In this document: piece after piece, positions 1 through 64,000 of the stretch
Layout of the letters: each line of letters starts with the position of its first letter
Numbering within the stretch: the stretch's first letter is position 1
Origin: Aggregatilinea lenta
GTDB taxonomy: Bacteria > Chloroflexota > Anaerolineae > Aggregatilineales > Aggregatilineaceae
Assembly (NCBI RefSeq): GCF_003569045.1
Contig: NZ_BFCB01000001.1
Coordinates: 124,001-188,000 of the forward strand
Reading direction: 5' to 3'
Length of the DNA: 64,000 nucleotides
Made by a program: the position numbers and the translations under genes
Notes under the pieces: model-generated
The model's input: only the letters and a program-made list of their open reading frames with translations
Told to the model about the DNA's origin: nothing
Database searches by the model: none

Positions 1-297
1 ATGCGGCATACCCGCCGGAATATACAGGAAATCACCGGCCCGCACTGTCATGTACTCGCCCAGATCCTCGCCAAACCACATCTCGGCCTCGCCGCCGATC
101 ACGTAGATCGCCGTTTCATGCGCTTCATGCAGGTGCGCTTTGGCGCGCCCGCCGGGCGGGATCACCAGCATGTGCATGCACAGCCCGGTCGCGCCGGTGC
201 TCTGCGCCGAGATGCCCTCGAAATAATTGAAGCCCTGCAATCCGTCAAAGGTCGTATCGGGCCGCACACGCCGGCAGGTTGGGGTCGGTGTGGTCAT
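1..297 (-). CDS. Cupin-domain protein (C-terminus beyond window)
   Basis: The reading frame stays open to the left edge, so only the first 99 residues are seen. They form the first half of a cupin barrel. A glycine-rich turn is followed by the metal-binding set H55, H57 and E61 in the order expected of cupin motif 1, and then an IYVIGG strand pair. The ATG at 297 is preceded by AGGAG with an 8-base spacer, which fixes the start. Cupins are small beta-barrel proteins that act as dioxygenases, isomerases or sensors; nothing here identifies the substrate. The gene points away from lexA and is separated from it by the lexA terminator, so it has its own transcription unit. A second, unrelated cupin gene lies at 41405-41887. 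Confidence 0.8.
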   Translation of the reverse strand, partial: MTTPTPTCRRVRPDTTFDGLQGFNYFEGISAQSTGATGLCMHMLVIPPGGRAKAHLHEAHETAIYVIGGEAEMWFGEDLGEYMTVRAGDFLYIPAGMPH

Positions 298-393
298 GGA
301 GCCTGCTCCTGTGAAATGTGCCACGCAGCGAATGCCCACAGCATAGCACAGAACGGCAGGCGCGGCGCGTCCTGACACATGCCGCGCTGTTAT

Positions 394-433
394 AAAAAAT
401 CCTCGCCGGGCAGCAAATGCCCAGGGCGAGGAT
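394..433 (-). terminator. Intrinsic terminator downstream of lexA
   Basis: Read on the minus strand, a 9-bp perfect stem (ATCCTCGCC/GGCGAGGAT) encloses an inner GGGCA/TGCCC hairpin and is followed by a run of six T. It lies 130 bases past the lexA stop and in front of the downstream cupin gene. Confidence 0.8.
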
Positions 434-563
434 CGAATGCGACACAGCGGAGCGGAGACACAGGTCTGCCCATCTCTGCGCACAACACTCTCAGCATTGT
501 ACTGCGCGGTGAGCAGCCATCCATTGAATCGCTAAATTAAGTCGAGGCCCGGTCCCATGCGTG

Positions 564-1241
564 CTAGTGCATGGTACGCAGCACGGCCAGCACACGACCT
601 TGAATTTCAACTTGCGTCGCGTCGACGTAGATCGGGTCCATCGTCGGGTTGGCAGGCTGAAGGCGAACGCGCTTGCCCTCGTTGTAGTAGTTCTTGAGGG
701 TCGTCTCGCCACGCTCGCGCAGCCACACCGCGACCATGTCGCCATTGTGTGCGATGTTCTGGCGCTTGAGGACCACGATGTCGCCGTCGGCCACCATCGC
801 GTCGATCATAGAGTCTCCGTTCACGCGCAGCGCGAACAGATCGTCGCCGGGCATGCTGGCGACCAGGCTCTGCGGCACGTCGATCATGTCGTCCGTGTCG
901 TAGTAATAGCCGAAGTCCTCGCCGGGCAGCGGCACGGGCGCGCTCGCCACGATTTTACCGACCAGCGGCACCGGCAGCATGCTGGTGATGTCGGCATAGC
1001 GCACCGGCAGCTCCTGCGCACTGTCCTTGACCAACCGTAGCCCGCGCGACACTTCCGGCGAGCGCTCGAGGTAGCCGCGCTCCACCAGCTTGTTCAGGTT
1101 GTAGTTCACCACCGAGGTCGATGCGATGCTGACCGCCTCGCCGATCTCGCGGATGGTGGGGGGATAGCCGTTCTTGTCAAGGAACCGCTCGATAAACGAC
1201 AGGATCTTTTTCTGCCGCGATGATAGAGTTTGTTGTGCCAT
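564..1241 (-). CDS. lexA: LexA SOS repressor
   Basis: The 225-residue protein has the usual LexA layout. Residues 1-70 are a winged helix-turn-helix DNA-binding domain (SRQKKILSFIERF, YPPTIREIGEAV). Residues 90-225 are an S24-type latent self-protease with nucleophile S144 (NGDSM) and general base K183 (TTLKNYY). RecA-stimulated self-cleavage normally occurs at Ala-Gly; here the corresponding position reads Ala99-Ser100 (GKIVASAPV), a conservative but noticeable change. The chosen start MAQQTL gives family length; a longer frame would add nine residues. It is transcribed from a consensus promoter whose spacer contains a LexA box, so autorepression is expected. Probable targets in this window are lexA itself, the nadK-recN cluster and radA. 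Confidence 0.97.
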   Translation of the reverse strand: MAQQTLSSRQKKILSFIERFLDKNGYPPTIREIGEAVSIASTSVVNYNLNKLVERGYLERSPEVSRGLRLVKDSAQELPVRYADITSMLPVPLVGKIVASAPVPLPGEDFGYYYDTDDMIDVPQSLVASMPGDDLFALRVNGDSMIDAMVADGDIVVLKRQNIAHNGDMVAVWLRERGETTLKNYYNEGKRVRLQPANPTMDPIYVDATQVEIQGRVLAVLRTMH

Positions 1242-1288
1242 CAGACTCGCTCCGTGCAGTACGCACAATAGTTCGCATTTTACGTTAA

Positions 1289-1318
1289 ATTATAATCCGA
1301 ACCGATGTTCGATGTCAA
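1289..1318 (-). promoter_or_regulatory. lexA promoter (sigma-70 type)
   Basis: Minus-strand TTGACA (1313-1318) and TATAAT (1289-1294) match both consensus hexamers perfectly with an 18-bp spacer. The predicted transcription start is near 1282, about 40 bases upstream of the lexA ATG. Confidence 0.9.
1298..1311. promoter_or_regulatory. LexA operator (SOS box) in the lexA promoter
   Basis: CGAACCGATGTTCG matches the Gram-positive type SOS box (CGAAC-N4-GTTCG). It lies wholly inside the -35/-10 spacer of the lexA promoter, so LexA bound here should exclude RNA polymerase. Confidence 0.9.
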
Positions 1319-1447
1319 GTGTTCTACATCAGGTTTATTAATATTGGGCTGACTGATGGACAGTCTTTTATAGTTAAGAGTGGCGGGGAAGAATCGAGCG
1401 GCGTATACTGCCTGATTGAACAGGTAGCAAGGCAAAAGGAGTTAGGA

Positions 1448-2137
1448 ATGACCATTCAGCTAACATGGTTGGGGCATTCTGCATTTGCTCTCAAGATTGG
1501 CACTTATGACCTCCTCATCGATCCCTTCCTGACCGGCAACCCATTGGCCGCCGCCGATCCAACCCAACTTCCCGCCGACTTCATTCTGCTGTCGCACGGG
1601 CACGGCGACCACATCGGGGACGCCCCGGCCATCGCCAGGCGCACCGGCGCGACAGTCGTCGCCAACAACGAGATCGGCAAGTGGTTCCGCAGCAAACACG
1701 GCATCGACAAAGTGCATACGCTCAACCCCGGCGGCGGCATCAAGCTGCCGTTTGGCCGCGTGGAGCTGACCATCGCGCATCACAGCTCGTCCCTGCCCGA
1801 CGGCTCGTACGGGGGAGAGCCGAACGGCATCCTGATCTTCACCGACGAAGGTAAGAAGATCTACCACGCGGGCGACACGAACGCCTTCCTCGACATGCAG
1901 TTGATCGGCGCGCACGGCCTGGACCTCGCCATCCTGCCCATTGGCGACTACTTCACGATGGGTATCGAAGGCTCGCTGAAGGCGATCGATCTGCTCAAGC
2001 CCAAGTGCGTGATCCCGATGCACTACAACACGTTCGACCCTATCGCACAGGACGTGGTCACGTGGGCGCAGCGCGTCCATAACGAGACGGAAGCCAAACC
2101 AGTCGTGTTGGATCCGGGCGGGACGTTCGAGCTGTAG
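1448..2137 (+). CDS. Metal-dependent hydrolase, UPF0173 family (MBL fold)
   Basis: The 229-residue protein starts directly with the UPF0173 signature (LTWLGHSAF) and carries the metallo-beta-lactamase HxHxDH motif at H50, H52, D54 and H55. Further metal ligands sit in IAHHSS, YHAGDTNAF and PMHYNTF. It is expected to be a cytoplasmic binuclear-metal hydrolase with unknown substrate. The ATG at 1448 is preceded by AAAAGGAG, which decides the start; the frame extends upstream into the lexA promoter but that part has no family similarity. It is divergent from lexA, so its transcription could be affected by the LexA box, though no clear forward promoter overlapping the box was found. Confidence 0.92.
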   Translation: MTIQLTWLGHSAFALKIGTYDLLIDPFLTGNPLAAADPTQLPADFILLSHGHGDHIGDAPAIARRTGATVVANNEIGKWFRSKHGIDKVHTLNPGGGIKLPFGRVELTIAHHSSSLPDGSYGGEPNGILIFTDEGKKIYHAGDTNAFLDMQLIGAHGLDLAILPIGDYFTMGIEGSLKAIDLLKPKCVIPMHYNTFDPIAQDVVTWAQRVHNETEAKPVVLDPGGTFEL

Positions 2138-2303
2138 CCCGTCGCCTCTACAACAGTTTGCTCTTGCACTTGGCCGCACGCCTTGCGCTTGGCCCCACAC
2201 ATAGCTAAGATCCCGCCAGACAAAATGAACGGGTGCGCGGAAACGGTTCGCGCATCCGTTTGAGAATGCCGTCTCCGCTATCGATTTCAAGCCCGCGCTG
2301 TCA

Positions 2304-2426
2304 GAGTGTGAACGGAAACCCTCATCCCCCGGCCCCTTCTCCCTTAGGGAGAAGGAGAGCAGGACAGTGGAAGGGGCTTGCCGTAAGTAATGAGAAGGGA
2401 AGTAAAGCCGCCTTCCATACACGCTC
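2304..2426. repeat. 120-bp MITE-like repeat, copy 1
   Basis: This 123-bp stretch matches the reverse complement of 16891-17010 almost end to end. Its ends are imperfect inverted repeats: GAGTGTGAACGGAAA at the left and TTCCATACACGCTC at the right. The interior holds a CCGGCCCCTTCTCCCTTAGGG hairpin-like tract and a conserved AGTAATGAGAAGGG segment. It encodes nothing convincing and lies between two genes, as expected of a non-autonomous mobile repeat. Confidence 0.75.
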
Positions 2427-2449
2427 TCACTAATCCCTACACGGACTAT

Positions 2450-4039
2450 ATGCCCAACTCGCACCGTCGTTCCTCCATGCTCTGGATCGCTGCCTTGCTC
2501 CTGCTGGCACAGTTTTTGATCCGCGTCCACCACATCACGATCCTCGATCCCTACCTCGACGAGAGCTACCATATCTCGCGCGCGTCGATCGTGTGGCACT
2601 TCGACAGCAACCCGGGGCGGTTCGCGCACGGCAAAGTGCTGCTTTACTACTGGCTGGGGCTGTTCCAGGCTGCCCCGTCCGCCGTGCTGTTCACGTCGCG
2701 CGCAGCGATCGCGCTGTTTTCGTTGATCACGGGCGCGTCGATCTTCCAGATCGGACGATACCTGCACAATGCGCGGGCGGGCGCGCTGGCGCTGCTGCTC
2801 TACGCGATTTTGCCGCTGGCCGTCTTCTACGAAAGCATGGCGATGGCCGATCCGTTCGCGGCGGGTTTCGCGGCGCTGGTGGCGTGGCGCAGCCTCGTCT
2901 TCGCACGGCGTCCGTCCTGGCGCGAGGGCGCGCTGTTGGGCGTGCTGATCGCGCTGGCGTCGTTCGCCAAGCTCACCCTGGCGCTGATTCCCGTGCTCCC
3001 GGTGCTGGCCGCCCTGCTCTATGCTCCGCCGAGCGTGCTGCGCAACCGGACGATCTGGCTCCGCACGTATATCCCGCCGCTGGTGCTGGCGGCGGGCATC
3101 GTCGTGATCGTGTGGCTGCCGCTGCTGCTCCCCGCCTATTTCGCGCGCAACAGCGCGTCGCCGTTTGTGCTCGTCAACAGCACCAACGTGCGTACCTCAG
3201 GGCCGGTCGCAGCGTCGGTTGAGGGCTACGGACGGGAAGCGCTGTCGCTGGTCGCGGACTTCACCAGTGGGGCGATGCTGATCGCTGGGCCACTGATCGT
3301 CGCAGCGTGGCTGCTGGTAGGCCGGGATCGTGCGCGCGAACGGCACGTGCTGTTCCTGGCCATCTGGTTACTGGCGTCGGTGGGATTGGTGATCGGCGCG
3401 GCGACACTGGTTTCGTCGCGCTACTTCGTGCCTGCTGCCGCGCCCGCCGTGCTGTTGGTGGCCTGCGCCGCGACTGCGCTGGCGGAGCGTCCCGGCGTCC
3501 AGCGATGGGCGGGCGCAGGAGCCGCCGCCGTGATCGCAGTATGGGGCGTGCTGTTCGTCGCGCCGTTCCTCCACGCGAGCTGGCAGGATCCGCACGCGCT
3601 GCCGCTGCGCAGCACGAACTACAACGAGTATTTGAGCGGCTGGATCTCCGGCGACGACGCGATCCGCAGCCTCGCGCAGCAGATCGACCAGATCGATCCG
3701 CCGCCCAGCCGCATTTACGCCAGCTACACCCTCTGCGACCTGCTGTACTTCTACAGCCCTCAACCGGTGCAGTGCTTCGCGCCCATGCCGCCGCCGGATA
3801 CGCTGCGCGACCGGGTCAACCAGGAGCTGGGACCGGGCGACACCGCCTATTTTATCGCCTATGACGAGGATAACGGGCAGATCGATCCGCCGGAGGTCGG
3901 CGCGGACCTCGTGGGGTGGTACGAGCGCCCGCATACCAACCGCCCGATCTGGCTGTGGCATATCTGGCCGAACGCGTCACCGCCTCCGCCACCCCCTCTG
4001 CCGCCGCCAGGCAACATCGATCTCGTGCCGGGGTTTTAG
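2450..4039 (+). CDS. GT-C type membrane glycosyltransferase (GT39/PMT-like)
   Basis: The 529-residue polytopic membrane protein begins with a hydrophobic helix (LWIAALLLLAQFLI). A short loop follows with an acidic pair in LDESYHIS, the place where GT-C enzymes carry their catalytic acidic residues. About nine to ten further hydrophobic segments follow to about residue 380. A soluble extracytoplasmic tail of about 150 residues ends in a polyproline run. Such enzymes transfer sugars or glycans from lipid-linked donors outside the membrane. The start at 2450 is chosen because the frame further upstream runs through the MITE-like repeat; 2477 is an alternative. No acceptor or donor can be inferred from the neighbours. 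Confidence 0.7.
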   Translation: MPNSHRRSSMLWIAALLLLAQFLIRVHHITILDPYLDESYHISRASIVWHFDSNPGRFAHGKVLLYYWLGLFQAAPSAVLFTSRAAIALFSLITGASIFQIGRYLHNARAGALALLLYAILPLAVFYESMAMADPFAAGFAALVAWRSLVFARRPSWREGALLGVLIALASFAKLTLALIPVLPVLAALLYAPPSVLRNRTIWLRTYIPPLVLAAGIVVIVWLPLLLPAYFARNSASPFVLVNSTNVRTSGPVAASVEGYGREALSLVADFTSGAMLIAGPLIVAAWLLVGRDRARERHVLFLAIWLLASVGLVIGAATLVSSRYFVPAAAPAVLLVACAATALAERPGVQRWAGAGAAAVIAVWGVLFVAPFLHASWQDPHALPLRSTNYNEYLSGWISGDDAIRSLAQQIDQIDPPPSRIYASYTLCDLLYFYSPQPVQCFAPMPPPDTLRDRVNQELGPGDTAYFIAYDEDNGQIDPPEVGADLVGWYERPHTNRPIWLWHIWPNASPPPPPPLPPPGNIDLVPGF

Positions 4040-4061
4040 GTGCTGCTCGTTTTAAAGCAGC

Positions 4062-4081
4062 GGGCGATGCAAGCATCGCCC
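4062..4081. repeat. CGCCCCTAC-type palindrome
   Basis: GGGCGATGC-AA-GCATCGCCC is followed by CTACG. It is a 9-bp perfect stem between the convergent glycosyltransferase and gatA genes, and one member of the dispersed palindrome family seen at 12468, 24324, 29770, 34196, 38335 and 41288. Confidence 0.7.
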
Positions 4082-4115
4082 CTACGAACTCTGTCCCAGA
4101 TTGAAGTGCGCAGTT

Positions 4116-5567
4116 CTACAGCGCGGGCCGCCGCGTGTGCCAGTCCGTGGACTGCTGGTAGGCGTGGGCGGCGCGCAGCACGGTCGGCTCGTCGAACGCT
4201 GCGCCCATGATCTGCAAGCCGACCGGCATGCCCGCGCCGTCGAAGCCGCACGGCACGACCGCCCCCGCGATGCCCGCGAGGCTGGCCGGAAGCGTGAACA
4301 CGTCCGAGAGATACATTTGCAGCGGATCGTCCGTCTTTTCGCCGATGCGGAAGGCGGTCGTCGGCGCGGTCGGCGCGGCGATCACATCCACGTCGCGGAA
4401 CGCCTCATCGAAGTCCTGTTTGAGCAGCGTGCGGACCTTCTGCGCCTTCAGATAGTAGGCGTCGTAGTAGCCCGCCGAAAGCGCATACGTGCCGAGCATG
4501 ATGCGCCGCTTGACCTCCGGGCCGAAGCCGTGGCCGCGCGTGGCGGTGTAGGTCGGCCACATCGCGCCCTGCGACTCGCGTGGGCCGTAGCGCACGCCGT
4601 CGAAGCGGGCGAGGTTGGCGGACGCTTCTGCCGGGGCGATCAGGTAATAGACCGGCAGGCCGTAATCGGTGTGCGGCAGGCTGATCTCGCGGATCTCCGC
4701 GCCCAGGGCTGCAAGCTGATCGATGGCGGCGCGCACGGACGCCTCGACTTCGGGCTGCATGCCCTCGATGAAATATTCCTTCGGCACGCCCACGCGCAGC
4801 CCGTGAATGTCGCCGGACAGCCCCGCGCGGTAATCGGGCACCGGCACGGGCATACTGGTGCTGTCGCGCTCGTCGTGCCCGGCAATCGCGCCCAGCAGCA
4901 CGGCGATGTCTTCCACCGTGCGCCCGAACACGCCGATCTGGTCCAGCGACGACGCGAACGCGATCAGGCCATAGCGTGAAACGCGGCCATAGGACGGTTT
5001 GAGCGCCGTCACGCCGCAGAACGCCGCTGGTTGGCGCACGCTGCCGCCGGTATCCGTGCCCAGCGCGCCCAGCGCCAGATCCGCAGCGATCGCGGCGGCG
5101 CTGCCCCCGCTGCTGCCGCCCGGCACGCGCTCCAGGTCCCACGGATTGCGGGTGGTCACGTAGCCGGAATTTTCGGTCGAAGACCCCATCGCAAACTCGT
5201 CGGTGTTGGTCTTGCCGAGCATGATCGCGCCCTGGTCGAACAGACCCTGCACTGCCGTCGCCGTGTAGGGCGGGATGAAGCCTTCGAGGATGCGCGATCC
5301 GCAGGTAGTCGGCACATCCTGCGTCATCAGCACGTCTTTGATCGCCAGCGGAATGCCAAGCAGCGGCGTATCCTCGCCGTTCGCGCGGCGGCGGTCGGCG
5401 GCTTCCGCCTGGGCCAGCGCGCGCGCCTCGGTGACAACCAGAAAGGCATGCAGCGACGGGTTGAGCGCCTTGATCCGGTCGAGATGCGCCTGCGTCAGCG
5501 CAACCGCCGTGATCTCGCCTGCGCGCAGCTTGTCCTGGGCCTGGGTCAGCGTGAGTTCGGTCAACAT
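4116..5567 (-). CDS. gatA: Asp-tRNA(Asn)/Glu-tRNA(Gln) amidotransferase subunit A
   Basis: The 483-residue amidase-signature protein is of standard GatA length. The catalytic Ser-cisSer-Lys triad is visible as K77 (LAIKDVL), S152 (GGSSGGS) and S176 (DTGGSVRQP). GatA releases ammonia from glutamine, which the GatB subunit uses to convert misacylated Glu-tRNA(Gln) or Asp-tRNA(Asn). gatB and gatC are not adjacent, so the operon is split in this organism. The ATG at 5567 is preceded by GGAAGG. It is transcribed leftwards and converges with the glycosyltransferase gene. An amidase of another specificity is possible but unlikely given the strong GatA-type motifs. Confidence 0.95.
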
Positions 5568-5710
5568 GGGCGACCTTCCATGATGGGAATTGAGAGATTT
5601 CCGCGCCGCGTGCGCGGGTCCTGCCGGGTGGAGCGGAGTATACCACAGCCCTCGCGGATCGGTCGGCCCGGCGGTTGGTCACAGATCACAAAACGCGCTC
5701 ATTTCAACGC

Positions 5711-5742
5711 GACGGGGCAGCCCTCGCAAGGACTGCCCCGTC
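5711..5742. repeat. GC-rich hairpin upstream of gatA
   Basis: A perfect 10-bp stem GACGGGGCAG/CTGCCCCGTC with a 12-base loop. It has no T-run on either side, so it is more likely an RNA stem or repeat than an intrinsic terminator. Confidence 0.5.
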
Positions 5743-5835
5743 TTCCCCTATCCCCCCCTCGCCCATCCAGCAGATCAGCACGTGGTAGTGACTGTGCGCG
5801 ATACACGGTGCGCCTGTAACGGTCACGGTACCCTG

Positions 5836-5936
5836 TGATTTGCAGGGAGTCGAACCCTCACCTCTTTCAGGAGATGTCACCAAGTGTGACGGTGTGCTCG
5901 CCTCGGCTGAAGGGCTACCAACTGCGCCGCCACGCC
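5836..5936 (-). pseudogene. Degenerate tRNA-like remnant
   Basis: Read on the minus strand, this segment has a D-arm-like GGCGCAGTTGGTAGCC. A TTCAG/CTGAA pair follows, which could be the anticodon stem but encloses about 36 bases. It ends with a T-arm GAGGG-TTCGACT-CCCTG with one G-G mismatch. The expected acceptor 3' strand CAAATCA has no complementary 5' strand. Length and pairing therefore fail for an ordinary tRNA. It may be a decayed or chimeric tRNA gene, or one interrupted by an insertion. Covariance-model scoring would decide. Confidence 0.3.
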
Positions 5937-5959
5937 GGAACCGGGCGTCGGCGCACGTG

Positions 5960-6424
5960 CTACGCGGATTCGATCAGATCGACCGTCCAGTTCGCGGCCT
6001 GGATGCGCGTATCGAGGTCGCGGCGATCGCGCGCCATGCGGTCCGCCGCCTGCTGAAGCGCCCCCGCCTCGACGGTGCTTTCGAAGCGCACCTCAGACTT
6101 GGAATAGCGATCCTGCGTGACGGTGGCCCGCTGCGCCAGCTCTCGGTAGGCGGTGTGCCGCGTGCCGAGCGTGTCGCGCAGCGCGAGCGCGTCCGCGATG
6201 GTGAGGCCCGGTTCAAGCTCTACCACCGCGTTGGTGCGGTTGATGCGCTGGATGAGCCGGGTGAGATCGTCAAGGGCACGGTCCATTTCCGCGAGCAGCG
6301 CCTGCGGATCTTCGGCGGGACGGTCCCCTTCCTGTACGCGCGCGACCAGCGACAGGCGCTTGCGCAGGTCAACAATGCGTTTTTGTGTGTCCGCCCGAAG
6401 AACGAGCGCTTCTGCCAGCTTCAT
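5960..6424 (-). CDS. DIP1984-family (septicolysin-like) protein
   Basis: The 154-residue, charged, alpha-helical protein begins MKLAEALVLRAD and has the pattern of DIP1984-family proteins: LIQRINRTNAVVELE, then a YRELAQRAT segment and a C-terminal RDLDTRIQAANW. The ATG at 6424 follows AAAGGGGAAA, a good ribosome-binding site; the longer frame upstream lacks one. The family is widespread in bacteria. Despite the historical septicolysin name its role is not established; a helical-bundle fold is expected. There is no signal peptide or membrane segment. It lies upstream of the tRNA-like remnant on the same strand. Confidence 0.85.
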   Translation of the reverse strand: MKLAEALVLRADTQKRIVDLRKRLSLVARVQEGDRPAEDPQALLAEMDRALDDLTRLIQRINRTNAVVELEPGLTIADALALRDTLGTRHTAYRELAQRATVTQDRYSKSEVRFESTVEAGALQQAADRMARDRRDLDTRIQAANWTVDLIESA

Positions 6425-6629
6425 GGTTTCCCCTTTCGCACCTTTGGACCTTTCTGAACCTTTATAAACTATCAACGGTGCTTAATGCCGCTAAAAATAT
6501 CACACAATGGACAACTCTGTCAAGGGTACATTATGAGGCGACTCCCCTGACTGGCGAGACAAGGATCGAAATAAAAAGAGACGCGGCGAACGCATCTCTT
6601 GGAATTCAGCAGTAGGGTTCGCGGTCCAG

Positions 6630-7601
6630 CTATGCGCTGGACGATGCGGGCGGCTCCGGCGGCGCAGGCGGATCTGCTGGCGGCTGCATGACAGGCGGGG
6701 GTGCGATCGTGGGCGGCGGTGCGACCGTTTCCGGCGCTGTCACGGGGTCATCGGCGGCGGCGGTCACAGCCGGAACGGCCACCGTACCGGCCAGGGGCCG
6801 CACTTCGAGCCTCACCAGCGACTCATGTCGCTCGTCGGGCGTGCCCGCGTTCAGCACCACGTAGCCGCGTTCGGCGTCCATAAAGTTGTAGAGTGACTTG
6901 GCGCGCTCCGAAAAGCGCTCGCGCAGCGCCGCCGTGAACGTGTCCGCATCGGCAGTGTGGGTGAACACCACAAAGCGCGCTTCTTCCGGCGTGCCGACGA
7001 AATCGTCGGGTGTGCCCATCTGGCTGACCACTTCCGTAATGACCTGCACCGCCAGCTCCAGCGCCGCGTCGGCGGCCATAAAGCTGTACGCCTCGCGCAG
7101 CTCCTTGAAGTTCTCGATCTCGGCGTCGAGGAAGTGCCAACCCGCCTGCCCCGACAGGCGCGTTAACTCCGCACGGATCATGGGGCCGGTCGGCAGACCG
7201 GTGCGCGGCTCGTGCAGGTGATCACGCGTGGCGCGCCGGATCGAGCTTTGCACGCGCAGCCGCAGCTCCTCCATGTCGAACGGCTTGGTCACGTAGTCGT
7301 CCGCACCCAGTTCCAGCCCGGCGACCTTGTCTGCCCGGGCGTCGCGCTGGGTGAGGAAGGTGATCGGGATATACTTCGTCAGCGTGGTGGTGCGCAGCGC
7401 CCGGCACACGTCGAAGCCGTCCATGTCGGGCAGCATCACGTCGAGCAGGATCAGGTTAGGGAACTTGGAGCGGCTGATGGCGATGCCTTCGGCCCCTTCG
7501 GACGCGTGCAGTACTTCATAATCCTGGCCTTCAAAATAGACGGTCAGCATTTCCTGAACGTCGATGTCGTCTTCGATGATCAGCAAACGCTTTTTTCCCA
7601 T
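6630..7601 (-). CDS. Response regulator with degenerate GGDEF-like domain
   Basis: The 323-residue protein has an N-terminal receiver domain (residues 1-120). Its acidic pocket is E10-D11-D12, the phosphoacceptor is D54 (LLLDVMLPDM), and the switch residues are T84 and K106. Residues 125-265 resemble a GGDEF domain: RTGLPTGPMI occupies the position of the DxLTGLxNR segment and YSFMAADAAL that of YGHxxGDxxL. The GGDEF signature itself is replaced by TPEEARF, so cyclase activity is unlikely. A proline-rich tail of about 60 residues follows. The start MGKKR is chosen because GGAGG lies just upstream of it, inside a longer alternative. No histidine kinase gene is adjacent. It may act through protein-protein output. 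Confidence 0.85.
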   Translation of the reverse strand: MGKKRLLIIEDDIDVQEMLTVYFEGQDYEVLHASEGAEGIAISRSKFPNLILLDVMLPDMDGFDVCRALRTTTLTKYIPITFLTQRDARADKVAGLELGADDYVTKPFDMEELRLRVQSSIRRATRDHLHEPRTGLPTGPMIRAELTRLSGQAGWHFLDAEIENFKELREAYSFMAADAALELAVQVITEVVSQMGTPDDFVGTPEEARFVVFTHTADADTFTAALRERFSERAKSLYNFMDAERGYVVLNAGTPDERHESLVRLEVRPLAGTVAVPAVTAAADDPVTAPETVAPPPTIAPPPVMQPPADPPAPPEPPASSSA

Positions 7602-7735
7602 GCCGACCTGCCTCCGCATGAATCATTGGGTTATGGCGATGCTCAAATTTAACCTTCAGGCTTCGTTAAGTTTAACAGGTCTCTCGTCGCAGGTGAAATA
7701 GCTCTTTCCTCACACGTCCCCGGCACGCAGGAGAC

Positions 7736-7763
7736 AAAAAAAATCCACGCCAATGGCGTGGAT
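7736..7763 (-). terminator. Intrinsic terminator downstream of the osmC-like gene
   Basis: A perfect 9-bp stem ATCCACGCC/GGCGTGGAT with an AAT loop is followed on the minus strand by eight T residues. It separates the OsmC gene from the response regulator gene. Confidence 0.92.
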
Positions 7764-7788
7764 CGAGACAGGTGGAAGGTTCCCACGC

Positions 7789-8184
7789 TTATGCTTCGAG
7801 CGTGCGGTCCATCACGGATGTGTGCACGTTGAACGAAGGCGGCTTTTCCAGGTGCTTCTTGACCGCGCACAGCTCCGCCGAGCGGATCACCGCCGACTTG
7901 TACTGCTCTGGAAAGTCGGGCGGAACCTGGATGTCCAGCTCGATGTTTTCGATCATGTGCGTCATGGGGTTGCGGGTCATGCGCTGCACGATGCGGATGT
8001 TGTCGGTGGGCAGGCCGCGCTGCTGGCAGAAGCTGGCGACGTAGATGCCCGCGCAGGTGCCCATCGAGGCCAGGAAAAGCTGAAACGGCGACGGCGCGGA
8101 TCCATCCTGATCGGTGTGGATTACCAAACCGCCCATGTGCGCATCGACTTGCCCGCCGCCGGGTAATACGATCTCGAATTCCAT
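7789..8184 (-). CDS. OsmC/Ohr-family protein
   Basis: The 131-residue protein has the OsmC fold pattern. An N-terminal beta sheet is followed by SPFQLFLASMGTCAGIYVASF with the first reactive cysteine, and then a second cysteine in SAELCAVKKH. The two-cysteine arrangement is that of organic-hydroperoxide reductases or OsmC-type thiol peroxidases that detoxify peroxides in the cytoplasm. The start at 8184 has GGAG about nine bases upstream; an in-frame ATG 15 bases earlier is possible but poorly placed for ribosome binding. It is a single-gene unit closed by a strong terminator and divergent from frr. Confidence 0.88.
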   Translation of the reverse strand: MEFEIVLPGGGQVDAHMGGLVIHTDQDGSAPSPFQLFLASMGTCAGIYVASFCQQRGLPTDNIRIVQRMTRNPMTHMIENIELDIQVPPDFPEQYKSAVIRSAELCAVKKHLEKPPSFNVHTSVMDRTLEA

Positions 8185-8405
8185 CGGTCGAAACTCCATC
8201 CTCTAGATTGTGTCGGTCTTCACAAGTGATTCTGCCACTCGTTGGATTAGATGCAAGTCGTCCCCAAAAGGTCGCCGTTTGCGCACCTTTTTCTTACGTT
8301 TGGAGCACGAGTAGGTGAGGATCGTCACCGGGTGGGCGTGTATGGTGGGCTAGACGTGCCGCAGGCCGCCGCCAACGCAGGCGCACGACGCCCCCACGCG
8401 GCTGG

Positions 8406-8434
8406 TTGACAACGACACACGAATTGGCGACAAT
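8406..8434 (+). promoter_or_regulatory. Promoter of frr-uppS-cdsA
   Basis: TTGACA (8406-8411), a 17-bp spacer and GACAAT (8429-8434), about 45 bases before the frr ATG. The -35 is perfect and the -10 matches four of six positions. The 300-base gap back to the OsmC gene holds this and no gene. Confidence 0.65.
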
Positions 8435-8483
8435 TCAGTTTCAGCATCCGCCTGCACACGATCACTTTGGAGTGAAGCCGGAA

Positions 8484-9044
8484 ATGTCTATAAAAGATGT
8501 TTTGATGGACGCCGAAGACCGGATGAAGAGCACCGTAACGGTGCTTGACGAGGACCTGAAAGCCATGCGGACCGGACGCGCTTCGGGCGCGCTGGTGGAA
8601 AAGCTCCAGGTCGAGTACTACGGAGTCGCCACCCCCCTGATGCAGCTTGCCAGCATCAGCGTGCCGGAGCCGCAGACGATCGCCATTCGTCCCTACGACA
8701 AGAGCACGCTCAAGGCCATCGAGCGCGCGATTCAGGCGTCGGAGCTGGGCCTGACGCCCAACAACGACGGCCAGATCGTGCGCCTGAACATCCCGCCGCT
8801 CACCCAGGAGCGCCGCAACGACCTGCAAAAGCTGGTCCAGCGCCGCGTCGAAGAAGCGCGCGTATCGGTGCGCAACATCCGCCGCTCCGCGATTGAAGAT
8901 GTGCGGGAGTTCGAAAAAGAGAAGATGGTCTCTGAAGACGAATCCAAGCGCGGTCAGGACAACGTGCAAAAACTGACCGACAAGTACATCGAAGAAATCG
9001 AAAGTACCGGGAAACGCAAAGAAGCCGAGATCATGGAAGTCTGA
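8484..9044 (+). CDS. frr: Ribosome recycling factor
   Basis: The 186-residue protein matches RRF throughout. It has MKSTVTVLDEDLKAMRTGRAS at the N-terminus, the hinge-flanked beta domain with VPEPQTIAIRPYDKS, and the long C-terminal helix ending in tightly charged residues. RRF works with EF-G to split post-termination ribosomes. The start MSIKDVL corresponds to family length; the frame continues upstream into the promoter but that part is not coding. It is first of a three-gene run with uppS and cdsA, an order common in bacteria, but the usual upstream rpsB-tsf-pyrH genes are absent. Confidence 0.97.
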   Translation: MSIKDVLMDAEDRMKSTVTVLDEDLKAMRTGRASGALVEKLQVEYYGVATPLMQLASISVPEPQTIAIRPYDKSTLKAIERAIQASELGLTPNNDGQIVRLNIPPLTQERRNDLQKLVQRRVEEARVSVRNIRRSAIEDVREFEKEKMVSEDESKRGQDNVQKLTDKYIEEIESTGKRKEAEIMEV

Positions 9045-9126
9045 GCCGGACGCCACCGGCTGGCTTTGTTCCCGGACCGCCAGCCGGTTTCCCTGATCAC
9101 CTGTAGACCGGAGTAACGAACGCCTA

Positions 9127-9849
9127 ATGACAGACGAGGTCGTCACCCTGCCCGAACGAATCCCTCACCACGTCGCCATCATCATGGACGGGAACGGTCG
9201 ATGGGCCAAAGCGCGCGGCCTGCCGCGTATCGCCGGTCACCGGGCGGGGGTCGAAAACCTCCGCCGAATTTTGCGTGCCAGCAGCGAATTCGGGATCAAG
9301 ATCCTGACTATCTACGCCTTCTCGACCGAAAATTGGGGACGCCCAGAAGCCGAAGTGCGCGGCCTGATGAACATCCTCGAAACGGTCATCGACCGCGAGC
9401 TGGATCAACTGCACGCCAACGGGGTACAACTGCGCCACATCGGGGAGATCGAGGGGTTGTCGCCCATGCTCCAGCGCAAGGTCCGCAAAGCGGTAGACCT
9501 CACCCGCAACAACGCGCAGCTGATCCTGAACATCGCGTTCAACTATGGCGGGCGTCAGGAGATCATCCGTGCCATCCAGCAGATCGTACGCGACGGCATC
9601 CCGGCGGACGAGATCGACGACACGCTGATCGACTACTATCTCTACACCGCCGGACAACCCGACCCCGACCTCGTGGTGCGCACGGCGGGCGAGATGCGGC
9701 TGAGCAACTTCCTGCTGTGGCAGGCGTCCTACGCCGAATACTACTCCACGCCGGTCTACTGGCCCGACTTCGACCGCGAGGAGCTGCTGAAAGCCATTGC
9801 GTCCTTCACCCAGCGCGAGCGCCGGTTTGGCCTGGTCCCCCAACCGTAA
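9127..9849 (+). CDS. uppS: Isoprenyl transferase (undecaprenyl diphosphate synthase type)
   Basis: The 240-residue cis-prenyltransferase carries the pyrophosphate-binding IMDGNGRWAKARG motif with catalytic D21. It also has GHRAGVENLRRIL, the YAFSTENWGRP segment and the C-terminal signature, here RTAGEMRLSNFLLWQ, where most relatives have Ser for the first Ala. It condenses isopentenyl diphosphate onto farnesyl diphosphate to make the lipid carrier for cell-wall and glycan synthesis. It starts 82 bases after frr and precedes cdsA in the same direction. Chain length cannot be told from sequence by eye. Confidence 0.95.
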   Translation: MTDEVVTLPERIPHHVAIIMDGNGRWAKARGLPRIAGHRAGVENLRRILRASSEFGIKILTIYAFSTENWGRPEAEVRGLMNILETVIDRELDQLHANGVQLRHIGEIEGLSPMLQRKVRKAVDLTRNNAQLILNIAFNYGGRQEIIRAIQQIVRDGIPADEIDDTLIDYYLYTAGQPDPDLVVRTAGEMRLSNFLLWQASYAEYYSTPVYWPDFDREELLKAIASFTQRERRFGLVPQP

Positions 9850-9893
9850 CGCCTGTCTGCCTCCTGGGCCACTGACCGGACCGGGTTCATTCC

Positions 9894-10697
9894 ATGCTTA
9901 GAACGCGATTCCTGGTGGCGCTCGTCGCGCTGCCCATCCTGGGCGTTGTGACGGTGATCGGCGGGGCGCTATTTGCGCTGGTCGTGGTGGCCGCGCTGCT
10001 GCTGGGCGGCTGGGAATACGTGCAGTTGATGCGTATGACCGGCGTGCGCGTGCCGCCGTCGCTGACGTACGGGCTGATCGTGCTGGCCGTCGGTACGATC
10101 TGGTTCGAGCGGCCCGCGCTGCGCGCACCGGGCGTGGCGCTGCTGCTGATGGCGGCGGCGTTTTACATGATCGCCGCGTTCGAGCGAGGCGAGGCGCAGC
10201 CGGTAACCGGCGCGGCCCTGGCGATGTTCGGCGGCTTTTACATCGGCTGGCTGGGCAGCACGCTGCTGGCCGTGCGCCTGCTGGACGACGGGGCGGCGCT
10301 GACGGCGTTCCTCTACGGCGCGGTGGTCGTCTCGGACACGGCAGCGTACTTCGTGGGGCGCTCGCTGGGCAAGCACCACATGTCGCCGCACGTGAGTCCG
10401 AAGAAGACCTGGGAAGGCTATGCGGGCAGTGTTGGCGGCGGGCTGTTGTTCGGCCTGCTGGCGGCGTGGGCGCTGCACGTCGACGGGCTGACGGCGGGCC
10501 ACGGCGCGATGATCGGGCTGCTGATCGGCGTGCTGGGCACGGTCGGCGACCTGGGTGAATCGGTCATGAAGCGGCAGGTGGGTGCGAAGGATTCGAGCCG
10601 CCTGATCCCCGGCCACGGCGGGCTGCTGGACCGTCTGGACTCGGTGCTGGTGTCGTTCGCCATCGGCTACTACTATCTCATCTGGTTTGTAACTTAG
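9894..10697 (+). CDS. cdsA: Phosphatidate cytidylyltransferase
   Basis: The 267-residue integral membrane protein has about seven to eight hydrophobic segments. It ends in the CDP-diglyceride synthetase signature: SPKKTWEGYAGSVGG, then VGDLGESVMKRQVGAKDSS and PGHGGLLDRLDS. It makes CDP-diacylglycerol from phosphatidate and CTP, the entry point of phospholipid synthesis. It is the third gene of the frr-uppS-cdsA run, 44 bases behind uppS. Confidence 0.96.
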   Translation: MLRTRFLVALVALPILGVVTVIGGALFALVVVAALLLGGWEYVQLMRMTGVRVPPSLTYGLIVLAVGTIWFERPALRAPGVALLLMAAAFYMIAAFERGEAQPVTGAALAMFGGFYIGWLGSTLLAVRLLDDGAALTAFLYGAVVVSDTAAYFVGRSLGKHHMSPHVSPKKTWEGYAGSVGGGLLFGLLAAWALHVDGLTAGHGAMIGLLIGVLGTVGDLGESVMKRQVGAKDSSRLIPGHGGLLDRLDSVLVSFAIGYYYLIWFVT

Positions 10698-10709
10698 GGA
10701 CAAGATCGT

Positions 10710-10738
10710 TTGACCCTGGTCACACAGTGTGATATATT
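10710..10738 (+). promoter_or_regulatory. Promoter of rho
   Basis: TTGACC (10710-10715), a 17-bp spacer and TATATT (10733-10738). It starts 12 bases after the cdsA stop. This leaves an untranslated leader of about 220 bases before rho. Confidence 0.65.
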
Positions 10739-10965
10739 TGCAGTAAGTTGTTAGATGTTGACGAACCTTACTCCCGTCTGCGTGCCCACAACTTGCCTTT
10801 ACAAGTCCATTTTGAAATCACAGATCGCTTGCCCACGGTGCGAATCGCCGATGCGGTATTCCCCTGGTTGGCATTGATGTCATCTCATGGCCCCTCACGT
10901 AATCCATAGATCCGTATGCGAATCACGCAGGACGTCGTGACGCTGTTTCTGGTGGAGACTTCCAG

Positions 10966-12228
10966 ATGGATATAGCAGAACTCGAAACACAGAACTTAGA
11001 AGATCTGCGCAATCTTGCGCGTGATGCGGATATTGCCGGGTTCAGTCGCATGAAAAAGCAGGACTTGATTCTGCGGCTGCTGCGCGATAAGGCCGAAAAA
11101 CAGGGCCACCAATTGCGCGGCGGCATTCTCGAAATCATCGAGGACGGCATCGGATTTCTTCGTTCGGATCATTACCTGCCTGGTCCGGACGATATTTATG
11201 TCAGCCAGACGCAGATCCGCCGCTTCGGCTTGCGCACGGGTGACATGGTCATCGGTCAAGTGCGCCCGCCGAAGGATTCAGAGAAGTATTTCGGCCTGCT
11301 GCGCGTCGAAGCCGTCAACGGGCTGGACCCTGAATCGGCCAAGCGCCGCCCTCGCTTCGAAGAACTGACCGCCATCTTCCCCACCGAACGTTACAACCTG
11401 GAAACCAACGGGCGCATTCTGTCGACGCGTATGCTAAACCTCATCGCCCCTGTTGGGCGCGGCCAGCGCGGCCTGATCGTCAGCCCGCCGAAGGCCGGTA
11501 AGACGACCGTGCTGAAGGAAGTCGCCAACGGCATCAGCCACAACTATCCCGAAGTGCACCTGATGGTCGTGCTGATCGGTGAGCGCCCCGAAGAAGTGAC
11601 CGACATGGACCGTTCGGTGGACGCAGAAGTGATCAGCAGCACGTTCGACGAGCCGGTAGCCTTCCACGTCCGCGTGGCGGAAATGGCGCTTGAACGCGCC
11701 AAGCGGCTGGTCGAGTCGGCGCAGCACGTCGTGATCCTGCTGGACAGCATCACGCGTCTGGCGCGCGCCTATAACCTCGTCGTGCCGCCCAGCGGTCGCA
11801 CCCTGACCGGTGGCCTCGACCCGTCGGCGCTCTACCCGCCCAAGCGTTTCTTCGGTGCAGCCCGTAACGTGGAAGAGGGCGGCAGCCTGACCATCGTCGC
11901 CACCTGCCTGGTTAAGACCGGCAGCCGCATGGACGACGTGATCTACGAGGAATTCAAGGGTACGGGCAACATGGAGCTGCACCTCTCGCGCGAGCTTCAG
12001 GAACGCCGCATCTTCCCGGCCTTCGACATCCAGCAGTCCTCGACGCGCCGCGAAGAGCTGCTTTTGGGACCGGACATCCTTCAGCGCGTCTGGACCATGC
12101 GCCGTATGTTGGTGCAGATGACCCAGCCCCCGGCGAATTACGACATGGTGAACGCAACCGAAGCGCTGATCAATCAGGTGCGCCAAACAGAAAACAACGA
12201 AGAGTTCCTCGAACAACTGACGAAATAA
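10966..12228 (+). CDS. rho: Transcription termination factor Rho
   Basis: The 420-residue protein has all Rho domains. These are an N-terminal helical SAP-like segment (residues 1-45, [19 protein letters not shown]), the OB-fold RNA-binding domain with [15 protein letters not shown], and the RecA-type ATPase with Walker [10 protein letters not shown]. Further motifs are [27 protein letters not shown] (Walker B) and [24 protein letters not shown] (secondary RNA-binding loops). The hexameric helicase ends untranslated transcripts. The gene is monocistronic. The long leader between its promoter and ATG is compatible with the autogenous control known for Rho elsewhere, but no specific site was identified. 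Confidence 0.98.
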
Positions 12229-12467
12229 CCGCCACCCTCGACACGCCTTCGTCAGTCGGTGAAGCTCATGGCCCAACAGCCTTAACTCCCTGTGCGCTCC
12301 GCAGATAGATTCGACGCGCCTGCTGCCAAGCACGTCCAAAACGCACACGCCTGCACAGCGCGTTCGCAGAGCAAAAAAATGGGCGGGTTTACGGTCCCCA
12401 TCCCGTGGCCCCTTACCCACGCAAGCGGAGGGAAGGGGAACAAGGCAAAAACACTACAGAAAAAATC

Positions 12468-12489
12468 GGGGCGTATCGCGATACGCCCC
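12468..12489. repeat. CGCCCCTAC-type palindrome
   Basis: GGGGCGTATCGCGATACGCC plus CC is a 22-base perfect palindrome followed by TACG. It lies in the 300-base gap between the convergent rho and FAD oxidoreductase genes. The rest of this gap holds only a related GGGCGGG-rich stretch and no gene. Confidence 0.75.
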
Positions 12490-12528
12490 TACGAAATCCA
12501 TTCGCGAGAGAAACGCGCGCTGCAGATC

Positions 12529-13932
12529 TCACCCCGCGCGGAAAAGGCCATCCGGGTCGTAGCGAGCTTTGATCTCCGCCAGCCGGTGGTGGTTCGGCCC
12601 GAACATCGCCTGCGGTGAGGCGGGGTCCTGGGTCGTCGGGACGGCGAAATTGACGTACTGGCCGCCGTCCGAAAATGGCAGCATCGTTTGCGCAACCCGT
12701 CTGGCCCAGGCGACGTTGGCTGCGTCGTCCTCCGGGCTGGCCCAATTCGCCTCGATGCCGAGCAGGTAGGGCGCGGTGCGGCGGCTAAAGGCCGTCGCAT
12801 CCGGCGCGACGCGGCTGATCGCGCCGCCAAGCTGCCAGATGTCGAGCGTCGAGAGTGGGGAGGGCGCCTCACGGGCGAGACCGATCAGTGCATTGAGCGC
12901 GTCGTCGCCAAGTCCGTTGAGGAACAGCGACCGCCAGTAGTAATGCAGCTCACCCGCCGGATAGTCTTCGTCCCAGAACGTCTGCAGTTCAACATACGGC
13001 ATCGGACCGCTCAGATCGGCGATTGGAGCAGCCGCTTCGCGCAGGGGCTGTAGGGCGCGCTCGCCCTCATCAATAGGGCCTACATAGCAGCCCAGGAGCA
13101 GCACACACGGCTGGCCGTGGGCTTCGACCGGCAGATCCTCAAGCTCTGGCACTACCCCCAGAATGGCGAAGGTGTTGACTTCATCCGGCGTCGAGGCGGC
13201 GTACTTGCGGTAGAAGCGCAGCACGTCGTGCGCCGCGTCGCCGGGGTAAAATACGACGGCGACCATCAGGTCGGGGCCGACGGGATGCAGGCGGTACTCG
13301 AACGACGTCACGATGCCCAGGCCGCCGCTGCCGCCGCGAACGGCCCAGAACAGATCGGGATTCTCCGTTTCGCTGGCGGTGACCACGCTGCCAGCAGCGG
13401 TAACCATCTCGACCGACACGAGGTTGTCGCAGCTTAAGCCATAGGTGCGACGCAGCCAGCCAAAGCCACCGCCTAACGTCAGCCCGGCGATGCCGGTATC
13501 CGATACCACACCGCCCGGCGTCGCCAGCCCGTAACGCTGCGCGGCATGATCCAGCTCGCCCCATCTCGCGCCGCCCTCCGCGCGGATCGTCCGTGCGGCG
13601 GGATCAACATCCACACGCGTCATGTCGGTGAGATCGACGACCAGCCCGCTATCAGCAACCGCGCTGCCCGCGACGTGATGCCCACCCCCGCGCACGGACA
13701 CAGGCAGGCCGTGTGTGCGGGCGAACTTGGTTGCCGCCGCCACGTCCGCGACAGCGCTACAGCGCGCAATGAGCGCCGGATGCCTGTCGATCATGCCGTT
13801 CCAAACGGCGCGTGCATCGTCGTAGTCGCCGTCTCCGGGGCGAATCAAACGTCCCGCGAATCGGGCTGATAGTTCGTCAAGGTCTTTCCGGTCAAGGTTG
13901 TCGATCACCGTTCTGGCGCTCTGTTCAGACAT
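12529..13932 (-). CDS. FAD-linked oxidase, berberine-bridge-enzyme type
   Basis: The 467-residue protein has the PCMH FAD-binding fold with RGGGHHVAGSA, where H85 is the expected 8-alpha-histidyl FAD attachment. It also has YGLSCDN, where C168 is positioned for the second, 6-S-cysteinyl bond of bicovalent flavoenzymes. LTLGGGFGWLRR and GGSGGLGIVTSFEY follow, and a C-terminal BBE domain ends in FGPNHHRLAEIKARYDPDGL. Such enzymes oxidise alcohols, oligosaccharides or secondary metabolites with O2. The start MSEQS is preferred because GGAGAAG precedes it. It lies next to an MFS exporter on the same strand, but 394 bases apart, so a shared function is unproven. Confidence 0.88.
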   Translation of the reverse strand: MSEQSARTVIDNLDRKDLDELSARFAGRLIRPGDGDYDDARAVWNGMIDRHPALIARCSAVADVAAATKFARTHGLPVSVRGGGHHVAGSAVADSGLVVDLTDMTRVDVDPAARTIRAEGGARWGELDHAAQRYGLATPGGVVSDTGIAGLTLGGGFGWLRRTYGLSCDNLVSVEMVTAAGSVVTASETENPDLFWAVRGGSGGLGIVTSFEYRLHPVGPDLMVAVVFYPGDAAHDVLRFYRKYAASTPDEVNTFAILGVVPELEDLPVEAHGQPCVLLLGCYVGPIDEGERALQPLREAAAPIADLSGPMPYVELQTFWDEDYPAGELHYYWRSLFLNGLGDDALNALIGLAREAPSPLSTLDIWQLGGAISRVAPDATAFSRRTAPYLLGIEANWASPEDDAANVAWARRVAQTMLPFSDGGQYVNFAVPTTQDPASPQAMFGPNHHRLAEIKARYDPDGLFRAG

Positions 13933-14126
13933 TAGGGTCTTCTCCATTCGGTGCCGTGTGCAGCACGGATTTCTCTGGCTCGCAGCTTACGGGCAGTCGG
14001 ACGAGATCTGTTCAGAAGTGGAACTTACCCAGAATGGAATGATGAGGCGGTCGGTGTGAGGGTACCGGGCGCCTGGTGGCGAACCGGCGGCGGAAAGAGA
14101 CGTGAAAAGCTGTGCGCCGGGACCAG

Positions 14127-14160
14127 GAAAAAAAGGTCTATTTCCCCGGCGCGGCCTTTT
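14127..14160. terminator. Possible weak bidirectional terminator
   Basis: In the 394-base gap between the MFS and FAD oxidase genes, an A-run plus AAAAGG is mirrored by CCTTTT across a GC-rich loop. The stem is short and imperfect. No gene is seen in the rest of this gap. Confidence 0.35.
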
Positions 14161-14326
14161 CATTATGGATCACACGCGGGTCTATTTCAAGCCTTCCCGG
14201 ATCGGCAGCATGGCACGACTATACAATGGCGGAGTCATGAGGGGGCCTGAACAGCCGGTTGCCTTACAGAATCCGGGATTTTTCTCGTTTTGGTAGTAGA
14301 CGATCACGGGCACGCCCGCCTCGGCC

Positions 14327-15706
14327 TCATCCGGCGGCGGTCGGGGTGGCGGCGGTGAACGTTCCGGTGTCGCTCGTGGAGGCGTCGCCGGGCTGATCGC
14401 CCTCATCCACCGGCGTATAATCGGGCATGGTCTGCTCGAAGCGACGGATCAGCGGCAGGGCGTACGTCAGCGCCGACGTCACCGCGAGCAGCGTCCCATT
14501 GAACAGCATGATCAGGCCGATGCCCGCGCCCGGCTCCCTGCCGACCAGCGGCGCGACCAGATCCCACGCGCCCGTGCCGATGGCCGGTTCCAGCACCTTA
14601 TCCGTGAGCGGCCCCGCGATGAGATACGACAGCGGCATCATCAACAGCGACAACTGCATCTCCGCCGCGAACACGCGCCCCTGCAAGTCTGGCGGCGTCT
14701 TGGCCTGCATCACAGACAGGAACGAGGCGTTGATCATCGGCACCCACAGCATCATGAAGAACGCGGACGCGCCCAGCGTAATCGCGCTGCGACTCACGCC
14801 GTAAAATGCCAGCCCAACGCCGATCAAGATCAGGCCGGGCATAATCGTGTGGATGCGGGGCCGCGTGCCGCCCCAGGCGCCCATGATCACGCCGCCGATC
14901 AACGCGCCCGCGCTGGTCACGCTCGACAGCACGCCCAGCAGGGCCTCGCTGTTGGTCAGGCGCAGCACGTAAGGCGTGTTGAGCGTCATCGCGCCGGACA
15001 GCAGAAAATTGACCAGTGAGATGTTCAGCAGCAGCGCCATCAGCGCGCGATGCTGCCAGATGTAGCGGAACCCGGCCTGCGCTTCCTTCCACATCGTGCC
15101 GGACGCGGCCAGACCTTCGGCGGTTTGCCGGGGGCGGGGGATGTGCACCAGCAGCACGACGATCATCGCGACGGCAAACGTGAACAGGTCGATCAGCATT
15201 ACACCTGCCGCGCCGATGACTGCGAACAACAGCCCGGCCAGCACCGGCCCGATCAGGCCCGACGACGGCCCGGTGAGCTGGCGGATGGCGTTGGCCCGGT
15301 CGCGGTGACGGTCCGGCACCAGCATCGTCACGGCGGCATCGAAGGCCGGACCCTGGAACACGCCGAACACGGACGAGAACGCGGTCAGCACGTAAAGCTG
15401 CCACAGCTCGAACGTCCCGGTGACGAAGGTGATCAGCAGCAGCAGCGTCGTGACCGCCTGCCCGATGTCCGCGATGACCATCACGTAGCGGCGGTCCCAG
15501 CGATCCGCGAGCACCCCCGCGATGTTGGCCGACAGGACACGCGGCAGGATCGACAGAAAAGACACCAGCGTCAGCGGCGTGGCCTGATCCGTATCGTTGA
15601 AAACCTTGATCGCCACGGCGAAGCCAGTCATCTGGCTGCCGATCATCGAGAATGTTTGCGTGAGGATGAGGATGTAGAAGGTCCGCAGCGTATTCCGGTT
15701 GGGCAT
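14327..15706 (-). CDS. MFS transporter (drug/siderophore exporter type, MFS_3)
   Basis: The 459-residue protein has about twelve hydrophobic segments. It begins RTFYILILTQTFSMIGSQMTGFAVAI, the opening typical of MFS_3 exporters, and has the loop 2-3 motif as LADRWDRRYVMVIADIGQA. It probably moves hydrophobic compounds outward by proton antiport. The start MPNRNT is chosen for its GGGGA site and position before helix 1. The C-terminal 40 residues are acidic, threonine-rich and probably disordered. It is divergent from the aldo/keto reductase gene. The substrate cannot be deduced; the FAD oxidase downstream on the same strand is the only metabolic hint. Confidence 0.88.
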   Translation of the reverse strand: MPNRNTLRTFYILILTQTFSMIGSQMTGFAVAIKVFNDTDQATPLTLVSFLSILPRVLSANIAGVLADRWDRRYVMVIADIGQAVTTLLLLITFVTGTFELWQLYVLTAFSSVFGVFQGPAFDAAVTMLVPDRHRDRANAIRQLTGPSSGLIGPVLAGLLFAVIGAAGVMLIDLFTFAVAMIVVLLVHIPRPRQTAEGLAASGTMWKEAQAGFRYIWQHRALMALLLNISLVNFLLSGAMTLNTPYVLRLTNSEALLGVLSSVTSAGALIGGVIMGAWGGTRPRIHTIMPGLILIGVGLAFYGVSRSAITLGASAFFMMLWVPMINASFLSVMQAKTPPDLQGRVFAAEMQLSLLMMPLSYLIAGPLTDKVLEPAIGTGAWDLVAPLVGREPGAGIGLIMLFNGTLLAVTSALTYALPLIRRFEQTMPDYTPVDEGDQPGDASTSDTGTFTAATPTAAG

Positions 15707-15925
15707 ATTGAGTCCCCATCTGAAGAATATCAAGTTACACGGTTCATTATACGCGGTTTTTGGGCCAGTTTATCAACGAAACTTAAGATCGGGTTGAAGT
15801 TCTCCCTGAAGCCCCGGTCAAAATTCCGAGTGAAGTGGTGAACGTGAAACGTTACGAATCCGGTATGTAACGCTACAATTGAATTCGTTGGTTATACGCA
15901 CAAGCAGCACGAAAGGAACAGCACC

Positions 15926-16873
15926 GTGGAATGCCGAAAATTAGGGACAAGTGACCTTGAGCTGACCACCCTTGGCCTGGGCACCTGGGCGTTGGGCGGC
16001 GGCGACTGGCAGTATGGATGGGGATCGCAGGATGATTCCGAATCGATCAACACCATTCACCGCGCGCTGGACCTGGGCATGAACTGGCTCGATACCGCCG
16101 CCGTCTATGGCCTGGGTCGCTCGGAAGAAGTGGTCGGCAAGGCGCTCAGGGATCGCCGCGACAAGGTGATTCTGGCCACCAAGTGCGGCCAGCGCTGGAA
16201 CGACGACGGCAGCACTTTCCGCCACTCCGGGCCGGAAAGCCTGCGCCGCGAGGTCGAAGACAGCCTGCGCCGCCTGCAAACCGACCACATCGACCTGTAC
16301 CAGATCCACTGGCCGGACCTGGACACGCCGCTCGAAGAGTCGTGGGCGACGTTGGCGTCCTTCGTCAAGGAAGGCAAAGTGCGCTACATCGGCGTGTCGA
16401 ACTACAGCGCCGAGCAGATGGCCGCGATCCAGTCCATTCACCCGATCACCTCGCTCCAGCCGCCCTATCACCTGCTGGAACGCAACGTCGAGGACGAGAT
16501 CCTGCCCTTCTGCCGCGAAAACAACATCGGCGTAGTCGCCTACAGCCCGATGGCCTCCGGCCTGCTGACCGGTCGCTTCGACATCAACCGCGTGGCCGAA
16601 AACGACTGGCGGCGCGGCGATAGCAAGTTCCAGGAACCGCAGCTTTCGCGCAATCTGGCGTTCGTCGAGGCGCTGAAGCCCATCGCGGCGCGGCAGGGCA
16701 AGACAGTGGCGCACCTGGCCGTAGCCTGGACGCTGCGCGACCCGGTCGTGACGTCGGCCATCGTCGGCGCGCGCAGCATCGCGCAGGCCGAGCAGATCAT
16801 GGAAGGGGCGGACTATCGCCTGAGCGAGCAGGATCTGGCCGACATCGACGCCGCGTATCAGGCCACCCTGTAG
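15926..16873 (+). CDS. Aldo/keto reductase
   Basis: The 315-residue TIM-barrel oxidoreductase has the full catalytic tetrad D56, Y61 (DTAAVYGLGRSEE), K86 (LATKCG) and H128 (YQIHWPD). The C-terminal NADPH-binding segment is ITSAIVGARSIAQAEQ-like. It reduces carbonyl compounds with NADPH in the cytoplasm; the sequence resembles the general stress/YghZ-like group more than steroid-specific members. Translation starts at GTG 15926 with GAAAGGA upstream. A MITE-like repeat and a terminator follow directly, so it is a monocistronic unit. Confidence 0.93.
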   Translation: MECRKLGTSDLELTTLGLGTWALGGGDWQYGWGSQDDSESINTIHRALDLGMNWLDTAAVYGLGRSEEVVGKALRDRRDKVILATKCGQRWNDDGSTFRHSGPESLRREVEDSLRRLQTDHIDLYQIHWPDLDTPLEESWATLASFVKEGKVRYIGVSNYSAEQMAAIQSIHPITSLQPPYHLLERNVEDEILPFCRENNIGVVAYSPMASGLLTGRFDINRVAENDWRRGDSKFQEPQLSRNLAFVEALKPIAARQGKTVAHLAVAWTLRDPVVTSAIVGARSIAQAEQIMEGADYRLSEQDLADIDAAYQATL

Positions 16874-16890
16874 CCCGGTACAACCCCAAA

Positions 16891-17010
16891 GAGCGTGTCT
16901 GGAAAGCGGCTTTACGCCCCTTCTCATTACTCACGACAAGCGCCTTCCGCTGTCCTGTGCCCCTTTTCCCTGAGGAAGGGGCCGGGGGATTCGAGTTTCC
17001 GTACACGCTC
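16891..17010. repeat. 120-bp MITE-like repeat, copy 2 (inverted relative to copy 1)
   Basis: It begins GAGCGTGTCTGGAAA and ends TTTCCGTACACGCTC, forming near-perfect terminal inverted repeats of about 15 bases. The interior matches copy 1 (2304-2426) in reverse orientation, including GAGTAATGAGAAGGGGCGT on the minus strand. It sits 18 bases past the aldo/keto reductase stop. Confidence 0.8.
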
Positions 17011-17026
17011 CAAAGCTGCTCGATCT

Positions 17027-17057
17027 GTGCCCCGCCCATCCAGGCGGGGCACTTTTG
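17027..17057 (+). terminator. Intrinsic terminator downstream of the aldo/keto reductase
   Basis: A perfect 10-bp stem GTGCCCCGCC/GGCGGGGCAC with a 6-base loop, followed by TTTTGCTT. Terminates transcription before the cox operon. Confidence 0.9.
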
Positions 17058-17117
17058 CTTGTCATAGCAGGCACAATTACATTATATAAATCACGTATCA
17101 ATTTCCCCTGAACGTTG

Positions 17118-17153
17118 AATTACAATGTTTTTTCTTGTAATTATGTGTATAAT
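17118..17153 (+). promoter_or_regulatory. Inverted repeat and -10 box upstream of the cox operon
   Basis: An AT-rich inverted repeat AATTACAA-N9-TTGTAATT (17118-17142) lies just upstream of TATAAT (17148-17153) in an otherwise GC-rich genome. It has the look of an operator for a dimeric regulator overlapping the -35 region; no good -35 hexamer is present, suggesting activator dependence. The remaining bases up to coxB at 17347 show no gene. Confidence 0.5.
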
Positions 17154-17346
17154 TGGCTAAAGTGAAATTCAACGCAAGTTGATATAAGTGGATGACACCG
17201 TCACCCTCGCCCTCAACACACACCCACGGTGACGCAACTCTCCTGTCGCGCTATGAGACGACAACCGGTTTACACCCGTAGGCACATCGCGCGTCAGAGC
17301 GTGGCGCGCTGATTTTGAGTGAGGCTGCGAACCAGGACGACACTTT

Positions 17347-18468
17347 ATGACTCCCAAACCCTTTCCCATCAAGAGGCAGTGGGTTGCGCTGGTTGGCGTG
17401 ATCCTGGCTGCGCTGGTGTTCCCGGCGACCGTGTTTGCCCACGGGCCTGTGAGCGGCGGCGTAAGCAACGACGTCTTTAACGATCTGTTCACCACCATGA
17501 TGTGGATCGCCACGCCGATCTTTCTCATTGTGGAGATCCTGCTGTTATTCGCCATCATCCGCTACCGGCGGCGCTCGCACGACGAGATGCCGAAGCAGGT
17601 GCATGGTAACACACCCCTGGAGCTGAGCTGGACCATCGGCGGATTCGTCGTGATCGCGGTCGTGTTCGTGCTCGGCTATCAGGTTATGCGCGAGAATAAG
17701 CTGGTCAGCGCCGGGCCGGAAACGGAGTTCACCCCGGACCTGACGATCCACGTCAACGGCTACATGTTCAACTGGGATTATGAATATTTCCTCGCCGATG
17801 GCGACGAAACGGGCGTGATGACCACACGCGACCTGTACATCCCGGCGAACAAGAACGTGCTGCTCGAAATTGAGTCGAAGGACGTGCAGCACAGTTTCTG
17901 GGTGCCCAAGCTGGCCGGTAAAGTGGACGCCGTGCCGGGCTACACCAATACCATGCTGCTTAACGTGGATAAAACAGGCACGTATGAGGGCCAATGCGCC
18001 GAGTACTGCGGCCTGAACCACTACGCCATGCTCATCAACGTGCACGTCATGGATCCGGCGGAGTTCGACGCGTGGCTCAGCGATCAGGTCGTGCAGGAAA
18101 GCGAGTTCCAGCCGGTGGGCACCGATCTCAGCGTCGAGCTGCCGAACGGCAACTCCGACGAGGGTGAACAGTTGGTCTATGACCTCGGCTGTACCGCCTG
18201 CCATGCCGATAACAAGGACCAGCCCTCCGGCCCGGCGTTCCAGCGCATGTCGATGGACGCCCATCACGTCGAGGGCTACTCACCGGAACAGTACCTGCAC
18301 GAATCGATCGTGCTGCCGTGCGAACAACTGACCGAAGGCTACGATCAGTGCATCATGCCCCAGGACTATGGTGAGCGCATGGATGCGGACGATCTGGCAG
18401 ACGTCATCGCCTACATCACCGCCGTGGGTCAGTACGAGCCAGGGCCTCAGCCCGGCCCCAGAAAATAA
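17347..18468 (+). CDS. coxB: Cytochrome c oxidase subunit II with fused cytochrome c (caa3 type)
   Basis: The 373-residue protein has a leader/TM segment (residues 11-32) and two transmembrane helices (about 50-72 and 95-115). A cupredoxin domain follows with the CuA ligands H182, C217, E219, C221, H225 and M228. A C-terminal cytochrome c domain has heme motif CTACH (C282, C285, H286) and probable sixth ligand M337 in QCIMPQDYG. It accepts electrons from a c-type cytochrome or other donor and passes them to subunit I. It is first of the cox operon, which follows an AT-rich inverted repeat. The fused heme domain marks a caa3-type rather than aa3-type oxidase. Confidence 0.97.
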   Translation: MTPKPFPIKRQWVALVGVILAALVFPATVFAHGPVSGGVSNDVFNDLFTTMMWIATPIFLIVEILLLFAIIRYRRRSHDEMPKQVHGNTPLELSWTIGGFVVIAVVFVLGYQVMRENKLVSAGPETEFTPDLTIHVNGYMFNWDYEYFLADGDETGVMTTRDLYIPANKNVLLEIESKDVQHSFWVPKLAGKVDAVPGYTNTMLLNVDKTGTYEGQCAEYCGLNHYAMLINVHVMDPAEFDAWLSDQVVQESEFQPVGTDLSVELPNGNSDEGEQLVYDLGCTACHADNKDQPSGPAFQRMSMDAHHVEGYSPEQYLHESIVLPCEQLTEGYDQCIMPQDYGERMDADDLADVIAYITAVGQYEPGPQPGPRK

Positions 18469-18491
18469 AGTTGTAGACTGGAGCGACTGGT

Positions 18492-20132
18492 ATGGCAACC
18501 GCGAGCATCGCACAAAAATCATCCACGACCCGCTACAGCGGCGTGTTGGACTGGATCTCGACCACCGACCACAAGAAGATCGGGATCATGTACATCCTGA
18601 CCTGCGTCGCGTTCTTCGTGATCGGGGTGTGCTTCGCCGAGCTGATGCGCGTCGAGCTGGCGCAGCCCGGTGCGGACATTATGTCGGCTGATGTGTATAA
18701 CCAGCTCTTTTCGATGCACGGGACGACGATGGTCTTCCTGTTCATCATCCCGATCGGCGCGGGCTTCGGCAACTACCTCGTGCCGTTGATGATCGGCGCG
18801 CGCGACATGGCCTTCCCCCGCCTGAACGCCCTCAGCTACTGGTTCCTGCTGATCGGCGGCCTGGGCGTGTACCTGGGCTGGTTCGTGGATGGCGGCGCGC
18901 CGTCGAACGGCTGGACGTCCTACCCGCCGCTGTCGGGCAAGGAATTTTCGCCCGGTCACGGCATGGACCTGTGGATCATCGGGCTGGCGCTGGTCGGTAC
19001 GGCCTCGCTCATCGGCGCGATCAACTTCATAGTGACGGTCATCAAGCTGCGCGCGCCGGGCATGACCTGGATGCGCATGCCGCTCTTCGTGTGGGGCATT
19101 GTGGGCATGGCGCTGATGATCCTGTTCGCCACGCCGATCCTGACCGGCGGCATGTTCATGCTGCTGGCCGACCGCAACTTCGGCACGAACTTCTTCAATC
19201 CTGAGCTGGGCGGCAACCCGGTGCTGTGGCAGAACCTGTTCTGGTTCTACTCGCACCCGGCGGTGTACATCATGGTGCTGCCCGCGATGGGCGTCATCTC
19301 CGAAGTGCTGCCGGTGTTCTCGCGCCGCCCGCTGTTCGGCTACCGTGCGATCGTCATCTCGACTCTTGCCATTGCGGTGCTGGGCTTCAGCACCTGGGCG
19401 CACCACATGTTCACGGTCGGCCTGCCCCCGGAGTTGGAAGCGCTGTTCATCTTCTCGACGATGCTCATCGCGGTTCCAACCGGCGTGAAGATCTTCAACT
19501 GGGTCGCTACCCTTTTCGGCGGATCGCTGCGCTTTGACACGCCGATGCTGTACGCGCTGGCGTTCCTCTTCAACTTTGTCATCGGCGGTATCACGGGCGT
19601 GTTCCAGGCCGTCGTGCCGATTGACGAGCAGGTCCACGACACGATGTGGATCGTCGCCCACCTGCACTACGTGGTCTTCGGCGGCGCGGCCTTCGGCATC
19701 TTCGCGGGCATATATTTCTGGTGGCCCAAGATGTTTGGCCGTAAGATGGACGAGACGATCGGCAAGTGGCAGTTCTGGACGCTGTTCATCGGCTTCAACA
19801 TCACGTACTTCCCGATGCACATCATGGGCCTGATGGGCATGCCGCGCCGCATCTTCGACTATGGCGCGGACAAGGGCTGGACCGACCTGAATCTGCTTTC
19901 GACCATCGGTGGCATCATCATGGGCGTCTCGGTGCTCCTGCTCATTTACAACATGATCAAGAGTCGCAACGGCGAGCTGGCGGGGGACGATCCGTGGGAG
20001 GGCAATACCCTGGAATGGACCGTGTCGTCGCCGCCGCCCGAATACAACTTCGCGAAGACCCCGGTCGTGCACAGCTACCGACCGGCGCGCGACCTGCGGC
20101 TGGGCCTGACAGAGGGGGAAACGGATGGTTAG
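18492..20132 (+). CDS. ctaD: Cytochrome c oxidase subunit I
   Basis: The 546-residue protein has twelve transmembrane helices. The heme and CuB ligands are recognisable: SMHGTTMVFLF (heme a His), WFYSHPAVYIMVLPAMG (CuB His with the cross-linked Tyr of A-type oxidases), HHMFTVG (two CuB His) and AHLHYVVFGG (heme a3 and heme a His). It reduces O2 to water and pumps protons. It starts 23 bases after coxB and overlaps ctaE by 8 bases, so translation is coupled. Confidence 0.98.
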   Translation: MATASIAQKSSTTRYSGVLDWISTTDHKKIGIMYILTCVAFFVIGVCFAELMRVELAQPGADIMSADVYNQLFSMHGTTMVFLFIIPIGAGFGNYLVPLMIGARDMAFPRLNALSYWFLLIGGLGVYLGWFVDGGAPSNGWTSYPPLSGKEFSPGHGMDLWIIGLALVGTASLIGAINFIVTVIKLRAPGMTWMRMPLFVWGIVGMALMILFATPILTGGMFMLLADRNFGTNFFNPELGGNPVLWQNLFWFYSHPAVYIMVLPAMGVISEVLPVFSRRPLFGYRAIVISTLAIAVLGFSTWAHHMFTVGLPPELEALFIFSTMLIAVPTGVKIFNWVATLFGGSLRFDTPMLYALAFLFNFVIGGITGVFQAVVPIDEQVHDTMWIVAHLHYVVFGGAAFGIFAGIYFWWPKMFGRKMDETIGKWQFWTLFIGFNITYFPMHIMGLMGMPRRIFDYGADKGWTDLNLLSTIGGIIMGVSVLLLIYNMIKSRNGELAGDDPWEGNTLEWTVSSPPPEYNFAKTPVVHSYRPARDLRLGLTEGETDG

Positions 20133-20970
20133 CAACGTCACCGACCTGCTGGAGCGGGAAGCATCCGGCGACGAACTCGCATTCGCACACGGTGAAGGGG
20201 GCGTCGAATACGTCGCCCAGCCGGATGACACCCCGGAGGAGATCCATCTTCCCGGTCCCAGCTTCAGCCCGATCATCGTCGCTATCGGCAGCCTGCTGGC
20301 GCTGCTGGGGATCCTCCAGCCGCTGCTGGCCGTGCCGGGCGTGCTGATCACGTTCTTCGGCGTGATGCGCATGGCGCACTTCCCCGAAGTCGATCTGCAC
20401 AGCACCTGGCTGCACCAGATCAACAGCCGCAAACTGGCGATGTGGATCTTCCTGGGCACGGAAATCATGTTCTTCTCCGCGCTGGCAGGCGCGTTCATGG
20501 GCTTCAAGATCGAAGCAACCGACGCGTTTGTCCACGCCGAAGAGGAACTCAACCTCGCGTTGGCGACCGTGGGCACCAGCCTGCTGATCATCAGCAGCTT
20601 CGCGGTGGTGATGGGCCTGGAGGCGATCCAGTCCAACGACCGCCGCGTGTTCCGCAACTGGATGGGGATCGCCCTGCTGCTGGGCGCGTCATTTGTGGCG
20701 ATCCAGGCGTTCGAGTGGTACGAGCTGTACCATCACGATATCACGTCCGAGACGCTGTTCGGCTCGTCGTTTTACCTGGCGACCGGCTTCCACGGGCTGC
20801 ACGTGATCGGCGGCGTGCTGTGGTTAGGGATCGTGCTGCTGCGCGCCCGGCGCGGCACGTACGGCGCGGACAACTACATGGGCGTCGAGCTGTTTGGCCT
20901 GTACTGGCATTTCGTCGACGTGGTGTGGATCGTGCTGTTCACGCTGATCTACCTGATCCCGATCCGCTAA
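20125..20970 (+). CDS. ctaE: Cytochrome c oxidase subunit III
   Basis: The 281-residue protein has an N-terminal soluble extension of about 45 acidic residues, two helices (about 48-72), and then the conserved five-helix core. The core contains KLAMWIFLGTEIMFFSALAGAF and the C-terminal signature FYLATGFHGLHVIGGVLW...YWHFVDVVWIVLFTLIYL. It stabilises subunit I and proton uptake. The ATG lies inside the end of ctaD. The fused helices before the core are typical of bacterial forms in which small subunits are joined to COX3. Confidence 0.96.
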   Translation: MVSNVTDLLEREASGDELAFAHGEGGVEYVAQPDDTPEEIHLPGPSFSPIIVAIGSLLALLGILQPLLAVPGVLITFFGVMRMAHFPEVDLHSTWLHQINSRKLAMWIFLGTEIMFFSALAGAFMGFKIEATDAFVHAEEELNLALATVGTSLLIISSFAVVMGLEAIQSNDRRVFRNWMGIALLLGASFVAIQAFEWYELYHHDITSETLFGSSFYLATGFHGLHVIGGVLWLGIVLLRARRGTYGADNYMGVELFGLYWHFVDVVWIVLFTLIYLIPIR

Positions 20971-20986
20971 AGGAAGGTACAGAACG

Positions 20987-21592
20987 ATGGATTCAACGCT
21001 GGCAACCTACCTGATGCTGTGGATGATCACGGGCGCAGCGCTGGGCGGCGTCGTCACCCCGATCCTGGCGCGCGACCGGCGCGTCAACGACTGGCTGGCT
21101 GCCGTGGGCGGTGTGCTGATCGGGCTGGTGGGCAACGTCGTGCTGCTGGCCCCGCTGTGGCTGGTGCTTCAGCGCATGGAGGCCCGCCCCTACACGCAGC
21201 CGCAGTGGCGCTACGACGCCATGACGCTCGCCGAAGCCGCTGCGCTGGGCGAGCGCAGCTATTCGGTGATGGAGCTGGGCGGCATCGCCCTGCCCGCGCT
21301 GAAGACGGAACTGTGGCCGCAGGCGCGCGCCGAGGGCGGGCACTCGCACCGCCGCACCTATGTGGGTGTGTTCGTCGCGCTGGCGCTGCTGACCGCGACC
21401 GAGGTGCTCCTCACCGTCACGGAGCCGCTCCCGGTGATCGGGCCGCTGGTGGCGCTGTCGTCGCTGAAGGTCGTGCTGGTGGTGATGTACTTCATGCACC
21501 TGCGCTTCGATGACCTGCGCTATACGCTGATGTTCGTCTCCGCCGTGCCGTTCGCGGTGCTGGTGTTGGCCGTGCTGGCCGCCGTGGCGTAA
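20987..21592 (+). CDS. ctaF: Cytochrome c oxidase subunit IV-type small membrane protein
   Basis: The 201-residue protein has two N-terminal hydrophobic helices (residues 5-25 and 35-60). A hydrophilic stretch with a His-rich turn (GGHSHRRTYVGVF) follows, and three C-terminal helices contain VVLVVMYFMHLRFDD, the hallmark of bacterial COX4/ctaF proteins. It is a non-catalytic assembly or stability subunit. It lies 16 bases after ctaE behind AAAGGAAGG and is last in the operon before a strong terminator. Confidence 0.88.
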   Translation: MDSTLATYLMLWMITGAALGGVVTPILARDRRVNDWLAAVGGVLIGLVGNVVLLAPLWLVLQRMEARPYTQPQWRYDAMTLAEAAALGERSYSVMELGGIALPALKTELWPQARAEGGHSHRRTYVGVFVALALLTATEVLLTVTEPLPVIGPLVALSSLKVVLVVMYFMHLRFDDLRYTLMFVSAVPFAVLVLAVLAAVA

Positions 21593-21642
21593 AGCAGCGG
21601 ACCGCAATTAGCCGTTAGCGATTAGCTCAAAAACGCAAGCAG

Positions 21643-21677
21643 GCCGCCCCCGTGCAATTCACGCGGGGGCGGCTTTT
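21643..21677 (+). terminator. Intrinsic terminator of the cox operon
   Basis: GCCGCCCCCG pairs with CGGGGGCGGC across a short loop and is followed by TTTT. It lies 50 bases after ctaF. Confidence 0.88.
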
Positions 21678-21698
21678 GATTCTGTGTGGGGAAGGGTC

Positions 21699-21722
21699 GC
21701 TTTCTTTCGCCTGAAAGAAAGC
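21699..21722. repeat. Perfect palindrome GCTTTCTTTC/GAAAGAAAGC
   Basis: A 10-bp perfect stem with loop GCCT, directly after the cox terminator and followed by a partial echo (GCAAAGAAAGCGG). Possibly a regulatory hairpin for the next gene or another short repeat family. Confidence 0.5.
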
Positions 21723-21811
21723 TCTGCAAAGAAAGCGGGATGCCTGTTTGCGGCACCTGAAGTAAAATTCAGGGTGCTTTGACCCTCCGCCGCAACACCA
21801 CAGGAGGTGCT

Positions 21812-22213
21812 GTGTACGACGACTACAAGGTCGTGACCATCCGGTCAAAGGCATTTGACGAGCTGCTGGCCCAGTCGGGAATATTCCCTGAAAACCGGGA
21901 AAAGTTTCTTGCACTGCTGCTGGAACGCCACGATCGGGACTTCCTCAGCAGCGTGCCGCCCGATCAGTTCGACGAGCGCGGCTGGCCGACCACCGAGGCT
22001 TGCAAGGGGATCGGCATGCACGAGATCGTGCTGCCCGACAACGAGGGCCGCAAGCTCTACGCCAAGATCGCGGGCTACTTCGTCCCGGCAGGCAGCACCA
22101 TTTTCCGAGTGCGGCGCTTCATCGTCCCCGACGAGGAATACGGCGTCATGAACGTCCACCGATCCCACCTGCGCGCCGCCGGAATCGAGGTCAAGGAGCC
22201 GCGCCGGTCGTAA
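21812..22213 (+). CDS. Hypothetical protein
   Basis: The 133-residue soluble protein is not recognised. It begins VYDDYKVVTIRSKAFDELL and contains a charged helix with RHDRDFLSSVPPD, a segment WPTTEACKGIGMHEIVLPD, and a beta-rich C-terminal half (FVPAGSTIFRVRRFIVPDEEYGVMNVHR). The GTG at 21812 follows AGGAGG, though with a short 4-base spacer; the frame is open slightly further upstream. Codon use and the strong Shine-Dalgarno favour a real gene. No signal peptide or membrane segment is visible. It is convergent with the sigma factor gene, with 3 bases between stops. Confidence 0.6.
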   Translation: MYDDYKVVTIRSKAFDELLAQSGIFPENREKFLALLLERHDRDFLSSVPPDQFDERGWPTTEACKGIGMHEIVLPDNEGRKLYAKIAGYFVPAGSTIFRVRRFIVPDEEYGVMNVHRSHLRAAGIEVKEPRRS

Positions 22214-22216
22214 CCG

Positions 22217-23452
22217 TTACCCGCCCCGCTGCAACCTGAGCATTTCGTCCAGCCGCCGCTGGAGGTATGCGCGCTCGGCGCTGTTCCCGCACAGGTCGAG
22301 CGCCCGCGCATAGGCGTCTGCGGCGGCTGAGTGCTGGTCCATGCGCCGCAGCAGATCGGCGCGCGCGGCGTGGTAGGGGTAGTACGCCTCCATGTCCTCG
22401 ATCCGGTCGAGCAGCGCCAGGCCAGCGCCCGGTCCCTGGGCCATGGCGACGGCAACCGCCCGGTTGACCTCGACCACGGGCGAGGGGGCCATCAGCGCCA
22501 GCGTGCCGTACAGCGCCGCGATCTGGGGCCAGTCGGTCGCCTCCGCCGTGGGCGCGGTGGTGTGCAGGGCGCTGATCGCGGCCTGCACCTGATAGGGGCC
22601 GGGAGCGTTGCGCATCAGCGCCACGTCCAGCACTGCCGTTCCCTCATCGATTTTCGCGTGATCCCACAGCGCCCGATCCTGATCCTCAAGCAGCACGAGA
22701 TCGCCCGCCGCGTCGAGCCGCGTTTCGCGCCGCGCGTCGTGCAGCAGCATCAGCGCCAGCAGCCCATGCGCCTCGGCGCTCCGCGGCATCAGCGCGACCA
22801 GCACGCGGCCCAACCGGATCGCTTCCCCGCACAGTTCGTGCCGGGTGAGCGTATCGCCGCCGGTAGCAACGTAGCCTTCGTTGAAGATCAGGTACATTAC
22901 CGCCAGCAGCGCGTCCAGCCGTTCCGGCAGCAGATCGGCAGGCGGCACGCGGTAGGGGATGCCCGCGTCACGGATCTTTCGCCGCGCCCGCGCCAGCCGC
23001 TGCGCCATCGTCGGGACCGGGACCAGGAAGGCCCGCGCGATCTCCGGCGTGGACAGGCCGCCCAGCGTATGCAGAGTCAGCGCGACCTGCGCTTCCGGCG
23101 CGAGGGCCGGGTGGCAGCAGGTGAACATCAATTTCAGCCGTTCGTCAGGGATCGTTTCGTCCATGTCGGGTTCATCCTGATCATCGGGCAAATCGAGGAG
23201 GGGGACTTTGCGCTCCCACGTCGCCGCGCGGCGCAGGCGATCGATGGCGCGCCGCTTGGCGACGGCCACCAACCACGCGCCGGGATTACGCGGAACGCCA
23301 TCCTTTTCCCAGCGTTCCAGCGCATTCACCAACGCATCTTGCAGCGCGTCCTCCGCCAGCGCGAAATCCCCAAGCTGGCTGATGAGCGCCGCCAGAACCC
23401 GCCCGTGTTCTTCGCGGAAAGTCGCGTCGATCTGTGCCCTGGCCGTCACCAT
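22217..23452 (-). CDS. RNA polymerase ECF sigma factor, ECF42-like (SigJ/DGPF-associated)
   Basis: The 411-residue protein has a sigma-70 region 2 ([27 protein letters not shown]) and region 4 ([31 protein letters not shown]). A C-terminal extension of about 220 residues is rich in TPR-like helices ([25 protein letters not shown]). This architecture plus a YCII/DGPF gene immediately upstream matches the ECF42 group, where the partner protein replaces a classic anti-sigma factor. The ATG at 23452 is favoured over a GTG 27 bases earlier because the latter would overlap the upstream gene. It directs RNA polymerase to alternative promoters; the signal is unknown. Confidence 0.9.
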
Positions 23453-23460
23453 TCCCGGCG

Positions 23461-23808
23461 TTACGACTCCGGCGTCCACAGGGGACGGATCTCGACCGAA
23501 CCGTACTCTGCGAAGGGGATCTTCGCGGCCCAGGCGATCGCTTCGTCGAGGTTCTCACAGTTCAGCAAGAAGTAACCGCCCAACTGCTCGTGTGTCTCCG
23601 CGAACGGGCCGTCGGTGGTCAGCGTCTTGCCCTCGCGCACGCGCACGGTGGTCGTGCTGCCGCCGGGCAGTCCACCGGACGATTCCAGCACCCCGGCGGC
23701 CTGTGCGTCCCGTAAGAGCGCCATCCAGGCGGCTTGAGAGGCTTGCTGCTCCTCAGGGGTGTTGGGTCCCGCCGACTCGGCAGCGTACATCAGCAGCATA
23801 TATTTCAT
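23461..23808 (-). CDS. YCII-related (DGPF) protein
   Basis: The 115-residue protein begins [12 protein letters not shown] and has the [17 protein letters not shown] segment with the DGPF motif that names the group. A ferredoxin-like dimeric alpha/beta fold is expected, with conserved residues of a possible acid-base site. Such proteins co-occur with ECF42 sigma factors and are thought to modulate or report to them. The sigma gene starts 8 bases after its stop, forming a two-gene unit. Confidence 0.9.
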
Positions 23809-23864
23809 GGGTTGCTTCTCCTGTAGACTATGGCTGATAGGTCAGGGAATCCATCCAGCGGGCG

Positions 23865-24287
23865 TTATTCTCTGCTCGCTCCCCTAAAAATCCATTGAAC
23901 GCCGTACCGATCAAAGAACTGCCCGTAGGTTCCGAATGGCATATCGTGCAGCTCTTGAAACCAATCTTCGCTTGCGCCCTCTGCCAGCTTATCGAACACG
24001 ACTTTTAGCTCGTCATAGGTTTCGCCCGTCACGAAGATGGCAAAGGTATTGCCCTGTTTCGGGGCAAGCGCGGGCGACGCCATCCAGTCCGTGGCCGAGA
24101 TATCGACCGCGCCGCTGGTGAGATGGGCGTTGATCAGCCTGTCGTGCTTTTCCGGTGGAAATTGAGCTTTCATGGGGGTATCACCCAGTTTCGTGAGCGT
24201 CAATTCTCCGCCCAGACACCTGTGATAAAAGGTCATCGCCTCAGCACAATTGCCATCGAACAAAAGAAATGGCGTACTACGCAGCAT
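23865..24287 (-). CDS. VOC-family protein (PhnB/3-demethylubiquinone methyltransferase-like domain)
   Basis: The 140-residue protein has the glyoxalase/bleomycin-resistance (VOC) pattern of two beta-alpha-beta modules. It opens STPFLLFDGNCAEAMTFYHRCLGGEL, has a central DISATDWMAS and ends FFDRYGVQWIF. These are the consensus segments of PhnB-type proteins. Members may bind metal or small molecules; the enzymatic role is generally unknown. It lies 56 bases upstream of the YCII gene on the same strand and may belong to the same unit, as often seen for DGPF, sigma and VOC genes. Confidence 0.88.
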   Translation of the reverse strand: MLRSTPFLLFDGNCAEAMTFYHRCLGGELTLTKLGDTPMKAQFPPEKHDRLINAHLTSGAVDISATDWMASPALAPKQGNTFAIFVTGETYDELKVVFDKLAEGASEDWFQELHDMPFGTYGQFFDRYGVQWIFRGASRE

Positions 24288-24323
24288 GTTTTTCCATCTC
24301 CTTGTACCCGCCGAGGTTTCACT

Positions 24324-24360
24324 GTAGGGGCGAAGACGTTTTGTCAGACTTCGCCCCTAC
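24324..24360. repeat. CGCCCCTAC-type palindrome
   Basis: GTAGGGGCGAAG and CTTCGCCCCTAC form a 12-bp perfect stem around a 13-base loop. It sits between the VOC and DUF1801 genes. Confidence 0.75.
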
Positions 24361-24389
24361 GAGCACAAGTTCTAGCCTGGGGGCCGGGT

Positions 24390-24818
24390 TCATTTGGACG
24401 ACGCGCTCTTTTGCGTGTTCAACCGCACGGCGTCGGAAATGAGGGCCTTCAGCGTAGCCTCATCGATCGTGTCGCCTTCATAGAAGTCGATGGCGCGCAC
24501 CGTCTTGCTATCCAGACGCTTGTTGAAGAGATGATTCGGATCCTGCATTTGAGCGCCCTTGGGGAATGTCAGCCTCACGGCGCTCTTGAGCGTATCCGCC
24601 AGGCAGACTATTCCATCATGGGACCAAACGGGCACGCCCGATGGTTTAGAGGGTTTTTTCCACTTCACCTCTTCGACGACAGCAGGGTCAGCGTGCCTGA
24701 TCACAGCGCGCAGCCGTGATAGTTTCTCGCCCCGCCAGTCTCCCGGCTCCTTGATGATGTCATCTATCTGTTCAGATGGAGACTTCTCTTGTGGCGAAGG
24801 GGGCGTATTTGCTGGCAT
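24390..24818 (-). CDS. DUF1801-type protein
   Basis: The 142-residue protein starts MPANTPPSP. It contains LSRLRAVIRHADPAVVEEVKW, GVPVWSHDGIVCLADTLKSAVRLTF, and NKRLDSKTVRAIDFYEGD with C-terminal helix DEATLKALISDAVRL, all DUF1801 (YdhG/CyaY-like fold) features. The start follows the upstream gene's stop by 2 bases, so the two are translated as a pair. The molecular role is not established; related YdhG proteins have been linked to iron or stress. No membrane segment. Confidence 0.85.
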   Translation of the reverse strand: MPANTPPSPQEKSPSEQIDDIIKEPGDWRGEKLSRLRAVIRHADPAVVEEVKWKKPSKPSGVPVWSHDGIVCLADTLKSAVRLTFPKGAQMQDPNHLFNKRLDSKTVRAIDFYEGDTIDEATLKALISDAVRLNTQKSASSK

Positions 24819-24820
24819 GT

Positions 24821-25288
24821 TCAGCTCACCGCTTTCTTCACGAGCGCGGCGATCCGCTCCTCGTCGGCGGGGGTCAATTCCTTCAGCGCGAAGGACGTCG
24901 GCCACATCGCGCCGTCGTCGAGGTTGGCCGTGTCGTTGAAGCCGAACGTCGCGTAGCGCGCGCCGAACTTGTCTGCGCTCTGGAAGAAACAGACGATCTT
25001 GCCGTCCTCGTTGGCATAGGCGGGCATGCCGTACCACGTCTTCGGCGCCAGGGACGGGGCGTTGGCCGTGACGATCTCGTGCACCCGCGTCGCCATCGTG
25101 CGATCCGATTCTGGCATCTCGGCGATCTTTGCCAGCAGGTCGTTTTCCCCTTCTTCCCGCTTCTTCGCGCTCTTCTCGCGGCGCTTTTCCGCTTTTAGCT
25201 CCTCGGCGCGTGCCTTCATTGCGGCGCGTTCTTCGTCGGTGAATCCCGTGGCGTTCTTCGTATTCTGGGTATCGTTCTTCGGGCTCAT
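24821..25288 (-). CDS. DUF1801-superfamily protein with charged N-terminal helix
   Basis: The 155-residue protein has residues 15-50 as a highly charged helix ([22 protein letters not shown]), possibly a coiled coil. A DUF1801-like domain follows with [47 protein letters not shown] and a C-terminal [11 protein letters not shown] helix. Together with the next gene it forms a two-gene operon of paralogous domains, 2 bases apart. The ATG at 25288 is preceded by AAGGAGGAT. No enzymatic residues are apparent. Confidence 0.85.
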
Positions 25289-25443
25289 TGGATCCTCCTT
25301 GTCGCTTATACAGATTGTAGGCTGTTGTGTGCTTTTCTAACTAAACGTCGAACGAGATCGCGCCAAAATGACAGCTTGGCGGGTCTTCTCATCTGTTTCT
25401 CATTTTTGGCGGGGCGCAAAAGACACACAGCCGTACTAACCCG

Positions 25444-25472
25444 TTGACATGCCCCGGCGCGGTGGCTATACT
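25444..25472 (+). promoter_or_regulatory. Promoter of the his operon
   Basis: TTGACA (25444-25449), a 17-bp spacer and TATACT (25467-25472). The predicted start falls at about 25479, next to the leader-peptide ATG at 25480, so the leader peptide mRNA would be leaderless or nearly so. Confidence 0.85.
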
Positions 25473-25479
25473 CAACACT

Positions 25480-25533
25480 ATGAACGTACAGGCTCAATTC
25501 CACGCGCATCATCATGGCATCACGCCCGGCTAA
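25480..25533 (+). CDS. hisL: His operon leader peptide
   Basis: This 17-codon frame encodes MNVQAQFHAHHHGITPG and then TAA. It contains four histidines, three of them consecutive, placed between a consensus promoter and an intrinsic terminator that precede hisG. This is the arrangement of ribosome-mediated attenuation: slow decoding of the His codons would hold the ribosome on CACGCGC (25501-25507). That segment can otherwise pair with GCGCGTG (25551-25557). The name is assigned by analogy with enterobacterial hisL; there is no sequence homology claim. Expression probably starts without a Shine-Dalgarno because the promoter lies immediately upstream. Confidence 0.75.
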   Translation: MNVQAQFHAHHHGITPG

Positions 25534-25587
25534 CGGCCCGGTGGTGAGTCGCGCGTGTGCCTGAATCACAGCACACCAGAGCTTGCA

Positions 25588-25619
25588 AACGCCTTCCGGT
25601 CCGCCGGGAGGCGTTTTTT
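25588..25619 (+). terminator. Attenuator terminator upstream of hisG
   Basis: AACGCCTTCCGG pairs with CCGGGAGGCGTT (12 bp, one G-U) over a TCCG loop, followed by six T in total. It lies 28 bases before the hisG GTG and after the leader peptide. Upstream CCCGGTGG (25537-25544) can pair with CCGCCGGG (25601-25608), which would break this hairpin and act as the antiterminator. Confidence 0.85.
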
Positions 25620-25646
25620 ATTACGCGAACGCAGGAGGAAACACCA

Positions 25647-26657
25647 GTGGGCCAACAGATTCGCATCGCACTGCCCAGCAAAGGCCGCATGGAAGAAGAG
25701 ACGCTCGACTTCCTGGCCGAATGCGGGCTGCGCGTCAACAAGACCAATCCGCGCCAGTACACCGCCACGCTGCCCGCCCTGCCCGACGTGCTGGTGCTGT
25801 TCCAGCGCGCGCGCGACATCCCCGCCAGCGTCGCGGCGGGCGACGTGGACCTGGGTATCACCGGCTACGACGCGCTGGCCGAGACGCTCAACGGCAACCG
25901 CGACGCGGTGATCATCATCCACGAGGCGCTGGGCTACGGCGGGTGCTCGCTGGTGGTGGCCGTGCCGGAAGAATGGGGCGTGACCACCGTCGAGGGGCTG
26001 GTGCGCAAGGCGGGCGAAAAGCCCCTGCGCGTGGCAACCAAGTACACCAATCTCACCGGCAAGTTCCTGGCCGACAACGGCGTGGAAAACGTGCGCACCG
26101 TGCTGGCCGACGGCGCGCTGGAATCCGCGATCACGGTCGGCTACGCCGACTTCATCGTGGACATCACCAGCACGGGCACGACGCTGCGCGAAAACCGCCT
26201 GCGCCCGCTGGACGACGGCACGCTGGTCGAGTCGCAGGCGGTGCTGATCGGCAACCGTGCCGCCCTCGCCGCGCGGGACGATCTACTGGTCGCCACGCGG
26301 CAGATCGTGGAATCCATTGAGGCGCACATGCGCGGGCGCGGGCAGTACATGCTGTTCGCCAACATACGCGCCAACAGCATCGACGAGCTGCGCGCGGCGA
26401 TCTTCGGCCAGCCGGACCTCGGCGGGCTGCAAGGCCCAACGGTCGCCCCGATGATCACGCGCGACGGGTCGGATAACTGGTGGGCGATCAATCTGGTCAC
26501 CCACAGCACGAAGCTGTACAGCGTGATCAACCAGCTCCGCGCCATCGGCGGCAGCGGGGTGGTCGTCACGCCGATCACCTATATCTTCGAGGAGCAGCCG
26601 GAGCGCTACCAACGCCTGCTGGCGGCCCTCTCCACCCCGGAGGAATCCATCTCATGA
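25647..26657 (+). CDS. hisG: ATP phosphoribosyltransferase, long form
   Basis: The 336-residue enzyme carries out step 1 of histidine synthesis, joining ATP and PRPP. It starts GQQIRIALPSKGRM after the initiator. The two-lobed catalytic part (residues 1-220) has DLGITGYDAL and the PRPP-binding loop DITSTGTTLREN. A C-terminal domain (about 225-336) with WWAINLVTHSTKLYSVINQLRAIGGSG is of the regulatory ACT-like type present in long-form HisG, so histidine feedback inhibition is expected and no hisZ is needed. GTG at 25647 is preceded by AGGAGG with an 8-base spacer. It overlaps hisD (ATGA). Confidence 0.96.
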   Translation: MGQQIRIALPSKGRMEEETLDFLAECGLRVNKTNPRQYTATLPALPDVLVLFQRARDIPASVAAGDVDLGITGYDALAETLNGNRDAVIIIHEALGYGGCSLVVAVPEEWGVTTVEGLVRKAGEKPLRVATKYTNLTGKFLADNGVENVRTVLADGALESAITVGYADFIVDITSTGTTLRENRLRPLDDGTLVESQAVLIGNRAALAARDDLLVATRQIVESIEAHMRGRGQYMLFANIRANSIDELRAAIFGQPDLGGLQGPTVAPMITRDGSDNWWAINLVTHSTKLYSVINQLRAIGGSGVVVTPITYIFEEQPERYQRLLAALSTPEESIS

Positions 26658-28006
26658 GCGACGAGGCCGCGTTACTGCGCATTCTGGACCTGGAAGAAGC
26701 CCAGGGGTCGATCCTCGCGCGTCACTCCCTGCGCGACGTTACCATTCCCCCCTGGCTGAGCGACAGCCTGGCGACCCTGTTCGGCGGGCCGACCACGCCC
26801 GAAGACGCCGTGCGGCAGATCATCCGCAGCGTGCGCGCCGACGGCGATGCGGCGCTGATCGACTGGGCGGCGCGCATCGACGGCGTAACGCTGGACGCGG
26901 TCGCCGTGCCGCAGGACGACATTCAGCGCGCGGTGGACGCCGTGCCGGACGAGGTCTGGGACGCGCTGATGCTGGCCGCCGAACGCATCGGGGAATTTCA
27001 CCGCAAGCAGCCGGTGCACGGCTGGATCGACGCTACGCCGGAAGGATCGTTGGGGCAGCTCGTGCGCCCGGTCGATTCGGTCGGCGTGTACGTGGCGGGC
27101 GGGACCGCGCCGCTGCCCTCGTCGCTGCTGATGAGCGTCATCCCCGCGCAGGTGGCGGGCGTCAAAGAGATCGTGGTGTGCACCCCGCCGGGTCGCCCCG
27201 ATGGACGCGTGCCGGATGTGATCCTCGCGGCGGCGGCGGTGTGCGGCATCACGCGCATTTACCGCGCGGGCGGGGCGCAGGCGATCGCGGCGATGGCGTA
27301 CGGGACCGAGAGCGTGCCGCGCGTGGCGAAGATCGTGGGGCCGGGCAACCTGTTCACCACGCTCGCCAAGCAGCAGGTGTTTGGCGACGTGGGCATCGAC
27401 GGGCTACCGGGGCCGACCGAGACGATGGTCATCGCCGACGCGGACGCCGATCCCGCGCTGGCTGCCGCCGACCTGCTGGCGCAGGCCGAACACGACGTGC
27501 TGGCCTCCGCGATCCTGGTTACGCCCAGCCGCGATTTGGCCGAGCGCGTCGCGGTCGAGGTCGGCAAGCGGATCGAGGACCTCAGCCGGTCCGAGATCAT
27601 CGCGCAGGCGATGGTCAATCGCAGCGGCGCGGTGATCGTGCGCGATTTGCCGCAGGCGTTCGAGGTCGCCAACGAATACGCCGCCGAGCACCTGTGCCTG
27701 CTGGTCAAGGAGCCGTGGCAGTGGATCGGGCAGATCCGCAACGCGGGCGGCATCTTCCTGGGCGAAACCTCGTTCGAGGTGTTGGGTGATTACGTCGCGG
27801 GGCCGAGCCACGTCATGCCGACCGGCGGCACGGCGCGCTACGCCTCGCCGCTGAACGTGCTCGACTTCGTGAAGATCACCAGCGTGATCGGGCTGGACGC
27901 CGCCGCGGCGCAGTCCCTGAGCGAAACCGCCGCCGTGCTGGCGCGCGCCGAGGCGCTGACCGCGCACGCCGCCGCCGCCGAAGCGCGAATCAGGAGAGCA
28001 TACTAA
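26654..28006 (+). CDS. hisD: Histidinol dehydrogenase
   Basis: The 450-residue enzyme performs the last two oxidations to L-histidine with NAD. Key segments are VGVYVAGGTAPLPSSLLMSVIPA, IVGPGNLFTTLAKQQVFG and GLPGPTETMVIADADADP. The catalytic Glu-His region is ANEYAAEHLCL, and the zinc/substrate loop is GPSHVMPTGGTARYASPL. The ATG overlaps the hisG stop by 4 bases. Length and all motifs are normal. Confidence 0.97.
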   Translation: MSDEAALLRILDLEEAQGSILARHSLRDVTIPPWLSDSLATLFGGPTTPEDAVRQIIRSVRADGDAALIDWAARIDGVTLDAVAVPQDDIQRAVDAVPDEVWDALMLAAERIGEFHRKQPVHGWIDATPEGSLGQLVRPVDSVGVYVAGGTAPLPSSLLMSVIPAQVAGVKEIVVCTPPGRPDGRVPDVILAAAAVCGITRIYRAGGAQAIAAMAYGTESVPRVAKIVGPGNLFTTLAKQQVFGDVGIDGLPGPTETMVIADADADPALAAADLLAQAEHDVLASAILVTPSRDLAERVAVEVGKRIEDLSRSEIIAQAMVNRSGAVIVRDLPQAFEVANEYAAEHLCLLVKEPWQWIGQIRNAGGIFLGETSFEVLGDYVAGPSHVMPTGGTARYASPLNVLDFVKITSVIGLDAAAAQSLSETAAVLARAEALTAHAAAAEARIRRAY

Positions 28007-29115
28007 TGAGCGAACTGACCCGTCAGGCGGTACGCATCCGGCCTGATATCGCGGCGATGGCGGCCTATACGCCCACGTCGTCGCTGGAAATGTTCGGAGA
28101 GCGGCTGGGCCTCGCCCCGTGCGAGATCGTCAAGCTGGACGCCAACGAGAATCCGTACGGTCCGTCGCCGAGCGCGCTGGCGGCGCTGGCCGTGATCGAG
28201 GACGTGAACATCTACCCCGACCCCACGTCGAGCAAGCTGCGCGCGCTGCTCAGCGAGTACGTGGGCGTCGATGCCGGGTACATCCTGGTCGGCGCGGGTG
28301 CGGACGAGCTGATCACGCGCACGCTGGAACTGTTCATCGAGCCGGGCGATGCCATCGTCAACTGCCCGCCGAGCTTCGGCATGTATCCCTTCGACGCGGC
28401 GCTGGCGCACGCCCGCGTAATCGACGTGCCGCGCCGGGCGGACTTTTCGCTGGACGTGGAGGGCATCGAAGCGGCGGTGCAGGACCACGCTCCCAAGCTG
28501 CTGTTCCTGTGCTCGCCCAACAACCCGGACGGCAGCCTGATCCCGCCCGACGCGCTGGATCGCCTGCTGGCGCTGCCGGTGGTTGTGGTGCTGGACGAGG
28601 CGTACATCGAGTTCAGCGGGGTGGAGAGCGCCGCGCCGCGCGTCCCGCAGCTTGAAAACCTGATCGTGCTGCGCACCTTCAGCAAGTGGGCGGGGCTGGC
28701 CGGGCTGCGCGCCGGCTACGGCATCTTCCCGCTCGACCTGATGGCGCACCTGTGGAAGATCAAGCAGCCCTATAACCTCAACGTGGCGGCGGACCTCGCG
28801 GCGCGGGCCTCGCTGCTCGACGTGCCGGAACTGCTGGGCAACGTCGCGCTCATCATCGACGAGCGTGAGCGTCTGGCGCGCGCGGTGGCGGACGTGCCGT
28901 TTTTGCAGCCGTATCCCAGCCGCAGCAACTTCATCCTGTGCCGCGTGACGGGCATGGAGGCGGCGGATGTGCGCGCGGCGTTGGAACAACGCGGCATCCT
29001 GGTCCGTTACTACAACTCGCGCGGCCTGAGCGACCATATCCGCATCAGCGTCGGCCTGCCGGAACAGACGGATCGCCTGCTGGCGGCGCTGCGCGAGATC
29101 GGGGAGGGAGCATGA
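28006..29115 (+). CDS. hisC: Histidinol-phosphate aminotransferase
   Basis: The 369-residue PLP enzyme is of fold type [13 protein letters not shown] opens the substrate region. [14 protein letters not shown] and [11 protein letters not shown] bind the cofactor, and the Schiff-base lysine is K227 in [16 protein letters not shown]. It converts imidazole acetol phosphate to histidinol phosphate using glutamate. The ATG shares one base with the hisD stop (TAATG). Confidence 0.95.
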
Positions 29116-29714
29116 TGCGTAACCGGATCGCCACCATCACCCGCAATACGAACGAAACGCAGATCGAGCTGGCGCTGAACCTGGACGGCAGCGGCGAGGT
29201 GCAGATCGATACCGGCGTGGGCTTCCTCGACCACATGCTGCACCACGTCGCGCATCACGGGCTATTCGACCTGAATGTGAAAGCGACGGGGGATCTGCAC
29301 ATCGACGCACACCACACCATCGAGGACGTGGGGATCTGCCTGGGCCGCGCGCTCGACGAGGCGCTGGGCGAGCGCAAAGGCATCACGCGCATGGGCTACG
29401 CCACCGTGCCGATGGACGAAGCGCTGGCGCGCGTGGTGGTGGACCTCAGCGGGCGGCCCTATACCGTCTTCGAGGGCGAGTTCACCACGCCGATGATGGG
29501 CCAGATGCCGACGTCATTGGTGCAGCACGTCTTCGAGTCGATCGCGGTGCACGGGCGCATGAACCTGCACGCTGCCGTGCTCTATGGCCGCGACGATCAC
29601 CACAAGTCCGAGGCGCTGTTCAAGGCGCTGGGTCGCGCGCTGTCGATGGCCGTTGCGCTCGACGCACGGCGATCCGGCGTGCCCAGCACCAAGGGCAAGC
29701 TGCGCGAGGTGTAG
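29112..29714 (+). CDS. hisB: Imidazoleglycerol-phosphate dehydratase
   Basis: The 200-residue monofunctional enzyme has no N-terminal phosphatase domain. The duplicated metal-binding motifs are [13 protein letters not shown] with DAHHTIED, and [16 protein letters not shown] with [17 protein letters not shown]. It dehydrates imidazole glycerol phosphate. The ATG overlaps the hisC stop by 4 bases. The operon ends here; hisH, hisA, hisF and hisI/E are not in the window. Confidence 0.97.
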
Positions 29715-29769
29715 AGGCTGTTCGCGGTTAGCCATTCCCGATCAGCAAACGGCATAAAGCCCACGACCT

Positions 29770-29797
29770 GTAGGGGCGTATTGCGATACGCCCCTAC
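29770..29797. repeat. CGCCCCTAC-type palindrome (28 bases)
   Basis: GTAGGGGCGTAT and ATACGCCCCTAC form a 12-bp perfect stem around TGCG. It is base-for-base identical to the copy at 38335-38362. It follows hisB and may help end the his transcript although it has no T-run. Confidence 0.85.
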
Positions 29798-29841
29798 GTC
29801 ATTTCCCCGGCCCTTCACATGCAACCCTGTTGGCGAACATC

Positions 29842-29871
29842 TTGACAGCAGCCCCCGTTTTGCCCTACTAT
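29842..29871 (+). promoter_or_regulatory. Promoter of the small ORF and ABC exporter
   Basis: TTGACA (29842-29847), an 18-bp spacer and TACTAT (29866-29871). Transcription should begin near 29879 and give a 300-base leader before the ABC exporter gene. Confidence 0.7.
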
Positions 29872-29912
29872 GTCCCATATCGTCCGCATACCAGCGCAAA
29901 GGAGGCGTGACA

Positions 29913-29984
29913 ATGTCATATACCACGCTGCCATCACAGGCACGCCTGCACGCCGCCGCGCTGAGGTCCGGTCGTTCCCGCTGA
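29913..29984 (+). CDS. Small leader ORF (23 residues) upstream of an ABC exporter
   Basis: The ATG at 29913 has a perfect AAAGGAGG seven bases upstream, stronger than that of the ABC gene itself. The peptide starts MSYTTLPSQARLHAAAL and ends with a basic GRSR tail before TGA. It lies between a good promoter and the exporter gene, with 200 GC-rich bases following. It could be a translational attenuator of the kind used by drug-resistance genes, or an independent small protein. No homologue is recognised. Confidence 0.5.
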   Translation: MSYTTLPSQARLHAAALRSGRSR

Positions 29985-30183
29985 TCGCCCCTTCTAAGCC
30001 CAAGCGTATGCCCAGGCGCGCCTGACGACGCCCGTCGTGAGGTGGTAGTTCCGCGCTGCCCGGTGACCCCGATCCTGTTCCCGCTCACCGCTCCGCTTGC
30101 CCCATCACCTCTGCGCCGCCAGCGGCTGATCCCGCTGCGCCCACCATCGACCCATACACTACACCCAGAGGTACAGGGCATCT

Positions 30184-31938
30184 ATGCTTGGAATCAATGC
30201 GCGAGTTCGCTCGCGGAGCAAAAAGTTTCTGTCGTACTACATCCCCTACAAACGCTTGTTCGCCGCCGATCTGGCCTGCGCCGCCGTGGTATCGGTGGTG
30301 ACGCTGATCCTGCCGCTGTGTGCGCGGTACGTCACGCAGATCGTGCTGGACGATGGCGCGTCCCGCCCAGGCCCGATCTACATGATGGGCGCGGTGATGC
30401 TGGCGCTGGTCGGCGTGCACACGGCCTGCAATATGTTCGTGGACTACCGGGGGCACATGATGGGCGCGCTGATGGAGCGCGACATGCGCCGCGAACTGTT
30501 CGAACACTACCAGCGGCTGTCGTTCGGCTTCTTCGACGAGCAGCGCACGGGCCAGCTTATGACGCGGCTGGTCAACGACGTGTTCTGGCTATCGGAGCTG
30601 TACCATCACGGGCCGGAGGATCTCGCCATCGCGGTGCTGAAGTTCGGCGGCGTGCTGGTCATTTTGCTGACGATCAACGTCAAGCTGACCCTGATCGTGT
30701 TCCTATTCGTGCCGATCATGGCGATCTACGCGTTCGCCTTCAACAAGCGCATGAACGTCGCGCTGCGGCGCAGCAAGGACCGCATCGGGGACATCAACGC
30801 GCAGGTGGAAGACTCGCTGTCGGGCATCCGCGTGGTGCAGTCGTTCACCAACGAGGCGGTCGAGAATGGGAAGTTCGCGCGTGAAAACCACCGCTTCGTA
30901 GACAGCCGCAGCGAGGGCTACAAAAGTGAGGCATACTTCTCCGGCGGGATGAGCGCGTTCACGCAGCTGATCACCATCGCCGTGATCGTCTTCGGCAGCG
31001 CGGGCATCGCCAACGCGTCGCTGGACGCTGCCGATCTGCTGACCTACCTGCTGTGCGTCGGCATCCTGATCGAGCCGGTGCAGCGGCTGGTGAACTTTGC
31101 GCGGCTGTACCAGGAGGGCATCACCGGTTTCAACCGCTTCATGGAGATGCTGGAAGTGGAGCCGGACATCCGCGACGCACCCGACGCAATCGAGCTGGCA
31201 CACGCGCAGGGTCACATCGAGTTCCGGCACGTGAGCTTCCGCTACCGGGGCAGCCAGGGCGAGGTGCTGAAGGATGTCTGCCTGGATATCCGGCCTGGCG
31301 AATACGTCGCGCTGGTCGGCTCGTCGGGCGTGGGCAAAACGACAATCTGTTCACTGATCCCGCGCTTCTACGAAGTCACCGGGGGCGAGATCCGGCTCGA
31401 CGGGCAGGACATCCGGCGCATCAGCCTGCGCTCGCTGCGGCAGCAGATCGGGATCGTGCAGCAGGATGTGTACCTGTTCGCCGGGACCGTTGCGGACAAC
31501 ATCCGCTACGGTAAACTGGACGCCAGCCGGGCCGAGATCGTCGAAGCGGCGAAAAAGGCGAACGCTCACGACTTCATCATGGCGCTGCCGGATGGATACG
31601 CCACGGACATCGGCCAGCGCGGCGTCAAGCTGTCCGGCGGACAGAAACAGCGGTTGAGCATCGCGCGCGTCTTCCTCAAAGATCCGCCCGTCATCATCTT
31701 TGATGAGGCGACCAGCGCGCTGGATAATGAAAGCGAAAAGGCCGTGCAGGAGTCATTGGAGGCGCTGACGAGCAACCGCACCACGCTGGTCATCGCGCAC
31801 CGGCTCTCGACGGTCCGCAACGCCCAACGTATCGTCGTGCTCGCGGACGGCGGGATCGGCGAGCAGGGCACGCACGACGCGTTGATTGCGCTCGCCGGCA
31901 CCTATGCGAGCCTGTACAACGTGCAGTTACAACTTTGA
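30184..31938 (+). CDS. ABC transporter, fused permease and ATPase (exporter, MsbA/LmrA type)
   Basis: The 584-residue half-transporter has six transmembrane helices (residues about 20-310). A nucleotide-binding domain (about 340-584) follows with Walker A GSSGVGKTTI, Q-loop QQDVYLFAG, signature LSGGQKQRLSIARV, Walker B VIIFDEATSALD and switch His in VIAHRLSTV. It should work as a homodimer exporting lipids or drugs using ATP. The ATG at 30184 has AGGG five bases upstream, a moderate site. Translation may be linked to the upstream small ORF. The following HAD gene starts 41 bases after its stop. Confidence 0.95.
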   Translation: MLGINARVRSRSKKFLSYYIPYKRLFAADLACAAVVSVVTLILPLCARYVTQIVLDDGASRPGPIYMMGAVMLALVGVHTACNMFVDYRGHMMGALMERDMRRELFEHYQRLSFGFFDEQRTGQLMTRLVNDVFWLSELYHHGPEDLAIAVLKFGGVLVILLTINVKLTLIVFLFVPIMAIYAFAFNKRMNVALRRSKDRIGDINAQVEDSLSGIRVVQSFTNEAVENGKFARENHRFVDSRSEGYKSEAYFSGGMSAFTQLITIAVIVFGSAGIANASLDAADLLTYLLCVGILIEPVQRLVNFARLYQEGITGFNRFMEMLEVEPDIRDAPDAIELAHAQGHIEFRHVSFRYRGSQGEVLKDVCLDIRPGEYVALVGSSGVGKTTICSLIPRFYEVTGGEIRLDGQDIRRISLRSLRQQIGIVQQDVYLFAGTVADNIRYGKLDASRAEIVEAAKKANAHDFIMALPDGYATDIGQRGVKLSGGQKQRLSIARVFLKDPPVIIFDEATSALDNESEKAVQESLEALTSNRTTLVIAHRLSTVRNAQRIVVLADGGIGEQGTHDALIALAGTYASLYNVQLQL

Positions 31939-31979
31939 GTTCGGAACCATCGCAGCGAAAGCACACAAAAGGCGCACTC

Positions 31980-32699
31980 ATGCAACCACCTTCTACACTC
32001 GTCCTGTTTGACATCGACGGCACGCTGATCAAGTCGTGGGGGCGCGGCATGATCGCGCTCAAGCGGGCCGCGCTGGAAATCTTTGGCACGTACGGCACGA
32101 TGGACGGTATGTCCTTCGCCGGAATGACCGACTGGCAGATCCTGATCGCGGCGCTGGCGGACGCAGGCATCACGGCGGAGGACATCGCGCCGCAGATTGC
32201 CACCTACAACACCTGCCTCGCGCGCCACGTGGCCGATCTGCTGCCCGAAGGCCCGATCGAGCCGTGCCCCGGCGCGCCGGAGGTGGTGAGCGCGCTGGCT
32301 GCCAACCCCGACGTGCTGCTCGGGCTGGTGACGGGCAACATGTCCGAAATCGTGCACGGCAAGCTGCGGCGCGCGGGCTACGATCCGGCGGATTTCCCCA
32401 TTGGTGCATTCGGCTCGGAGGGCTGGGAGCGCTCGATGCTGCCGCCGTTGGCGCTCAAACGTGCCGAGGAACTCACGGGCGCGCACTTCGCGCCGGAACG
32501 CGTGGTCGTCGTAGGCGACACGCCGATGGACATCGCCTGCGCGCAGAGCATCGGGGCGCGCACGCTGGCGGTCGGCACGGGACCGTCGCATACCGCCGAG
32601 GAGCTGCGCGCCTACAACCCGACCTATGCGTTCGATTCGATGGCCGACCCGGACGTTATCCTGGCGGCGATCCTGCACGACGGCCACCAGAGTGCGTAA
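31980..32699 (+). CDS. HAD-family hydrolase (phosphoglycolate phosphatase-like)
   Basis: The 239-residue protein has all HAD motifs: I LFDIDGTLIKS (nucleophile and acid/base Asp), II LGLVTGNMS (Thr), III the lysine within LALKRAEEL, and IV VVVGDTPMDIACA. A helical C1 cap lies between motifs I and II. It is a Mg-dependent cytoplasmic phosphatase with unknown substrate; phosphoglycolate or pyrophosphate phosphatase roles are typical of near relatives. The start at 31980 is chosen by alignment of motif I near the N-terminus; the frame can extend back to a TTG touching the ABC stop. It overlaps the sortase gene by 8 bases. Confidence 0.9.
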   Translation: MQPPSTLVLFDIDGTLIKSWGRGMIALKRAALEIFGTYGTMDGMSFAGMTDWQILIAALADAGITAEDIAPQIATYNTCLARHVADLLPEGPIEPCPGAPEVVSALAANPDVLLGLVTGNMSEIVHGKLRRAGYDPADFPIGAFGSEGWERSMLPPLALKRAEELTGAHFAPERVVVVGDTPMDIACAQSIGARTLAVGTGPSHTAEELRAYNPTYAFDSMADPDVILAAILHDGHQSA

Positions 32700-33513
32700 T
32701 TTCGACCGGGCGGCGGCGCTCGGTATCACGATCGCCGCGCTGGGACTGCTGTGCCTGGGCACGGGCCTGATCGGGCTGGTGTGGTGGGTCGTGCAGCCCG
32801 ACGAGGCAGTGCTGCTGCCGCCCGGCCTGCATACCCCGCCGCCCACGCCGTCGCCGGGCAGCCTGGGCACGCCGGTCGCGCCGCCGCCGCTGCCCGCCGG
32901 GGACACCGCGCTGGTGATGCTGCCCGTCAACGACACGGCCACACCGACCCCGCCGCCCGGATCGCCCGCGCCGGACGCCACCCCCGCGATCCCCGACACA
33001 CCGACCGCTATCCCTCCGCCGGAGTCGCCCACGCCGCGCCCGCCCGCCGTACCGGATCGCATCGTGATCGACACGATTGGGCTGGACGCGCCGGTCGTGC
33101 CAGTCGGCCAGCACCTCGTGCAGATCGGCGGGGAGACGTTCGCGCAGTGGGACGTGCCGACGACTTACGCGGTAGGCTGGCAGGCGGGGTCGCTGGGCGC
33201 GCCGGACAACGTGGTGCTCAACGGCCACCATAACGCGGACGGCGAAGTCTTCCGCGATCTGGTCAAGCTCCAGCCCGGCGACCTGATCCGGCTGGATTCG
33301 GCGGGGCGGCGCTACTGGTATCAGGTTGCGCAGACGATGGTGCTGGCCGAAGAAGGGCAGCCGGTCGAGGTGCGGCAGGCCAACGCGCGGTGGATATTGC
33401 CGACCGATGACGAACGTGTTACGCTCATTACATGCTGGCCTTACGAGAGCAACACGCACCGTCTGGTCGTGATTGCGCTGCCAGTTCCGCTGCCTGATGC
33501 AGCAGCGAACTAA
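32692..33513 (+). CDS. Sortase-family transpeptidase
   Basis: The 273-residue protein has a short cytoplasmic tip and one N-terminal membrane anchor (residues about 8-35). A linker of about 85 residues is made almost entirely of Pro, Thr, Ala and Ser. The sortase barrel contains catalytic H179/H180 in NGHHNADGEVF, C248 in LITCWPYE, and a following Arg in HRL. It should act outside the membrane to attach sorting-signal proteins. Start GTG 32692 overlaps the HAD stop. No substrate gene with an LPxTG-like signal lies nearby, so it may be a housekeeping sortase or process distant substrates. Confidence 0.9.
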   Translation: MRNFDRAAALGITIAALGLLCLGTGLIGLVWWVVQPDEAVLLPPGLHTPPPTPSPGSLGTPVAPPPLPAGDTALVMLPVNDTATPTPPPGSPAPDATPAIPDTPTAIPPPESPTPRPPAVPDRIVIDTIGLDAPVVPVGQHLVQIGGETFAQWDVPTTYAVGWQAGSLGAPDNVVLNGHHNADGEVFRDLVKLQPGDLIRLDSAGRRYWYQVAQTMVLAEEGQPVEVRQANARWILPTDDERVTLITCWPYESNTHRLVVIALPVPLPDAAAN

Positions 33514-33574
33514 CCTGATTCCATCGCACGATCCCCAGCATTTGCCGGTCGAGATGAGTGTATAGGAAGTCACG

Positions 33575-34129
33575 ATGATCGAGTATATGTCGTTGTTAGC
33601 TACCCCGGTGCTGAACGTGCCGGTGATCCGTCGCGTGCGCCGCAACCACGGCCTGGAACACGCGACCATTCACGTCCTCAGCCGCAAGGTGAAGAACCTG
33701 AGCATGGCGGGCCGCTCTACGGCGCGCGGCTTTTACCTGTATGGCAACGTCGCCACCACCGAGGTCGAATCGGCAGTGAACGAAGCGCTGAACCGCATGC
33801 GCGGTGGCGAGCACGGGCTGGCGATCCATCCCAACTGCGGCACGGGACTGGTGACCGCCGGGCTGCTGACCAGCTTCGCGGCGATGGCCGGGACCGCCGG
33901 AGCCAAGCCGGGACTGGCGGATCGCATCGCGCGCCTGCCGTCCGTGGTGCTGCTGACCATGCTGTCGCTGGTGGTCGCGCAGCCGCTGGGTCTGTCGCTC
34001 CAGCAGCACTTCACCACGCTCGGCGATCCGGGCACCCTGGAAGTGACCGACATCAGCCGCTCGGAGTTTCCGATGCCGCTCGGCGGGCAGCGCATGACCG
34101 TGCATTTCGTGCGCACCCGCGCGGGGTAG
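33575..34129 (+). CDS. DUF6391-like membrane protein
   Basis: The 184-residue protein opens with a conserved-looking RRNHGLEHATIHVLS segment, followed by AGRSTARGFYLYGNV and HGLAIHPNCGTGLVTAG. Two hydrophobic helices follow (about residues 100-115 and 128-145). The His/Cys-bearing motifs suggest a metal or redox site. I associate it with DUF6391 proteins of cyanobacteria and Chloroflexi from memory of the motif pattern. The function is unknown. GGAAG five bases before the ATG at 33575 supports the start; 33587 is an alternative. Confidence 0.7.
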   Translation: MIEYMSLLATPVLNVPVIRRVRRNHGLEHATIHVLSRKVKNLSMAGRSTARGFYLYGNVATTEVESAVNEALNRMRGGEHGLAIHPNCGTGLVTAGLLTSFAAMAGTAGAKPGLADRIARLPSVVLLTMLSLVVAQPLGLSLQQHFTTLGDPGTLEVTDISRSEFPMPLGGQRMTVHFVRTRAG

Positions 34130-34147
34130 AAGTCACCTCACCCCCGG

Positions 34148-34173
34148 CCCCTCTCCAATCAAGTTGGAGAGGG
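34148..34173. repeat. CCCCTCTCCAA hairpin repeat
   Basis: A CCCCTCTCCAA/TTGGAGAGGGG stem with a TCAAG loop region. A diverged relative with the same AATCAAGTTGGAG core lies at 41236-41262. Both lie between genes, next to CGCCCCTAC palindromes. Confidence 0.55.
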
Positions 34174-34195
34174 GAGACAGACACGATCGCGATCC

Positions 34196-34299
34196 GTAGG
34201 GGCGGGACTTGCTCCGCCCGGTTTTCTTTCCTGCATAAGTGGCGGGAAGGGAACAAGCCAAACCAGCAAAAACCGGGCGGGTTTTTAACCCGCCCCTAC
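34196..34299. repeat. Composite CGCCCCTAC-type element (104 bases)
   Basis: It is bounded by GTAGGGGCGGG and CCCGCCCCTAC. Inside are two further hairpins, GGGCGGGACTTGCTCCGCCC at the left and a CGGGCGGGTTTTTAACCCG at the right. It has the form of two palindromes joined into one larger inverted-repeat unit, immediately upstream of holA. Confidence 0.7.
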
Positions 34300-34331
34300 G
34301 AAAAACACGCACTGACCAGGAAATCACGTTC

Positions 34332-35321
34332 ATGGCGAAACGCTCCCCAACCTTTTACGTCTTCCACGGCACGGACGAGTTTAGCTGCTGCGCGGCGGTG
34401 CATTCGCTGCGCGAGCAGATGGGCGATCCGTCGATGGCCGAGCTGAACACGGCTGTGATAGACGGTAAGCAGGCCACCGCCGCGGGCGTGCTGGCCGCGG
34501 CGAGCGCCATGCCGTTCCTGTCTGACAAACGGCTGGTGATCGTCGAGGGCATGCTGACGTGGCTGGCGCGCAAGGGCGGCGGCAAAACCGCCAAGACAGA
34601 GGTCACGGCGCTGGTCGAGGGCCTGCCGGACCTGCCCGACTTCGCGCGTGTCGTGTTCGTCGAGCCGGGCACATTGTCGGCGCAGAACGCCGTGCTCAAG
34701 CTGGCGATGACCGCGCCGGGCGGCTTTCACAAAGCGTTCAATCCCCCGCGCGACCCGTCGCGGTGGATCGTGCAGCAGTCGCAAACCGAGTACGACACCG
34801 GCATCGAGCCGGCGGCAGCGCTGGCGCTGGCGCAGGTGGTCGGCGACGATCTGCGCGCGGCGGACAGCGAGCTGGCGAAGCTGGCGGCCTACGTGGACCA
34901 CCAGCGGGCTATCACCCAGGCGGACGTGGCCCTGCTGACGCCCTACGTCGCCGAGGCGGACGTGTTCGAGATGGTGGACGCGCTGGGGCGGCGCGACGGC
35001 GCGGCGGCGGTCCAACTGCTGCATCGGCTGCTGGAAGACGACGATCCGCTGCGTCTGTTCGGCATGATCGTGCGGCAGTTCCGGCTGCTGCTGCAAGCGC
35101 GCGAGTTCCTTAACGACGGTGGCGCGCCTAACCAGATCGGCTCGGCCATCGGCGTGCATCCCTACGTGGGCGAAAAGCTGGCGGCACAGGTGCGCTCGTT
35201 CACGCTGGCGCAGTTGGAGCGCATCTACCACGTCCTGCTCGAAACGGATTTGGGCATCAAAACGGGCAAGGTCGAGGGTGTGCTGGCGCTCGATCTGCTG
35301 ATCGCGGGCGTGTCGCAATAA
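34332..35321 (+). CDS. holA: DNA polymerase III delta subunit
   Basis: The 329-residue protein has HolA features: FYVFHGTDEFSC at the start of the AAA+-like domain I, then FLSDKRLVIVEGM. A degenerate nucleotide fold is followed by the C-terminal collar domain with LHRLLEDDDPLRLFGMIVRQFRLLLQAREF. It opens the sliding clamp as part of the clamp loader. The start at 34332 follows AGGAAA; upstream frame runs through an intergenic repeat and is not coding. Confidence 0.92.
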   Translation: MAKRSPTFYVFHGTDEFSCCAAVHSLREQMGDPSMAELNTAVIDGKQATAAGVLAAASAMPFLSDKRLVIVEGMLTWLARKGGGKTAKTEVTALVEGLPDLPDFARVVFVEPGTLSAQNAVLKLAMTAPGGFHKAFNPPRDPSRWIVQQSQTEYDTGIEPAAALALAQVVGDDLRAADSELAKLAAYVDHQRAITQADVALLTPYVAEADVFEMVDALGRRDGAAAVQLLHRLLEDDDPLRLFGMIVRQFRLLLQAREFLNDGGAPNQIGSAIGVHPYVGEKLAAQVRSFTLAQLERIYHVLLETDLGIKTGKVEGVLALDLLIAGVSQ

Positions 35322-35473
35322 CGGGCGCGGCGGCCACGGGTTCAGATTTATTCAGCAATTTTTCATCAATATATCCCCCTATCTTTAGAATAACCGGATA
35401 CACTTGAAGCAACAGTCTGGCCCCTTTTTGCGTATAGAGAGTAGAGTTCGTTCCACGCAAAGAGGATTGAGCG

Positions 35474-35749
35474 ATGTTTCACCTGGGATTTTGCGGGTGT
35501 TTCCAGCTGTTGTGGATTGTTCTGATCGGCGGCGCAGCAGGGTATATGGCCGGATGGGTCATCCGTGGACGCGGCTATAACCCGCTCGGCAACGTACTGC
35601 TCGGCATGGCGGGGTTTTTCGTAGGCGGTTTGTTCCTGGGTCGCGCAGGAGCCTACGGATTTTGCGGCGCAATCCTGGTGTCGTTTGTGGGTGCGCTGGT
35701 GTTGATTATCGGGGTGCGCATCTTTTTGGATGAGGACTTCGCCAAGTAG
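35474..35749 (+). CDS. GlsB/YeaQ/YmgE-family membrane protein
   Basis: The 91-residue protein has three hydrophobic helices (residues about 10-30, 38-58 and 62-85) with GGAAGYMAGWVIRGRGYNPLGNVLLGMAGFFVGG. This is the glycine-rich pattern of transglycosylase-associated (GlsB/YeaQ/YmgE) stress proteins. GAGG precedes the ATG. It is a small inner-membrane protein induced under stress in other bacteria; no enzymatic residues are present. Confidence 0.88.
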   Translation: MFHLGFCGCFQLLWIVLIGGAAGYMAGWVIRGRGYNPLGNVLLGMAGFFVGGLFLGRAGAYGFCGAILVSFVGALVLIIGVRIFLDEDFAK

Positions 35750-35786
35750 ACGGAAGAACAGCCAGCCGCCCGGCCAGACGTAGAAG

Positions 35787-36188
35787 ATGAGAATGGAAAT
35801 GGCAATGGCAAACCCAACCCATAACGGAAACCGGCCTCAGTATTTCGAGATTATCGGGCGCATCAACGATGAGAATGCGGCCCGGCTGGTCGAATCGCTG
35901 GAAACGGCCATCTCAGCCGGGCACCATCACCTCGTGCTCGATCTCAGCGGCGTGGACTACATGAACAGCGCCGGGCTGCGCGCGCTGGTGACGCTGTATA
36001 AGCAGGTCGAGCGTGTGGCGGGCACGCTGACCATTGCCAACCCCTCGGATCGCGTCAAGACGCTGTTCGCCCTGGTCGGGCTGGACAGTGTGCTCGACAT
36101 TGAGGAAGATAGCCTGTCGTCCAACAGCACGCGCCTATCTGAGTCGGACAGTGCGCTGCCGTACCGCGAGGTGTACTACTTCTCCTGA
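35787..36188 (+). CDS. STAS-domain anti-sigma factor antagonist
   Basis: The 133-residue protein has a STAS domain (about residues 18-110) containing LVLDLSGVDYMNSAGLRALVTLYKQ. The serine in MNSAGL is the phosphorylation site typical of SpoIIAA/RsbV-type antagonists. A 20-residue Ser-rich tail follows. In a dephosphorylated state such proteins bind an anti-sigma kinase and release a sigma factor. No kinase or phosphatase partner is adjacent. Four in-frame ATG codons lie near the start (35787, 35793, 35799, 35805); the first is given. Confidence 0.88.
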   Translation: MRMEMAMANPTHNGNRPQYFEIIGRINDENAARLVESLETAISAGHHHLVLDLSGVDYMNSAGLRALVTLYKQVERVAGTLTIANPSDRVKTLFALVGLDSVLDIEEDSLSSNSTRLSESDSALPYREVYYFS

Positions 36189-36220
36189 TCCGGCGGCGGC
36201 ACAATCAGATTGACACGCAC

Positions 36221-36245
36221 AACTCTCAGGCATCCCCTGAGAGTT
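36221..36245. terminator. Hairpin between convergent STAS and MBL genes
   Basis: A perfect 10-bp stem AACTCTCAGG/CCTGAGAGTT with a 5-base loop. It lies between two convergent stops and is likely a shared terminator, though the T-runs are short. Confidence 0.6.
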
Positions 36246-36268
36246 ATTGATTCTCGGTCACGCCGGAA

Positions 36269-36970
36269 TCACTGCCCGATCAGCGCCCGCAGCGCCGCGA
36301 GCCGCCCAGTGTCCTCCGACGCACGCCATACTGGCCCGTGCCCGCAGCAGATCACTGCCGGGTCCAGTGCCAGCACGCGCTCGATGCTCCGGTATGCCGC
36401 CGCCGTGTCCCACGTGATGCGCGGCTGCGTCGGGCGCAAGCCTTTGCCCAACGTATTGAGCGCGTCCCCGGCGATCAGCACGCGCTCCGGCTCCCAGAAA
36501 TAGCTGACGTGATCGGGGGTATGGCCCGGCGTGGCGATCACGCGGAGGCCACCCGCCAGATCGAGCACGTCGCCGTCGCGGACTTCTTTCGCAACGGGAG
36601 CCGTGCCGCGTATGGTATGCGCCAGCAGCCCGGCCAGCAGAGTCATCGGCAGCGGGACGTGGGGCGGGTTCCGGGGCTGCTCGATGTACTCGCGTGAGGC
36701 GGCGCTGGCGGTGATCGGTGCGCCCGTCGCGGCATGCAGCCCCTTCAGCCCGCCTATGTGGTCGATATCGCCGTGCGTGATCAGGATATGTTTCACGTCC
36801 TGCGGCGCGCACCCCAGGCGGCGCACGAGGTCGAGGATCGCGTTTTGGCTACGCGGCAGTCCCGCGTCGAACACGACCAGCCCGGCGTCCCCCGCGTCCA
36901 GCACATACACGTTCACCGCTGCCCCAAACAGCCCGTACAGGCCCGGCACAATCGGATTCGGTGTATCGGC
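36269..36970 (-). CDS. MBL-fold metallo-hydrolase
   Basis: The 233-residue metallo-beta-lactamase-fold protein has [11 protein letters not shown] (HxDxDH variant: T-H-G-D-I-D-H), [21 protein letters not shown] and CCGHGPVW providing the metal ligands. Note that the first His position of the usual HxHxDH reads His-Gly-Asp, so one ligand differs. It resembles glyoxalase II-like or quorum-lactonase-like hydrolases of unknown substrate. The start MADTPN is preferred; a start 12 bases earlier is possible. It is convergent with the STAS gene and divergent from the aminoacyl transferase gene. Confidence 0.88.
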
Positions 36971-37124
36971 CATGAGCATCATCTCTTTCTCAGCAGTGAT
37001 CGCGCTTGTCTTTATTCTACGCGCTTCCCGCCCGTTTTGTTGCCGACCCCAGCCGGGCCAGCCATGCTACAATAACGTCATAAGCATGGTGCCAGACCGC
37101 GTAGTGCAGCAAGGAGCACCCTGG

Positions 37125-38312
<1,188 letters not shown>

Positions 38313-38334
38313 GCCAATACCGCAAACATTCCCC

Positions 38335-38362
38335 GTAGGGGCGTATTGCGATACGCCCCTAC
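38335..38362. repeat. CGCCCCTAC-type palindrome (28 bases)
   Basis: Identical to the copy at 29770-29797: a 12-bp stem GTAGGGGCGTAT/ATACGCCCCTAC around TGCG. It follows the acetyltransferase stop by 22 bases. Confidence 0.85.
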
Positions 38363-38426
38363 GCGTTGTTGTTAGGGCGAAAAAATCCGGGCGGGTTTGC
38401 AACCTACCCGCCTCTGCGCAAAACAC

Positions 38427-38446
38427 GGGCGGAGCTTGCTCCGCCC
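38427..38446. repeat. GGGCGGAGC palindrome
   Basis: GGGCGGAGC-TT-GCTCCGCCC, a perfect 9-bp stem. A decayed GGGCGGGTTTGCAACCTACC copy lies just before it (from about 38392). It belongs to the same variable-stem family. Confidence 0.65.
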
Positions 38447-38516
38447 ACGGATCGCCGTCCGGTGCCCTGCCTTTGCTTTTGCTAATCACTGAAAACTGAC
38501 CACTAAAAACTGCTTT

Positions 38517-38840
38517 TTATAGCTGGAACCCCGGCTTGAACTTGACCACCTTGCGATGATAGTTCGTACAGTACTGCGTCATCTTCGCTTCCAGCGCCTG
38601 CCACTCGTCGCTGCCGAGCAGGGTCTGAATCGAGTCGAGGTCCTCGGACACAAACTCGGTTTGACGCAAGGGCTGGTCCACGCCCCACGCGGTATGGAAC
38701 ACGCGAAACATATACAGGCCCCAGTTTTGTGCCGTCGGCACCATCTCGTTCATCACGAACTGGTAGTAGCTGTCCGAGAAGGCCGGAACCGGATCGTAAA
38801 ACAGCATCAGCTTATAACGCGGAATGATGGACTTCGTCAT
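38517..38840 (-). CDS. Hypothetical protein (possible dimeric alpha/beta-barrel fold)
   Basis: The 107-residue soluble protein is not assigned to a family. It begins SIIPRYKLMLFYDPVP and continues SYYQFVMNEMVPTAQNWG, MFRVFHTAWG, and a C-terminal helix EWQALEAKMTQYC with KVVKFKPGF. The beta-alpha-beta order (KLMLFYDP; long helix; RQTEFVSEDLDSIQTLL) resembles ferredoxin-like NIPSNAP or EthD-type monooxygenase folds. It lies 45 bases downstream of the radical SAM gene on the same strand and may be co-transcribed with it. Confidence 0.65.
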   Translation of the reverse strand: MTKSIIPRYKLMLFYDPVPAFSDSYYQFVMNEMVPTAQNWGLYMFRVFHTAWGVDQPLRQTEFVSEDLDSIQTLLGSDEWQALEAKMTQYCTNYHRKVVKFKPGFQL

Positions 38841-38885
38841 CGCTGCCTGGACTTTCCACCCGGTAAGGGGATCGATGTCGTCATG

Positions 38886-39956
38886 TCAGTGCCAGATGCC
38901 GGGGACTGTCGTGCCGCAGTGCGGACAAACGCCGCCTGTCCGCGCGAGCTTGTTCTCCTGAATCAGATAGCCGTAGCGCCGGATGAGCGTCGTGTGGCAG
39001 GACGGGCAAACGGTATCCTCCCAGGGATCGACGCGCCCCGGCAGGTTGCCCGCGTAGACGTAGTTCAGGCCCGCCTCGGCCCCGATCTCCGCCGCACGCT
39101 GCAGCGCATCGACCGAGGTCGGCGGCGGATCGATCATCTTGTAGTCGGGATGAAAGGCCGTCACGTGCCAGGGGATGTCCGGCGAGACGCTGCGGATGAA
39201 ACGTGCCGCGTCCCACAGCTCGTCGCTGCTGTCGTTGAAACCGGGGATGACCAGCGTCAGCACTTCCAGCCAGATGCCCGCGTCATACACCAGCTTGATC
39301 GTGTCGAGCACGTTTTGCAGCACGCCGCCCAGTTCGCGCCGGTAGTGCTTGTCGTTCATGGTCTTCAGGTCGATCTTGTACCCGTCCAGCCACGGCGTCA
39401 GGTACTCGATCACCTCCGGCGTGCCGTTGCCGTTCGAGATGTACAGCGTCATCAGGCCCGCGTCGCGCGCCTGCTTGAAGACTTCCACCGCCCACTCACT
39501 GGTGATCAGCGGCTCGTTGTACGTGCTCGCCATCGCCCGCGCGCCGCGACCCCGGGCCAGAGTCACGAGCTGCTCGGCGGACATGGGCATATAGTCGCGT
39601 CCGGCGGCCTCGTCGCGCAGCGTCTGCGAAATCTCCCAGTTCTGGCAGTAGGAACAGCGGAAGTCGCAGCCGAGCATGCCAAAGCTGAGCGCCACTGCGC
39701 CGGGAGTGATATGGAAAAACGGCTTCTTTTCGATGGGGTCGATTTGCAGCGCGCCGACGTACCCGCGCGGGACGCGCAGCACACCGCCGTCGTTGTAACG
39801 CACTTTACAGATGCCCCGGCGTCCGTCTTTGAGCAGACAACGATGCCCGCATGCCACGCAGCGGATCTTGTGGTCCGCCGCGTCTACGATCTGCACCAGC
39901 TCGCCGGGCGCGGTCATCCGATCCAATTGATCCTGTAACGTGACCATGCTCGTCAT
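38886..39956 (-). CDS. amrS: AmmeMemoRadiSam-system radical SAM enzyme
   Basis: The 356-residue protein has the radical SAM cluster C97, C101, C104 (GCDFRCSYCQNW). An N-terminal CVACGHRC pair and GICKVRYNDGG precede it, with YVGALQIDPIEKKPFFH as in AmrS proteins. The TIM-barrel half carries STYNEPLI and GYKIDLKTMND. A C-terminal zinc ribbon CPSCH...CPHCG (residues about 320-350) is present. The AmmeMemo system also includes AMMECR1 and Memo proteins, which are not in this window; the name rests on family resemblance. It generates a 5'-deoxyadenosyl radical, substrate unknown. Confidence 0.88.
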   Translation of the reverse strand: MTSMVTLQDQLDRMTAPGELVQIVDAADHKIRCVACGHRCLLKDGRRGICKVRYNDGGVLRVPRGYVGALQIDPIEKKPFFHITPGAVALSFGMLGCDFRCSYCQNWEISQTLRDEAAGRDYMPMSAEQLVTLARGRGARAMASTYNEPLITSEWAVEVFKQARDAGLMTLYISNGNGTPEVIEYLTPWLDGYKIDLKTMNDKHYRRELGGVLQNVLDTIKLVYDAGIWLEVLTLVIPGFNDSSDELWDAARFIRSVSPDIPWHVTAFHPDYKMIDPPPTSVDALQRAAEIGAEAGLNYVYAGNLPGRVDPWEDTVCPSCHTTLIRRYGYLIQENKLARTGGVCPHCGTTVPGIWH

Positions 39957-40129
39957 AACAACATCTCCAATGTTCCCTCAACCAGACTCTAACAAAATGG
40001 CGAGGGCGCGGCATGTCTGTGCAGAAGTTCGCAAGCCCGTCACGCGCGCCACATTGAGCGCAAAAAACAGGGTGCCCCGGCTCCCATTTCCCGGTATGAT
40101 CGGGATGTTGACGAACCGCAGGAGTCCCT

Positions 40130-41221
40130 ATGAATCACACCGATATCCACTCCCAAACACACACAATTGACGAGGCCGAACGCTGGCAGGCGTTCGAAGA
40201 CCGTGACCGGCGCTACGACGGCCTGTTCGTCGTGGCCGTGCACACCACCGGCATCTACTGCCGCCCGTCATGCCCGGCCCGCCGACCGCTGCGCAAGAAC
40301 GTCGAGTTCTTCGACTGCAACGACGACGCCGAGCACGCGGGCTTCCGCCCGTGCCGCCGCTGCCGTCCCGACGAGGTCGATGCGCAGGCGGAGATGGTGC
40401 GCCAGGTCTGCGCGCTGATCGACGCGGCGACCGGCGCGATCCCCACGCTGGACGAGTTGGGTGAGCAGGTCGCGGTCAGCCCGGCGCACTTGCAGCGCGT
40501 CTTCAAGCGGCTGATGGGCGTCTCGCCGCGCCAGTACGCCGACGCGCGCCGCGTGGAGCGCTTCAAAACACAGTTGAAATCGGGCGAGTCCGTCACCCGC
40601 GCGATCTACGATGCAGGCTATAACTCCAGCAGCCGCGCGCATCCCGGCGTGCTCGGCATGACACCCACCGACTACCAACGAGGAGGAGAGGGCATGACCA
40701 TCACCTATACGATCACCCCCAGCGCACTGGGGTATTTGCTGGTCGCGGCAACGGAGCGCGGCGTGTGCAGCGTGATGTTAGACGACTCGCCGGAGATGCT
40801 CGAAGCGGAACTGGCGCAGGAATATCCGCGCGCGGAACTGTACCGCGACGGCGACACGATGCGCGAGTGGGTGGATATGCTGGTGCAGTACCTGGACGGC
40901 GACCCGGCCCCGCTGGATCTGCCCGTAGACGTGCAGGCGACTGCCTTCCAGCGCCGTGTCTGGGACGCGCTGCGCGAGATTCCCTACGGCACGACGCGCA
41001 CCTATGCAGAGGTGGCCGAGATCATCGGATCGCCGAAGGCCGTGCGCGCGGTAGGGCATGCCTGCGCCACGAACAAGGTCGCCTTGATTATCCCGTGCCA
41101 CCGCGTGCTGCGCACGGACGGGTCGCTTGGCGGCTTCCGCTGGGGCCTGGATCGCAAGCGCGCGTTGATCGACCAGGAGAAAGCGACCGTGCCGGAAATG
41201 GTCGAGGATTACAGCATCTAG
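40130..41221 (+). CDS. ada: Bifunctional Ada: DNA methylphosphotriester/O6-methylguanine methyltransferase and activator
   Basis: The 363-residue protein has the N-terminal zinc domain with C44, C48, C75 and C78 (IYCRPSCPAR, PCRRCRP); C44 is the phosphotriester acceptor. An AraC-type helix-turn-helix is next (about residues 85-190), slightly shortened at SSSRAHPGVLGMTP. The C-terminal O6-alkylguanine transferase has acceptor C323 in IPCHRV. It repairs alkylated DNA and, once methylated on the N-terminal domain, acts as a transcription activator. No SOS box was found in front of it. Domain order and length match E. coli Ada. Confidence 0.96.
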   Translation: MNHTDIHSQTHTIDEAERWQAFEDRDRRYDGLFVVAVHTTGIYCRPSCPARRPLRKNVEFFDCNDDAEHAGFRPCRRCRPDEVDAQAEMVRQVCALIDAATGAIPTLDELGEQVAVSPAHLQRVFKRLMGVSPRQYADARRVERFKTQLKSGESVTRAIYDAGYNSSSRAHPGVLGMTPTDYQRGGEGMTITYTITPSALGYLLVAATERGVCSVMLDDSPEMLEAELAQEYPRAELYRDGDTMREWVDMLVQYLDGDPAPLDLPVDVQATAFQRRVWDALREIPYGTTRTYAEVAEIIGSPKAVRAVGHACATNKVALIIPCHRVLRTDGSLGGFRWGLDRKRALIDQEKATVPEMVEDYSI

Positions 41222-41287
41222 ACCACGTGATGTCCCTCCCCAAATCAAGTTGGAGCGGGAGAGACAAACAGAATGTCCGGTGGTTTT

Positions 41288-41318
41288 GTAGGGGCGGGTT
41301 TGCAACCCGCTCATTTTT
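41288..41318 (+). terminator. Palindrome acting as terminator of ada
   Basis: GTAGGGGCGGGTTTGCAACC continues into CGC TC and a run of six T. The stem GCGGGTT/AACCCGC is perfect. A member of the CGCCCCTAC family whose right end has become a T-run; it sits 66 bases after ada. Confidence 0.75.
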
Positions 41319-41404
41319 TATCTTGTTGACGCACATCCGGCGGCCTGTGCCATAATCACAGTATCCACACCGCATGCCTCATCAGACCTGTCGAGGACGC
41401 ATCC

Positions 41405-41887
41405 ATGAACGACACCACTTCACCGCCCGATCCCGCTGTGCACCCCCTGCCTGCCGGGCAGGATCTGTTTGGCGAGCATCGTGGGCTGGGCATCAGCGTC
41501 ATCGATTTCAAAGTCACACCCCGCGACGAGAACGGGCTGCTCGTTCTGGAAAACACCTTCCATGCCAAAGGCGGCCCGGCGCGCCACCTGCACATCGCGC
41601 AGGACGAGTGGTTTTACGCGCTGGAAGGGGAGTTTGTGATCGAAGTGGGTGCGGAACGGATGCGGATGCTGCCAGGGGATTCGCTGCTCGCGCCGCGCGG
41701 GGTTCCGCATGTGTGGGCGCATGTCGGCGCGGGGCGGGGCCGGATGCTGATTGTGTTCAATCCCGCCGGGCAAATGGAGGCGTTCTTCCGCGAGGTCACG
41801 CGCGCGGACGCGATGCCGCCGCAGGACCCTGCCCTGTGGCGCGCGCACGGCATGGAGCTGCTCGGCCCGCCGCTGCCGGTAGACTAG
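41405..41887 (+). CDS. Cupin-domain protein
   Basis: The 160-residue single-domain cupin has ARHLHIAQDEWFYALEGEFVIEVG holding H-x-H-x(4)-E, and the second motif PGDSLLAPRGVPHVWAHVG with the fourth ligand His. A C-terminal helix (MEAFFREVTR) follows. The likely metal-binding barrel has unknown activity. Its stop lies only 6 bases from that of the convergent recN gene. Confidence 0.88.
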   Translation: MNDTTSPPDPAVHPLPAGQDLFGEHRGLGISVIDFKVTPRDENGLLVLENTFHAKGGPARHLHIAQDEWFYALEGEFVIEVGAERMRMLPGDSLLAPRGVPHVWAHVGAGRGRMLIVFNPAGQMEAFFREVTRADAMPPQDPALWRAHGMELLGPPLPVD

Positions 41888-41893
41888 CCAGGG

Positions 41894-43636
41894 TCACGCC
41901 GTCTCGATGCGGCGGCCTTCCTTCGCGCGGCGCGCCAGCATCAGGATGTCGAACGCGCTCTGGCGCGCGGCGGTCGTCTCTGCGCCGAGCATTTCGGCCA
42001 GCTCGTCCACACGCCCGTGGTCGTCCAGGTGCTCGACGCGCGTCACGGTGCGGTCGTTTTCGACGTGCTTGCTCACCCTGTAATGCGCGTCGCCAAAGCC
42101 CGCCAACTGCGCGAGGTGTGTCACGCACAGGACCTGATGCGTATCCGACAGGCCCCACAGCTTTTGCCCGACGACCGTGCCCAACCGTCCGCCAATACCC
42201 TGGTCGATCTCGTCGAAGATCAGGGTCGGGATCTGGTCCGCGTGGGAGAGCACACTCTTGAGCGCCAGCATGATGCGTGCGGCTTCACCGCCGGACGCCA
42301 CCTTAACCAGCGGGCGCAGCGGCTCGCCGACGTTGGCCGCCATGTAGAACTCGACGCGGTCGATGCCGCTGCCATCGAACGCCAGTCGCCGCCCGCCCAC
42401 GTAGCATCCGTCCGGGTCCTCAAGCTGCGCGATCTGCACGTCGAAACGCGCGCCCTGCATACGCAGGTCGCCTAGCTCGCGCACGATGCCATCGGTCAGG
42501 CGTGCACCTGCGTCCTGGCGGCGCGCGCTAAGCTGCCCGGCCTCCTGCCCGATGCGGTGCAGCAGCCGGTCCTCGGCGGCGCGCAGTTCCGCCAGCCGCT
42601 CCTCGCTGTGCGTGATCTGGTCCAGCTCGGCACGGGCGCGCTCGGCGTGGTCCAGCACGGCGTCAATCGTGCCGCCGTACTTGCGCTTCAGGCGGTTGAG
42701 GATCTCCAGCCGCTCTTCGATCTGGTCCAGGCGGCGCGGTTCGTACTCGATGTTCTCGCGGTACAGGCGTATGGTGCGGGCCAGCTCATCGGCCTGCATG
42801 CTGATCGTCTCGGCGAGTTGGTAGTCGTCCTCCAGCGACGGATCGAGCTTGGCCAGCTTAGAGAGCACGATCGCGGCCTGCGCCAGCAAATCGACCGCTG
42901 ACGTTTCGCCCACGTCGCCGGACAGCGCGAACTGCACCTCCGTCGCCAGCTCCGCGATCTTCTCGGCGTTCGCCATGCGGTTGCGTTCCTGGCGCAGCTC
43001 GTCTTCCTCGTCGGTGCGCGGCTCCGCCGTCTCGATCTCCTGGACCTGATACTGCAGCATGTCGATCCGCCGGGCGAGCGCTTCCTCGTCGGTGAGCAGG
43101 CTGTTGATCTCAGCCCGCAGCGCCCCCAGCTCGCGCACCAGCTCGCGTAGCGCGGCGCGCTCGTCTTCCAGATGCGCGTAGCGGTCGAGCAGATAAAGAT
43201 GCTGCGACGCCTTCAGCAGCGACAGGTGCTCGCCCTGGCCGTGAATATCGACCAGCAGACCGCCCACTTCGCGGTAGGCGTTCAGGCTGCACGCGATGCC
43301 GTTCACGCGCGACTGGCTGCGTCCGTTGGCGCGCACTTCGCGCGTCAGCAGCACTTCGTCGGGCGTGTCGCCTTCCAGCCCTTCGGTTTCGAGCACCGCT
43401 TGCAGCGCCGCCTGCACGTGACCGGGCACCAGGAAGCGCCCCTCGATCACGGCGCGATCGGTCTCCGCGCGCACCAGCGACGTATCCGAGCGATCGCCCA
43501 GCAGCAGGTTGACCGCATCCACCAGGATGGACTTACCCGCGCCCGTCTCGCCCGTGATCACTAAAAAGCCGGGCGTCAAGATGAGCACCAGCTCGTCGAT
43601 AATCGCAAAATCTTTGATCCGCAGTTCTTGCAGCAT
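41894..43636 (-). CDS. recN: DNA repair protein RecN
   Basis: The 580-residue SMC-like ATPase begins LQELRIKDFAIIDELVL and has Walker A ITGETGAGKSILVDA. Two long coiled-coil regions (about 150-210 and 280-370) follow, and the C-terminal ATPase half has SGGEAARIMLALKS and TLIFDEIDQGIGGR. RecN holds and processes double-strand breaks. It is a classic SOS gene; here it is the last gene of a same-strand cluster led by nadK behind a SOS-box promoter. nadK-recN neighbourhood is common in bacteria, but in this genome three genes lie between. Confidence 0.96.
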   Translation of the reverse strand: MLQELRIKDFAIIDELVLILTPGFLVITGETGAGKSILVDAVNLLLGDRSDTSLVRAETDRAVIEGRFLVPGHVQAALQAVLETEGLEGDTPDEVLLTREVRANGRSQSRVNGIACSLNAYREVGGLLVDIHGQGEHLSLLKASQHLYLLDRYAHLEDERAALRELVRELGALRAEINSLLTDEEALARRIDMLQYQVQEIETAEPRTDEEDELRQERNRMANAEKIAELATEVQFALSGDVGETSAVDLLAQAAIVLSKLAKLDPSLEDDYQLAETISMQADELARTIRLYRENIEYEPRRLDQIEERLEILNRLKRKYGGTIDAVLDHAERARAELDQITHSEERLAELRAAEDRLLHRIGQEAGQLSARRQDAGARLTDGIVRELGDLRMQGARFDVQIAQLEDPDGCYVGGRRLAFDGSGIDRVEFYMAANVGEPLRPLVKVASGGEAARIMLALKSVLSHADQIPTLIFDEIDQGIGGRLGTVVGQKLWGLSDTHQVLCVTHLAQLAGFGDAHYRVSKHVENDRTVTRVEHLDDHGRVDELAEMLGAETTAARQSAFDILMLARRAKEGRRIETA

Positions 43637-43677
43637 AAGCGTCGTCGATCTACCCCGATAAATCGTGCCGTCGTCTG

Positions 43678-44181
43678 CTACAGGCGCAGCCCGAACTGCG
43701 CGGCTGCCGTGCCGGTCGCCATGAAGAGGTAAATGCCGATGGTCAGCGGATTCACCAGCAGGAACGGCAGCGCGCCCAGCACCACGCCCGCACCCACCAC
43801 CATCGCCGTGTAGCGCCCGCGCCGCTTGCCCGTCAGCCGCCGCACTGCCCCGCCGATCACGCCGCCCGCCGCCGGAGCCGCGAAGAACGCGATGAAGAAG
43901 AACCCGATGCGCGACAGGATGAACGCCGCCGCGAAGCTGATCGCCAGGCTGACGACCGCTGCGATCAGGTAATCATACGCCTGCGCGTTGAAGAACGTAT
44001 CCTGCTGCTGGCGCACGCACTGCTTGCAGCGATAGCCGACGGGCGTCAGCACGGCGCAGCGCGTGCACATCGGGCGACCGCAGCGGTTGCAGCGCAGATG
44101 TGCCTCAACGGTCGGATGGACGGTGCAGTACACGACCTCGTCTTCGGTCGCGACGTCTGTTTGGAGTTCAGGAGCTGCCAT
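43678..44181 (-). CDS. Zinc-finger (B-box-like) membrane protein
   Basis: The 167-residue protein has an N-terminal cytoplasmic zinc module (residues about 18-58) with CTVHPTVEAHLRCNRCGRPMCTRCAVLTPVGYRCKQC. This is the C/H spacing of B-box type fingers that in bacteria precede rhomboid-like or other membrane domains. Three hydrophobic helices follow (about 70-92, 95-115 and 125-165) with a GGVIGGAVRRLTGKRRGR linker. The function is unknown; a protein-recruiting membrane anchor is plausible. It starts 42 bases before recN and may be co-transcribed with it. Confidence 0.75.
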   Translation of the reverse strand: MAAPELQTDVATEDEVVYCTVHPTVEAHLRCNRCGRPMCTRCAVLTPVGYRCKQCVRQQQDTFFNAQAYDYLIAAVVSLAISFAAAFILSRIGFFFIAFFAAPAAGGVIGGAVRRLTGKRRGRYTAMVVGAGVVLGALPFLLVNPLTIGIYLFMATGTAAAQFGLRL

Positions 44182-44338
44182 ATCGATCCCGACTACTCTT
44201 TCTCAGTTGGTACGAGATTAACGCAAACCGGGCGCAAATCGTAGTTTATTTAGGGCACTCTAATAGTCTGTTGCCACTCTTTGTAAACAAGTTCCGTTCG
44301 CCAGAATATATTTTTTGTGTACTAAATTTGATATGCAA

Positions 44339-44359
44339 AACCTTTTGCGTATGAAAAGG
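44339..44359 (-). terminator. Possible terminator after the fic gene
   Basis: On the minus strand ACCTTTT pairs with AAAAGGT over a 7-base loop and is followed by TTTGC. It is weak. If active it would partly separate fic from the downstream zinc-finger and recN genes. Confidence 0.4.
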
Positions 44360-44376
44360 TGCAGTTTCTTCATATG

Positions 44377-45483
44377 CTACGGGTTGTTTCGGGAAACAAG
44401 AATGATCGATAGCAGATCCCGAAAACCGTAGATATGAGGCTTTCGTCCGCTGCCTTCTTGCAGAACCATAATGATCTTGCCTTCGCGCAATTTATTTAGC
44501 ATCGTCACGGCACTCGGTCGTGGCGCATTTATCGTTTTCATAAAGTCTGTCACGTTAAAGATCGGATGTCTGAATAATGCGTCGATTGTCTGTATCGCAT
44601 ATCGGGAGCCTGTCAGGTCGGGAATACGCCGCTTCATTTCTTCATACAGGTTCATGATTGCTTGCGCTTTAACAATATCCGATTTTGCCTGTTCGGTGAT
44701 TGCCTTCAAAAAGAAGATAATCCAATCGTCCCAGGCCTGCGTCTCTGAAATCTGGTACAGGCGATCGATGTATTCGCTGCGGTGCGCTTCGAGATACGCA
44801 CTGGCGTAAAAAACGGGCTGGCTCAGGCACTTCTTTTGATAAAGGAACAGGGGAACCAGAATGCGCCCTACACGTCCGTTCCCATCAACAAACGGGTGAA
44901 TCACTTCAAACTGGGCGTGAACTATCGCTAGCTGGACGAGTGAATCTTTTTCGTCTGAATGAATGTATTTTTCCCAGTTATCGAGCAAGGGCATAATCTG
45001 CTCCGGCGGCGGCGGGACATACCGGGCCTGATCCTGATTTGTCGACATTCCGCCGATCCAGTTTTGCACACGACGGAATTCACCGCGTCCTCTGAATTTT
45101 CCCCGTACGCCATCCAGCAGAATAGAGTGAATTTCTTTGACCAGATTCAAACTGAGCGGGTAAGTTTCCATCCGCTTTACAGCATAATCTAATGCTTGGC
45201 GGTAATTGATGACTTCCTGAATATCGGCCAGCCGATTTTCCGGTGGCTCTCCGGCGGCTTCGTACAACAGCACTTCTTCCAGAGAGGCTTGCGTCCCTTC
45301 AATCCGCGAGGACAGCACCGCTTCCTGCATGGTCAAGGGGGACAGAAAGATAGCCGGGTTCACAATCGATCTCAGCAGCCCATCGTACAGACCTAACTGA
45401 CGGTTCGCCTGTCCAATCCAGGGAGCCAATCGATCCCAACGGAGTTGATCCAGCGGCAGCTTCTGAGGATTATAGGGATCCAT
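44377..45483 (-). CDS. Fic-family protein (adenylyltransferase/AMPylator type)
   Basis: The 368-residue protein has a Fic_N region (residues 1-100) with the inhibitory helix motif SSRIEGT (S58 to E62). The Fic core has the active loop HPFVDGNGRVGR (H196), and a C-terminal winged-helix-like segment ends about residue 365 (FNVTDFMKTINAPRPSAVTMLNKLREGKII). The N-terminal inhibitory helix makes it class II, self-repressed. It would transfer AMP to hydroxyl side chains of a target protein. The gene is visibly lower in G+C than its neighbours, which suggests acquisition. It follows the FRG gene by 36 bases on the same strand. Confidence 0.93.
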   Translation of the reverse strand: MDPYNPQKLPLDQLRWDRLAPWIGQANRQLGLYDGLLRSIVNPAIFLSPLTMQEAVLSSRIEGTQASLEEVLLYEAAGEPPENRLADIQEVINYRQALDYAVKRMETYPLSLNLVKEIHSILLDGVRGKFRGRGEFRRVQNWIGGMSTNQDQARYVPPPPEQIMPLLDNWEKYIHSDEKDSLVQLAIVHAQFEVIHPFVDGNGRVGRILVPLFLYQKKCLSQPVFYASAYLEAHRSEYIDRLYQISETQAWDDWIIFFLKAITEQAKSDIVKAQAIMNLYEEMKRRIPDLTGSRYAIQTIDALFRHPIFNVTDFMKTINAPRPSAVTMLNKLREGKIIMVLQEGSGRKPHIYGFRDLLSIILVSRNNP

Positions 45484-45519
45484 AGACGCCCTTTTTGAAC
45501 CATTTCATACCCGGGCCTG

Positions 45520-46596
45520 TCAGCATCCTTTGAAATCCAGCCCTGCCGCGTTGCCCGACAGCCGCACTTTGGTCATGACCGCCTGCGCCACGTGGTCGAG
45601 CGTCGGCATCAGGTGGGCGCGCGTGACACGCTCCAGCCACAGCAGCCGCAGCAGTTCCGGCGCCTGCGTGATGGGCAGCATCAGCTTTTGGGGCTGGACG
45701 ATATTCGTCGGCGGATCGAGGTAGCTGACCGATTCTTCCAGGCTCGGATAATCCCCATGCTTCACGAACAGCGCATCGCCTTTGGCGTCGAACGTGAACA
45801 GCCCGGCCTGCGCGCGCAAGAAGTCGTTTTCGCTGGCAGGTACTTCCACCAGCTTGATGTGCTGCGTCAGCATCGTCTTGTGCAGCGCGTAGACGACCAG
45901 GCAGTCGTCCGCGCCGGGATCGGGAATGCCGATGTCTTTCGCCGCGAAGAATGACGCCGTGACCGGGTTGCGCGTCCAGTCGAGCAGCCGCGTCGGGATG
46001 CCGTGATGCTGTGCCAGCGCCACTGCCGGATGCCGCCAGAACGCGGACTGACGTTCTTCGGGATGGACATAAACCGCAGAGTGTCCCTGTTCATCCCACG
46101 TTTCAGGAAAGCTTTCCGCAATGTAACGCGAGACGAACGAACCGATCTCATGCGTCCAGATCGGCAGCGGATCGATCTTAAATCCCAATTCGTCGGCGAG
46201 ATCCGTGAATTCGTTGACCAGGGAGACTTCAGCATAAGCCTGAAGCACGACGGTCGTATTCCGCTCAACAAAAAGCTGTTGTTCTTCTTCGGTCAGCGGT
46301 CTAAGGGTGATGCGTTCTGCTGTGGGGCGGGGGAGCTTATTCCGTGCCTCCGCAAGGACAGTATCCCTGATCGTCGTCTTGACCTGCGCCAGCAGCCTGG
46401 TTTTTTCGATGTCCGGCTGCCGCCACGCGCTCGGCTTGAGCGGCGCTGCCGTGCCCTGCCCGCGAAAGATCCAGTCGCGCTGCCAACCGCAATCCGGCGA
46501 GCCGGATGGCGACGTGCCCCATTCCGGGTTGCTGAGGCGCAAGGCGTTCAAGAAGTCTTTGGCAGCGTCAAAGGGGTATTCAACAAACTGGACCAT
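45520..46596 (-). CDS. FRG-domain protein
   Basis: The 358-residue protein has the FRG motif as DWIFRGQG (about residue 45) and the second conserved block ALAQHHGIPTRLLDWTRNPVTASFFAA (about 195-220). Between them lies a variable helical insert. FRG domains are found in phage-related and defence-related proteins and are predicted nucleic-acid or nucleotide-binding enzymes. The ATG at 46596 follows GGTGG; a GTG nine bases earlier is possible. It starts 26 bases after nadK and continues into fic, so it is probably read from the SOS promoter upstream of nadK. Confidence 0.85.
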   Translation of the reverse strand: MVQFVEYPFDAAKDFLNALRLSNPEWGTSPSGSPDCGWQRDWIFRGQGTAAPLKPSAWRQPDIEKTRLLAQVKTTIRDTVLAEARNKLPRPTAERITLRPLTEEEQQLFVERNTTVVLQAYAEVSLVNEFTDLADELGFKIDPLPIWTHEIGSFVSRYIAESFPETWDEQGHSAVYVHPEERQSAFWRHPAVALAQHHGIPTRLLDWTRNPVTASFFAAKDIGIPDPGADDCLVVYALHKTMLTQHIKLVEVPASENDFLRAQAGLFTFDAKGDALFVKHGDYPSLEESVSYLDPPTNIVQPQKLMLPITQAPELLRLLWLERVTRAHLMPTLDHVAQAVMTKVRLSGNAAGLDFKGC

Positions 46597-46622
46597 AGCA
46601 GCCACCGCTCACGCGAGTTGTT

Positions 46623-47513
46623 TCACTTGTCGATGCTGGCCGCGGGGGTGGGCGGTCGCGCCGGGACGCGCGGCTCCAGCCGGTCCAGCAGCGAGCGGTA
46701 GAAGTAGTTACGCTCGCGCAGGCGCACGAACTGGCCCACGCTTTCGCTGGCGCGCACGATCACCTGATCGCCCGATTCCAGGCTGGCGATCAGCTCGCCG
46801 TCGATGGTCAGCACGACCTCGGTCAGCGACTGCGGATCAACCACGACCTCAATCGTCGAGCCTTGCGCCAGCACCATCGGGCGATCCATGCTCAGATGCG
46901 GCGCAATCGGCACCACCAGGATGTTCTTCAACTCCGGGGGCAAAATGGGGCCGCCGACGGCCAGCCCGTAGGCCGTCGAGCCGGTCGGGCTGGCGACGAT
47001 CAGGCCATCGCCGTGATACGTGGTCGCCCAGCCGCCGTCGATGTACGTTTCCAGCCGCACCGAGCGCGCAATCGCGCCGCGACTGATCACCACGTCGTTC
47101 AGGGCGTCACCGTGCGCCAATTCCATGCCGCGCTGCCGCACTTCACAGCGCAGCATCATGCGATTTTCCAGCCAGTATTCACCGCGCAGCAGCGTTTCGA
47201 GCGCAGTTTGCCAGTCTTCCGGGCTGATCTCGGTCAGAAAGCCGAGGTGCCCGGTATTGACGCCCAGCACCGGCACGTGCTCCGGCGCACAGACTCGCGC
47301 CGCGCGCAGCATCGCGCCGTCGCCGCCAATCGCGATGACCAGATCCGTGTTTTCGACCAGCGGCTGCGCCCGGCTGGCGTCCCAGGCGGTGCGCATCCAC
47401 GTCTCGATGCCGTGCGCTTCCAGCCAGCGCGCGATATCCTGCGCGATGGGAGCCGTGCCCTGGCGGAGCGGGTGTGCAAGTATGCCAATTCGCCGGAATG
47501 GCTGCTGCATCAA
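46623..47513 (-). CDS. nadK: NAD kinase
   Basis: The 296-residue enzyme phosphorylates NAD to NADP. Motifs are IAIGGDGAMLRAAR (GGDG, with the catalytic Asp), VNTGHLGFLTEI, the NE/D motif as ALNDVVISR, and the dinucleotide-binding GDGLIVASPTGSTAYGLAVGGPIL. It lies first after a SOS-box promoter at 47593-47621, which is unusual for a housekeeping enzyme but understandable if recN was originally its direct partner. The ATG at 47513 also has an in-frame ATG directly after it. Confidence 0.96.
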   Translation of the reverse strand: MMQQPFRRIGILAHPLRQGTAPIAQDIARWLEAHGIETWMRTAWDASRAQPLVENTDLVIAIGGDGAMLRAARVCAPEHVPVLGVNTGHLGFLTEISPEDWQTALETLLRGEYWLENRMMLRCEVRQRGMELAHGDALNDVVISRGAIARSVRLETYIDGGWATTYHGDGLIVASPTGSTAYGLAVGGPILPPELKNILVVPIAPHLSMDRPMVLAQGSTIEVVVDPQSLTEVVLTIDGELIASLESGDQVIVRASESVGQFVRLRERNYFYRSLLDRLEPRVPARPPTPAASIDK

Positions 47514-47592
47514 ACACTACTTTCTGTAAACGCCTCTATGTTGTGGGATTATAGCCCAGCCCCAAGGGGCGGCAAACCCCGCGCGGCCCACC

Positions 47593-47621
47593 AGTATACC
47601 GAACATGCGTTCGAACCACAA
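47593..47621 (-). promoter_or_regulatory. SOS promoter of the nadK-FRG-fic-...-recN cluster
   Basis: Minus-strand TTGTGG (47616-47621) and TATACT (47593-47598) with a 17-bp spacer. It lies about 80 bases upstream of nadK. The spacer carries a LexA box. Confidence 0.8.
47600..47613. promoter_or_regulatory. LexA operator upstream of nadK
   Basis: CGAACATGCGTTCG is a perfect CGAAC-N4-GTTCG box located within the spacer of the nadK promoter, the same geometry as at lexA and radA. The remainder of the gap 47514-47838 shows no convincing gene. Confidence 0.85.
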
Positions 47622-47838
47622 GAGACGGGAGGTAAAAAACCGGATAGAGCAAGGGTCCGCCCTTACCTGTGCGAACCGTGGTCGATCGCTGAGTAGTGCC
47701 CGGTCATGCTGACATTGAGGGGAGAGACGACGCAGCTCGATGCCCGCACCGGCGGTGGTGAACCGGATACGGGCGCGCGCCAGGAAACGGGCAGAGATTC
47801 TAACCCGTCACGAATACCCGCTTTGAGCGCCGCCTCCA

Positions 47839-48399
47839 TCAATCCCGCGAACGATAGCGAAGATAGACCCATCCATTACCAATACGGCGCTCGTCCAGAA
47901 GCTCCAGATTTATGCGTACGTTGTCGGGCAGAACCTGCGTGCCGCCGCCAAGCATAAAGGGTACAACAAGCAGTTCATACTCGTCGACGAGCCCGGCCCG
48001 GATCACCTGTGCGGCCAGGTTCGCACCGTCCACCGAAATATCGTGAGGCAGTTGGGCCTTCAGGTCACGGACCATCTGCGGATCGAATTCCCACTCAAGA
48101 CGCGTGTTCGGCGTCGAGACGGTCTCCAGCGATTTGGAATAGACGATCTTATCAGCCGCCTGCCAGATCCGCGCGAACTCCATCAGTTCCGGCGTCAGAC
48201 CTGGAACGACCTCGGGCGTTTCCCACACCTTCATCGCCTCATAGATCTTGCGGCCATAGAGATATGTGCCGACGGGGCGAGTCCGATCGTTGATGAAAGC
48301 GGACACCTCCCGATCCGGCACCGCCCAATCCATACTGTCCGTTTCACCCGCGAGAAATCCATCCAGCGACATAGGCGTAAAGTAGATCAACTTGGACAT
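47839..48399 (-). CDS. Dihydrofolate reductase-family protein (RibD C-terminal-like)
   Basis: The 186-residue protein has KLIYFTPMSLDGFLAG near the start, GTYLYGRKIYEAM, and DKIVYSKSLETV. ISVDGANLAAQVIRAGLVDEYELLVVPFMLGGG matches the RibD_C/DHFR-like fold that binds NADPH. It is a putative reductase; true folate or riboflavin activity is not implied. The start at 48399 follows GGAGG with a 7-base spacer, decisive against a start 24 bases upstream. Confidence 0.9.
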   Translation of the reverse strand: MSKLIYFTPMSLDGFLAGETDSMDWAVPDREVSAFINDRTRPVGTYLYGRKIYEAMKVWETPEVVPGLTPELMEFARIWQAADKIVYSKSLETVSTPNTRLEWEFDPQMVRDLKAQLPHDISVDGANLAAQVIRAGLVDEYELLVVPFMLGGGTQVLPDNVRINLELLDERRIGNGWVYLRYRSRD

Positions 48400-48526
48400 C
48401 GTGCAGCCTCCATCTTGTCTCACGAAGGGTACCTATACGACCGTATTTGCCAAGCGATATATGGGCCTCATTAGCTTAAGTATTTTGAGACTTCCACCGG
48501 GCAGTTGTCGGCTGCCGGTGCGCTTT

Positions 48527-48562
48527 AAAACAAATAGACCAAACACGTGTCGCGTTTGGTCT
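48527..48562 (-). terminator. Terminator downstream of radA
   Basis: A perfect 9-bp stem AGACCAAAC/GTTTGGTCT with a 9-base loop, followed on the minus strand by ATTTGTTTT. It lies about 145 bases after the radA stop. A second hairpin (CACCGGGCAG/CTGCCGGTG) lies just beyond, at 48495-48520. Confidence 0.75.
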
Positions 48563-48705
48563 GGGGGAGCAACCGGATAGCCGTGGGGGGCATCGGCCAT
48601 CTCAGCATTACCCCCATCTTAAGCGCCCGCCGCGCCCCAAACTTGACGGCTCACCGCTGCCCACTCGACGGAAGATCGCCGATCCTGACAGGACGCTGAC
48701 GGGTG

Positions 48706-50085
<1,380 letters not shown>

Positions 50086-50119
50086 AGGGATTCGTTCCGT
50101 TGTTCAAGTGAATGCGCAG

Positions 50120-50148
50120 AGTTTACACCGAACGCCTGTTCTATGCAA
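50120..50148 (-). promoter_or_regulatory. SOS promoter of radA
   Basis: Minus-strand TTGCAT (50143-50148) and TAAACT (50120-50125) with a 17-bp spacer, 35 bases before the radA ATG. Confidence 0.7.
50129..50142. promoter_or_regulatory. LexA operator upstream of radA
   Basis: CGAACGCCTGTTCT keeps the full GAAC-N4-GTTC core and all but the last base of the extended box. It fills the -35/-10 spacer as at lexA and nadK. Confidence 0.8.
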
Positions 50149-50168
50149 TAGTCACGCTTAAAAATCGC

Positions 50169-50201
50169 AAAAACGGGCGCTCCCACCACCGGAAGCGCCC
50201 G
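50169..50201 (-). terminator. Intrinsic terminator downstream of the vanW-like gene
   Basis: CGGGCGCT/AGCGCCCG stem with an 11-base loop, followed on the minus strand by TTTTT. It insulates the radA promoter from the VanW gene. Confidence 0.88.
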
Positions 50202-50227
50202 CTGTGTCGCTCTCGTTCGCTGCGCCG

Positions 50228-52123
50228 CTACCCGCTCACGCGCGGATCGTTGGGCGCGACCTCGTACTGCGTCGCCCAGGGCACGTAGTGGCTCTGGAAC
50301 TCCTCGCGATCGCGGATCACGGTGTCGCCTTCGTACACGGTGCGGTACACGGTCACGTCCGCGCCGTACACAGACCCGTCGACCTGATTGATCTGGCCCA
50401 GGCGCAGGTTCGGATTCACGTTGTAGACGGGCGGCGGCGGCGCGGTCTGGTCCGTGATATACGGCCCGTCCTTCTCCACCCGGCGATCCATGCTGGTGCT
50501 GTAGAACTTCCAGGTCACGGTGCTGCTGCCGGGGTTATTGTAGGCCTCGATCAGCAGGTAGTAGGGCGTGTCGTTCTGGAAGCGGAAGTCCACGATCGGC
50601 GAGTAGACCGTCGCGTCCAGGCCCGCGCCCTCGCCCTGCTCGTAGTAGCCGACGCGGTAGGCGTGCGGCACGCGCTCCACGATGGGGAAACCCGCGTAAA
50701 ACGCCGTCTGGAACGCGGTCGTGGCGACCTGGCACACGCCGCCGCCCACGCCCGTGATCGTCTGGTTGCCGACGATGATCAGACCCTGCTCGTAGCCCGT
50801 CTCCGGGCTGACATCGCCCAGCCACTCGTTAAAGGAGAAGGTCCCGCCGGGCGCAATGACGATGCCGTGGAAGTTCTCGTTCGCCACCTCGATATTCGTG
50901 CGCCGCGCGCCGCTGGACCCGTAATAATAAGTCGTGTGCTGCGTGATCAGCTCAGTGATGCCCAGCTCGGCGGCGGTGGCCGTGTCGGGCACGTCCGGCG
51001 GCAGATCGACGAACACCAGCTCGGCGCGGCGTTCCGCCGGATCGGTGGCGAAGATCGCGGCTTCGAGCTTGCTGAGCGTGCCCTCGACGTCCAGCACGCG
51101 CCCGTCGATGCTCGGTTCCAGCACGTCGAGCTGCTTGGCTTCGTCGTCAAACACAAAGCGCGCGTTGACCGGCTGCTGCGACAGGTCCGGCGAGATCTCT
51201 TCCAGCAGCGCGCGCGCATCGTCCAGGTTGAGCGACACGTCATACGCCACCGTGCCGTCCTCGTTGCTCACCTGCTCCACGACCAGCATCTTCTCCAGGT
51301 CCGCTGTGTCCAGCGTCCATGGCCCCAGGTCGGCGTTATCGCCCGTCACGAACAGCTTGACCGGCGTCGCCAGGACGGTGTTGATCTCGTCCGTCGCGGC
51401 GCTGACGTCCCACACCAGCGGCGGCGTCTCGTTGACGGCCAGGGTGATCTCGCTGGCCGTGCTCAAGGCCAGGATCTCGTGGCGCAGCGCAGCGAGCGTC
51501 GTGGTGAGATCGATCTGCCGCCCGACCTGTCCCTCGTTGGCGACCGCCTTCGCGTCGCTGACGGTGATCGTCGCATCCAGCACGGGGCGGTTGACGTAGC
51601 TCTGCGCGACCTCGTACAACGTCATGTACGCCTGCGTCTCGTCGAAGCGCACCACCGGCGCGACCGGATAGCCGTTGGTCCAGATGTCGATCTGCTCGAA
51701 CAGGTTGCCGAACGTGCCGCCGGTGCGTCCGGCGTTATAAGCCGCGTCTACCGTCGCGTCCACGTCCAGCGAGACCCCCAACTCGGCGGCGCTATAGGTC
51801 CACGCGCGGTCGCCGTAGCGGAAGGTAAACGCCGCGTCGTCGCCATAGCTGAACTGCTGCGACAGCGCGGCGGTGGCTTCTTCGCGCGTCATCCCGGCCA
51901 GGTTCAGGTCGAAGACGGTCGAGACGCCGGGGAAAATCTCGTCGCGGTGCAGGAACTGGTAACCCGCCACGAGCATCAGCATCACCAGGACGAACAGCAC
52001 CACGCCCGTCACGGCCAGCAGTGGCAGCCGGATCAACCAGGGGTTGACCGGCTTGCGGCGCGGCGTCAGGTACGGGCTGCGGTAGGGAGGTCGCTGCGGA
52101 TAGGGGACGTTGGGGCTGCTCAT
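50228..52123 (-). CDS. VanW-family extracytoplasmic protein
   Basis: The 631-residue protein has a proline-rich cytoplasmic start and one membrane anchor (residues about 28-55). Two peptidoglycan-binding-4-like regions follow (FPGVSTVFDLNLAGMTREEATAAL and a second such block around 300-380). The VanW domain (about 415-540) contains GGTFSFNEWLGDVSPETGYEQGL, GGGVCQVATTAFQTAFYAGFP and PYYLLIEAYNN. A 60-residue C-terminal tail follows. VanW proteins are linked to glycopeptide resistance loci in some bacteria but in Chloroflexi and Firmicutes they are general wall-associated proteins. It is monocistronic with its own terminator. Confidence 0.9.
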   Translation of the reverse strand: MSSPNVPYPQRPPYRSPYLTPRRKPVNPWLIRLPLLAVTGVVLFVLVMLMLVAGYQFLHRDEIFPGVSTVFDLNLAGMTREEATAALSQQFSYGDDAAFTFRYGDRAWTYSAAELGVSLDVDATVDAAYNAGRTGGTFGNLFEQIDIWTNGYPVAPVVRFDETQAYMTLYEVAQSYVNRPVLDATITVSDAKAVANEGQVGRQIDLTTTLAALRHEILALSTASEITLAVNETPPLVWDVSAATDEINTVLATPVKLFVTGDNADLGPWTLDTADLEKMLVVEQVSNEDGTVAYDVSLNLDDARALLEEISPDLSQQPVNARFVFDDEAKQLDVLEPSIDGRVLDVEGTLSKLEAAIFATDPAERRAELVFVDLPPDVPDTATAAELGITELITQHTTYYYGSSGARRTNIEVANENFHGIVIAPGGTFSFNEWLGDVSPETGYEQGLIIVGNQTITGVGGGVCQVATTAFQTAFYAGFPIVERVPHAYRVGYYEQGEGAGLDATVYSPIVDFRFQNDTPYYLLIEAYNNPGSSTVTWKFYSTSMDRRVEKDGPYITDQTAPPPPVYNVNPNLRLGQINQVDGSVYGADVTVYRTVYEGDTVIRDREEFQSHYVPWATQYEVAPNDPRVSG

Positions 52124-52262
52124 ACGCGTTCCTCAGCACTTGGTCGGGCCACGGGCAGGGTGAAATAACAATACGGCGGTTAGCACAAACTCAAATTTAT
52201 CGTAGCACGGTTGCAAGCCTGCTACAATACGCCCATTAGTCCGGCCAGTGAGGGATGACACG

Positions 52263-52616
52263 ATGGCGAACGACGATTTTTCCGGCAACGGGGGGCAGTC
52301 ACACGCGCTGCGCGACGCCCGGCGCTCGCTGGCACAGGGCGCGAACGCTTCGAAGGAGGCCGCCGCCGACCAGCTCATCTCCGCCGCCGAACGCCTGCGC
52401 GTCGAGGCCGTCAAGAGCGGCGACCGGACCGTCGTGAACCAGGCGCAGCAGCTTTCACGGGGGTTGGAGCGCGCCGCGCTGTACCTGCACGGCCACACGC
52501 TCGACCAGATCACGGACGACGCGACGGAGCTGGTCCAGGCCAAGCCGTGGCAGGCGGTCGTGATCGCGTTCCTGGTGGGGATCATCTTTGGGCGCAGCTT
52601 CAATCGTGAAGGCTGA
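52263..52616 (+). CDS. Small membrane-anchored DUF883/ElaB-like protein
   Basis: The 117-residue protein has amphipathic charged helices (residues about 18-85) with many Ala, Gln and Glu, ending in a single glycine-containing membrane segment AVVIAFLVGIIFGRSF. This is the layout of DUF883 (ElaB/YqjD) proteins, which are tail-anchored and can bind ribosomes in enterobacteria. Sequence identity to that family was not tested. The ATG at 52263 is the best start; the frame opens 15 bases earlier. Confidence 0.65.
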   Translation: MANDDFSGNGGQSHALRDARRSLAQGANASKEAAADQLISAAERLRVEAVKSGDRTVVNQAQQLSRGLERAALYLHGHTLDQITDDATELVQAKPWQAVVIAFLVGIIFGRSFNREG

Positions 52617-52683
52617 GTTTCGGCGCATGGCTGCGGTATACTGGGTTTCGATCCGGCTATTTTGACACTGCGAGCAATGACTG

Positions 52684-53487
52684 ATGGTAAAACTCGTTCT
52701 GCTGTTTAAGCCGCCCGCCAACAAGAATAGTTTCGAGCTGCGCTATTCGCGCAACCTGTCGATGCTGCGCAAGCTGCCCGGCGTGCAGGGTGTGCAGGTG
52801 GGGCAAGTGCTCGGCGGCCCGGCGGGCGACGCGCCCTACTTCCGCATCGTCGAAATTCACTTCCCCGACTTCGACACGCTCGACGCGGCGCTCGTTTCCC
52901 CGGACGGCGTCGCCGCTGGCAAGGACCTGATGGACTACGCCGGGGCGGTGGTGGAGCTGCTGTTTGTCGAAGTGCCGAACGTCACATCGGCGGACCCGCT
53001 GACGCCCGACCATGTGAGCGCCTACATCGAGGAGCACAAGGTCCTGGCCGAGATCGTGTATCCCGGCGTGCCCACGCCCACGGTCACCGCGGCGGCCCAG
53101 GCGCTGAACGTCGAGCCGGAGCAGATCGTGAAGTCGGTCGTGTTCCTGGTCAACAAGCAGCCGTTCCTGGTCTATGGCTGTGGCACGCGCCGCGTCGATC
53201 CGGCCAAGCTGGCCGCGCGGCTCCAGGTCAACCCGGACCGCGTGCAGTTGGCTGACGCCGATCAGGTCTTCGAGATCACGGGCTACAACGTGGGCACCGT
53301 GCCCCCGCTGGCGCTGAAGACGCCCATGCCCGCCTTCATGGACCCGGCGGTGCAGGCCAACGAGATCGTCTACGCGGGCGGCGGCGGCATCGACGCGCTG
53401 CTGAAAATCGCCAGCGCGGAGCTGCTGCGGCACAGCAAAGCCGAGGTCGCGGACCTGCTCGAAGACGAGCCTGCGCCCCAGCCCTAA
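52684..53487 (+). CDS. EthD-like domain fused to YbaK/ProX-type deacylase
   Basis: The 267-residue protein has two parts. Residues 1-95 (VKLVLLFKPPANKNSFELRYSRNLSMLRKLPGVQGVQVGQV) form an EthD-type dimeric alpha/beta barrel. Residues 105-260 form a YbaK-like domain with VKSVVFLVNKQPFLVYGCGTRRVDPAKLAARL, FEITGYNVGTVPPLAL and EIVYAGGGGIDALLKI. YbaK/ProX domains hydrolyse misacylated aminoacyl-tRNA. The fusion with an EthD domain is uncommon. It is directly followed by tRNA-Arg, which may be coincidental. No frameshift separates the halves. Confidence 0.8.
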   Translation: MVKLVLLFKPPANKNSFELRYSRNLSMLRKLPGVQGVQVGQVLGGPAGDAPYFRIVEIHFPDFDTLDAALVSPDGVAAGKDLMDYAGAVVELLFVEVPNVTSADPLTPDHVSAYIEEHKVLAEIVYPGVPTPTVTAAAQALNVEPEQIVKSVVFLVNKQPFLVYGCGTRRVDPAKLAARLQVNPDRVQLADADQVFEITGYNVGTVPPLALKTPMPAFMDPAVQANEIVYAGGGGIDALLKIASAELLRHSKAEVADLLEDEPAPQP

Positions 53488-53489
53488 CC

Positions 53490-53517
53490 TTGACGCGATC
53501 CCTGTTCCTGGTACAAT
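53490..53517 (+). promoter_or_regulatory. Promoter of tRNA-Arg
   Basis: TTGACG (53490-53495), a 16-bp spacer and TACAAT (53512-53517), 15 bases before the tRNA 5' end. Confidence 0.75.
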
Positions 53518-53532
53518 TGGGGCGGCTTAAAA

Positions 53533-53604
53533 GCCCCCATAGCTCAGAGGATAGAGCGTTGCCCTCCGGAGGCAGAGGCCCAGGTTCGAGTCCTGGTGGG
53601 GGTA
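53533..53604 (+). tRNA. tRNA-Arg (anticodon CCG)
   Basis: A complete cloverleaf. The acceptor GCCCCCA pairs with TGGGGGT (first pair G-U), discriminator A. The D arm is GCTC...GAGC, the anticodon loop CTCCGGA gives CCG, and the T arm is CCAGG-TTCGAGT-CCTGG. The CCA end is not encoded. It reads the CGG codon. It has its own promoter and terminator. Confidence 0.97.
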
Positions 53605-53620
53605 CAGCACAGGCATACAG

Positions 53621-53649
53621 TCCACCGCGCCACTGCCGGTGGATTTTTT
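53621..53649 (+). terminator. Intrinsic terminator of tRNA-Arg
   Basis: TCCACCG/CGGTGGA stem with a 9-base loop followed by six T, 16 bases after the tRNA. Confidence 0.9.
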
Positions 53650-53760
53650 GTTGTCCGGCGCGGCCCGGCCTTCGTGTTTCTGGTCAGGGGATGGTATAAC
53701 TGTGGCCGCTAACAAAACCGGGCGTTCTTCCTGTTCAAGTCGCTTCGATTAGGGCAAGGT

Positions 53761-56196
53761 ATGCTTTCCGCTGCCACCGGCAAGGGCACAACGCGCGCCG
53801 CTTCCAGCTGGCTCCTGTATCTGCTCATCGCCAGCCTGCCCGTCCTCCTGACGGTCGGCATCGTCACCCTCTACCTGGACACCTCGCTGTCACGGCTCGT
53901 GCCCGGCACGCCGGACGAGATCCGCTATTACCTGCAAATCGAAGGCACAGCCCGCGCCGGACTCGACACCGGATACTTCACCATCGAGGAATACGCCGCG
54001 CCCGTCTCGTTCCTGCGCTATGGCCCACACGGCCCCATCTTCCCGCTGCTGTACGGCGGCATCGCGGCGCTGGTGGGCTGGCCGCCCTATGCGGCGATGG
54101 CCGTGAACGTCGGCGTGTGGGTGCTGGCGCTGGCGGTGCTGCTCCTCACCGCGCGCCCCGACCGGACGCAAACGCTGCTGATCGGCGCGGTGATCCTCAC
54201 GTTTTACCCGGCGCTGATCTTCTGGCCGTCGAACATGCAGGAAAGCCTGCACGAAGCGATCGGCATCCTGCTGGCGGCGGGCTTCTACCGTCTGCTGCGC
54301 GATCACGGCGCCCGGCTGAGGATCGCGCTGTTCGGGCTGATCCTGCTGGCCTCGCTGATCCGCTATACGTGGGCATTCTTCTTCCCGGTACTGCTCATTT
54401 TCTCCCTGTCGCGCCCCACGCCCCGGCGTATTGTCATGGCGACGATTCAGGGGCTGGCGCTGGCGGCGGTAGCCTTCGCCGCCTTCACGCTGAGCGCGTC
54501 GCCGGTCAAGCACAACTTCATCAGCGAGTTTCTGGACGTCCTGCCCGATTCACTGTCCCGTGCGCTCGATCTGCTGGGCGATAATCTGTCCCGCAATGCG
54601 CGCTTCCTGACCGGCGGCGATTCGGGCTTCGGCAGCGCGGGCTGGGTCGTGCTGGCGATGATGGTCTTTGCCGTGCTGATCGTGGTCGTCGCGCTGGTGC
54701 GGACCAGACACGCGTCACTGCCTCCCGGCGACTGGCGCGACGCGGCGTTCCACGCATTCAATCTGCTGCCGGTGACGCTGCTCGCCTTCGTCCTGTACGA
54801 CATCTGGCAGGGCTACCGTACCGTGTCGGCGCACGTCCTGGCTAGCCTGCTGCTGCTCATCCTGACGCGGCGCTTCCGTCCCGTGGGGGCGGTCGTGCTG
54901 GTCAGCCTCGCGTGCCTGCCGCTGTTCCCTAAGCTCAGCGACGCCTACTACGACGCGAACTTTCATTACGCTGAAAGTGAAATCGACGCGGTCGCGGCCA
55001 CAACCGGGCCGTTCCTGCGCTACGATCCCGGCGCGCCGGACGGGTGGTGCAACACGGTGTTGGTGTCCGTCTCAAGCTACAACTACCGCCTGCTGCGCCT
55101 GGACCCCGGCCTGGGCGCGGCGATGCTGTACGACGTGGACGCGCTGACTCTGCCGCCGCGTTCGAAGTTCCTGCTGCTCAACCGGGATGACGCCCGCGCG
55201 CTGCACGAGTCCATCCCGCTCGACTATCTGGCCGATACGCCGGGCGCGCGGTTGTACTACAACCCGATGTCCGGCTGCGCGGCGGATTTTCCCCAGGGCC
55301 TCGCGCCCGACGTTGCCGCCGCGTATAGCAGCTTCACGCCGCAGGTCGAGATCCCGGCGGAAGCGGGCGTGCTCGTCATCGCGCCGGGCAGTCATGAAAG
55401 CTTCGAGGCGCTGGCGACGCCGGCCAGCCGCTATCTGACCTCCGCGCAGGTCGAGGCCCCGGTGCGCGACACCTTGTTCGAGCTGCTCGCGCTGCTGGAG
55501 CACGGCGTCACGCCCGGCGATCCGTCGGCGCTGGCGGCATGGCAGGCGTCCAAGCTGCCGGGCGATTTGCAGGCAGCAGGCGCGGACTATTTGCTGGTCA
55601 ACCGGGCGTGGCTGGACACGCTCAGCGACGTCGAAGCGCAACTTATCGTCGGCAACCCCCAGATGTATGAACCGATCGTAACCTTGACTCTGACGGGGCT
55701 AAGCGAGGATACTTACGCCCTGTATCGGGCGTCCGGCACGGCGACGCGCGCGACGTTTGGCCTGCCCGCCGAACTCTACGAAGCGTACCGGGCCAGCACA
55801 CCGGAGATCGCGCTGCCGCCCGACGCCATCGTGCTGAATCCGACGCGGGGCATGCTGACCCAGCGCGCCGATGTGGTTGCCGTTTACGGCGTTTATGCGG
55901 GCGGGATGCCCGACGAGGCGCTGTTTCAGACGCTGCACATTCTGGAGCACGTCGCCACACCTGGGGCGCTGCACCTGGACGACGACCAACGTGCCGCGCT
56001 GGATCGCTGGCAATCCACCCGCGACCCGGCGGATCTGCAGGCAGCGGGAATCGACTACCTGATCGCGGACGACGGCTGGATCGACAGCCTGCCGGACGAT
56101 CAGCAGCAGGCGCTGCGCACGGCGTACGCGCGTGTACCGGGTTGGTCGCTGGACTTCTACTACGAAACGTACGCTCTATACCGCGCCCGGCCTTAA
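53761..56196 (+). CDS. GT-C-like membrane protein with two extracytoplasmic repeat modules
   Basis: The 811-residue protein has an N-terminal membrane half (residues about 18-400, ten or more helices) with an acidic first loop (GTPDEIRYYLQ) and FLRYGPHGPIFPL, resembling GT-C glycosyltransferases. The soluble C-terminal half (about 400-811) holds two copies of a module of about 125 residues. Its core is PxDLxxAGxxYLxxxxxWxxxL...LYR: KLPGDLQAAGADYLLVNRAWLDTL and RDPADLQAAGIDYLIADDGW. The linker PPDAIVLNPTRGMLTQRAD between them recurs in the next two genes. It is first of a three-gene cluster. The sugar donor and acceptor are unknown. Confidence 0.65.
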   Translation: MLSAATGKGTTRAASSWLLYLLIASLPVLLTVGIVTLYLDTSLSRLVPGTPDEIRYYLQIEGTARAGLDTGYFTIEEYAAPVSFLRYGPHGPIFPLLYGGIAALVGWPPYAAMAVNVGVWVLALAVLLLTARPDRTQTLLIGAVILTFYPALIFWPSNMQESLHEAIGILLAAGFYRLLRDHGARLRIALFGLILLASLIRYTWAFFFPVLLIFSLSRPTPRRIVMATIQGLALAAVAFAAFTLSASPVKHNFISEFLDVLPDSLSRALDLLGDNLSRNARFLTGGDSGFGSAGWVVLAMMVFAVLIVVVALVRTRHASLPPGDWRDAAFHAFNLLPVTLLAFVLYDIWQGYRTVSAHVLASLLLLILTRRFRPVGAVVLVSLACLPLFPKLSDAYYDANFHYAESEIDAVAATTGPFLRYDPGAPDGWCNTVLVSVSSYNYRLLRLDPGLGAAMLYDVDALTLPPRSKFLLLNRDDARALHESIPLDYLADTPGARLYYNPMSGCAADFPQGLAPDVAAAYSSFTPQVEIPAEAGVLVIAPGSHESFEALATPASRYLTSAQVEAPVRDTLFELLALLEHGVTPGDPSALAAWQASKLPGDLQAAGADYLLVNRAWLDTLSDVEAQLIVGNPQMYEPIVTLTLTGLSEDTYALYRASGTATRATFGLPAELYEAYRASTPEIALPPDAIVLNPTRGMLTQRADVVAVYGVYAGGMPDEALFQTLHILEHVATPGALHLDDDQRAALDRWQSTRDPADLQAAGIDYLIADDGWIDSLPDDQQQALRTAYARVPGWSLDFYYETYALYRARP

Positions 56197-56242
56197 GGCC
56201 GGTGCGGGAACGTCACGGTTAGCGGAACGGGACCACACCTTT

Positions 56243-58969
56243 ATGGGGATTGAAACGGGTCAGACTCGCCTGAACGTCACACACAACGTCAGCTTGAGGA
56301 ATTGGTTACAGACCCGACGGGCGGAACTCATCTCGCTGCTGGTGCTGATCGCGGCCACGCTCGTCAGCACGATCTACGTCGTGGATCGCATGTTCAGCTA
56401 TGGCCCCTGGGACTATCGCTTCCACGTCGATCTGGCGCTGAAAATGAAGGAACGGGTGTCCATCGAAGCGCCGCACTTCCTCTACCACGCCTTCCTTATT
56501 CTGATCAAGCTCATCGGTCCCGACTTCTCCCGCCAGGATCTCGCCAGCATTTCTATCGTGGTGATGCGTCTCGCGGCGGCAGTCGTGATCTTCTACCTGC
56601 TGCTGGAGGTGCTGCCCCGGCCCACGAGCTACCGGGCCGGGCTGACCGCGGTTGTCCTGTCGCTCGTGCTGTTGATCGTCACGCCGATCACGCTGCGCAC
56701 GTGGGAAGAGGGCCGGATGTATCTGGGTTACATCGGCGTGAACGCGATGCACAACCCGACGATCCTGATGCTGGCTCCGTTCGCGCTGCTGTTGGGCTGG
56801 ATCTCGGCGCGGATCGCCTTCAGCCCGCCCGACCGGCCCGGCATCCGGCGCGACGCCGTGCTGGCCGCGCTGCTGATCGTATTCTCGACGCTGTCCAAAC
56901 CGAGCTACCTGCTGTGCCTGCTGCCCGCCGTGGGCATCATCGCGCTCGTGCGGCTGCTGCGGCACGAGCGGCTGGCATGGGGGCCGCTGATCTTCGGGAT
57001 CGGCATCCCCGGCGTGATCTTGCTTGTGTGGCAGTACGCGTTTACCTACGTCATCGCGTCCGATTCGCTCAGCGAGTCCGGCATCATCTGGTCGCCGCTG
57101 ACGATCATGCGCACCCACGCCGAAGGCTCCCTGACCGACAAGTTTCTGCTCTCCATCGCCTTTCCGGCGCTGGTGTACCTGCTGTTTTTCCCCGCCGCGC
57201 GCCGCGATCGCTTTTTCACGCTGTCTACACTCACCTTTGTGTTCGGAGCCGGATACACGTATCTACTGGCCGAAACGGGATCGCGCGCAACGGATGGCAA
57301 CTTCATCTGGAGTTCACAGATCGCACTGTTCATCTGGTTCGTCGCGGCAGTGCAGTTTCTGCTCCGGCGTAACTATCCGCTGATCTTTGGCCGCGTCTGG
57401 CGCGACCGGCTGCGGACGCTGATCGTGCTGGCCGCGCTGGGCGTGCACCTGTTCAGTGGGCTGGTATTCCAGGCGCGGGGCGCGATCTTCATCAATGGCT
57501 ACGACGATCTGCCGCACCTCGACTTCGATTTCGGCGGGGACACGCTGGAATCGATCATGGGCAAGGACCTGTACGACGCCTATGTCCAATTCAGCATTGC
57601 ACGGCCCCATAAGTACCTGACTCAGCCTGCCGATGCCGAGGAATGGGGCATCGTGTGGAACGTCGAGGGAAACGGCCTGGTTGGGCTGGAAGTCATCAAT
57701 TACATCGCGGACATCTTCCAGGGACCGGCACCGATTCCGCATGCATACAAAGAGCACTACTATGAAGTCATCTATCAAATCGTTGCGCGGCACCACTTCC
57801 AGCCCGACAAGCTGACTCCGGCGCGGCAAGACAGCCTCACGCGCTGGTACGTCACGGGCTATCCGGGCGATCTGCGCGATGCGGGCGCGCGCTATCTCTA
57901 TGCCAGCCGCACCTGGCTCGACAGCCTTTCGCCCGATCAACAGCAAACCCTGCTCACTGCGCGTTACTATCTGCGCCTGCCGCTTGACGCCGATCACGCG
58001 CTGTTCGTGGCTGTTGGCGATGAGCGGACCACACTTGATACGCTGTTCTCACCCACCTATGCCCGCGCCTATGCGGCTTACGACGGCCCCATGACGCCCG
58101 TCCTGCTTCTGCCGGACGGGATCGCCGTCAATCCGTATGCCGTGCTCAAGCTGGTTGGCGACCGGCTGCAAGATCGACCCGCGACCGAGCAGGAAAAAGA
58201 CGACCTGTTCGGCGTCATCAAAGCAGTCACAGAGGAGCAGTATCTCCCGGCGACGTTTGACGATCCCGCGCAGCAGGCGGCCTTCGACCGCTGGGCGATC
58301 GGTAAGCTGCCCGGCGACCTGCGCGATGCGGGCGTGGACTACCTACTGCTCGACCAGCGCGGCTACGTGATCCCCTATCTTACCGACGTGCAGCGCGCGC
58401 TGATCTTCGCCTCGCCGCAGTACTACGAGCTGATCGGGGAAGGACTGGGCGTCAGCCTGTATCGCGTCACGGGCGAGCAAACGCTCGACACGCTGGGCCT
58501 CGCGCCGGACACCTATGCCGCGCTGGAAGACTATCAGCCCGATTTCGATCCTGACTGGTCGCCCGACACGCTGGTGCTCAACCCGACCCAGGGCGCATTG
58601 ACATCACGTGCGGACGTGCGGCAGGTCATGGGCGTCTATCTCGAAACGACCGACGACCCCGCCGAGGACGAGGTCAGCGCGTGGTTCGACCGGCTCAAGG
58701 TGGTGCAGAACCTCGTCGCGCCGGACGACGCCCGGCTCAGCGCCGCGCAGCAGGCGGCGGTAGCGCGCTGGCAGACCAGCCGCGACCCGGCGGATCTGCT
58801 GGATGCGGGCATCGGATACGTGGTGTTCGACGACACGTGGCTGCACGCGCTGCCCGACGCGGAACGCGCCACCCTGAGCGATCCGGCGCAGTACGCGCCG
58901 GTCGAGGACTGGCAGCTCGACTTCTACGGCGAGTTCTACCACCTCTACCGGGTGCTCGACGGCAACTAG
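56243..58969 (+). CDS. GT-C-like membrane protein with three extracytoplasmic repeat modules, paralogue A
   Basis: The 908-residue protein has about ten to twelve transmembrane helices (residues about 25-420). The first periplasmic loop holds YGPWDYRFHVDLALKMKE and PHFLYHAF, and a GVNAMHNPTILMLAPFALLLG segment follows. The C-terminal 480 residues contain three modules with cores GYPGDLRDAGARYLYASRTW, KLPGDLRDAGVDYLLLDQRG and RDPADLLDAGIGYVVFDDTW. The last 258 residues are nearly identical to those of the next gene, at DNA level too, while the N-terminal parts differ much more. It starts 46 bases after the 811-residue gene. It is probably a glycosyltransferase or polymer-processing membrane enzyme; the activity is unproven. 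Confidence 0.6.
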   Translation: MGIETGQTRLNVTHNVSLRNWLQTRRAELISLLVLIAATLVSTIYVVDRMFSYGPWDYRFHVDLALKMKERVSIEAPHFLYHAFLILIKLIGPDFSRQDLASISIVVMRLAAAVVIFYLLLEVLPRPTSYRAGLTAVVLSLVLLIVTPITLRTWEEGRMYLGYIGVNAMHNPTILMLAPFALLLGWISARIAFSPPDRPGIRRDAVLAALLIVFSTLSKPSYLLCLLPAVGIIALVRLLRHERLAWGPLIFGIGIPGVILLVWQYAFTYVIASDSLSESGIIWSPLTIMRTHAEGSLTDKFLLSIAFPALVYLLFFPAARRDRFFTLSTLTFVFGAGYTYLLAETGSRATDGNFIWSSQIALFIWFVAAVQFLLRRNYPLIFGRVWRDRLRTLIVLAALGVHLFSGLVFQARGAIFINGYDDLPHLDFDFGGDTLESIMGKDLYDAYVQFSIARPHKYLTQPADAEEWGIVWNVEGNGLVGLEVINYIADIFQGPAPIPHAYKEHYYEVIYQIVARHHFQPDKLTPARQDSLTRWYVTGYPGDLRDAGARYLYASRTWLDSLSPDQQQTLLTARYYLRLPLDADHALFVAVGDERTTLDTLFSPTYARAYAAYDGPMTPVLLLPDGIAVNPYAVLKLVGDRLQDRPATEQEKDDLFGVIKAVTEEQYLPATFDDPAQQAAFDRWAIGKLPGDLRDAGVDYLLLDQRGYVIPYLTDVQRALIFASPQYYELIGEGLGVSLYRVTGEQTLDTLGLAPDTYAALEDYQPDFDPDWSPDTLVLNPTQGALTSRADVRQVMGVYLETTDDPAEDEVSAWFDRLKVVQNLVAPDDARLSAAQQAAVARWQTSRDPADLLDAGIGYVVFDDTWLHALPDAERATLSDPAQYAPVEDWQLDFYGEFYHLYRVLDGN

Positions 58970-58980
58970 CCGGAAGCGCG
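58205..58980 (+). repeat. 776-bp near-identical tract, copy 1
   Basis: The 3' part of paralogue A plus 11 bases after its stop. It matches 60997-61772 without gaps and with only scattered substitutions, while flanking sequence on both sides is far more diverged. The sharp borders suggest gene conversion or unequal exchange. Confidence 0.85.
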
Positions 58981-59055
58981 CCAGCGCATCACCGGGGACG
59001 CTGGCGGCACATAACAAATGACAGGTAAGCGGGTGAACCATGCAACGGATAAACG

Positions 59056-61761
59056 ATGCAGATAGAAGCTGAATCGACCCAAAGCACTGTATCAGGTCGT
59101 GGGGACCGGCTTGGGCATTTCATCCGGGCGCACCGCGCCAAAGGTGTTTCGCTCGTTCTCCTGATCGTCCTGGTCCTGGCTGGCACCTATTACGTGGCGT
59201 GGCGCACCTTCAGCTACAGCCCCTGGGACCATCGCTTCCATGTGGATGCCGCGCTGGAAATGAAGCGATACGCCTCGATTGATGTCCCGCATTTCCTGTA
59301 TCACGCATTCATCATCTTCCTGACCGTTATTGGCCCAGATCTCAGCCTTCAGGCCCTGGCGACGATCTCCATTCTCGTCACGCGGCTGGCGACGGCGATT
59401 GTGGCCTACTTGCTGGTGCTGGAAGTCCTGCCCAAACCGGTGACCTATCGCGCCGGGCTGATCGCCGCCTTTACCTCGATCATGCTGCTGATCGTCGCAC
59501 CGATCACGCTGCGCACGTGGGATGAAGGCCGGATGTACCTGGGGTACGTGGGCATCAACGCCATGCATAATCCGACGCTGCTGATGCTGACGCCGTTCGC
59601 ACTGGCGCTGGCTTGGGTGACGGCCCGCATCGCCTACAGCACGCCGGACCGGGTCGGGCTGCGGCGCGACATGTGGTTATCGATCGTTCTCATCGTGCTG
59701 TCGACGCTCGCTAAGCCGAGCTACCTCATCTGCCTGCTGCCTGCGGTGGGCATCATCGCCGGAATCCGGCTTTTGCGCCGGGAGCGCCTCCCGTGGGCGG
59801 CGCTGATCTGGGGCATCGGCGTGCCCAGCGCCATTTTGCTGGCCTGGCAGTACATCTTCACCTATGGGAGTTCTCTGGGATCTGTTGCGATCAGTCCGGG
59901 CGGCATCGCCTGGTCCCCGTTCACCGTCATGCGCATCCACGCCCAAAACGGGACGCTGCTCGATAAGTTCCTGCTGTCCATCGCGTTTCCGGCATTGGTC
60001 TATGGCCTGTTTTTCCCGGCGGCGCGGCGCGACCGCTTCTTCACCTTTTCGACGCTGGCCTTCCTCTTTGGCGCATTTTACATGTACTTTCTGGAAGAAT
60101 CGGGCAGGCGCGCGCAGGACGGCAACTTCCTTTGGAGCGCGCAGATTGCGCTGTTCATCTGGTTCGTTGCGGCGGTGCGCTTCCTTCTTCAGCGTAACTA
60201 TCCCACGCTGTTTGGCTCCCGGTGGGGCGACCGCCTGCGCAGCCTGACCGTCCTCGTGTTCCTGGGACTACACCTGTTCAGCGGATTCGTCTACCAGGCG
60301 CGGGGCGCAATTTACATTACGGGCTACAAATTGAGCCACGTCGCGTTTGACTTCAAATCCTACACCCCCAACTACCTGTTTGAGAGGCCGCTGTACCGGG
60401 AATATCTACAGGCCAGCCTGAACTGGGACGACCTGCCGGGGCTGGTCTGGCAGCCCGGACTCCCCACGCCGGTGCCGCCCGAAGTCATGGAGCCGATCAG
60501 CAACTACATCAAGGCCACGCCCGATCTGTCGCCCGAAGACAAAGAAACCTACTTTAAAGTCATCTACCAGATCGTCTACGGGCATGTGTACTTCCCTAAC
60601 TTCTCGACACCCGAACAGGACGCCGCAATCTCCCACTGGAACATTACGCGCCTCCCCGGCGATCTGGTGGACATCAAAATTCGCTACGTGATCGCCAGCG
60701 ATGTCTGGTTCGAGAGCCTGTCGCCGGTCCACCAGCACGTAATGCTCAACCCGGCGTTCTATACGCGCATGCCTATCGACGACGAGTACACTTTGTTCGT
60801 GGTGACAGGCGATCAGCACGAGTCGATCGAAACGCTGCTAACCACGCCGGTTTATGAGGCGTACCAGGATTATGCCGGGCCGGTGACGCCGGTTCTGCTG
60901 CTGCCCGAAGACATCGAGGTCGATCCCGATACCATGTTGCAGATGCTTGGCGATCGGGTGCAACACACCCCGCTGAGCGCCAACGAGCGTGATGCGCTGT
61001 TCGGCGTCATCAAAGCAGTCACAGAGGAGCAGTATCTCCCGGCGACGTTTGATGATCCCGCGCAGCAGGCTGCCTTCGACCGCTGGGCGGTCGGCAAGCT
61101 GCCCGGCGACCTGCGCGATGCGGGCGTGGACTACCTGCTGCTCGACCAGCGCGGCTACGTGATCCCCTATTTCACCGACGTGCAGCGCGCGCTGATCTTC
61201 GCCTCGCCCCGGTACTACGAGCTGATCGGGGAAGGACTGGGCCTCAGCCTGTATCGCGTCACGGGCGAGCAAACGCTCGACACGCTGGGCCTCGCGCCGG
61301 ACACCTATGCCGCGCTGGAAGACTACCAGCCCGATTTCGATCCTGACTGGTCGCCCGACACGCTGGTGCTCAACCCGACCCAGGGCGCACTGACATCACG
61401 TGCGGACGTGCGACAGGTCATGGGCGTCTATCTCGAAACAACCGACGACCCCGCCGAGGACGAGGTCAGCACGTGGTTCGACCGGCTCAAGGTGGTGCAG
61501 AACCTCGTCGCGCCAGACGACGCACGCCTGAGCGCCGCGCAGCAAACTGCCGTCACGCGCTGGCAGACCAGCCGCGACCCGGCGGATCTGCTGGATGCGG
61601 GCATCGGATACGTGGTATTCGACGACACGTGGCTGCAGGCGCTGCCCGACGCGGAGCGCGCCACGCTCAGCGATCCGGCGCAGTACGCGCCGGTCGAGGA
61701 CTGGCAGCTCGACTTCTACGGCGAGTTCTACCACCTCTACCGGGTGCTCGACGACAACTAG
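59056..61761 (+). CDS. GT-C-like membrane protein with three extracytoplasmic repeat modules, paralogue B
   Basis: The 901-residue paralogue of the preceding gene has the same architecture. Loop 1 carries YSPWDHRFHVDAALEMKR and PHFLYHAF, with GINAMHNPTLLML and about ten to twelve helices. Three C-terminal modules follow, of which the first is partly eroded (RLPGDLVDIKIRYVIASDVW, where the usual AG is lost). The last two modules are almost identical to those of paralogue A. A tandem duplication with later homogenisation of the 3' end explains this. It starts 86 bases after paralogue A and ends before a terminator, so the cluster of three is probably one transcript. Confidence 0.6.
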   Translation: MQIEAESTQSTVSGRGDRLGHFIRAHRAKGVSLVLLIVLVLAGTYYVAWRTFSYSPWDHRFHVDAALEMKRYASIDVPHFLYHAFIIFLTVIGPDLSLQALATISILVTRLATAIVAYLLVLEVLPKPVTYRAGLIAAFTSIMLLIVAPITLRTWDEGRMYLGYVGINAMHNPTLLMLTPFALALAWVTARIAYSTPDRVGLRRDMWLSIVLIVLSTLAKPSYLICLLPAVGIIAGIRLLRRERLPWAALIWGIGVPSAILLAWQYIFTYGSSLGSVAISPGGIAWSPFTVMRIHAQNGTLLDKFLLSIAFPALVYGLFFPAARRDRFFTFSTLAFLFGAFYMYFLEESGRRAQDGNFLWSAQIALFIWFVAAVRFLLQRNYPTLFGSRWGDRLRSLTVLVFLGLHLFSGFVYQARGAIYITGYKLSHVAFDFKSYTPNYLFERPLYREYLQASLNWDDLPGLVWQPGLPTPVPPEVMEPISNYIKATPDLSPEDKETYFKVIYQIVYGHVYFPNFSTPEQDAAISHWNITRLPGDLVDIKIRYVIASDVWFESLSPVHQHVMLNPAFYTRMPIDDEYTLFVVTGDQHESIETLLTTPVYEAYQDYAGPVTPVLLLPEDIEVDPDTMLQMLGDRVQHTPLSANERDALFGVIKAVTEEQYLPATFDDPAQQAAFDRWAVGKLPGDLRDAGVDYLLLDQRGYVIPYFTDVQRALIFASPRYYELIGEGLGLSLYRVTGEQTLDTLGLAPDTYAALEDYQPDFDPDWSPDTLVLNPTQGALTSRADVRQVMGVYLETTDDPAEDEVSTWFDRLKVVQNLVAPDDARLSAAQQTAVTRWQTSRDPADLLDAGIGYVVFDDTWLQALPDAERATLSDPAQYAPVEDWQLDFYGEFYHLYRVLDDN

Positions 61762-61772
61762 CCGGAAGCGCG
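60997..61772 (+). repeat. 776-bp near-identical tract, copy 2
   Basis: Counterpart of 58205-58980, ending 11 bases past the stop of paralogue B with the shared TAGCCGGAAGCGCG. Confidence 0.85.
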
Positions 61773-61795
61773 CGCCGCCATTTCAAGCAGAACTA

Positions 61796-61832
61796 CCAGG
61801 GGGAATCCTGACGCCGGGATCCCCCTTTCTGT
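61796..61832 (+). terminator. Intrinsic terminator after the repeat-protein cluster
   Basis: GGGGGATCC-like inverted repeat: GGGGGA (61799-61804) pairs with TCCCCC (61820-61825), followed by TTTCTGTT. Confidence 0.75.
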
Positions 61833-61889
61833 TGACACGCTCCGGCCTGTGACGTTTATGCTTCTCCATTAAAAATGGTTAAACGCCTC

Positions 61890-61919
61890 TTAAAGCAAAC
61901 AGGTAGAACCTGATATAAT
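61890..61919 (+). promoter_or_regulatory. Promoter of the sugar ABC transporter genes
   Basis: TTAAAG (61890-61895), an 18-bp spacer and a perfect TATAAT (61914-61919), 69 bases before the binding-protein ATG. Confidence 0.6.
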
Positions 61920-61987
61920 GTGGACGGCGAAGATCGAACAGTCTTCTCGTTTGAGCGACTTGCAAGCTGCTGTTCAAGGAGAGCCAC

Positions 61988-63259
61988 ATGAAGGTTCGTC
62001 TGCTGCTTATCGTAGCCATCCTGGTCACAGCACTCGGCGTTTCGAGCGCGGCGGCCCAGGATAAAACCGTGGTCACGATCTACTTCCCCATCGCCGTTGA
62101 CAGCCCCGTGACCGAAATCCTCGACGAATACACCGCCGCCTACGAGGCCGAAAATCCCGATGTCGACATCGTCTTCTCGTACGAAGGCGGCTACACCGAC
62201 GTCCAGACCAAGCTGCGCACCGTGGCCGAAGGCGGCGGTGATTTGCCCGCTGGCGCGATCATGCTGGCGACGGATATCTTCGATGTCGCGAATGCCGGGC
62301 TGGTCCAGCCGTGGGATGCCTACGTGGACGAAGACACCCTGAGCGACTACTTCGACGTGTGGCTGTCAAACAGCTATTACGACGCGGACGGCGACGGCAC
62401 CGGCGAACTGTACGGGCTGCCGTTCCAGCGCTCGACCGTGCTGCTGTACTACAACGCCACGCTGCTGGCCGAAAATAACATGGAGCCGCCCGCCAACTGG
62501 CAGGAACTGGCCGAAGACGCGCAGACCCTGACCACCGATACCCGCTGGGGCATCCTGATCCCCAACAGCTGGCCGTACTGGGAACTGCAGCCCTTCGCGC
62601 TCGGCGCGGGCCAGAACCTCGTCGGCGACAGCGACACCGAGGTGTTCTTCAACAGTGACGCCGCCGTTGAGGCGCTCCAGTACTGGGTCGACCTCTACAC
62701 CGTGTACAACGCGACGCCCGCCGGGGTCCAGAACAACTGGGGCGACGCGCCCGGCCTGTTCGCCAGCGGCGACGCGGCGATGATCGTGCACAGCACCGGC
62801 TCTATGCCCGGCATCCTCTCCGCGGCGGACTTTGAAGTCAACGTGAGCGGCATCCCCGGCAAGGACGGCGGCCACTTCACGGTGCCCGGCGGCGGCAACC
62901 TGTATCTGGTAGCGGGCATCGACGACGCGACCGCGCAGGCAATGGCCGACTTCGCGCTGTGGCTGACCTCACCGGAGCAGACCGTGGACTGGTCGATCCG
63001 CACGGGATACCTGCCGGTGCGCCAGAGCGCGCTGGAACTGGAAAGCTGGACCAGCTACGCCGCCGATACGCCGCAGGCCGCGCAGGCCGTCGCCACGCTC
63101 GATTCGGCGGGGCCGGAGCTGTCGGTGCAGTCCCTGGCGGACGTCCGCAACGCGTTGCACACGCACATCCTGGCCGTGTTGAACGGTGAGGAAGAACCCC
63201 AGGCGGCGCTCGACGCCGCCCAGGCCGAAGCTGACGAAATCCTGAGCATCTACCAGTAA
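61988..63259 (+). CDS. Extracellular solute-binding protein, family 1 (sugar ABC transporter)
   Basis: The 423-residue protein has a signal peptide (KVRLLLIVAILVTALGVSSAAAQ), cut probably after Ala-Ala-Ala. A type I fold follows: FPIAVDSPVTEILDEYTAAYEAENP opening, GLPFQRSTVLLYYNATLLAENNMEPPANWQELAEDAQ in the middle, and MIVHSTGSMPGILSAADFEV later. It captures a sugar or oligosaccharide for the permease encoded next. There is no cysteine lipobox at the signal cleavage site, unlike most Gram-positive binding proteins. A stem-loop and the permease gene follow. Confidence 0.93.
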   Translation: MKVRLLLIVAILVTALGVSSAAAQDKTVVTIYFPIAVDSPVTEILDEYTAAYEAENPDVDIVFSYEGGYTDVQTKLRTVAEGGGDLPAGAIMLATDIFDVANAGLVQPWDAYVDEDTLSDYFDVWLSNSYYDADGDGTGELYGLPFQRSTVLLYYNATLLAENNMEPPANWQELAEDAQTLTTDTRWGILIPNSWPYWELQPFALGAGQNLVGDSDTEVFFNSDAAVEALQYWVDLYTVYNATPAGVQNNWGDAPGLFASGDAAMIVHSTGSMPGILSAADFEVNVSGIPGKDGGHFTVPGGGNLYLVAGIDDATAQAMADFALWLTSPEQTVDWSIRTGYLPVRQSALELESWTSYAADTPQAAQAVATLDSAGPELSVQSLADVRNALHTHILAVLNGEEEPQAALDAAQAEADEILSIYQ

Positions 63260-63282
63260 GCACCACGAGCCAACACAGGGTC

Positions 63283-63311
63283 GGAGGCGTCCGCACAGCG
63301 CGGACGTCTCC
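63283..63311 (+). terminator. Stem-loop between binding protein and permease
   Basis: GGAGGCGTCCGC/GCGGACGTCTCC, 12 bp with one G-U, followed by CGGCTTTGTTTA. It is a leaky terminator or RNA stabiliser of the kind that keeps binding protein in excess over permease. Confidence 0.65.
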
Positions 63312-63358
63312 GGCTTTGTTTATCCACAACGCGGCGTTCACCACAGAATGGGCCTGCC

Positions 63359-64000
63359 ATGACCTCAAGCGCTTCCGTTCGCACGCGGTGGCAGATGCGG
63401 CGGCCACGCATCCAATGGTTGCCCTACGTGCTGCTGCTGCCGACGCTTTACTTCGTCTTCCTCTTCACGGTCTATCCCACCTTTAAAGTCCTGCGCGACA
63501 GCCGGATCTACTACCACCCCAGCCGCCCGGATCGCCAGATGGTCACCGACCTCAAGCTGCCCGGCATTGACGAGGCAACGCGCAGCATTCGCGGGCCGAA
63601 TAACGTCGGGCTGGCCTACTTCCGCGCGATGGTCGAGCCAGATTCGCCCGAAGGCGAAACCTTCCGGCAGGTGATCGGCAACTCGGCGCTGTATGTCGTG
63701 GGCACGGTGCCAATCAGCATGATCCTGGCGCTGCTGTTTGCGCTGCTGGTCAACCGAAAAATGCGGGGTGTCGGCATCGCGCGGCTGGCGCTGTTTTATC
63801 CGACTGTGCTGCCGATGGTCAGCGCCGCGACGATCTGGCTGTTCTTTTTCACACCCGATTACGGCCTGTGGAACCAGTTGTTCAAGTTCTTCGGCTACGG
63901 CGGCCCGCAGAACTGGGTGATCAACCCCAAACTGGCGCTGTGGTCGCTGATTATCGTGGCGATCTGGAAGAATGCGGGCTACTTCATGATCTTCTATCTC
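63359..64000 (+). CDS. ABC transporter permease (C-terminus beyond window)
   Basis: The first 214 residues are seen. WLPYVLLLPTLYFVFLFTVYP is helix 1 of a MalF/UgpA-type sugar permease. An extracytoplasmic loop of about 75 residues follows, and then helices in IGNSALYVVGTVPISMILALLFALLVN and LALFYPTVLPMVSAATIWLFFF. The frame is open at the right edge. It forms the membrane channel with a second permease and an ATPase presumably encoded beyond the window. Its ATG lies 99 bases after the binding-protein stop. Confidence 0.92.
   Translation, partial: MTSSASVRTRWQMRRPRIQWLPYVLLLPTLYFVFLFTVYPTFKVLRDSRIYYHPSRPDRQMVTDLKLPGIDEATRSIRGPNNVGLAYFRAMVEPDSPEGETFRQVIGNSALYVVGTVPISMILALLFALLVNRKMRGVGIARLALFYPTVLPMVSAATIWLFFFTPDYGLWNQLFKFFGYGGPQNWVINPKLALWSLIIVAIWKNAGYFMIFYL

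What the first reader, a model, noticed from the sequence alone, without database searches (positions are those of the whole stretch)
53761..61761. Repeated C-terminal module (PxDL-AG-YL...LYR) in three adjacent giant membrane proteins
Eight copies of a module of about 125 residues can be recognised: two in the first protein and three in each of the others. Each has a core of the form (K/R)xPxDLxxAGxxYLxxxxxWxxxL, most end in an aromatic LYR-like strand, and a D-x-(I/L)-x-(V/L)-N-P linker joins the modules. The last module resembles the C-terminal cap seen in many GT-C enzymes, but tandem multiplication of it is unusual. It may be an extracytoplasmic glycan- or lipid-binding domain not yet described.
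Basis: partly seen in the sequence, partly recalled or inferred. Interest (0 to 1): 0.68.

Follow-up and report, generated by a model that had tools for sequence, protein, structure and literature searches.

The report
Tandem cap domains on membrane glycosyltransferases
Three neighbouring bacterial membrane proteins that look like sugar-transferring enzymes each carry two or three copies of the same small outer domain, which the same genome also uses on a different surface-modifying enzyme, so the domain is probably a shared grip for a cell-surface polymer, though that function is not yet tested.

Summary
The repeat is real: eight copies of a 144-154-residue alpha/beta module lie in three adjacent membrane proteins (2+3+3). 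Each is found by an HMM that excludes it (57-93 bits; best of 200 shuffles per copy at most 10.7), and the five modelled copies share one secondary-structure order. Only about six copies are divergent: the last ~254 residues of proteins 2 and 3 are a recent conversion or duplication tract. The P3 model has a GT-C fold (39 best of 50 listed entries, top STT3, Z 18.8). The module pair's best solved matches, weak, are GT-C C-terminal domains (Z 4.3-3.9). No Pfam, NCBIfam or PDB sequence family fits; sequon-binding motifs and conserved catalytic residues are lacking. The modules look appended: relatives of both membrane parts exist without them. A ninth copy caps an SGNH-like protein beside an MBOAT, an arrangement found in 4 of 4 genomes with that protein. 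Full-length copies were found in 7 of 154 genomes of the order. Best reading: a mobile, non-catalytic GT-C-type cap that positions an envelope-polymer acceptor; the binding role is inferred. New variant of a known kind.

The parts
53761..56196 (+). Protein 1 (811 aa): GT-C-like protein (residues 1-513, including its own C-terminal stretch with a WCNT motif) followed by two modules
   Evidence: seven relatives of 507-643 aa, one in the own genome, align to residues 17-516 and end at or within 25 residues of that point; Asp-Asp/Glu in the first outer loop of 8 of 8 sequences (by eye). No structure was predicted for this part.
55300..55737 (+). Module P1m1 (residues 514-659)
55762..56193 (+). Module P1m2 (residues 668-811), terminal type
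56243..58969 (+). Protein 2 (908 aa from ATG 56243): GT-C-like membrane part followed by three modules
   Evidence: membrane part 55-80% identical to that of protein 3 over most of its length
57557..58018 (+). Module P2m1
58043..58474 (+). Module P2m2
58499..58960 (+). Module P2m3, terminal type
58205..58981 (+). Conversion/duplication tract shared with 60997-61773: second half of module 2, module 3, stop codon and about 12 bases beyond; sharp edge inside module 2
59056..61761 (+). Protein 3 (901 aa): membrane part 1-421 with GT-C fold; invariant positions include D58, H62, H171, P173, T174, K220, Q265, F358, W360; then three modules
60376..60810 (+). Module P3m1 (residues 441-585); 8 of 39 GT-C alignments extend to its end
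60835..61266 (+). Module P3m2 (residues 594-737)
61291..61752 (+). Module P3m3 (residues 746-899), terminal type
60997..61773 (+). Second copy of the conversion/duplication tract

Best explanation
Each module is a non-catalytic, extracytoplasmic alpha/beta cap domain of the kind that closes GT-C glycosyltransferases over their acceptor (it works like the central-core unit of oligosaccharyltransferases, without the peptide-sequon motifs). In this lineage the cap became a mobile cassette. Two caps stand behind a GT-C-like protein that already has its own C-terminal domain (protein 1); three stand behind an unrelated GT-C-like family whose relatives have none (proteins 2 and 3); and a single one sits on an SGNH-like protein that pairs with an MBOAT. 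Shown: repeat, shared predicted fold, GT-C fold of the protein 3 model, outside location, existence of the GT-C-like parts without modules, occurrence on three protein families. Inferred: that absence in relatives means addition here; and that the cap array holds and feeds the acceptor, probably one envelope polysaccharide or glycoprotein common to these enzymes, to the membrane-embedded active sites, more caps giving a longer or tighter grip.
For: Fold: five modelled copies have the same secondary-structure state in 81-92% of aligned residues, against at most 56% for any rotation control (models, pLDDT 87.5 and 82.5). Full P3 model: the 39 best of 50 listed entries are GT-C-fold proteins, Z 18.8-9.8; 8 of them (STT3 and AftD chains) have alignments ending at residues 584-588, the end of module 1. 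Module-pair model: the three best rows are GT-C C-terminal regions, 3vu0 AglB Z 4.3, 7zlg DPY19 Z 4.0, 8b6l_I Z 3.9, then 3.1 and below. Profile match to caps of large membrane proteins elsewhere in the phylum (97.5%, E 6.8e-12). No catalytic set: in 15 rows the invariant columns are W, L, Y, L, with P and Y nearly so. Relatives without modules: 0 of 16 ORFs similar to the P2/P3 membrane part (13 of 391-792 aa, 3 fragments) has one; 7 of 7 examined relatives of the P1 N-part end where P1's modules begin. Shared use: in 4 of 4 genomes with a module on an SGNH-like protein an MBOAT gene (PF03062) is next to it; in the 3 where its end is present the MBOAT ends F[VI]YQGF. In G062 an AMP-binding ligase precedes them. 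In the own genome this is the ninth copy.
Against: No binding data. Foldseek found no significant match for the module pair (best E 0.02, unrelated), and VIA Z 4.3 is in the range that can be a common arrangement; the same list holds DHFR and methyltransferases at Z 2-3. 31 of the 39 GT-C alignments of the full model do not run through module 1 (30 end by residue 437, one at 516), and a range gives only first and last aligned residue. pTM of that model is 0.53. WWDYG and DK motifs are absent from all 15 rows. P1's own C-terminal stretch shows no profile similarity to the module. Distant caps match only within profile positions 89-150 and were found with the module profile. The locus is not in an obvious glycan gene cluster: neighbours include RadA-like, VanW, tRNA-editing-domain and solute-binding proteins. 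The window proteins and the SGNH-like protein lie on different contigs.
Confidence: 0.5

Rival explanations
1. The modules are protein-protein docking or assembly domains that hold the three GT-C-like proteins (and elsewhere the SGNH-like protein with its partner) in one complex, and do not touch the acceptor.
For: Three module-bearing genes in tandem; terminal modules of P1, P2, P3 and one of G061 form one group (91/89); conserved residues are mostly hydrophobic or aromatic; module-bearing SGNH-like proteins sit beside an MBOAT in 4 of 4 genomes.
Against: Outside the own genome, 7 of the 8 genomes with a match have module matches in one protein only (G053 has four such proteins, on four contigs); 8 of 39 alignments place module 1 at the STT3/AftD cap position.
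Confidence: 0.22
2. The multiplication is largely neutral: tandem duplication and gene conversion of a cap domain, without a selected role for array length.
For: Recent conversion tract whose edge lies inside module 2, not at a module border; first and second modules of P2/P3 are sister groups (94/94); long arrays are rare.
Against: Copies that are only 24-44% identical in the pairs compared keep the core residues and the same predicted secondary structure, which suggests purifying selection; the cap sits on three different protein families.
Confidence: 0.15
3. A novel carbohydrate- or lipid-binding domain, unrelated by descent to GT-C caps.
For: No family match; weak structural scores; EmbC has a C-terminal lectin-like carbohydrate-binding module (PMC3044687, title and start of abstract in search listings only).
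Against: Profile match to caps of large membrane proteins; top structural rows are GT-C C-terminal regions; module 1 at the GT-C cap position in 8 alignments.
Confidence: 0.13

Closest known systems
Central core (CC) unit of oligosaccharyltransferases (AglB, STT3, PglB)
   Same: Mixed alpha/beta domain of similar size (152-181 residues in five AglB/PglB proteins, 243 in a sixth; PMC3703281, passages read) after the membrane region of a GT-C enzyme; best VIA rows
   Different: No WWDYG, no DK motif; two or three in tandem; also found outside GT-C-like proteins; Z only 4.3
C-terminal domains of other GT-C enzymes (DPY19, AftD) and caps of ~690-1030-residue membrane proteins elsewhere in this phylum
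   Same: Position; DxLxxLGIxYV-like strand core and LYR end in the phylum caps; DPY19 row, AftD rows
   Different: Phylum caps match only within profile positions 89-150; no array of three full modules was seen in the calls made
SGNH partner of MBOAT-SGNH acyltransferase pairs (DltD, PatB)
   Same: Gene pair with MBOAT (PF03062) in 4 of 4 genomes, FXYXXF end of the MBOAT in 3 of 3 whose end is present, GSS motif in 3 of 3 SGNH-like proteins compared (mechanism in PMC12148441, abstract and passages read)
   Different: Carries an extra cap module at its C-terminus; three tested (own, G044, G062) reach no Pfam cut-off

Membership tests
GT-C glycosyltransferase (membrane part of proteins 2 and 3) | GT-C membrane fold | tested here: met
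   P3 model (pLDDT 82.5, pTM 0.53): the 39 best of 50 listed entries are GT-C proteins, Z 18.8-9.8, next row Z 7.2 (that chains 6ftg_5, 8b6l_I, 9n9j_I are STT3 and 7w72_U, 8imx_U are PIG-U is recalled, not in the titles); Foldseek ranks 1-9 GT-C, E 1.2e-4 to 7.1e-3. Protein 2 was not folded; it is homologous
GT-C glycosyltransferase (membrane part of proteins 2 and 3) | Acidic DxD/DD-type motif in the first outer loop | tested here: inconclusive
   One invariant Asp, D58, followed by invariant H62, in 14 of 14 rows; no second acidic residue is conserved. Motif definition from PMC6801728 (passages)
GT-C glycosyltransferase (protein 1, residues 1-513) | Acidic DxD/DD-type motif in the first outer loop | tested here: met
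   Asp followed by Asp or Glu in 8 of 8 sequences, read by eye; its fold was not predicted
GT-C glycosyltransferase | Sugar transfer from a polyprenol-linked donor | not testable with these tools
   Needs biochemistry
Oligosaccharyltransferase central core unit (module) | WWDYG motif | tested here: not met
   No WWD or WWxY in 15 of 15 module rows
Oligosaccharyltransferase central core unit (module) | DK (DxxKxxx[MI]) or MI (MxxIxxx[IVW]) motif | tested here: not met
   DK 0 of 15; the MI pattern fits 1 of 15 (P3m1), not conserved
Oligosaccharyltransferase central core unit (module) | Core alpha/beta fold | tested here: inconclusive
   Z 4.3, 97 residues, 3.5 A to 3vu0_A; top row but under the tool's trust level; no Foldseek match at E <= 0.001
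Oligosaccharyltransferase (own genome) | PF02516 STT3 match | tested here: not met
   0 matches at E <= 1e-5 in G000; 8 of 60 class genomes and 4 of 14 control genomes matched
MBOAT-SGNH acyltransferase pair (ninth module) | MBOAT gene adjacent, with FXYXXF acyl-shuttle end | tested here: met
   PF03062 next door in 4 of 4 genomes (G000, G011, G044, G062); end FVYQGF or FIYQGF in the 3 whose end is present, the G011 gene being cut by the contig end
MBOAT-SGNH acyltransferase pair (ninth module) | SGNH domain with catalytic Ser and Asp/His | tested here: inconclusive
   GSS motif 3 of 3; an Asp/Asn..His stretch seen by eye, but my DxxH-like pattern fitted 0 of 3; no Pfam family over cut-off. 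The name SGNH-like rests on this and the MBOAT neighbour

The most novel reading that the evidence does not exclude
The module is an address domain: a transferable, tandemly countable recognition cap that marks enzymes of different chemistry (GT-C glycosyl transfer, MBOAT-SGNH acyl transfer) for one envelope polymer, array length acting as a ruler or processivity clamp, the extracytoplasmic counterpart of carbohydrate-binding modules on glycoside hydrolases, built from the GT-C cap.
Probability: 0.2. Interest if true: 0.68.

Novelty: new variant of a known kind. Interest (0 to 1): 0.45.

Why it matters
GT-C caps are usually described as a fixed part of each enzyme (my own knowledge). Here a cap-like domain behaves as an independent, mobile and tandemly repeated unit, shared between unrelated GT-C-like proteins and an acyltransferase partner. 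That offers a handle on how outer-face enzymes without a sequon choose their acceptor, which is hard to test in single-cap enzymes: here caps could be removed one by one from the same protein. It also points to a domain family that no library searched here describes and that occurs on MBOAT-linked, in one case dlt-like, acylation genes.

Tried and rejected
Family libraries: no Pfam or NCBIfam family reached its cut-off for the three proteins; weak hits such as Toxin_GhoT_OrtT (E 0.012), AksF (E 0.0038), PRK00259 (E 0.055) or CPP1-like (E 1.8 and 5.3) are taken as chance. PDB by sequence, P0003: 18 sequences at E <= 10, led by designed beta-propellers at residues 396-426 (best E 1.3e-4, no single stretch passing), a membrane helix in the model and so taken as spurious; then cystathionine beta-synthase (E 0.013) and mitochondrial bL19m (E 1.3). 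Module profile: best E 0.15. Foldseek on the module pair: no match at E <= 0.001. Viral or other-genome relatives: none found (only two short patterns each, so weak evidence, and the tool may leave the own genome out). Foreign base composition: GC 0.62-0.67 for the three genes against 0.63 for the window. P1's own C-terminal stretch as the parent of the modules: no profile similarity. A sequence comparison with real STT3/AglB core units was not made: one search gave partial PF02516 matches, which I did not pursue. In one search, two further P1 matches (L083, partial; L088, 64 residues, E 3.9e-4) were not examined. That three full modules in a row occur only here rests on searches of 154 genomes of the order, a sample of 396 of the class and one of 400 of the phylum, overlapping sets, in which at most 25 (order) or 9 (class, phylum) first-look candidates per genome were scored. 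Novelty in print: six searches of open PMC papers listed no paper on such arrays among the rows shown; most subscription papers are not held.

Full report
WHAT IS THERE. Three ORFs lie head to tail on the + strand behind a tRNA-Arg gene (53533-53605): protein 1 at 53761-56196 (811 aa), protein 2 from ATG 56243 to 58969 (908 aa) and protein 3 at 59056-61761 (901 aa). A module of 144-154 residues occurs twice in protein 1 and three times in each of the others. HMMs built without the copy under test (and, for proteins 2 and 3, without its counterpart) score all eight copies at 57-93 bits; 200 shuffles of each copy reach at most 10.7. The NP string lies inside the module, at its first strand in most models, not in a linker.

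RECENT HISTORY. Proteins 2 and 3 are 66% identical overall, but from protein 3 residue about 648 to about 12 bases past the stop codon they are 92-97% identical in amino acids and 80-100% at third codon positions (blocks of up to 40), against 33-65% at third positions before that point. The edge is sharp and lies inside module 2. This is a gene-conversion or duplication tract, so the eight copies are about six divergent ones. In an 18-row tree the last modules (P1m2, P2m3, P3m3, with one from G061) group together (91/89) and the first modules of proteins 2 and 3 group with their second ones (94/94), both just short of the tool's star; the fork parting inner from terminal types is weak (74/87). 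The second half of P1 m1 and all of m2 align as one block with P3 m2-m3 at 40% identity.

FOLD. Two AlphaFold2 models were made. P1 505-811 (14 rows) has mean pLDDT 87.5 and pTM 0.81. Full protein 3 (18 rows) has mean pLDDT 82.5 and pTM 0.53, so its domain placement is less sure than its domains. The five modelled modules share one order of elements (strand, helices, strand YLL, helix, two strands ending LYR); aligned residues have the same state in 81-92% of cases, rotation controls at most 56%. For full protein 3 the 39 best of 50 listed entries are GT-C-fold proteins, led by yeast STT3 (Z 18.8, 419 residues, 6.5 A). Of these 39 alignments, 8 (8agb, 8age, 7oci, 6c26, 6s7t, 6w98, 9n9j, 6wbx) end at residues 584-588, the end of module 1; one ends at 516 and 30 stop by residue 437. 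Some chain identities (6ftg_5, 8b6l_I, 9n9j_I as STT3; 7w72_U, 8imx_U as PIG-U) are recalled. Foldseek agrees (8b6l_I E 1.2e-4, ArnT 3.8e-4, yeast OST 5.0e-4). For the module pair, Foldseek gives nothing significant, but the three best VIA rows are C-terminal regions of AglB (3vu0), DPY19 (7zlg) and STT3A (8b6l_I) at Z 4.3, 4.0 and 3.9, followed by 3.1 and lower. These are weak scores; their agreement with the full-length result is what carries weight. The second module was barely tested in that search.

MEMBRANE PARTS. In protein 3 an 11-helix assignment taken by me from the model gives K+R in 13 of 67 inside-loop residues and 11 of 126 outside-loop residues, so the modules are outside. Across 14 rows of this family the invariant positions include D58, H62, H171, P173, T174, K220, Q265, F358 and W360; N172, E348 and N357 are kept in 13 of 14. 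Invariant polar residues suggest an active enzyme; the usual two-acidic-residue motif is not evident. Protein 1's membrane part belongs to another family, with Asp-Asp/Glu in the first outer loop in 8 of 8 sequences.

THE MODULES LOOK ADDED. Sixteen distinct ORFs in the loci match the membrane part of proteins 2 and 3: eleven of 391-475 aa, two of 768 and 792 aa with an N-terminal extension, and three fragments; none has a module (before it). Seven ORFs of 507-643 aa, one in the own genome (L089), match protein 1 residues 17-516 and end there or within 25 residues, with no module (two weaker matches not examined). So the modules stand behind proteins that exist without them; that they were gained here and not lost elsewhere is the simpler reading, not shown by a tree.

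THE NINTH COPY AND OTHER GENOMES. In the own genome nine copies match, eight in this window and one at the C-terminus of a 544-aa protein on another contig. That protein has a GSS motif and sits next to an MBOAT (PF03062, E 5.4e-22; TIGR04091 DltB at 161 bits, below its cut-off of 375). A module-bearing protein of this kind beside an MBOAT is also found in G044 and G062 and, cut at its start by the contig, in G011: 4 of 4. In G062 an AMP-binding ligase stands in front. The three MBOATs whose end is present end in F[VI]YQGF, the FXYXXF acyl-shuttle motif of MBOAT-SGNH pairs (PMC12148441, abstract and passages read). In G053 three large membrane proteins (790-888 aa) carry a full module, two of them with a partial one before it, and a fourth has two partial ones; one matches the WsfD hexose transferase family below its cut-off (22.9 against 80 bits), and near two of them lie sugar-nucleotide or glycosyltransferase-like genes, named by eye. 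In the order, 9 of 154 genomes match at E <= 0.001, 7 of them with a full-length module. In a sample of 396 class genomes 3 match: the own, one other of the order, and a weak one. In 400 phylum genomes 14 match: the own, and 13 only within profile positions 89-150, in open frames of 691-1027 residues. Those caps match the module profile at 97.5% probability, though they were found with that profile.

FUNCTION. In 15 rows only W91, L100, Y107 and L149 are invariant and P29 and Y132 nearly so: a structural core, no catalytic set. Oligosaccharyltransferase core units hold the acceptor sequon with WWDYG and DK/MI motifs (PMC3703281, passages read); WWDYG and DK are absent from all 15 rows, and the own genome has no PF02516 match at E <= 1e-5. 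The economical reading is a cap that holds an acceptor near the active site. Use of the same cap on GT-C-like proteins and on an MBOAT-SGNH-like pair suggests a shared envelope polymer. This last step is inference.

VERDICT.

Noticed in passing
53533-53605: A tRNA-Arg (CCG) gene lies directly upstream of the three-gene block; whether the block was inserted at the tRNA was not examined.
   Followed up: no
58205-58981 and 60997-61773: Recent conversion/duplication tract between proteins 2 and 3 with a sharp edge inside module 2, ending about 12 bases past the stop.
   Followed up: yes
L090 7652-10716; L107 7079-10186; L108 1066-5734; L018 2-2104: SGNH-like proteins with a C-terminal cap module beside MBOATs, three of which end F[VI]YQGF; in L108 an AMP-binding ligase comes first, giving a dlt-like order.
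   Followed up: partly
L109 6618-9887, L094 7790-10453: Pfam DUF6798 (PF20604; over its cut-off in L109, just under it in L094) lies about 100 residues before the module in large membrane proteins.
   Followed up: no
L006, L007 flanks: In G014 and G002 the stand-alone relative of the P2/P3 membrane part has an Rhs/SpvB-like ORF in its flank, named by eye.
   Followed up: no
44380-46605: A Fic-domain gene and an FRG-domain gene lie side by side on the - strand.
   Followed up: no
L009 400-2703, L014 331-2706: Two relatives of the P2/P3 membrane part carry an extra N-terminal stretch of about 350-400 residues instead of C-terminal modules.
   Followed up: no
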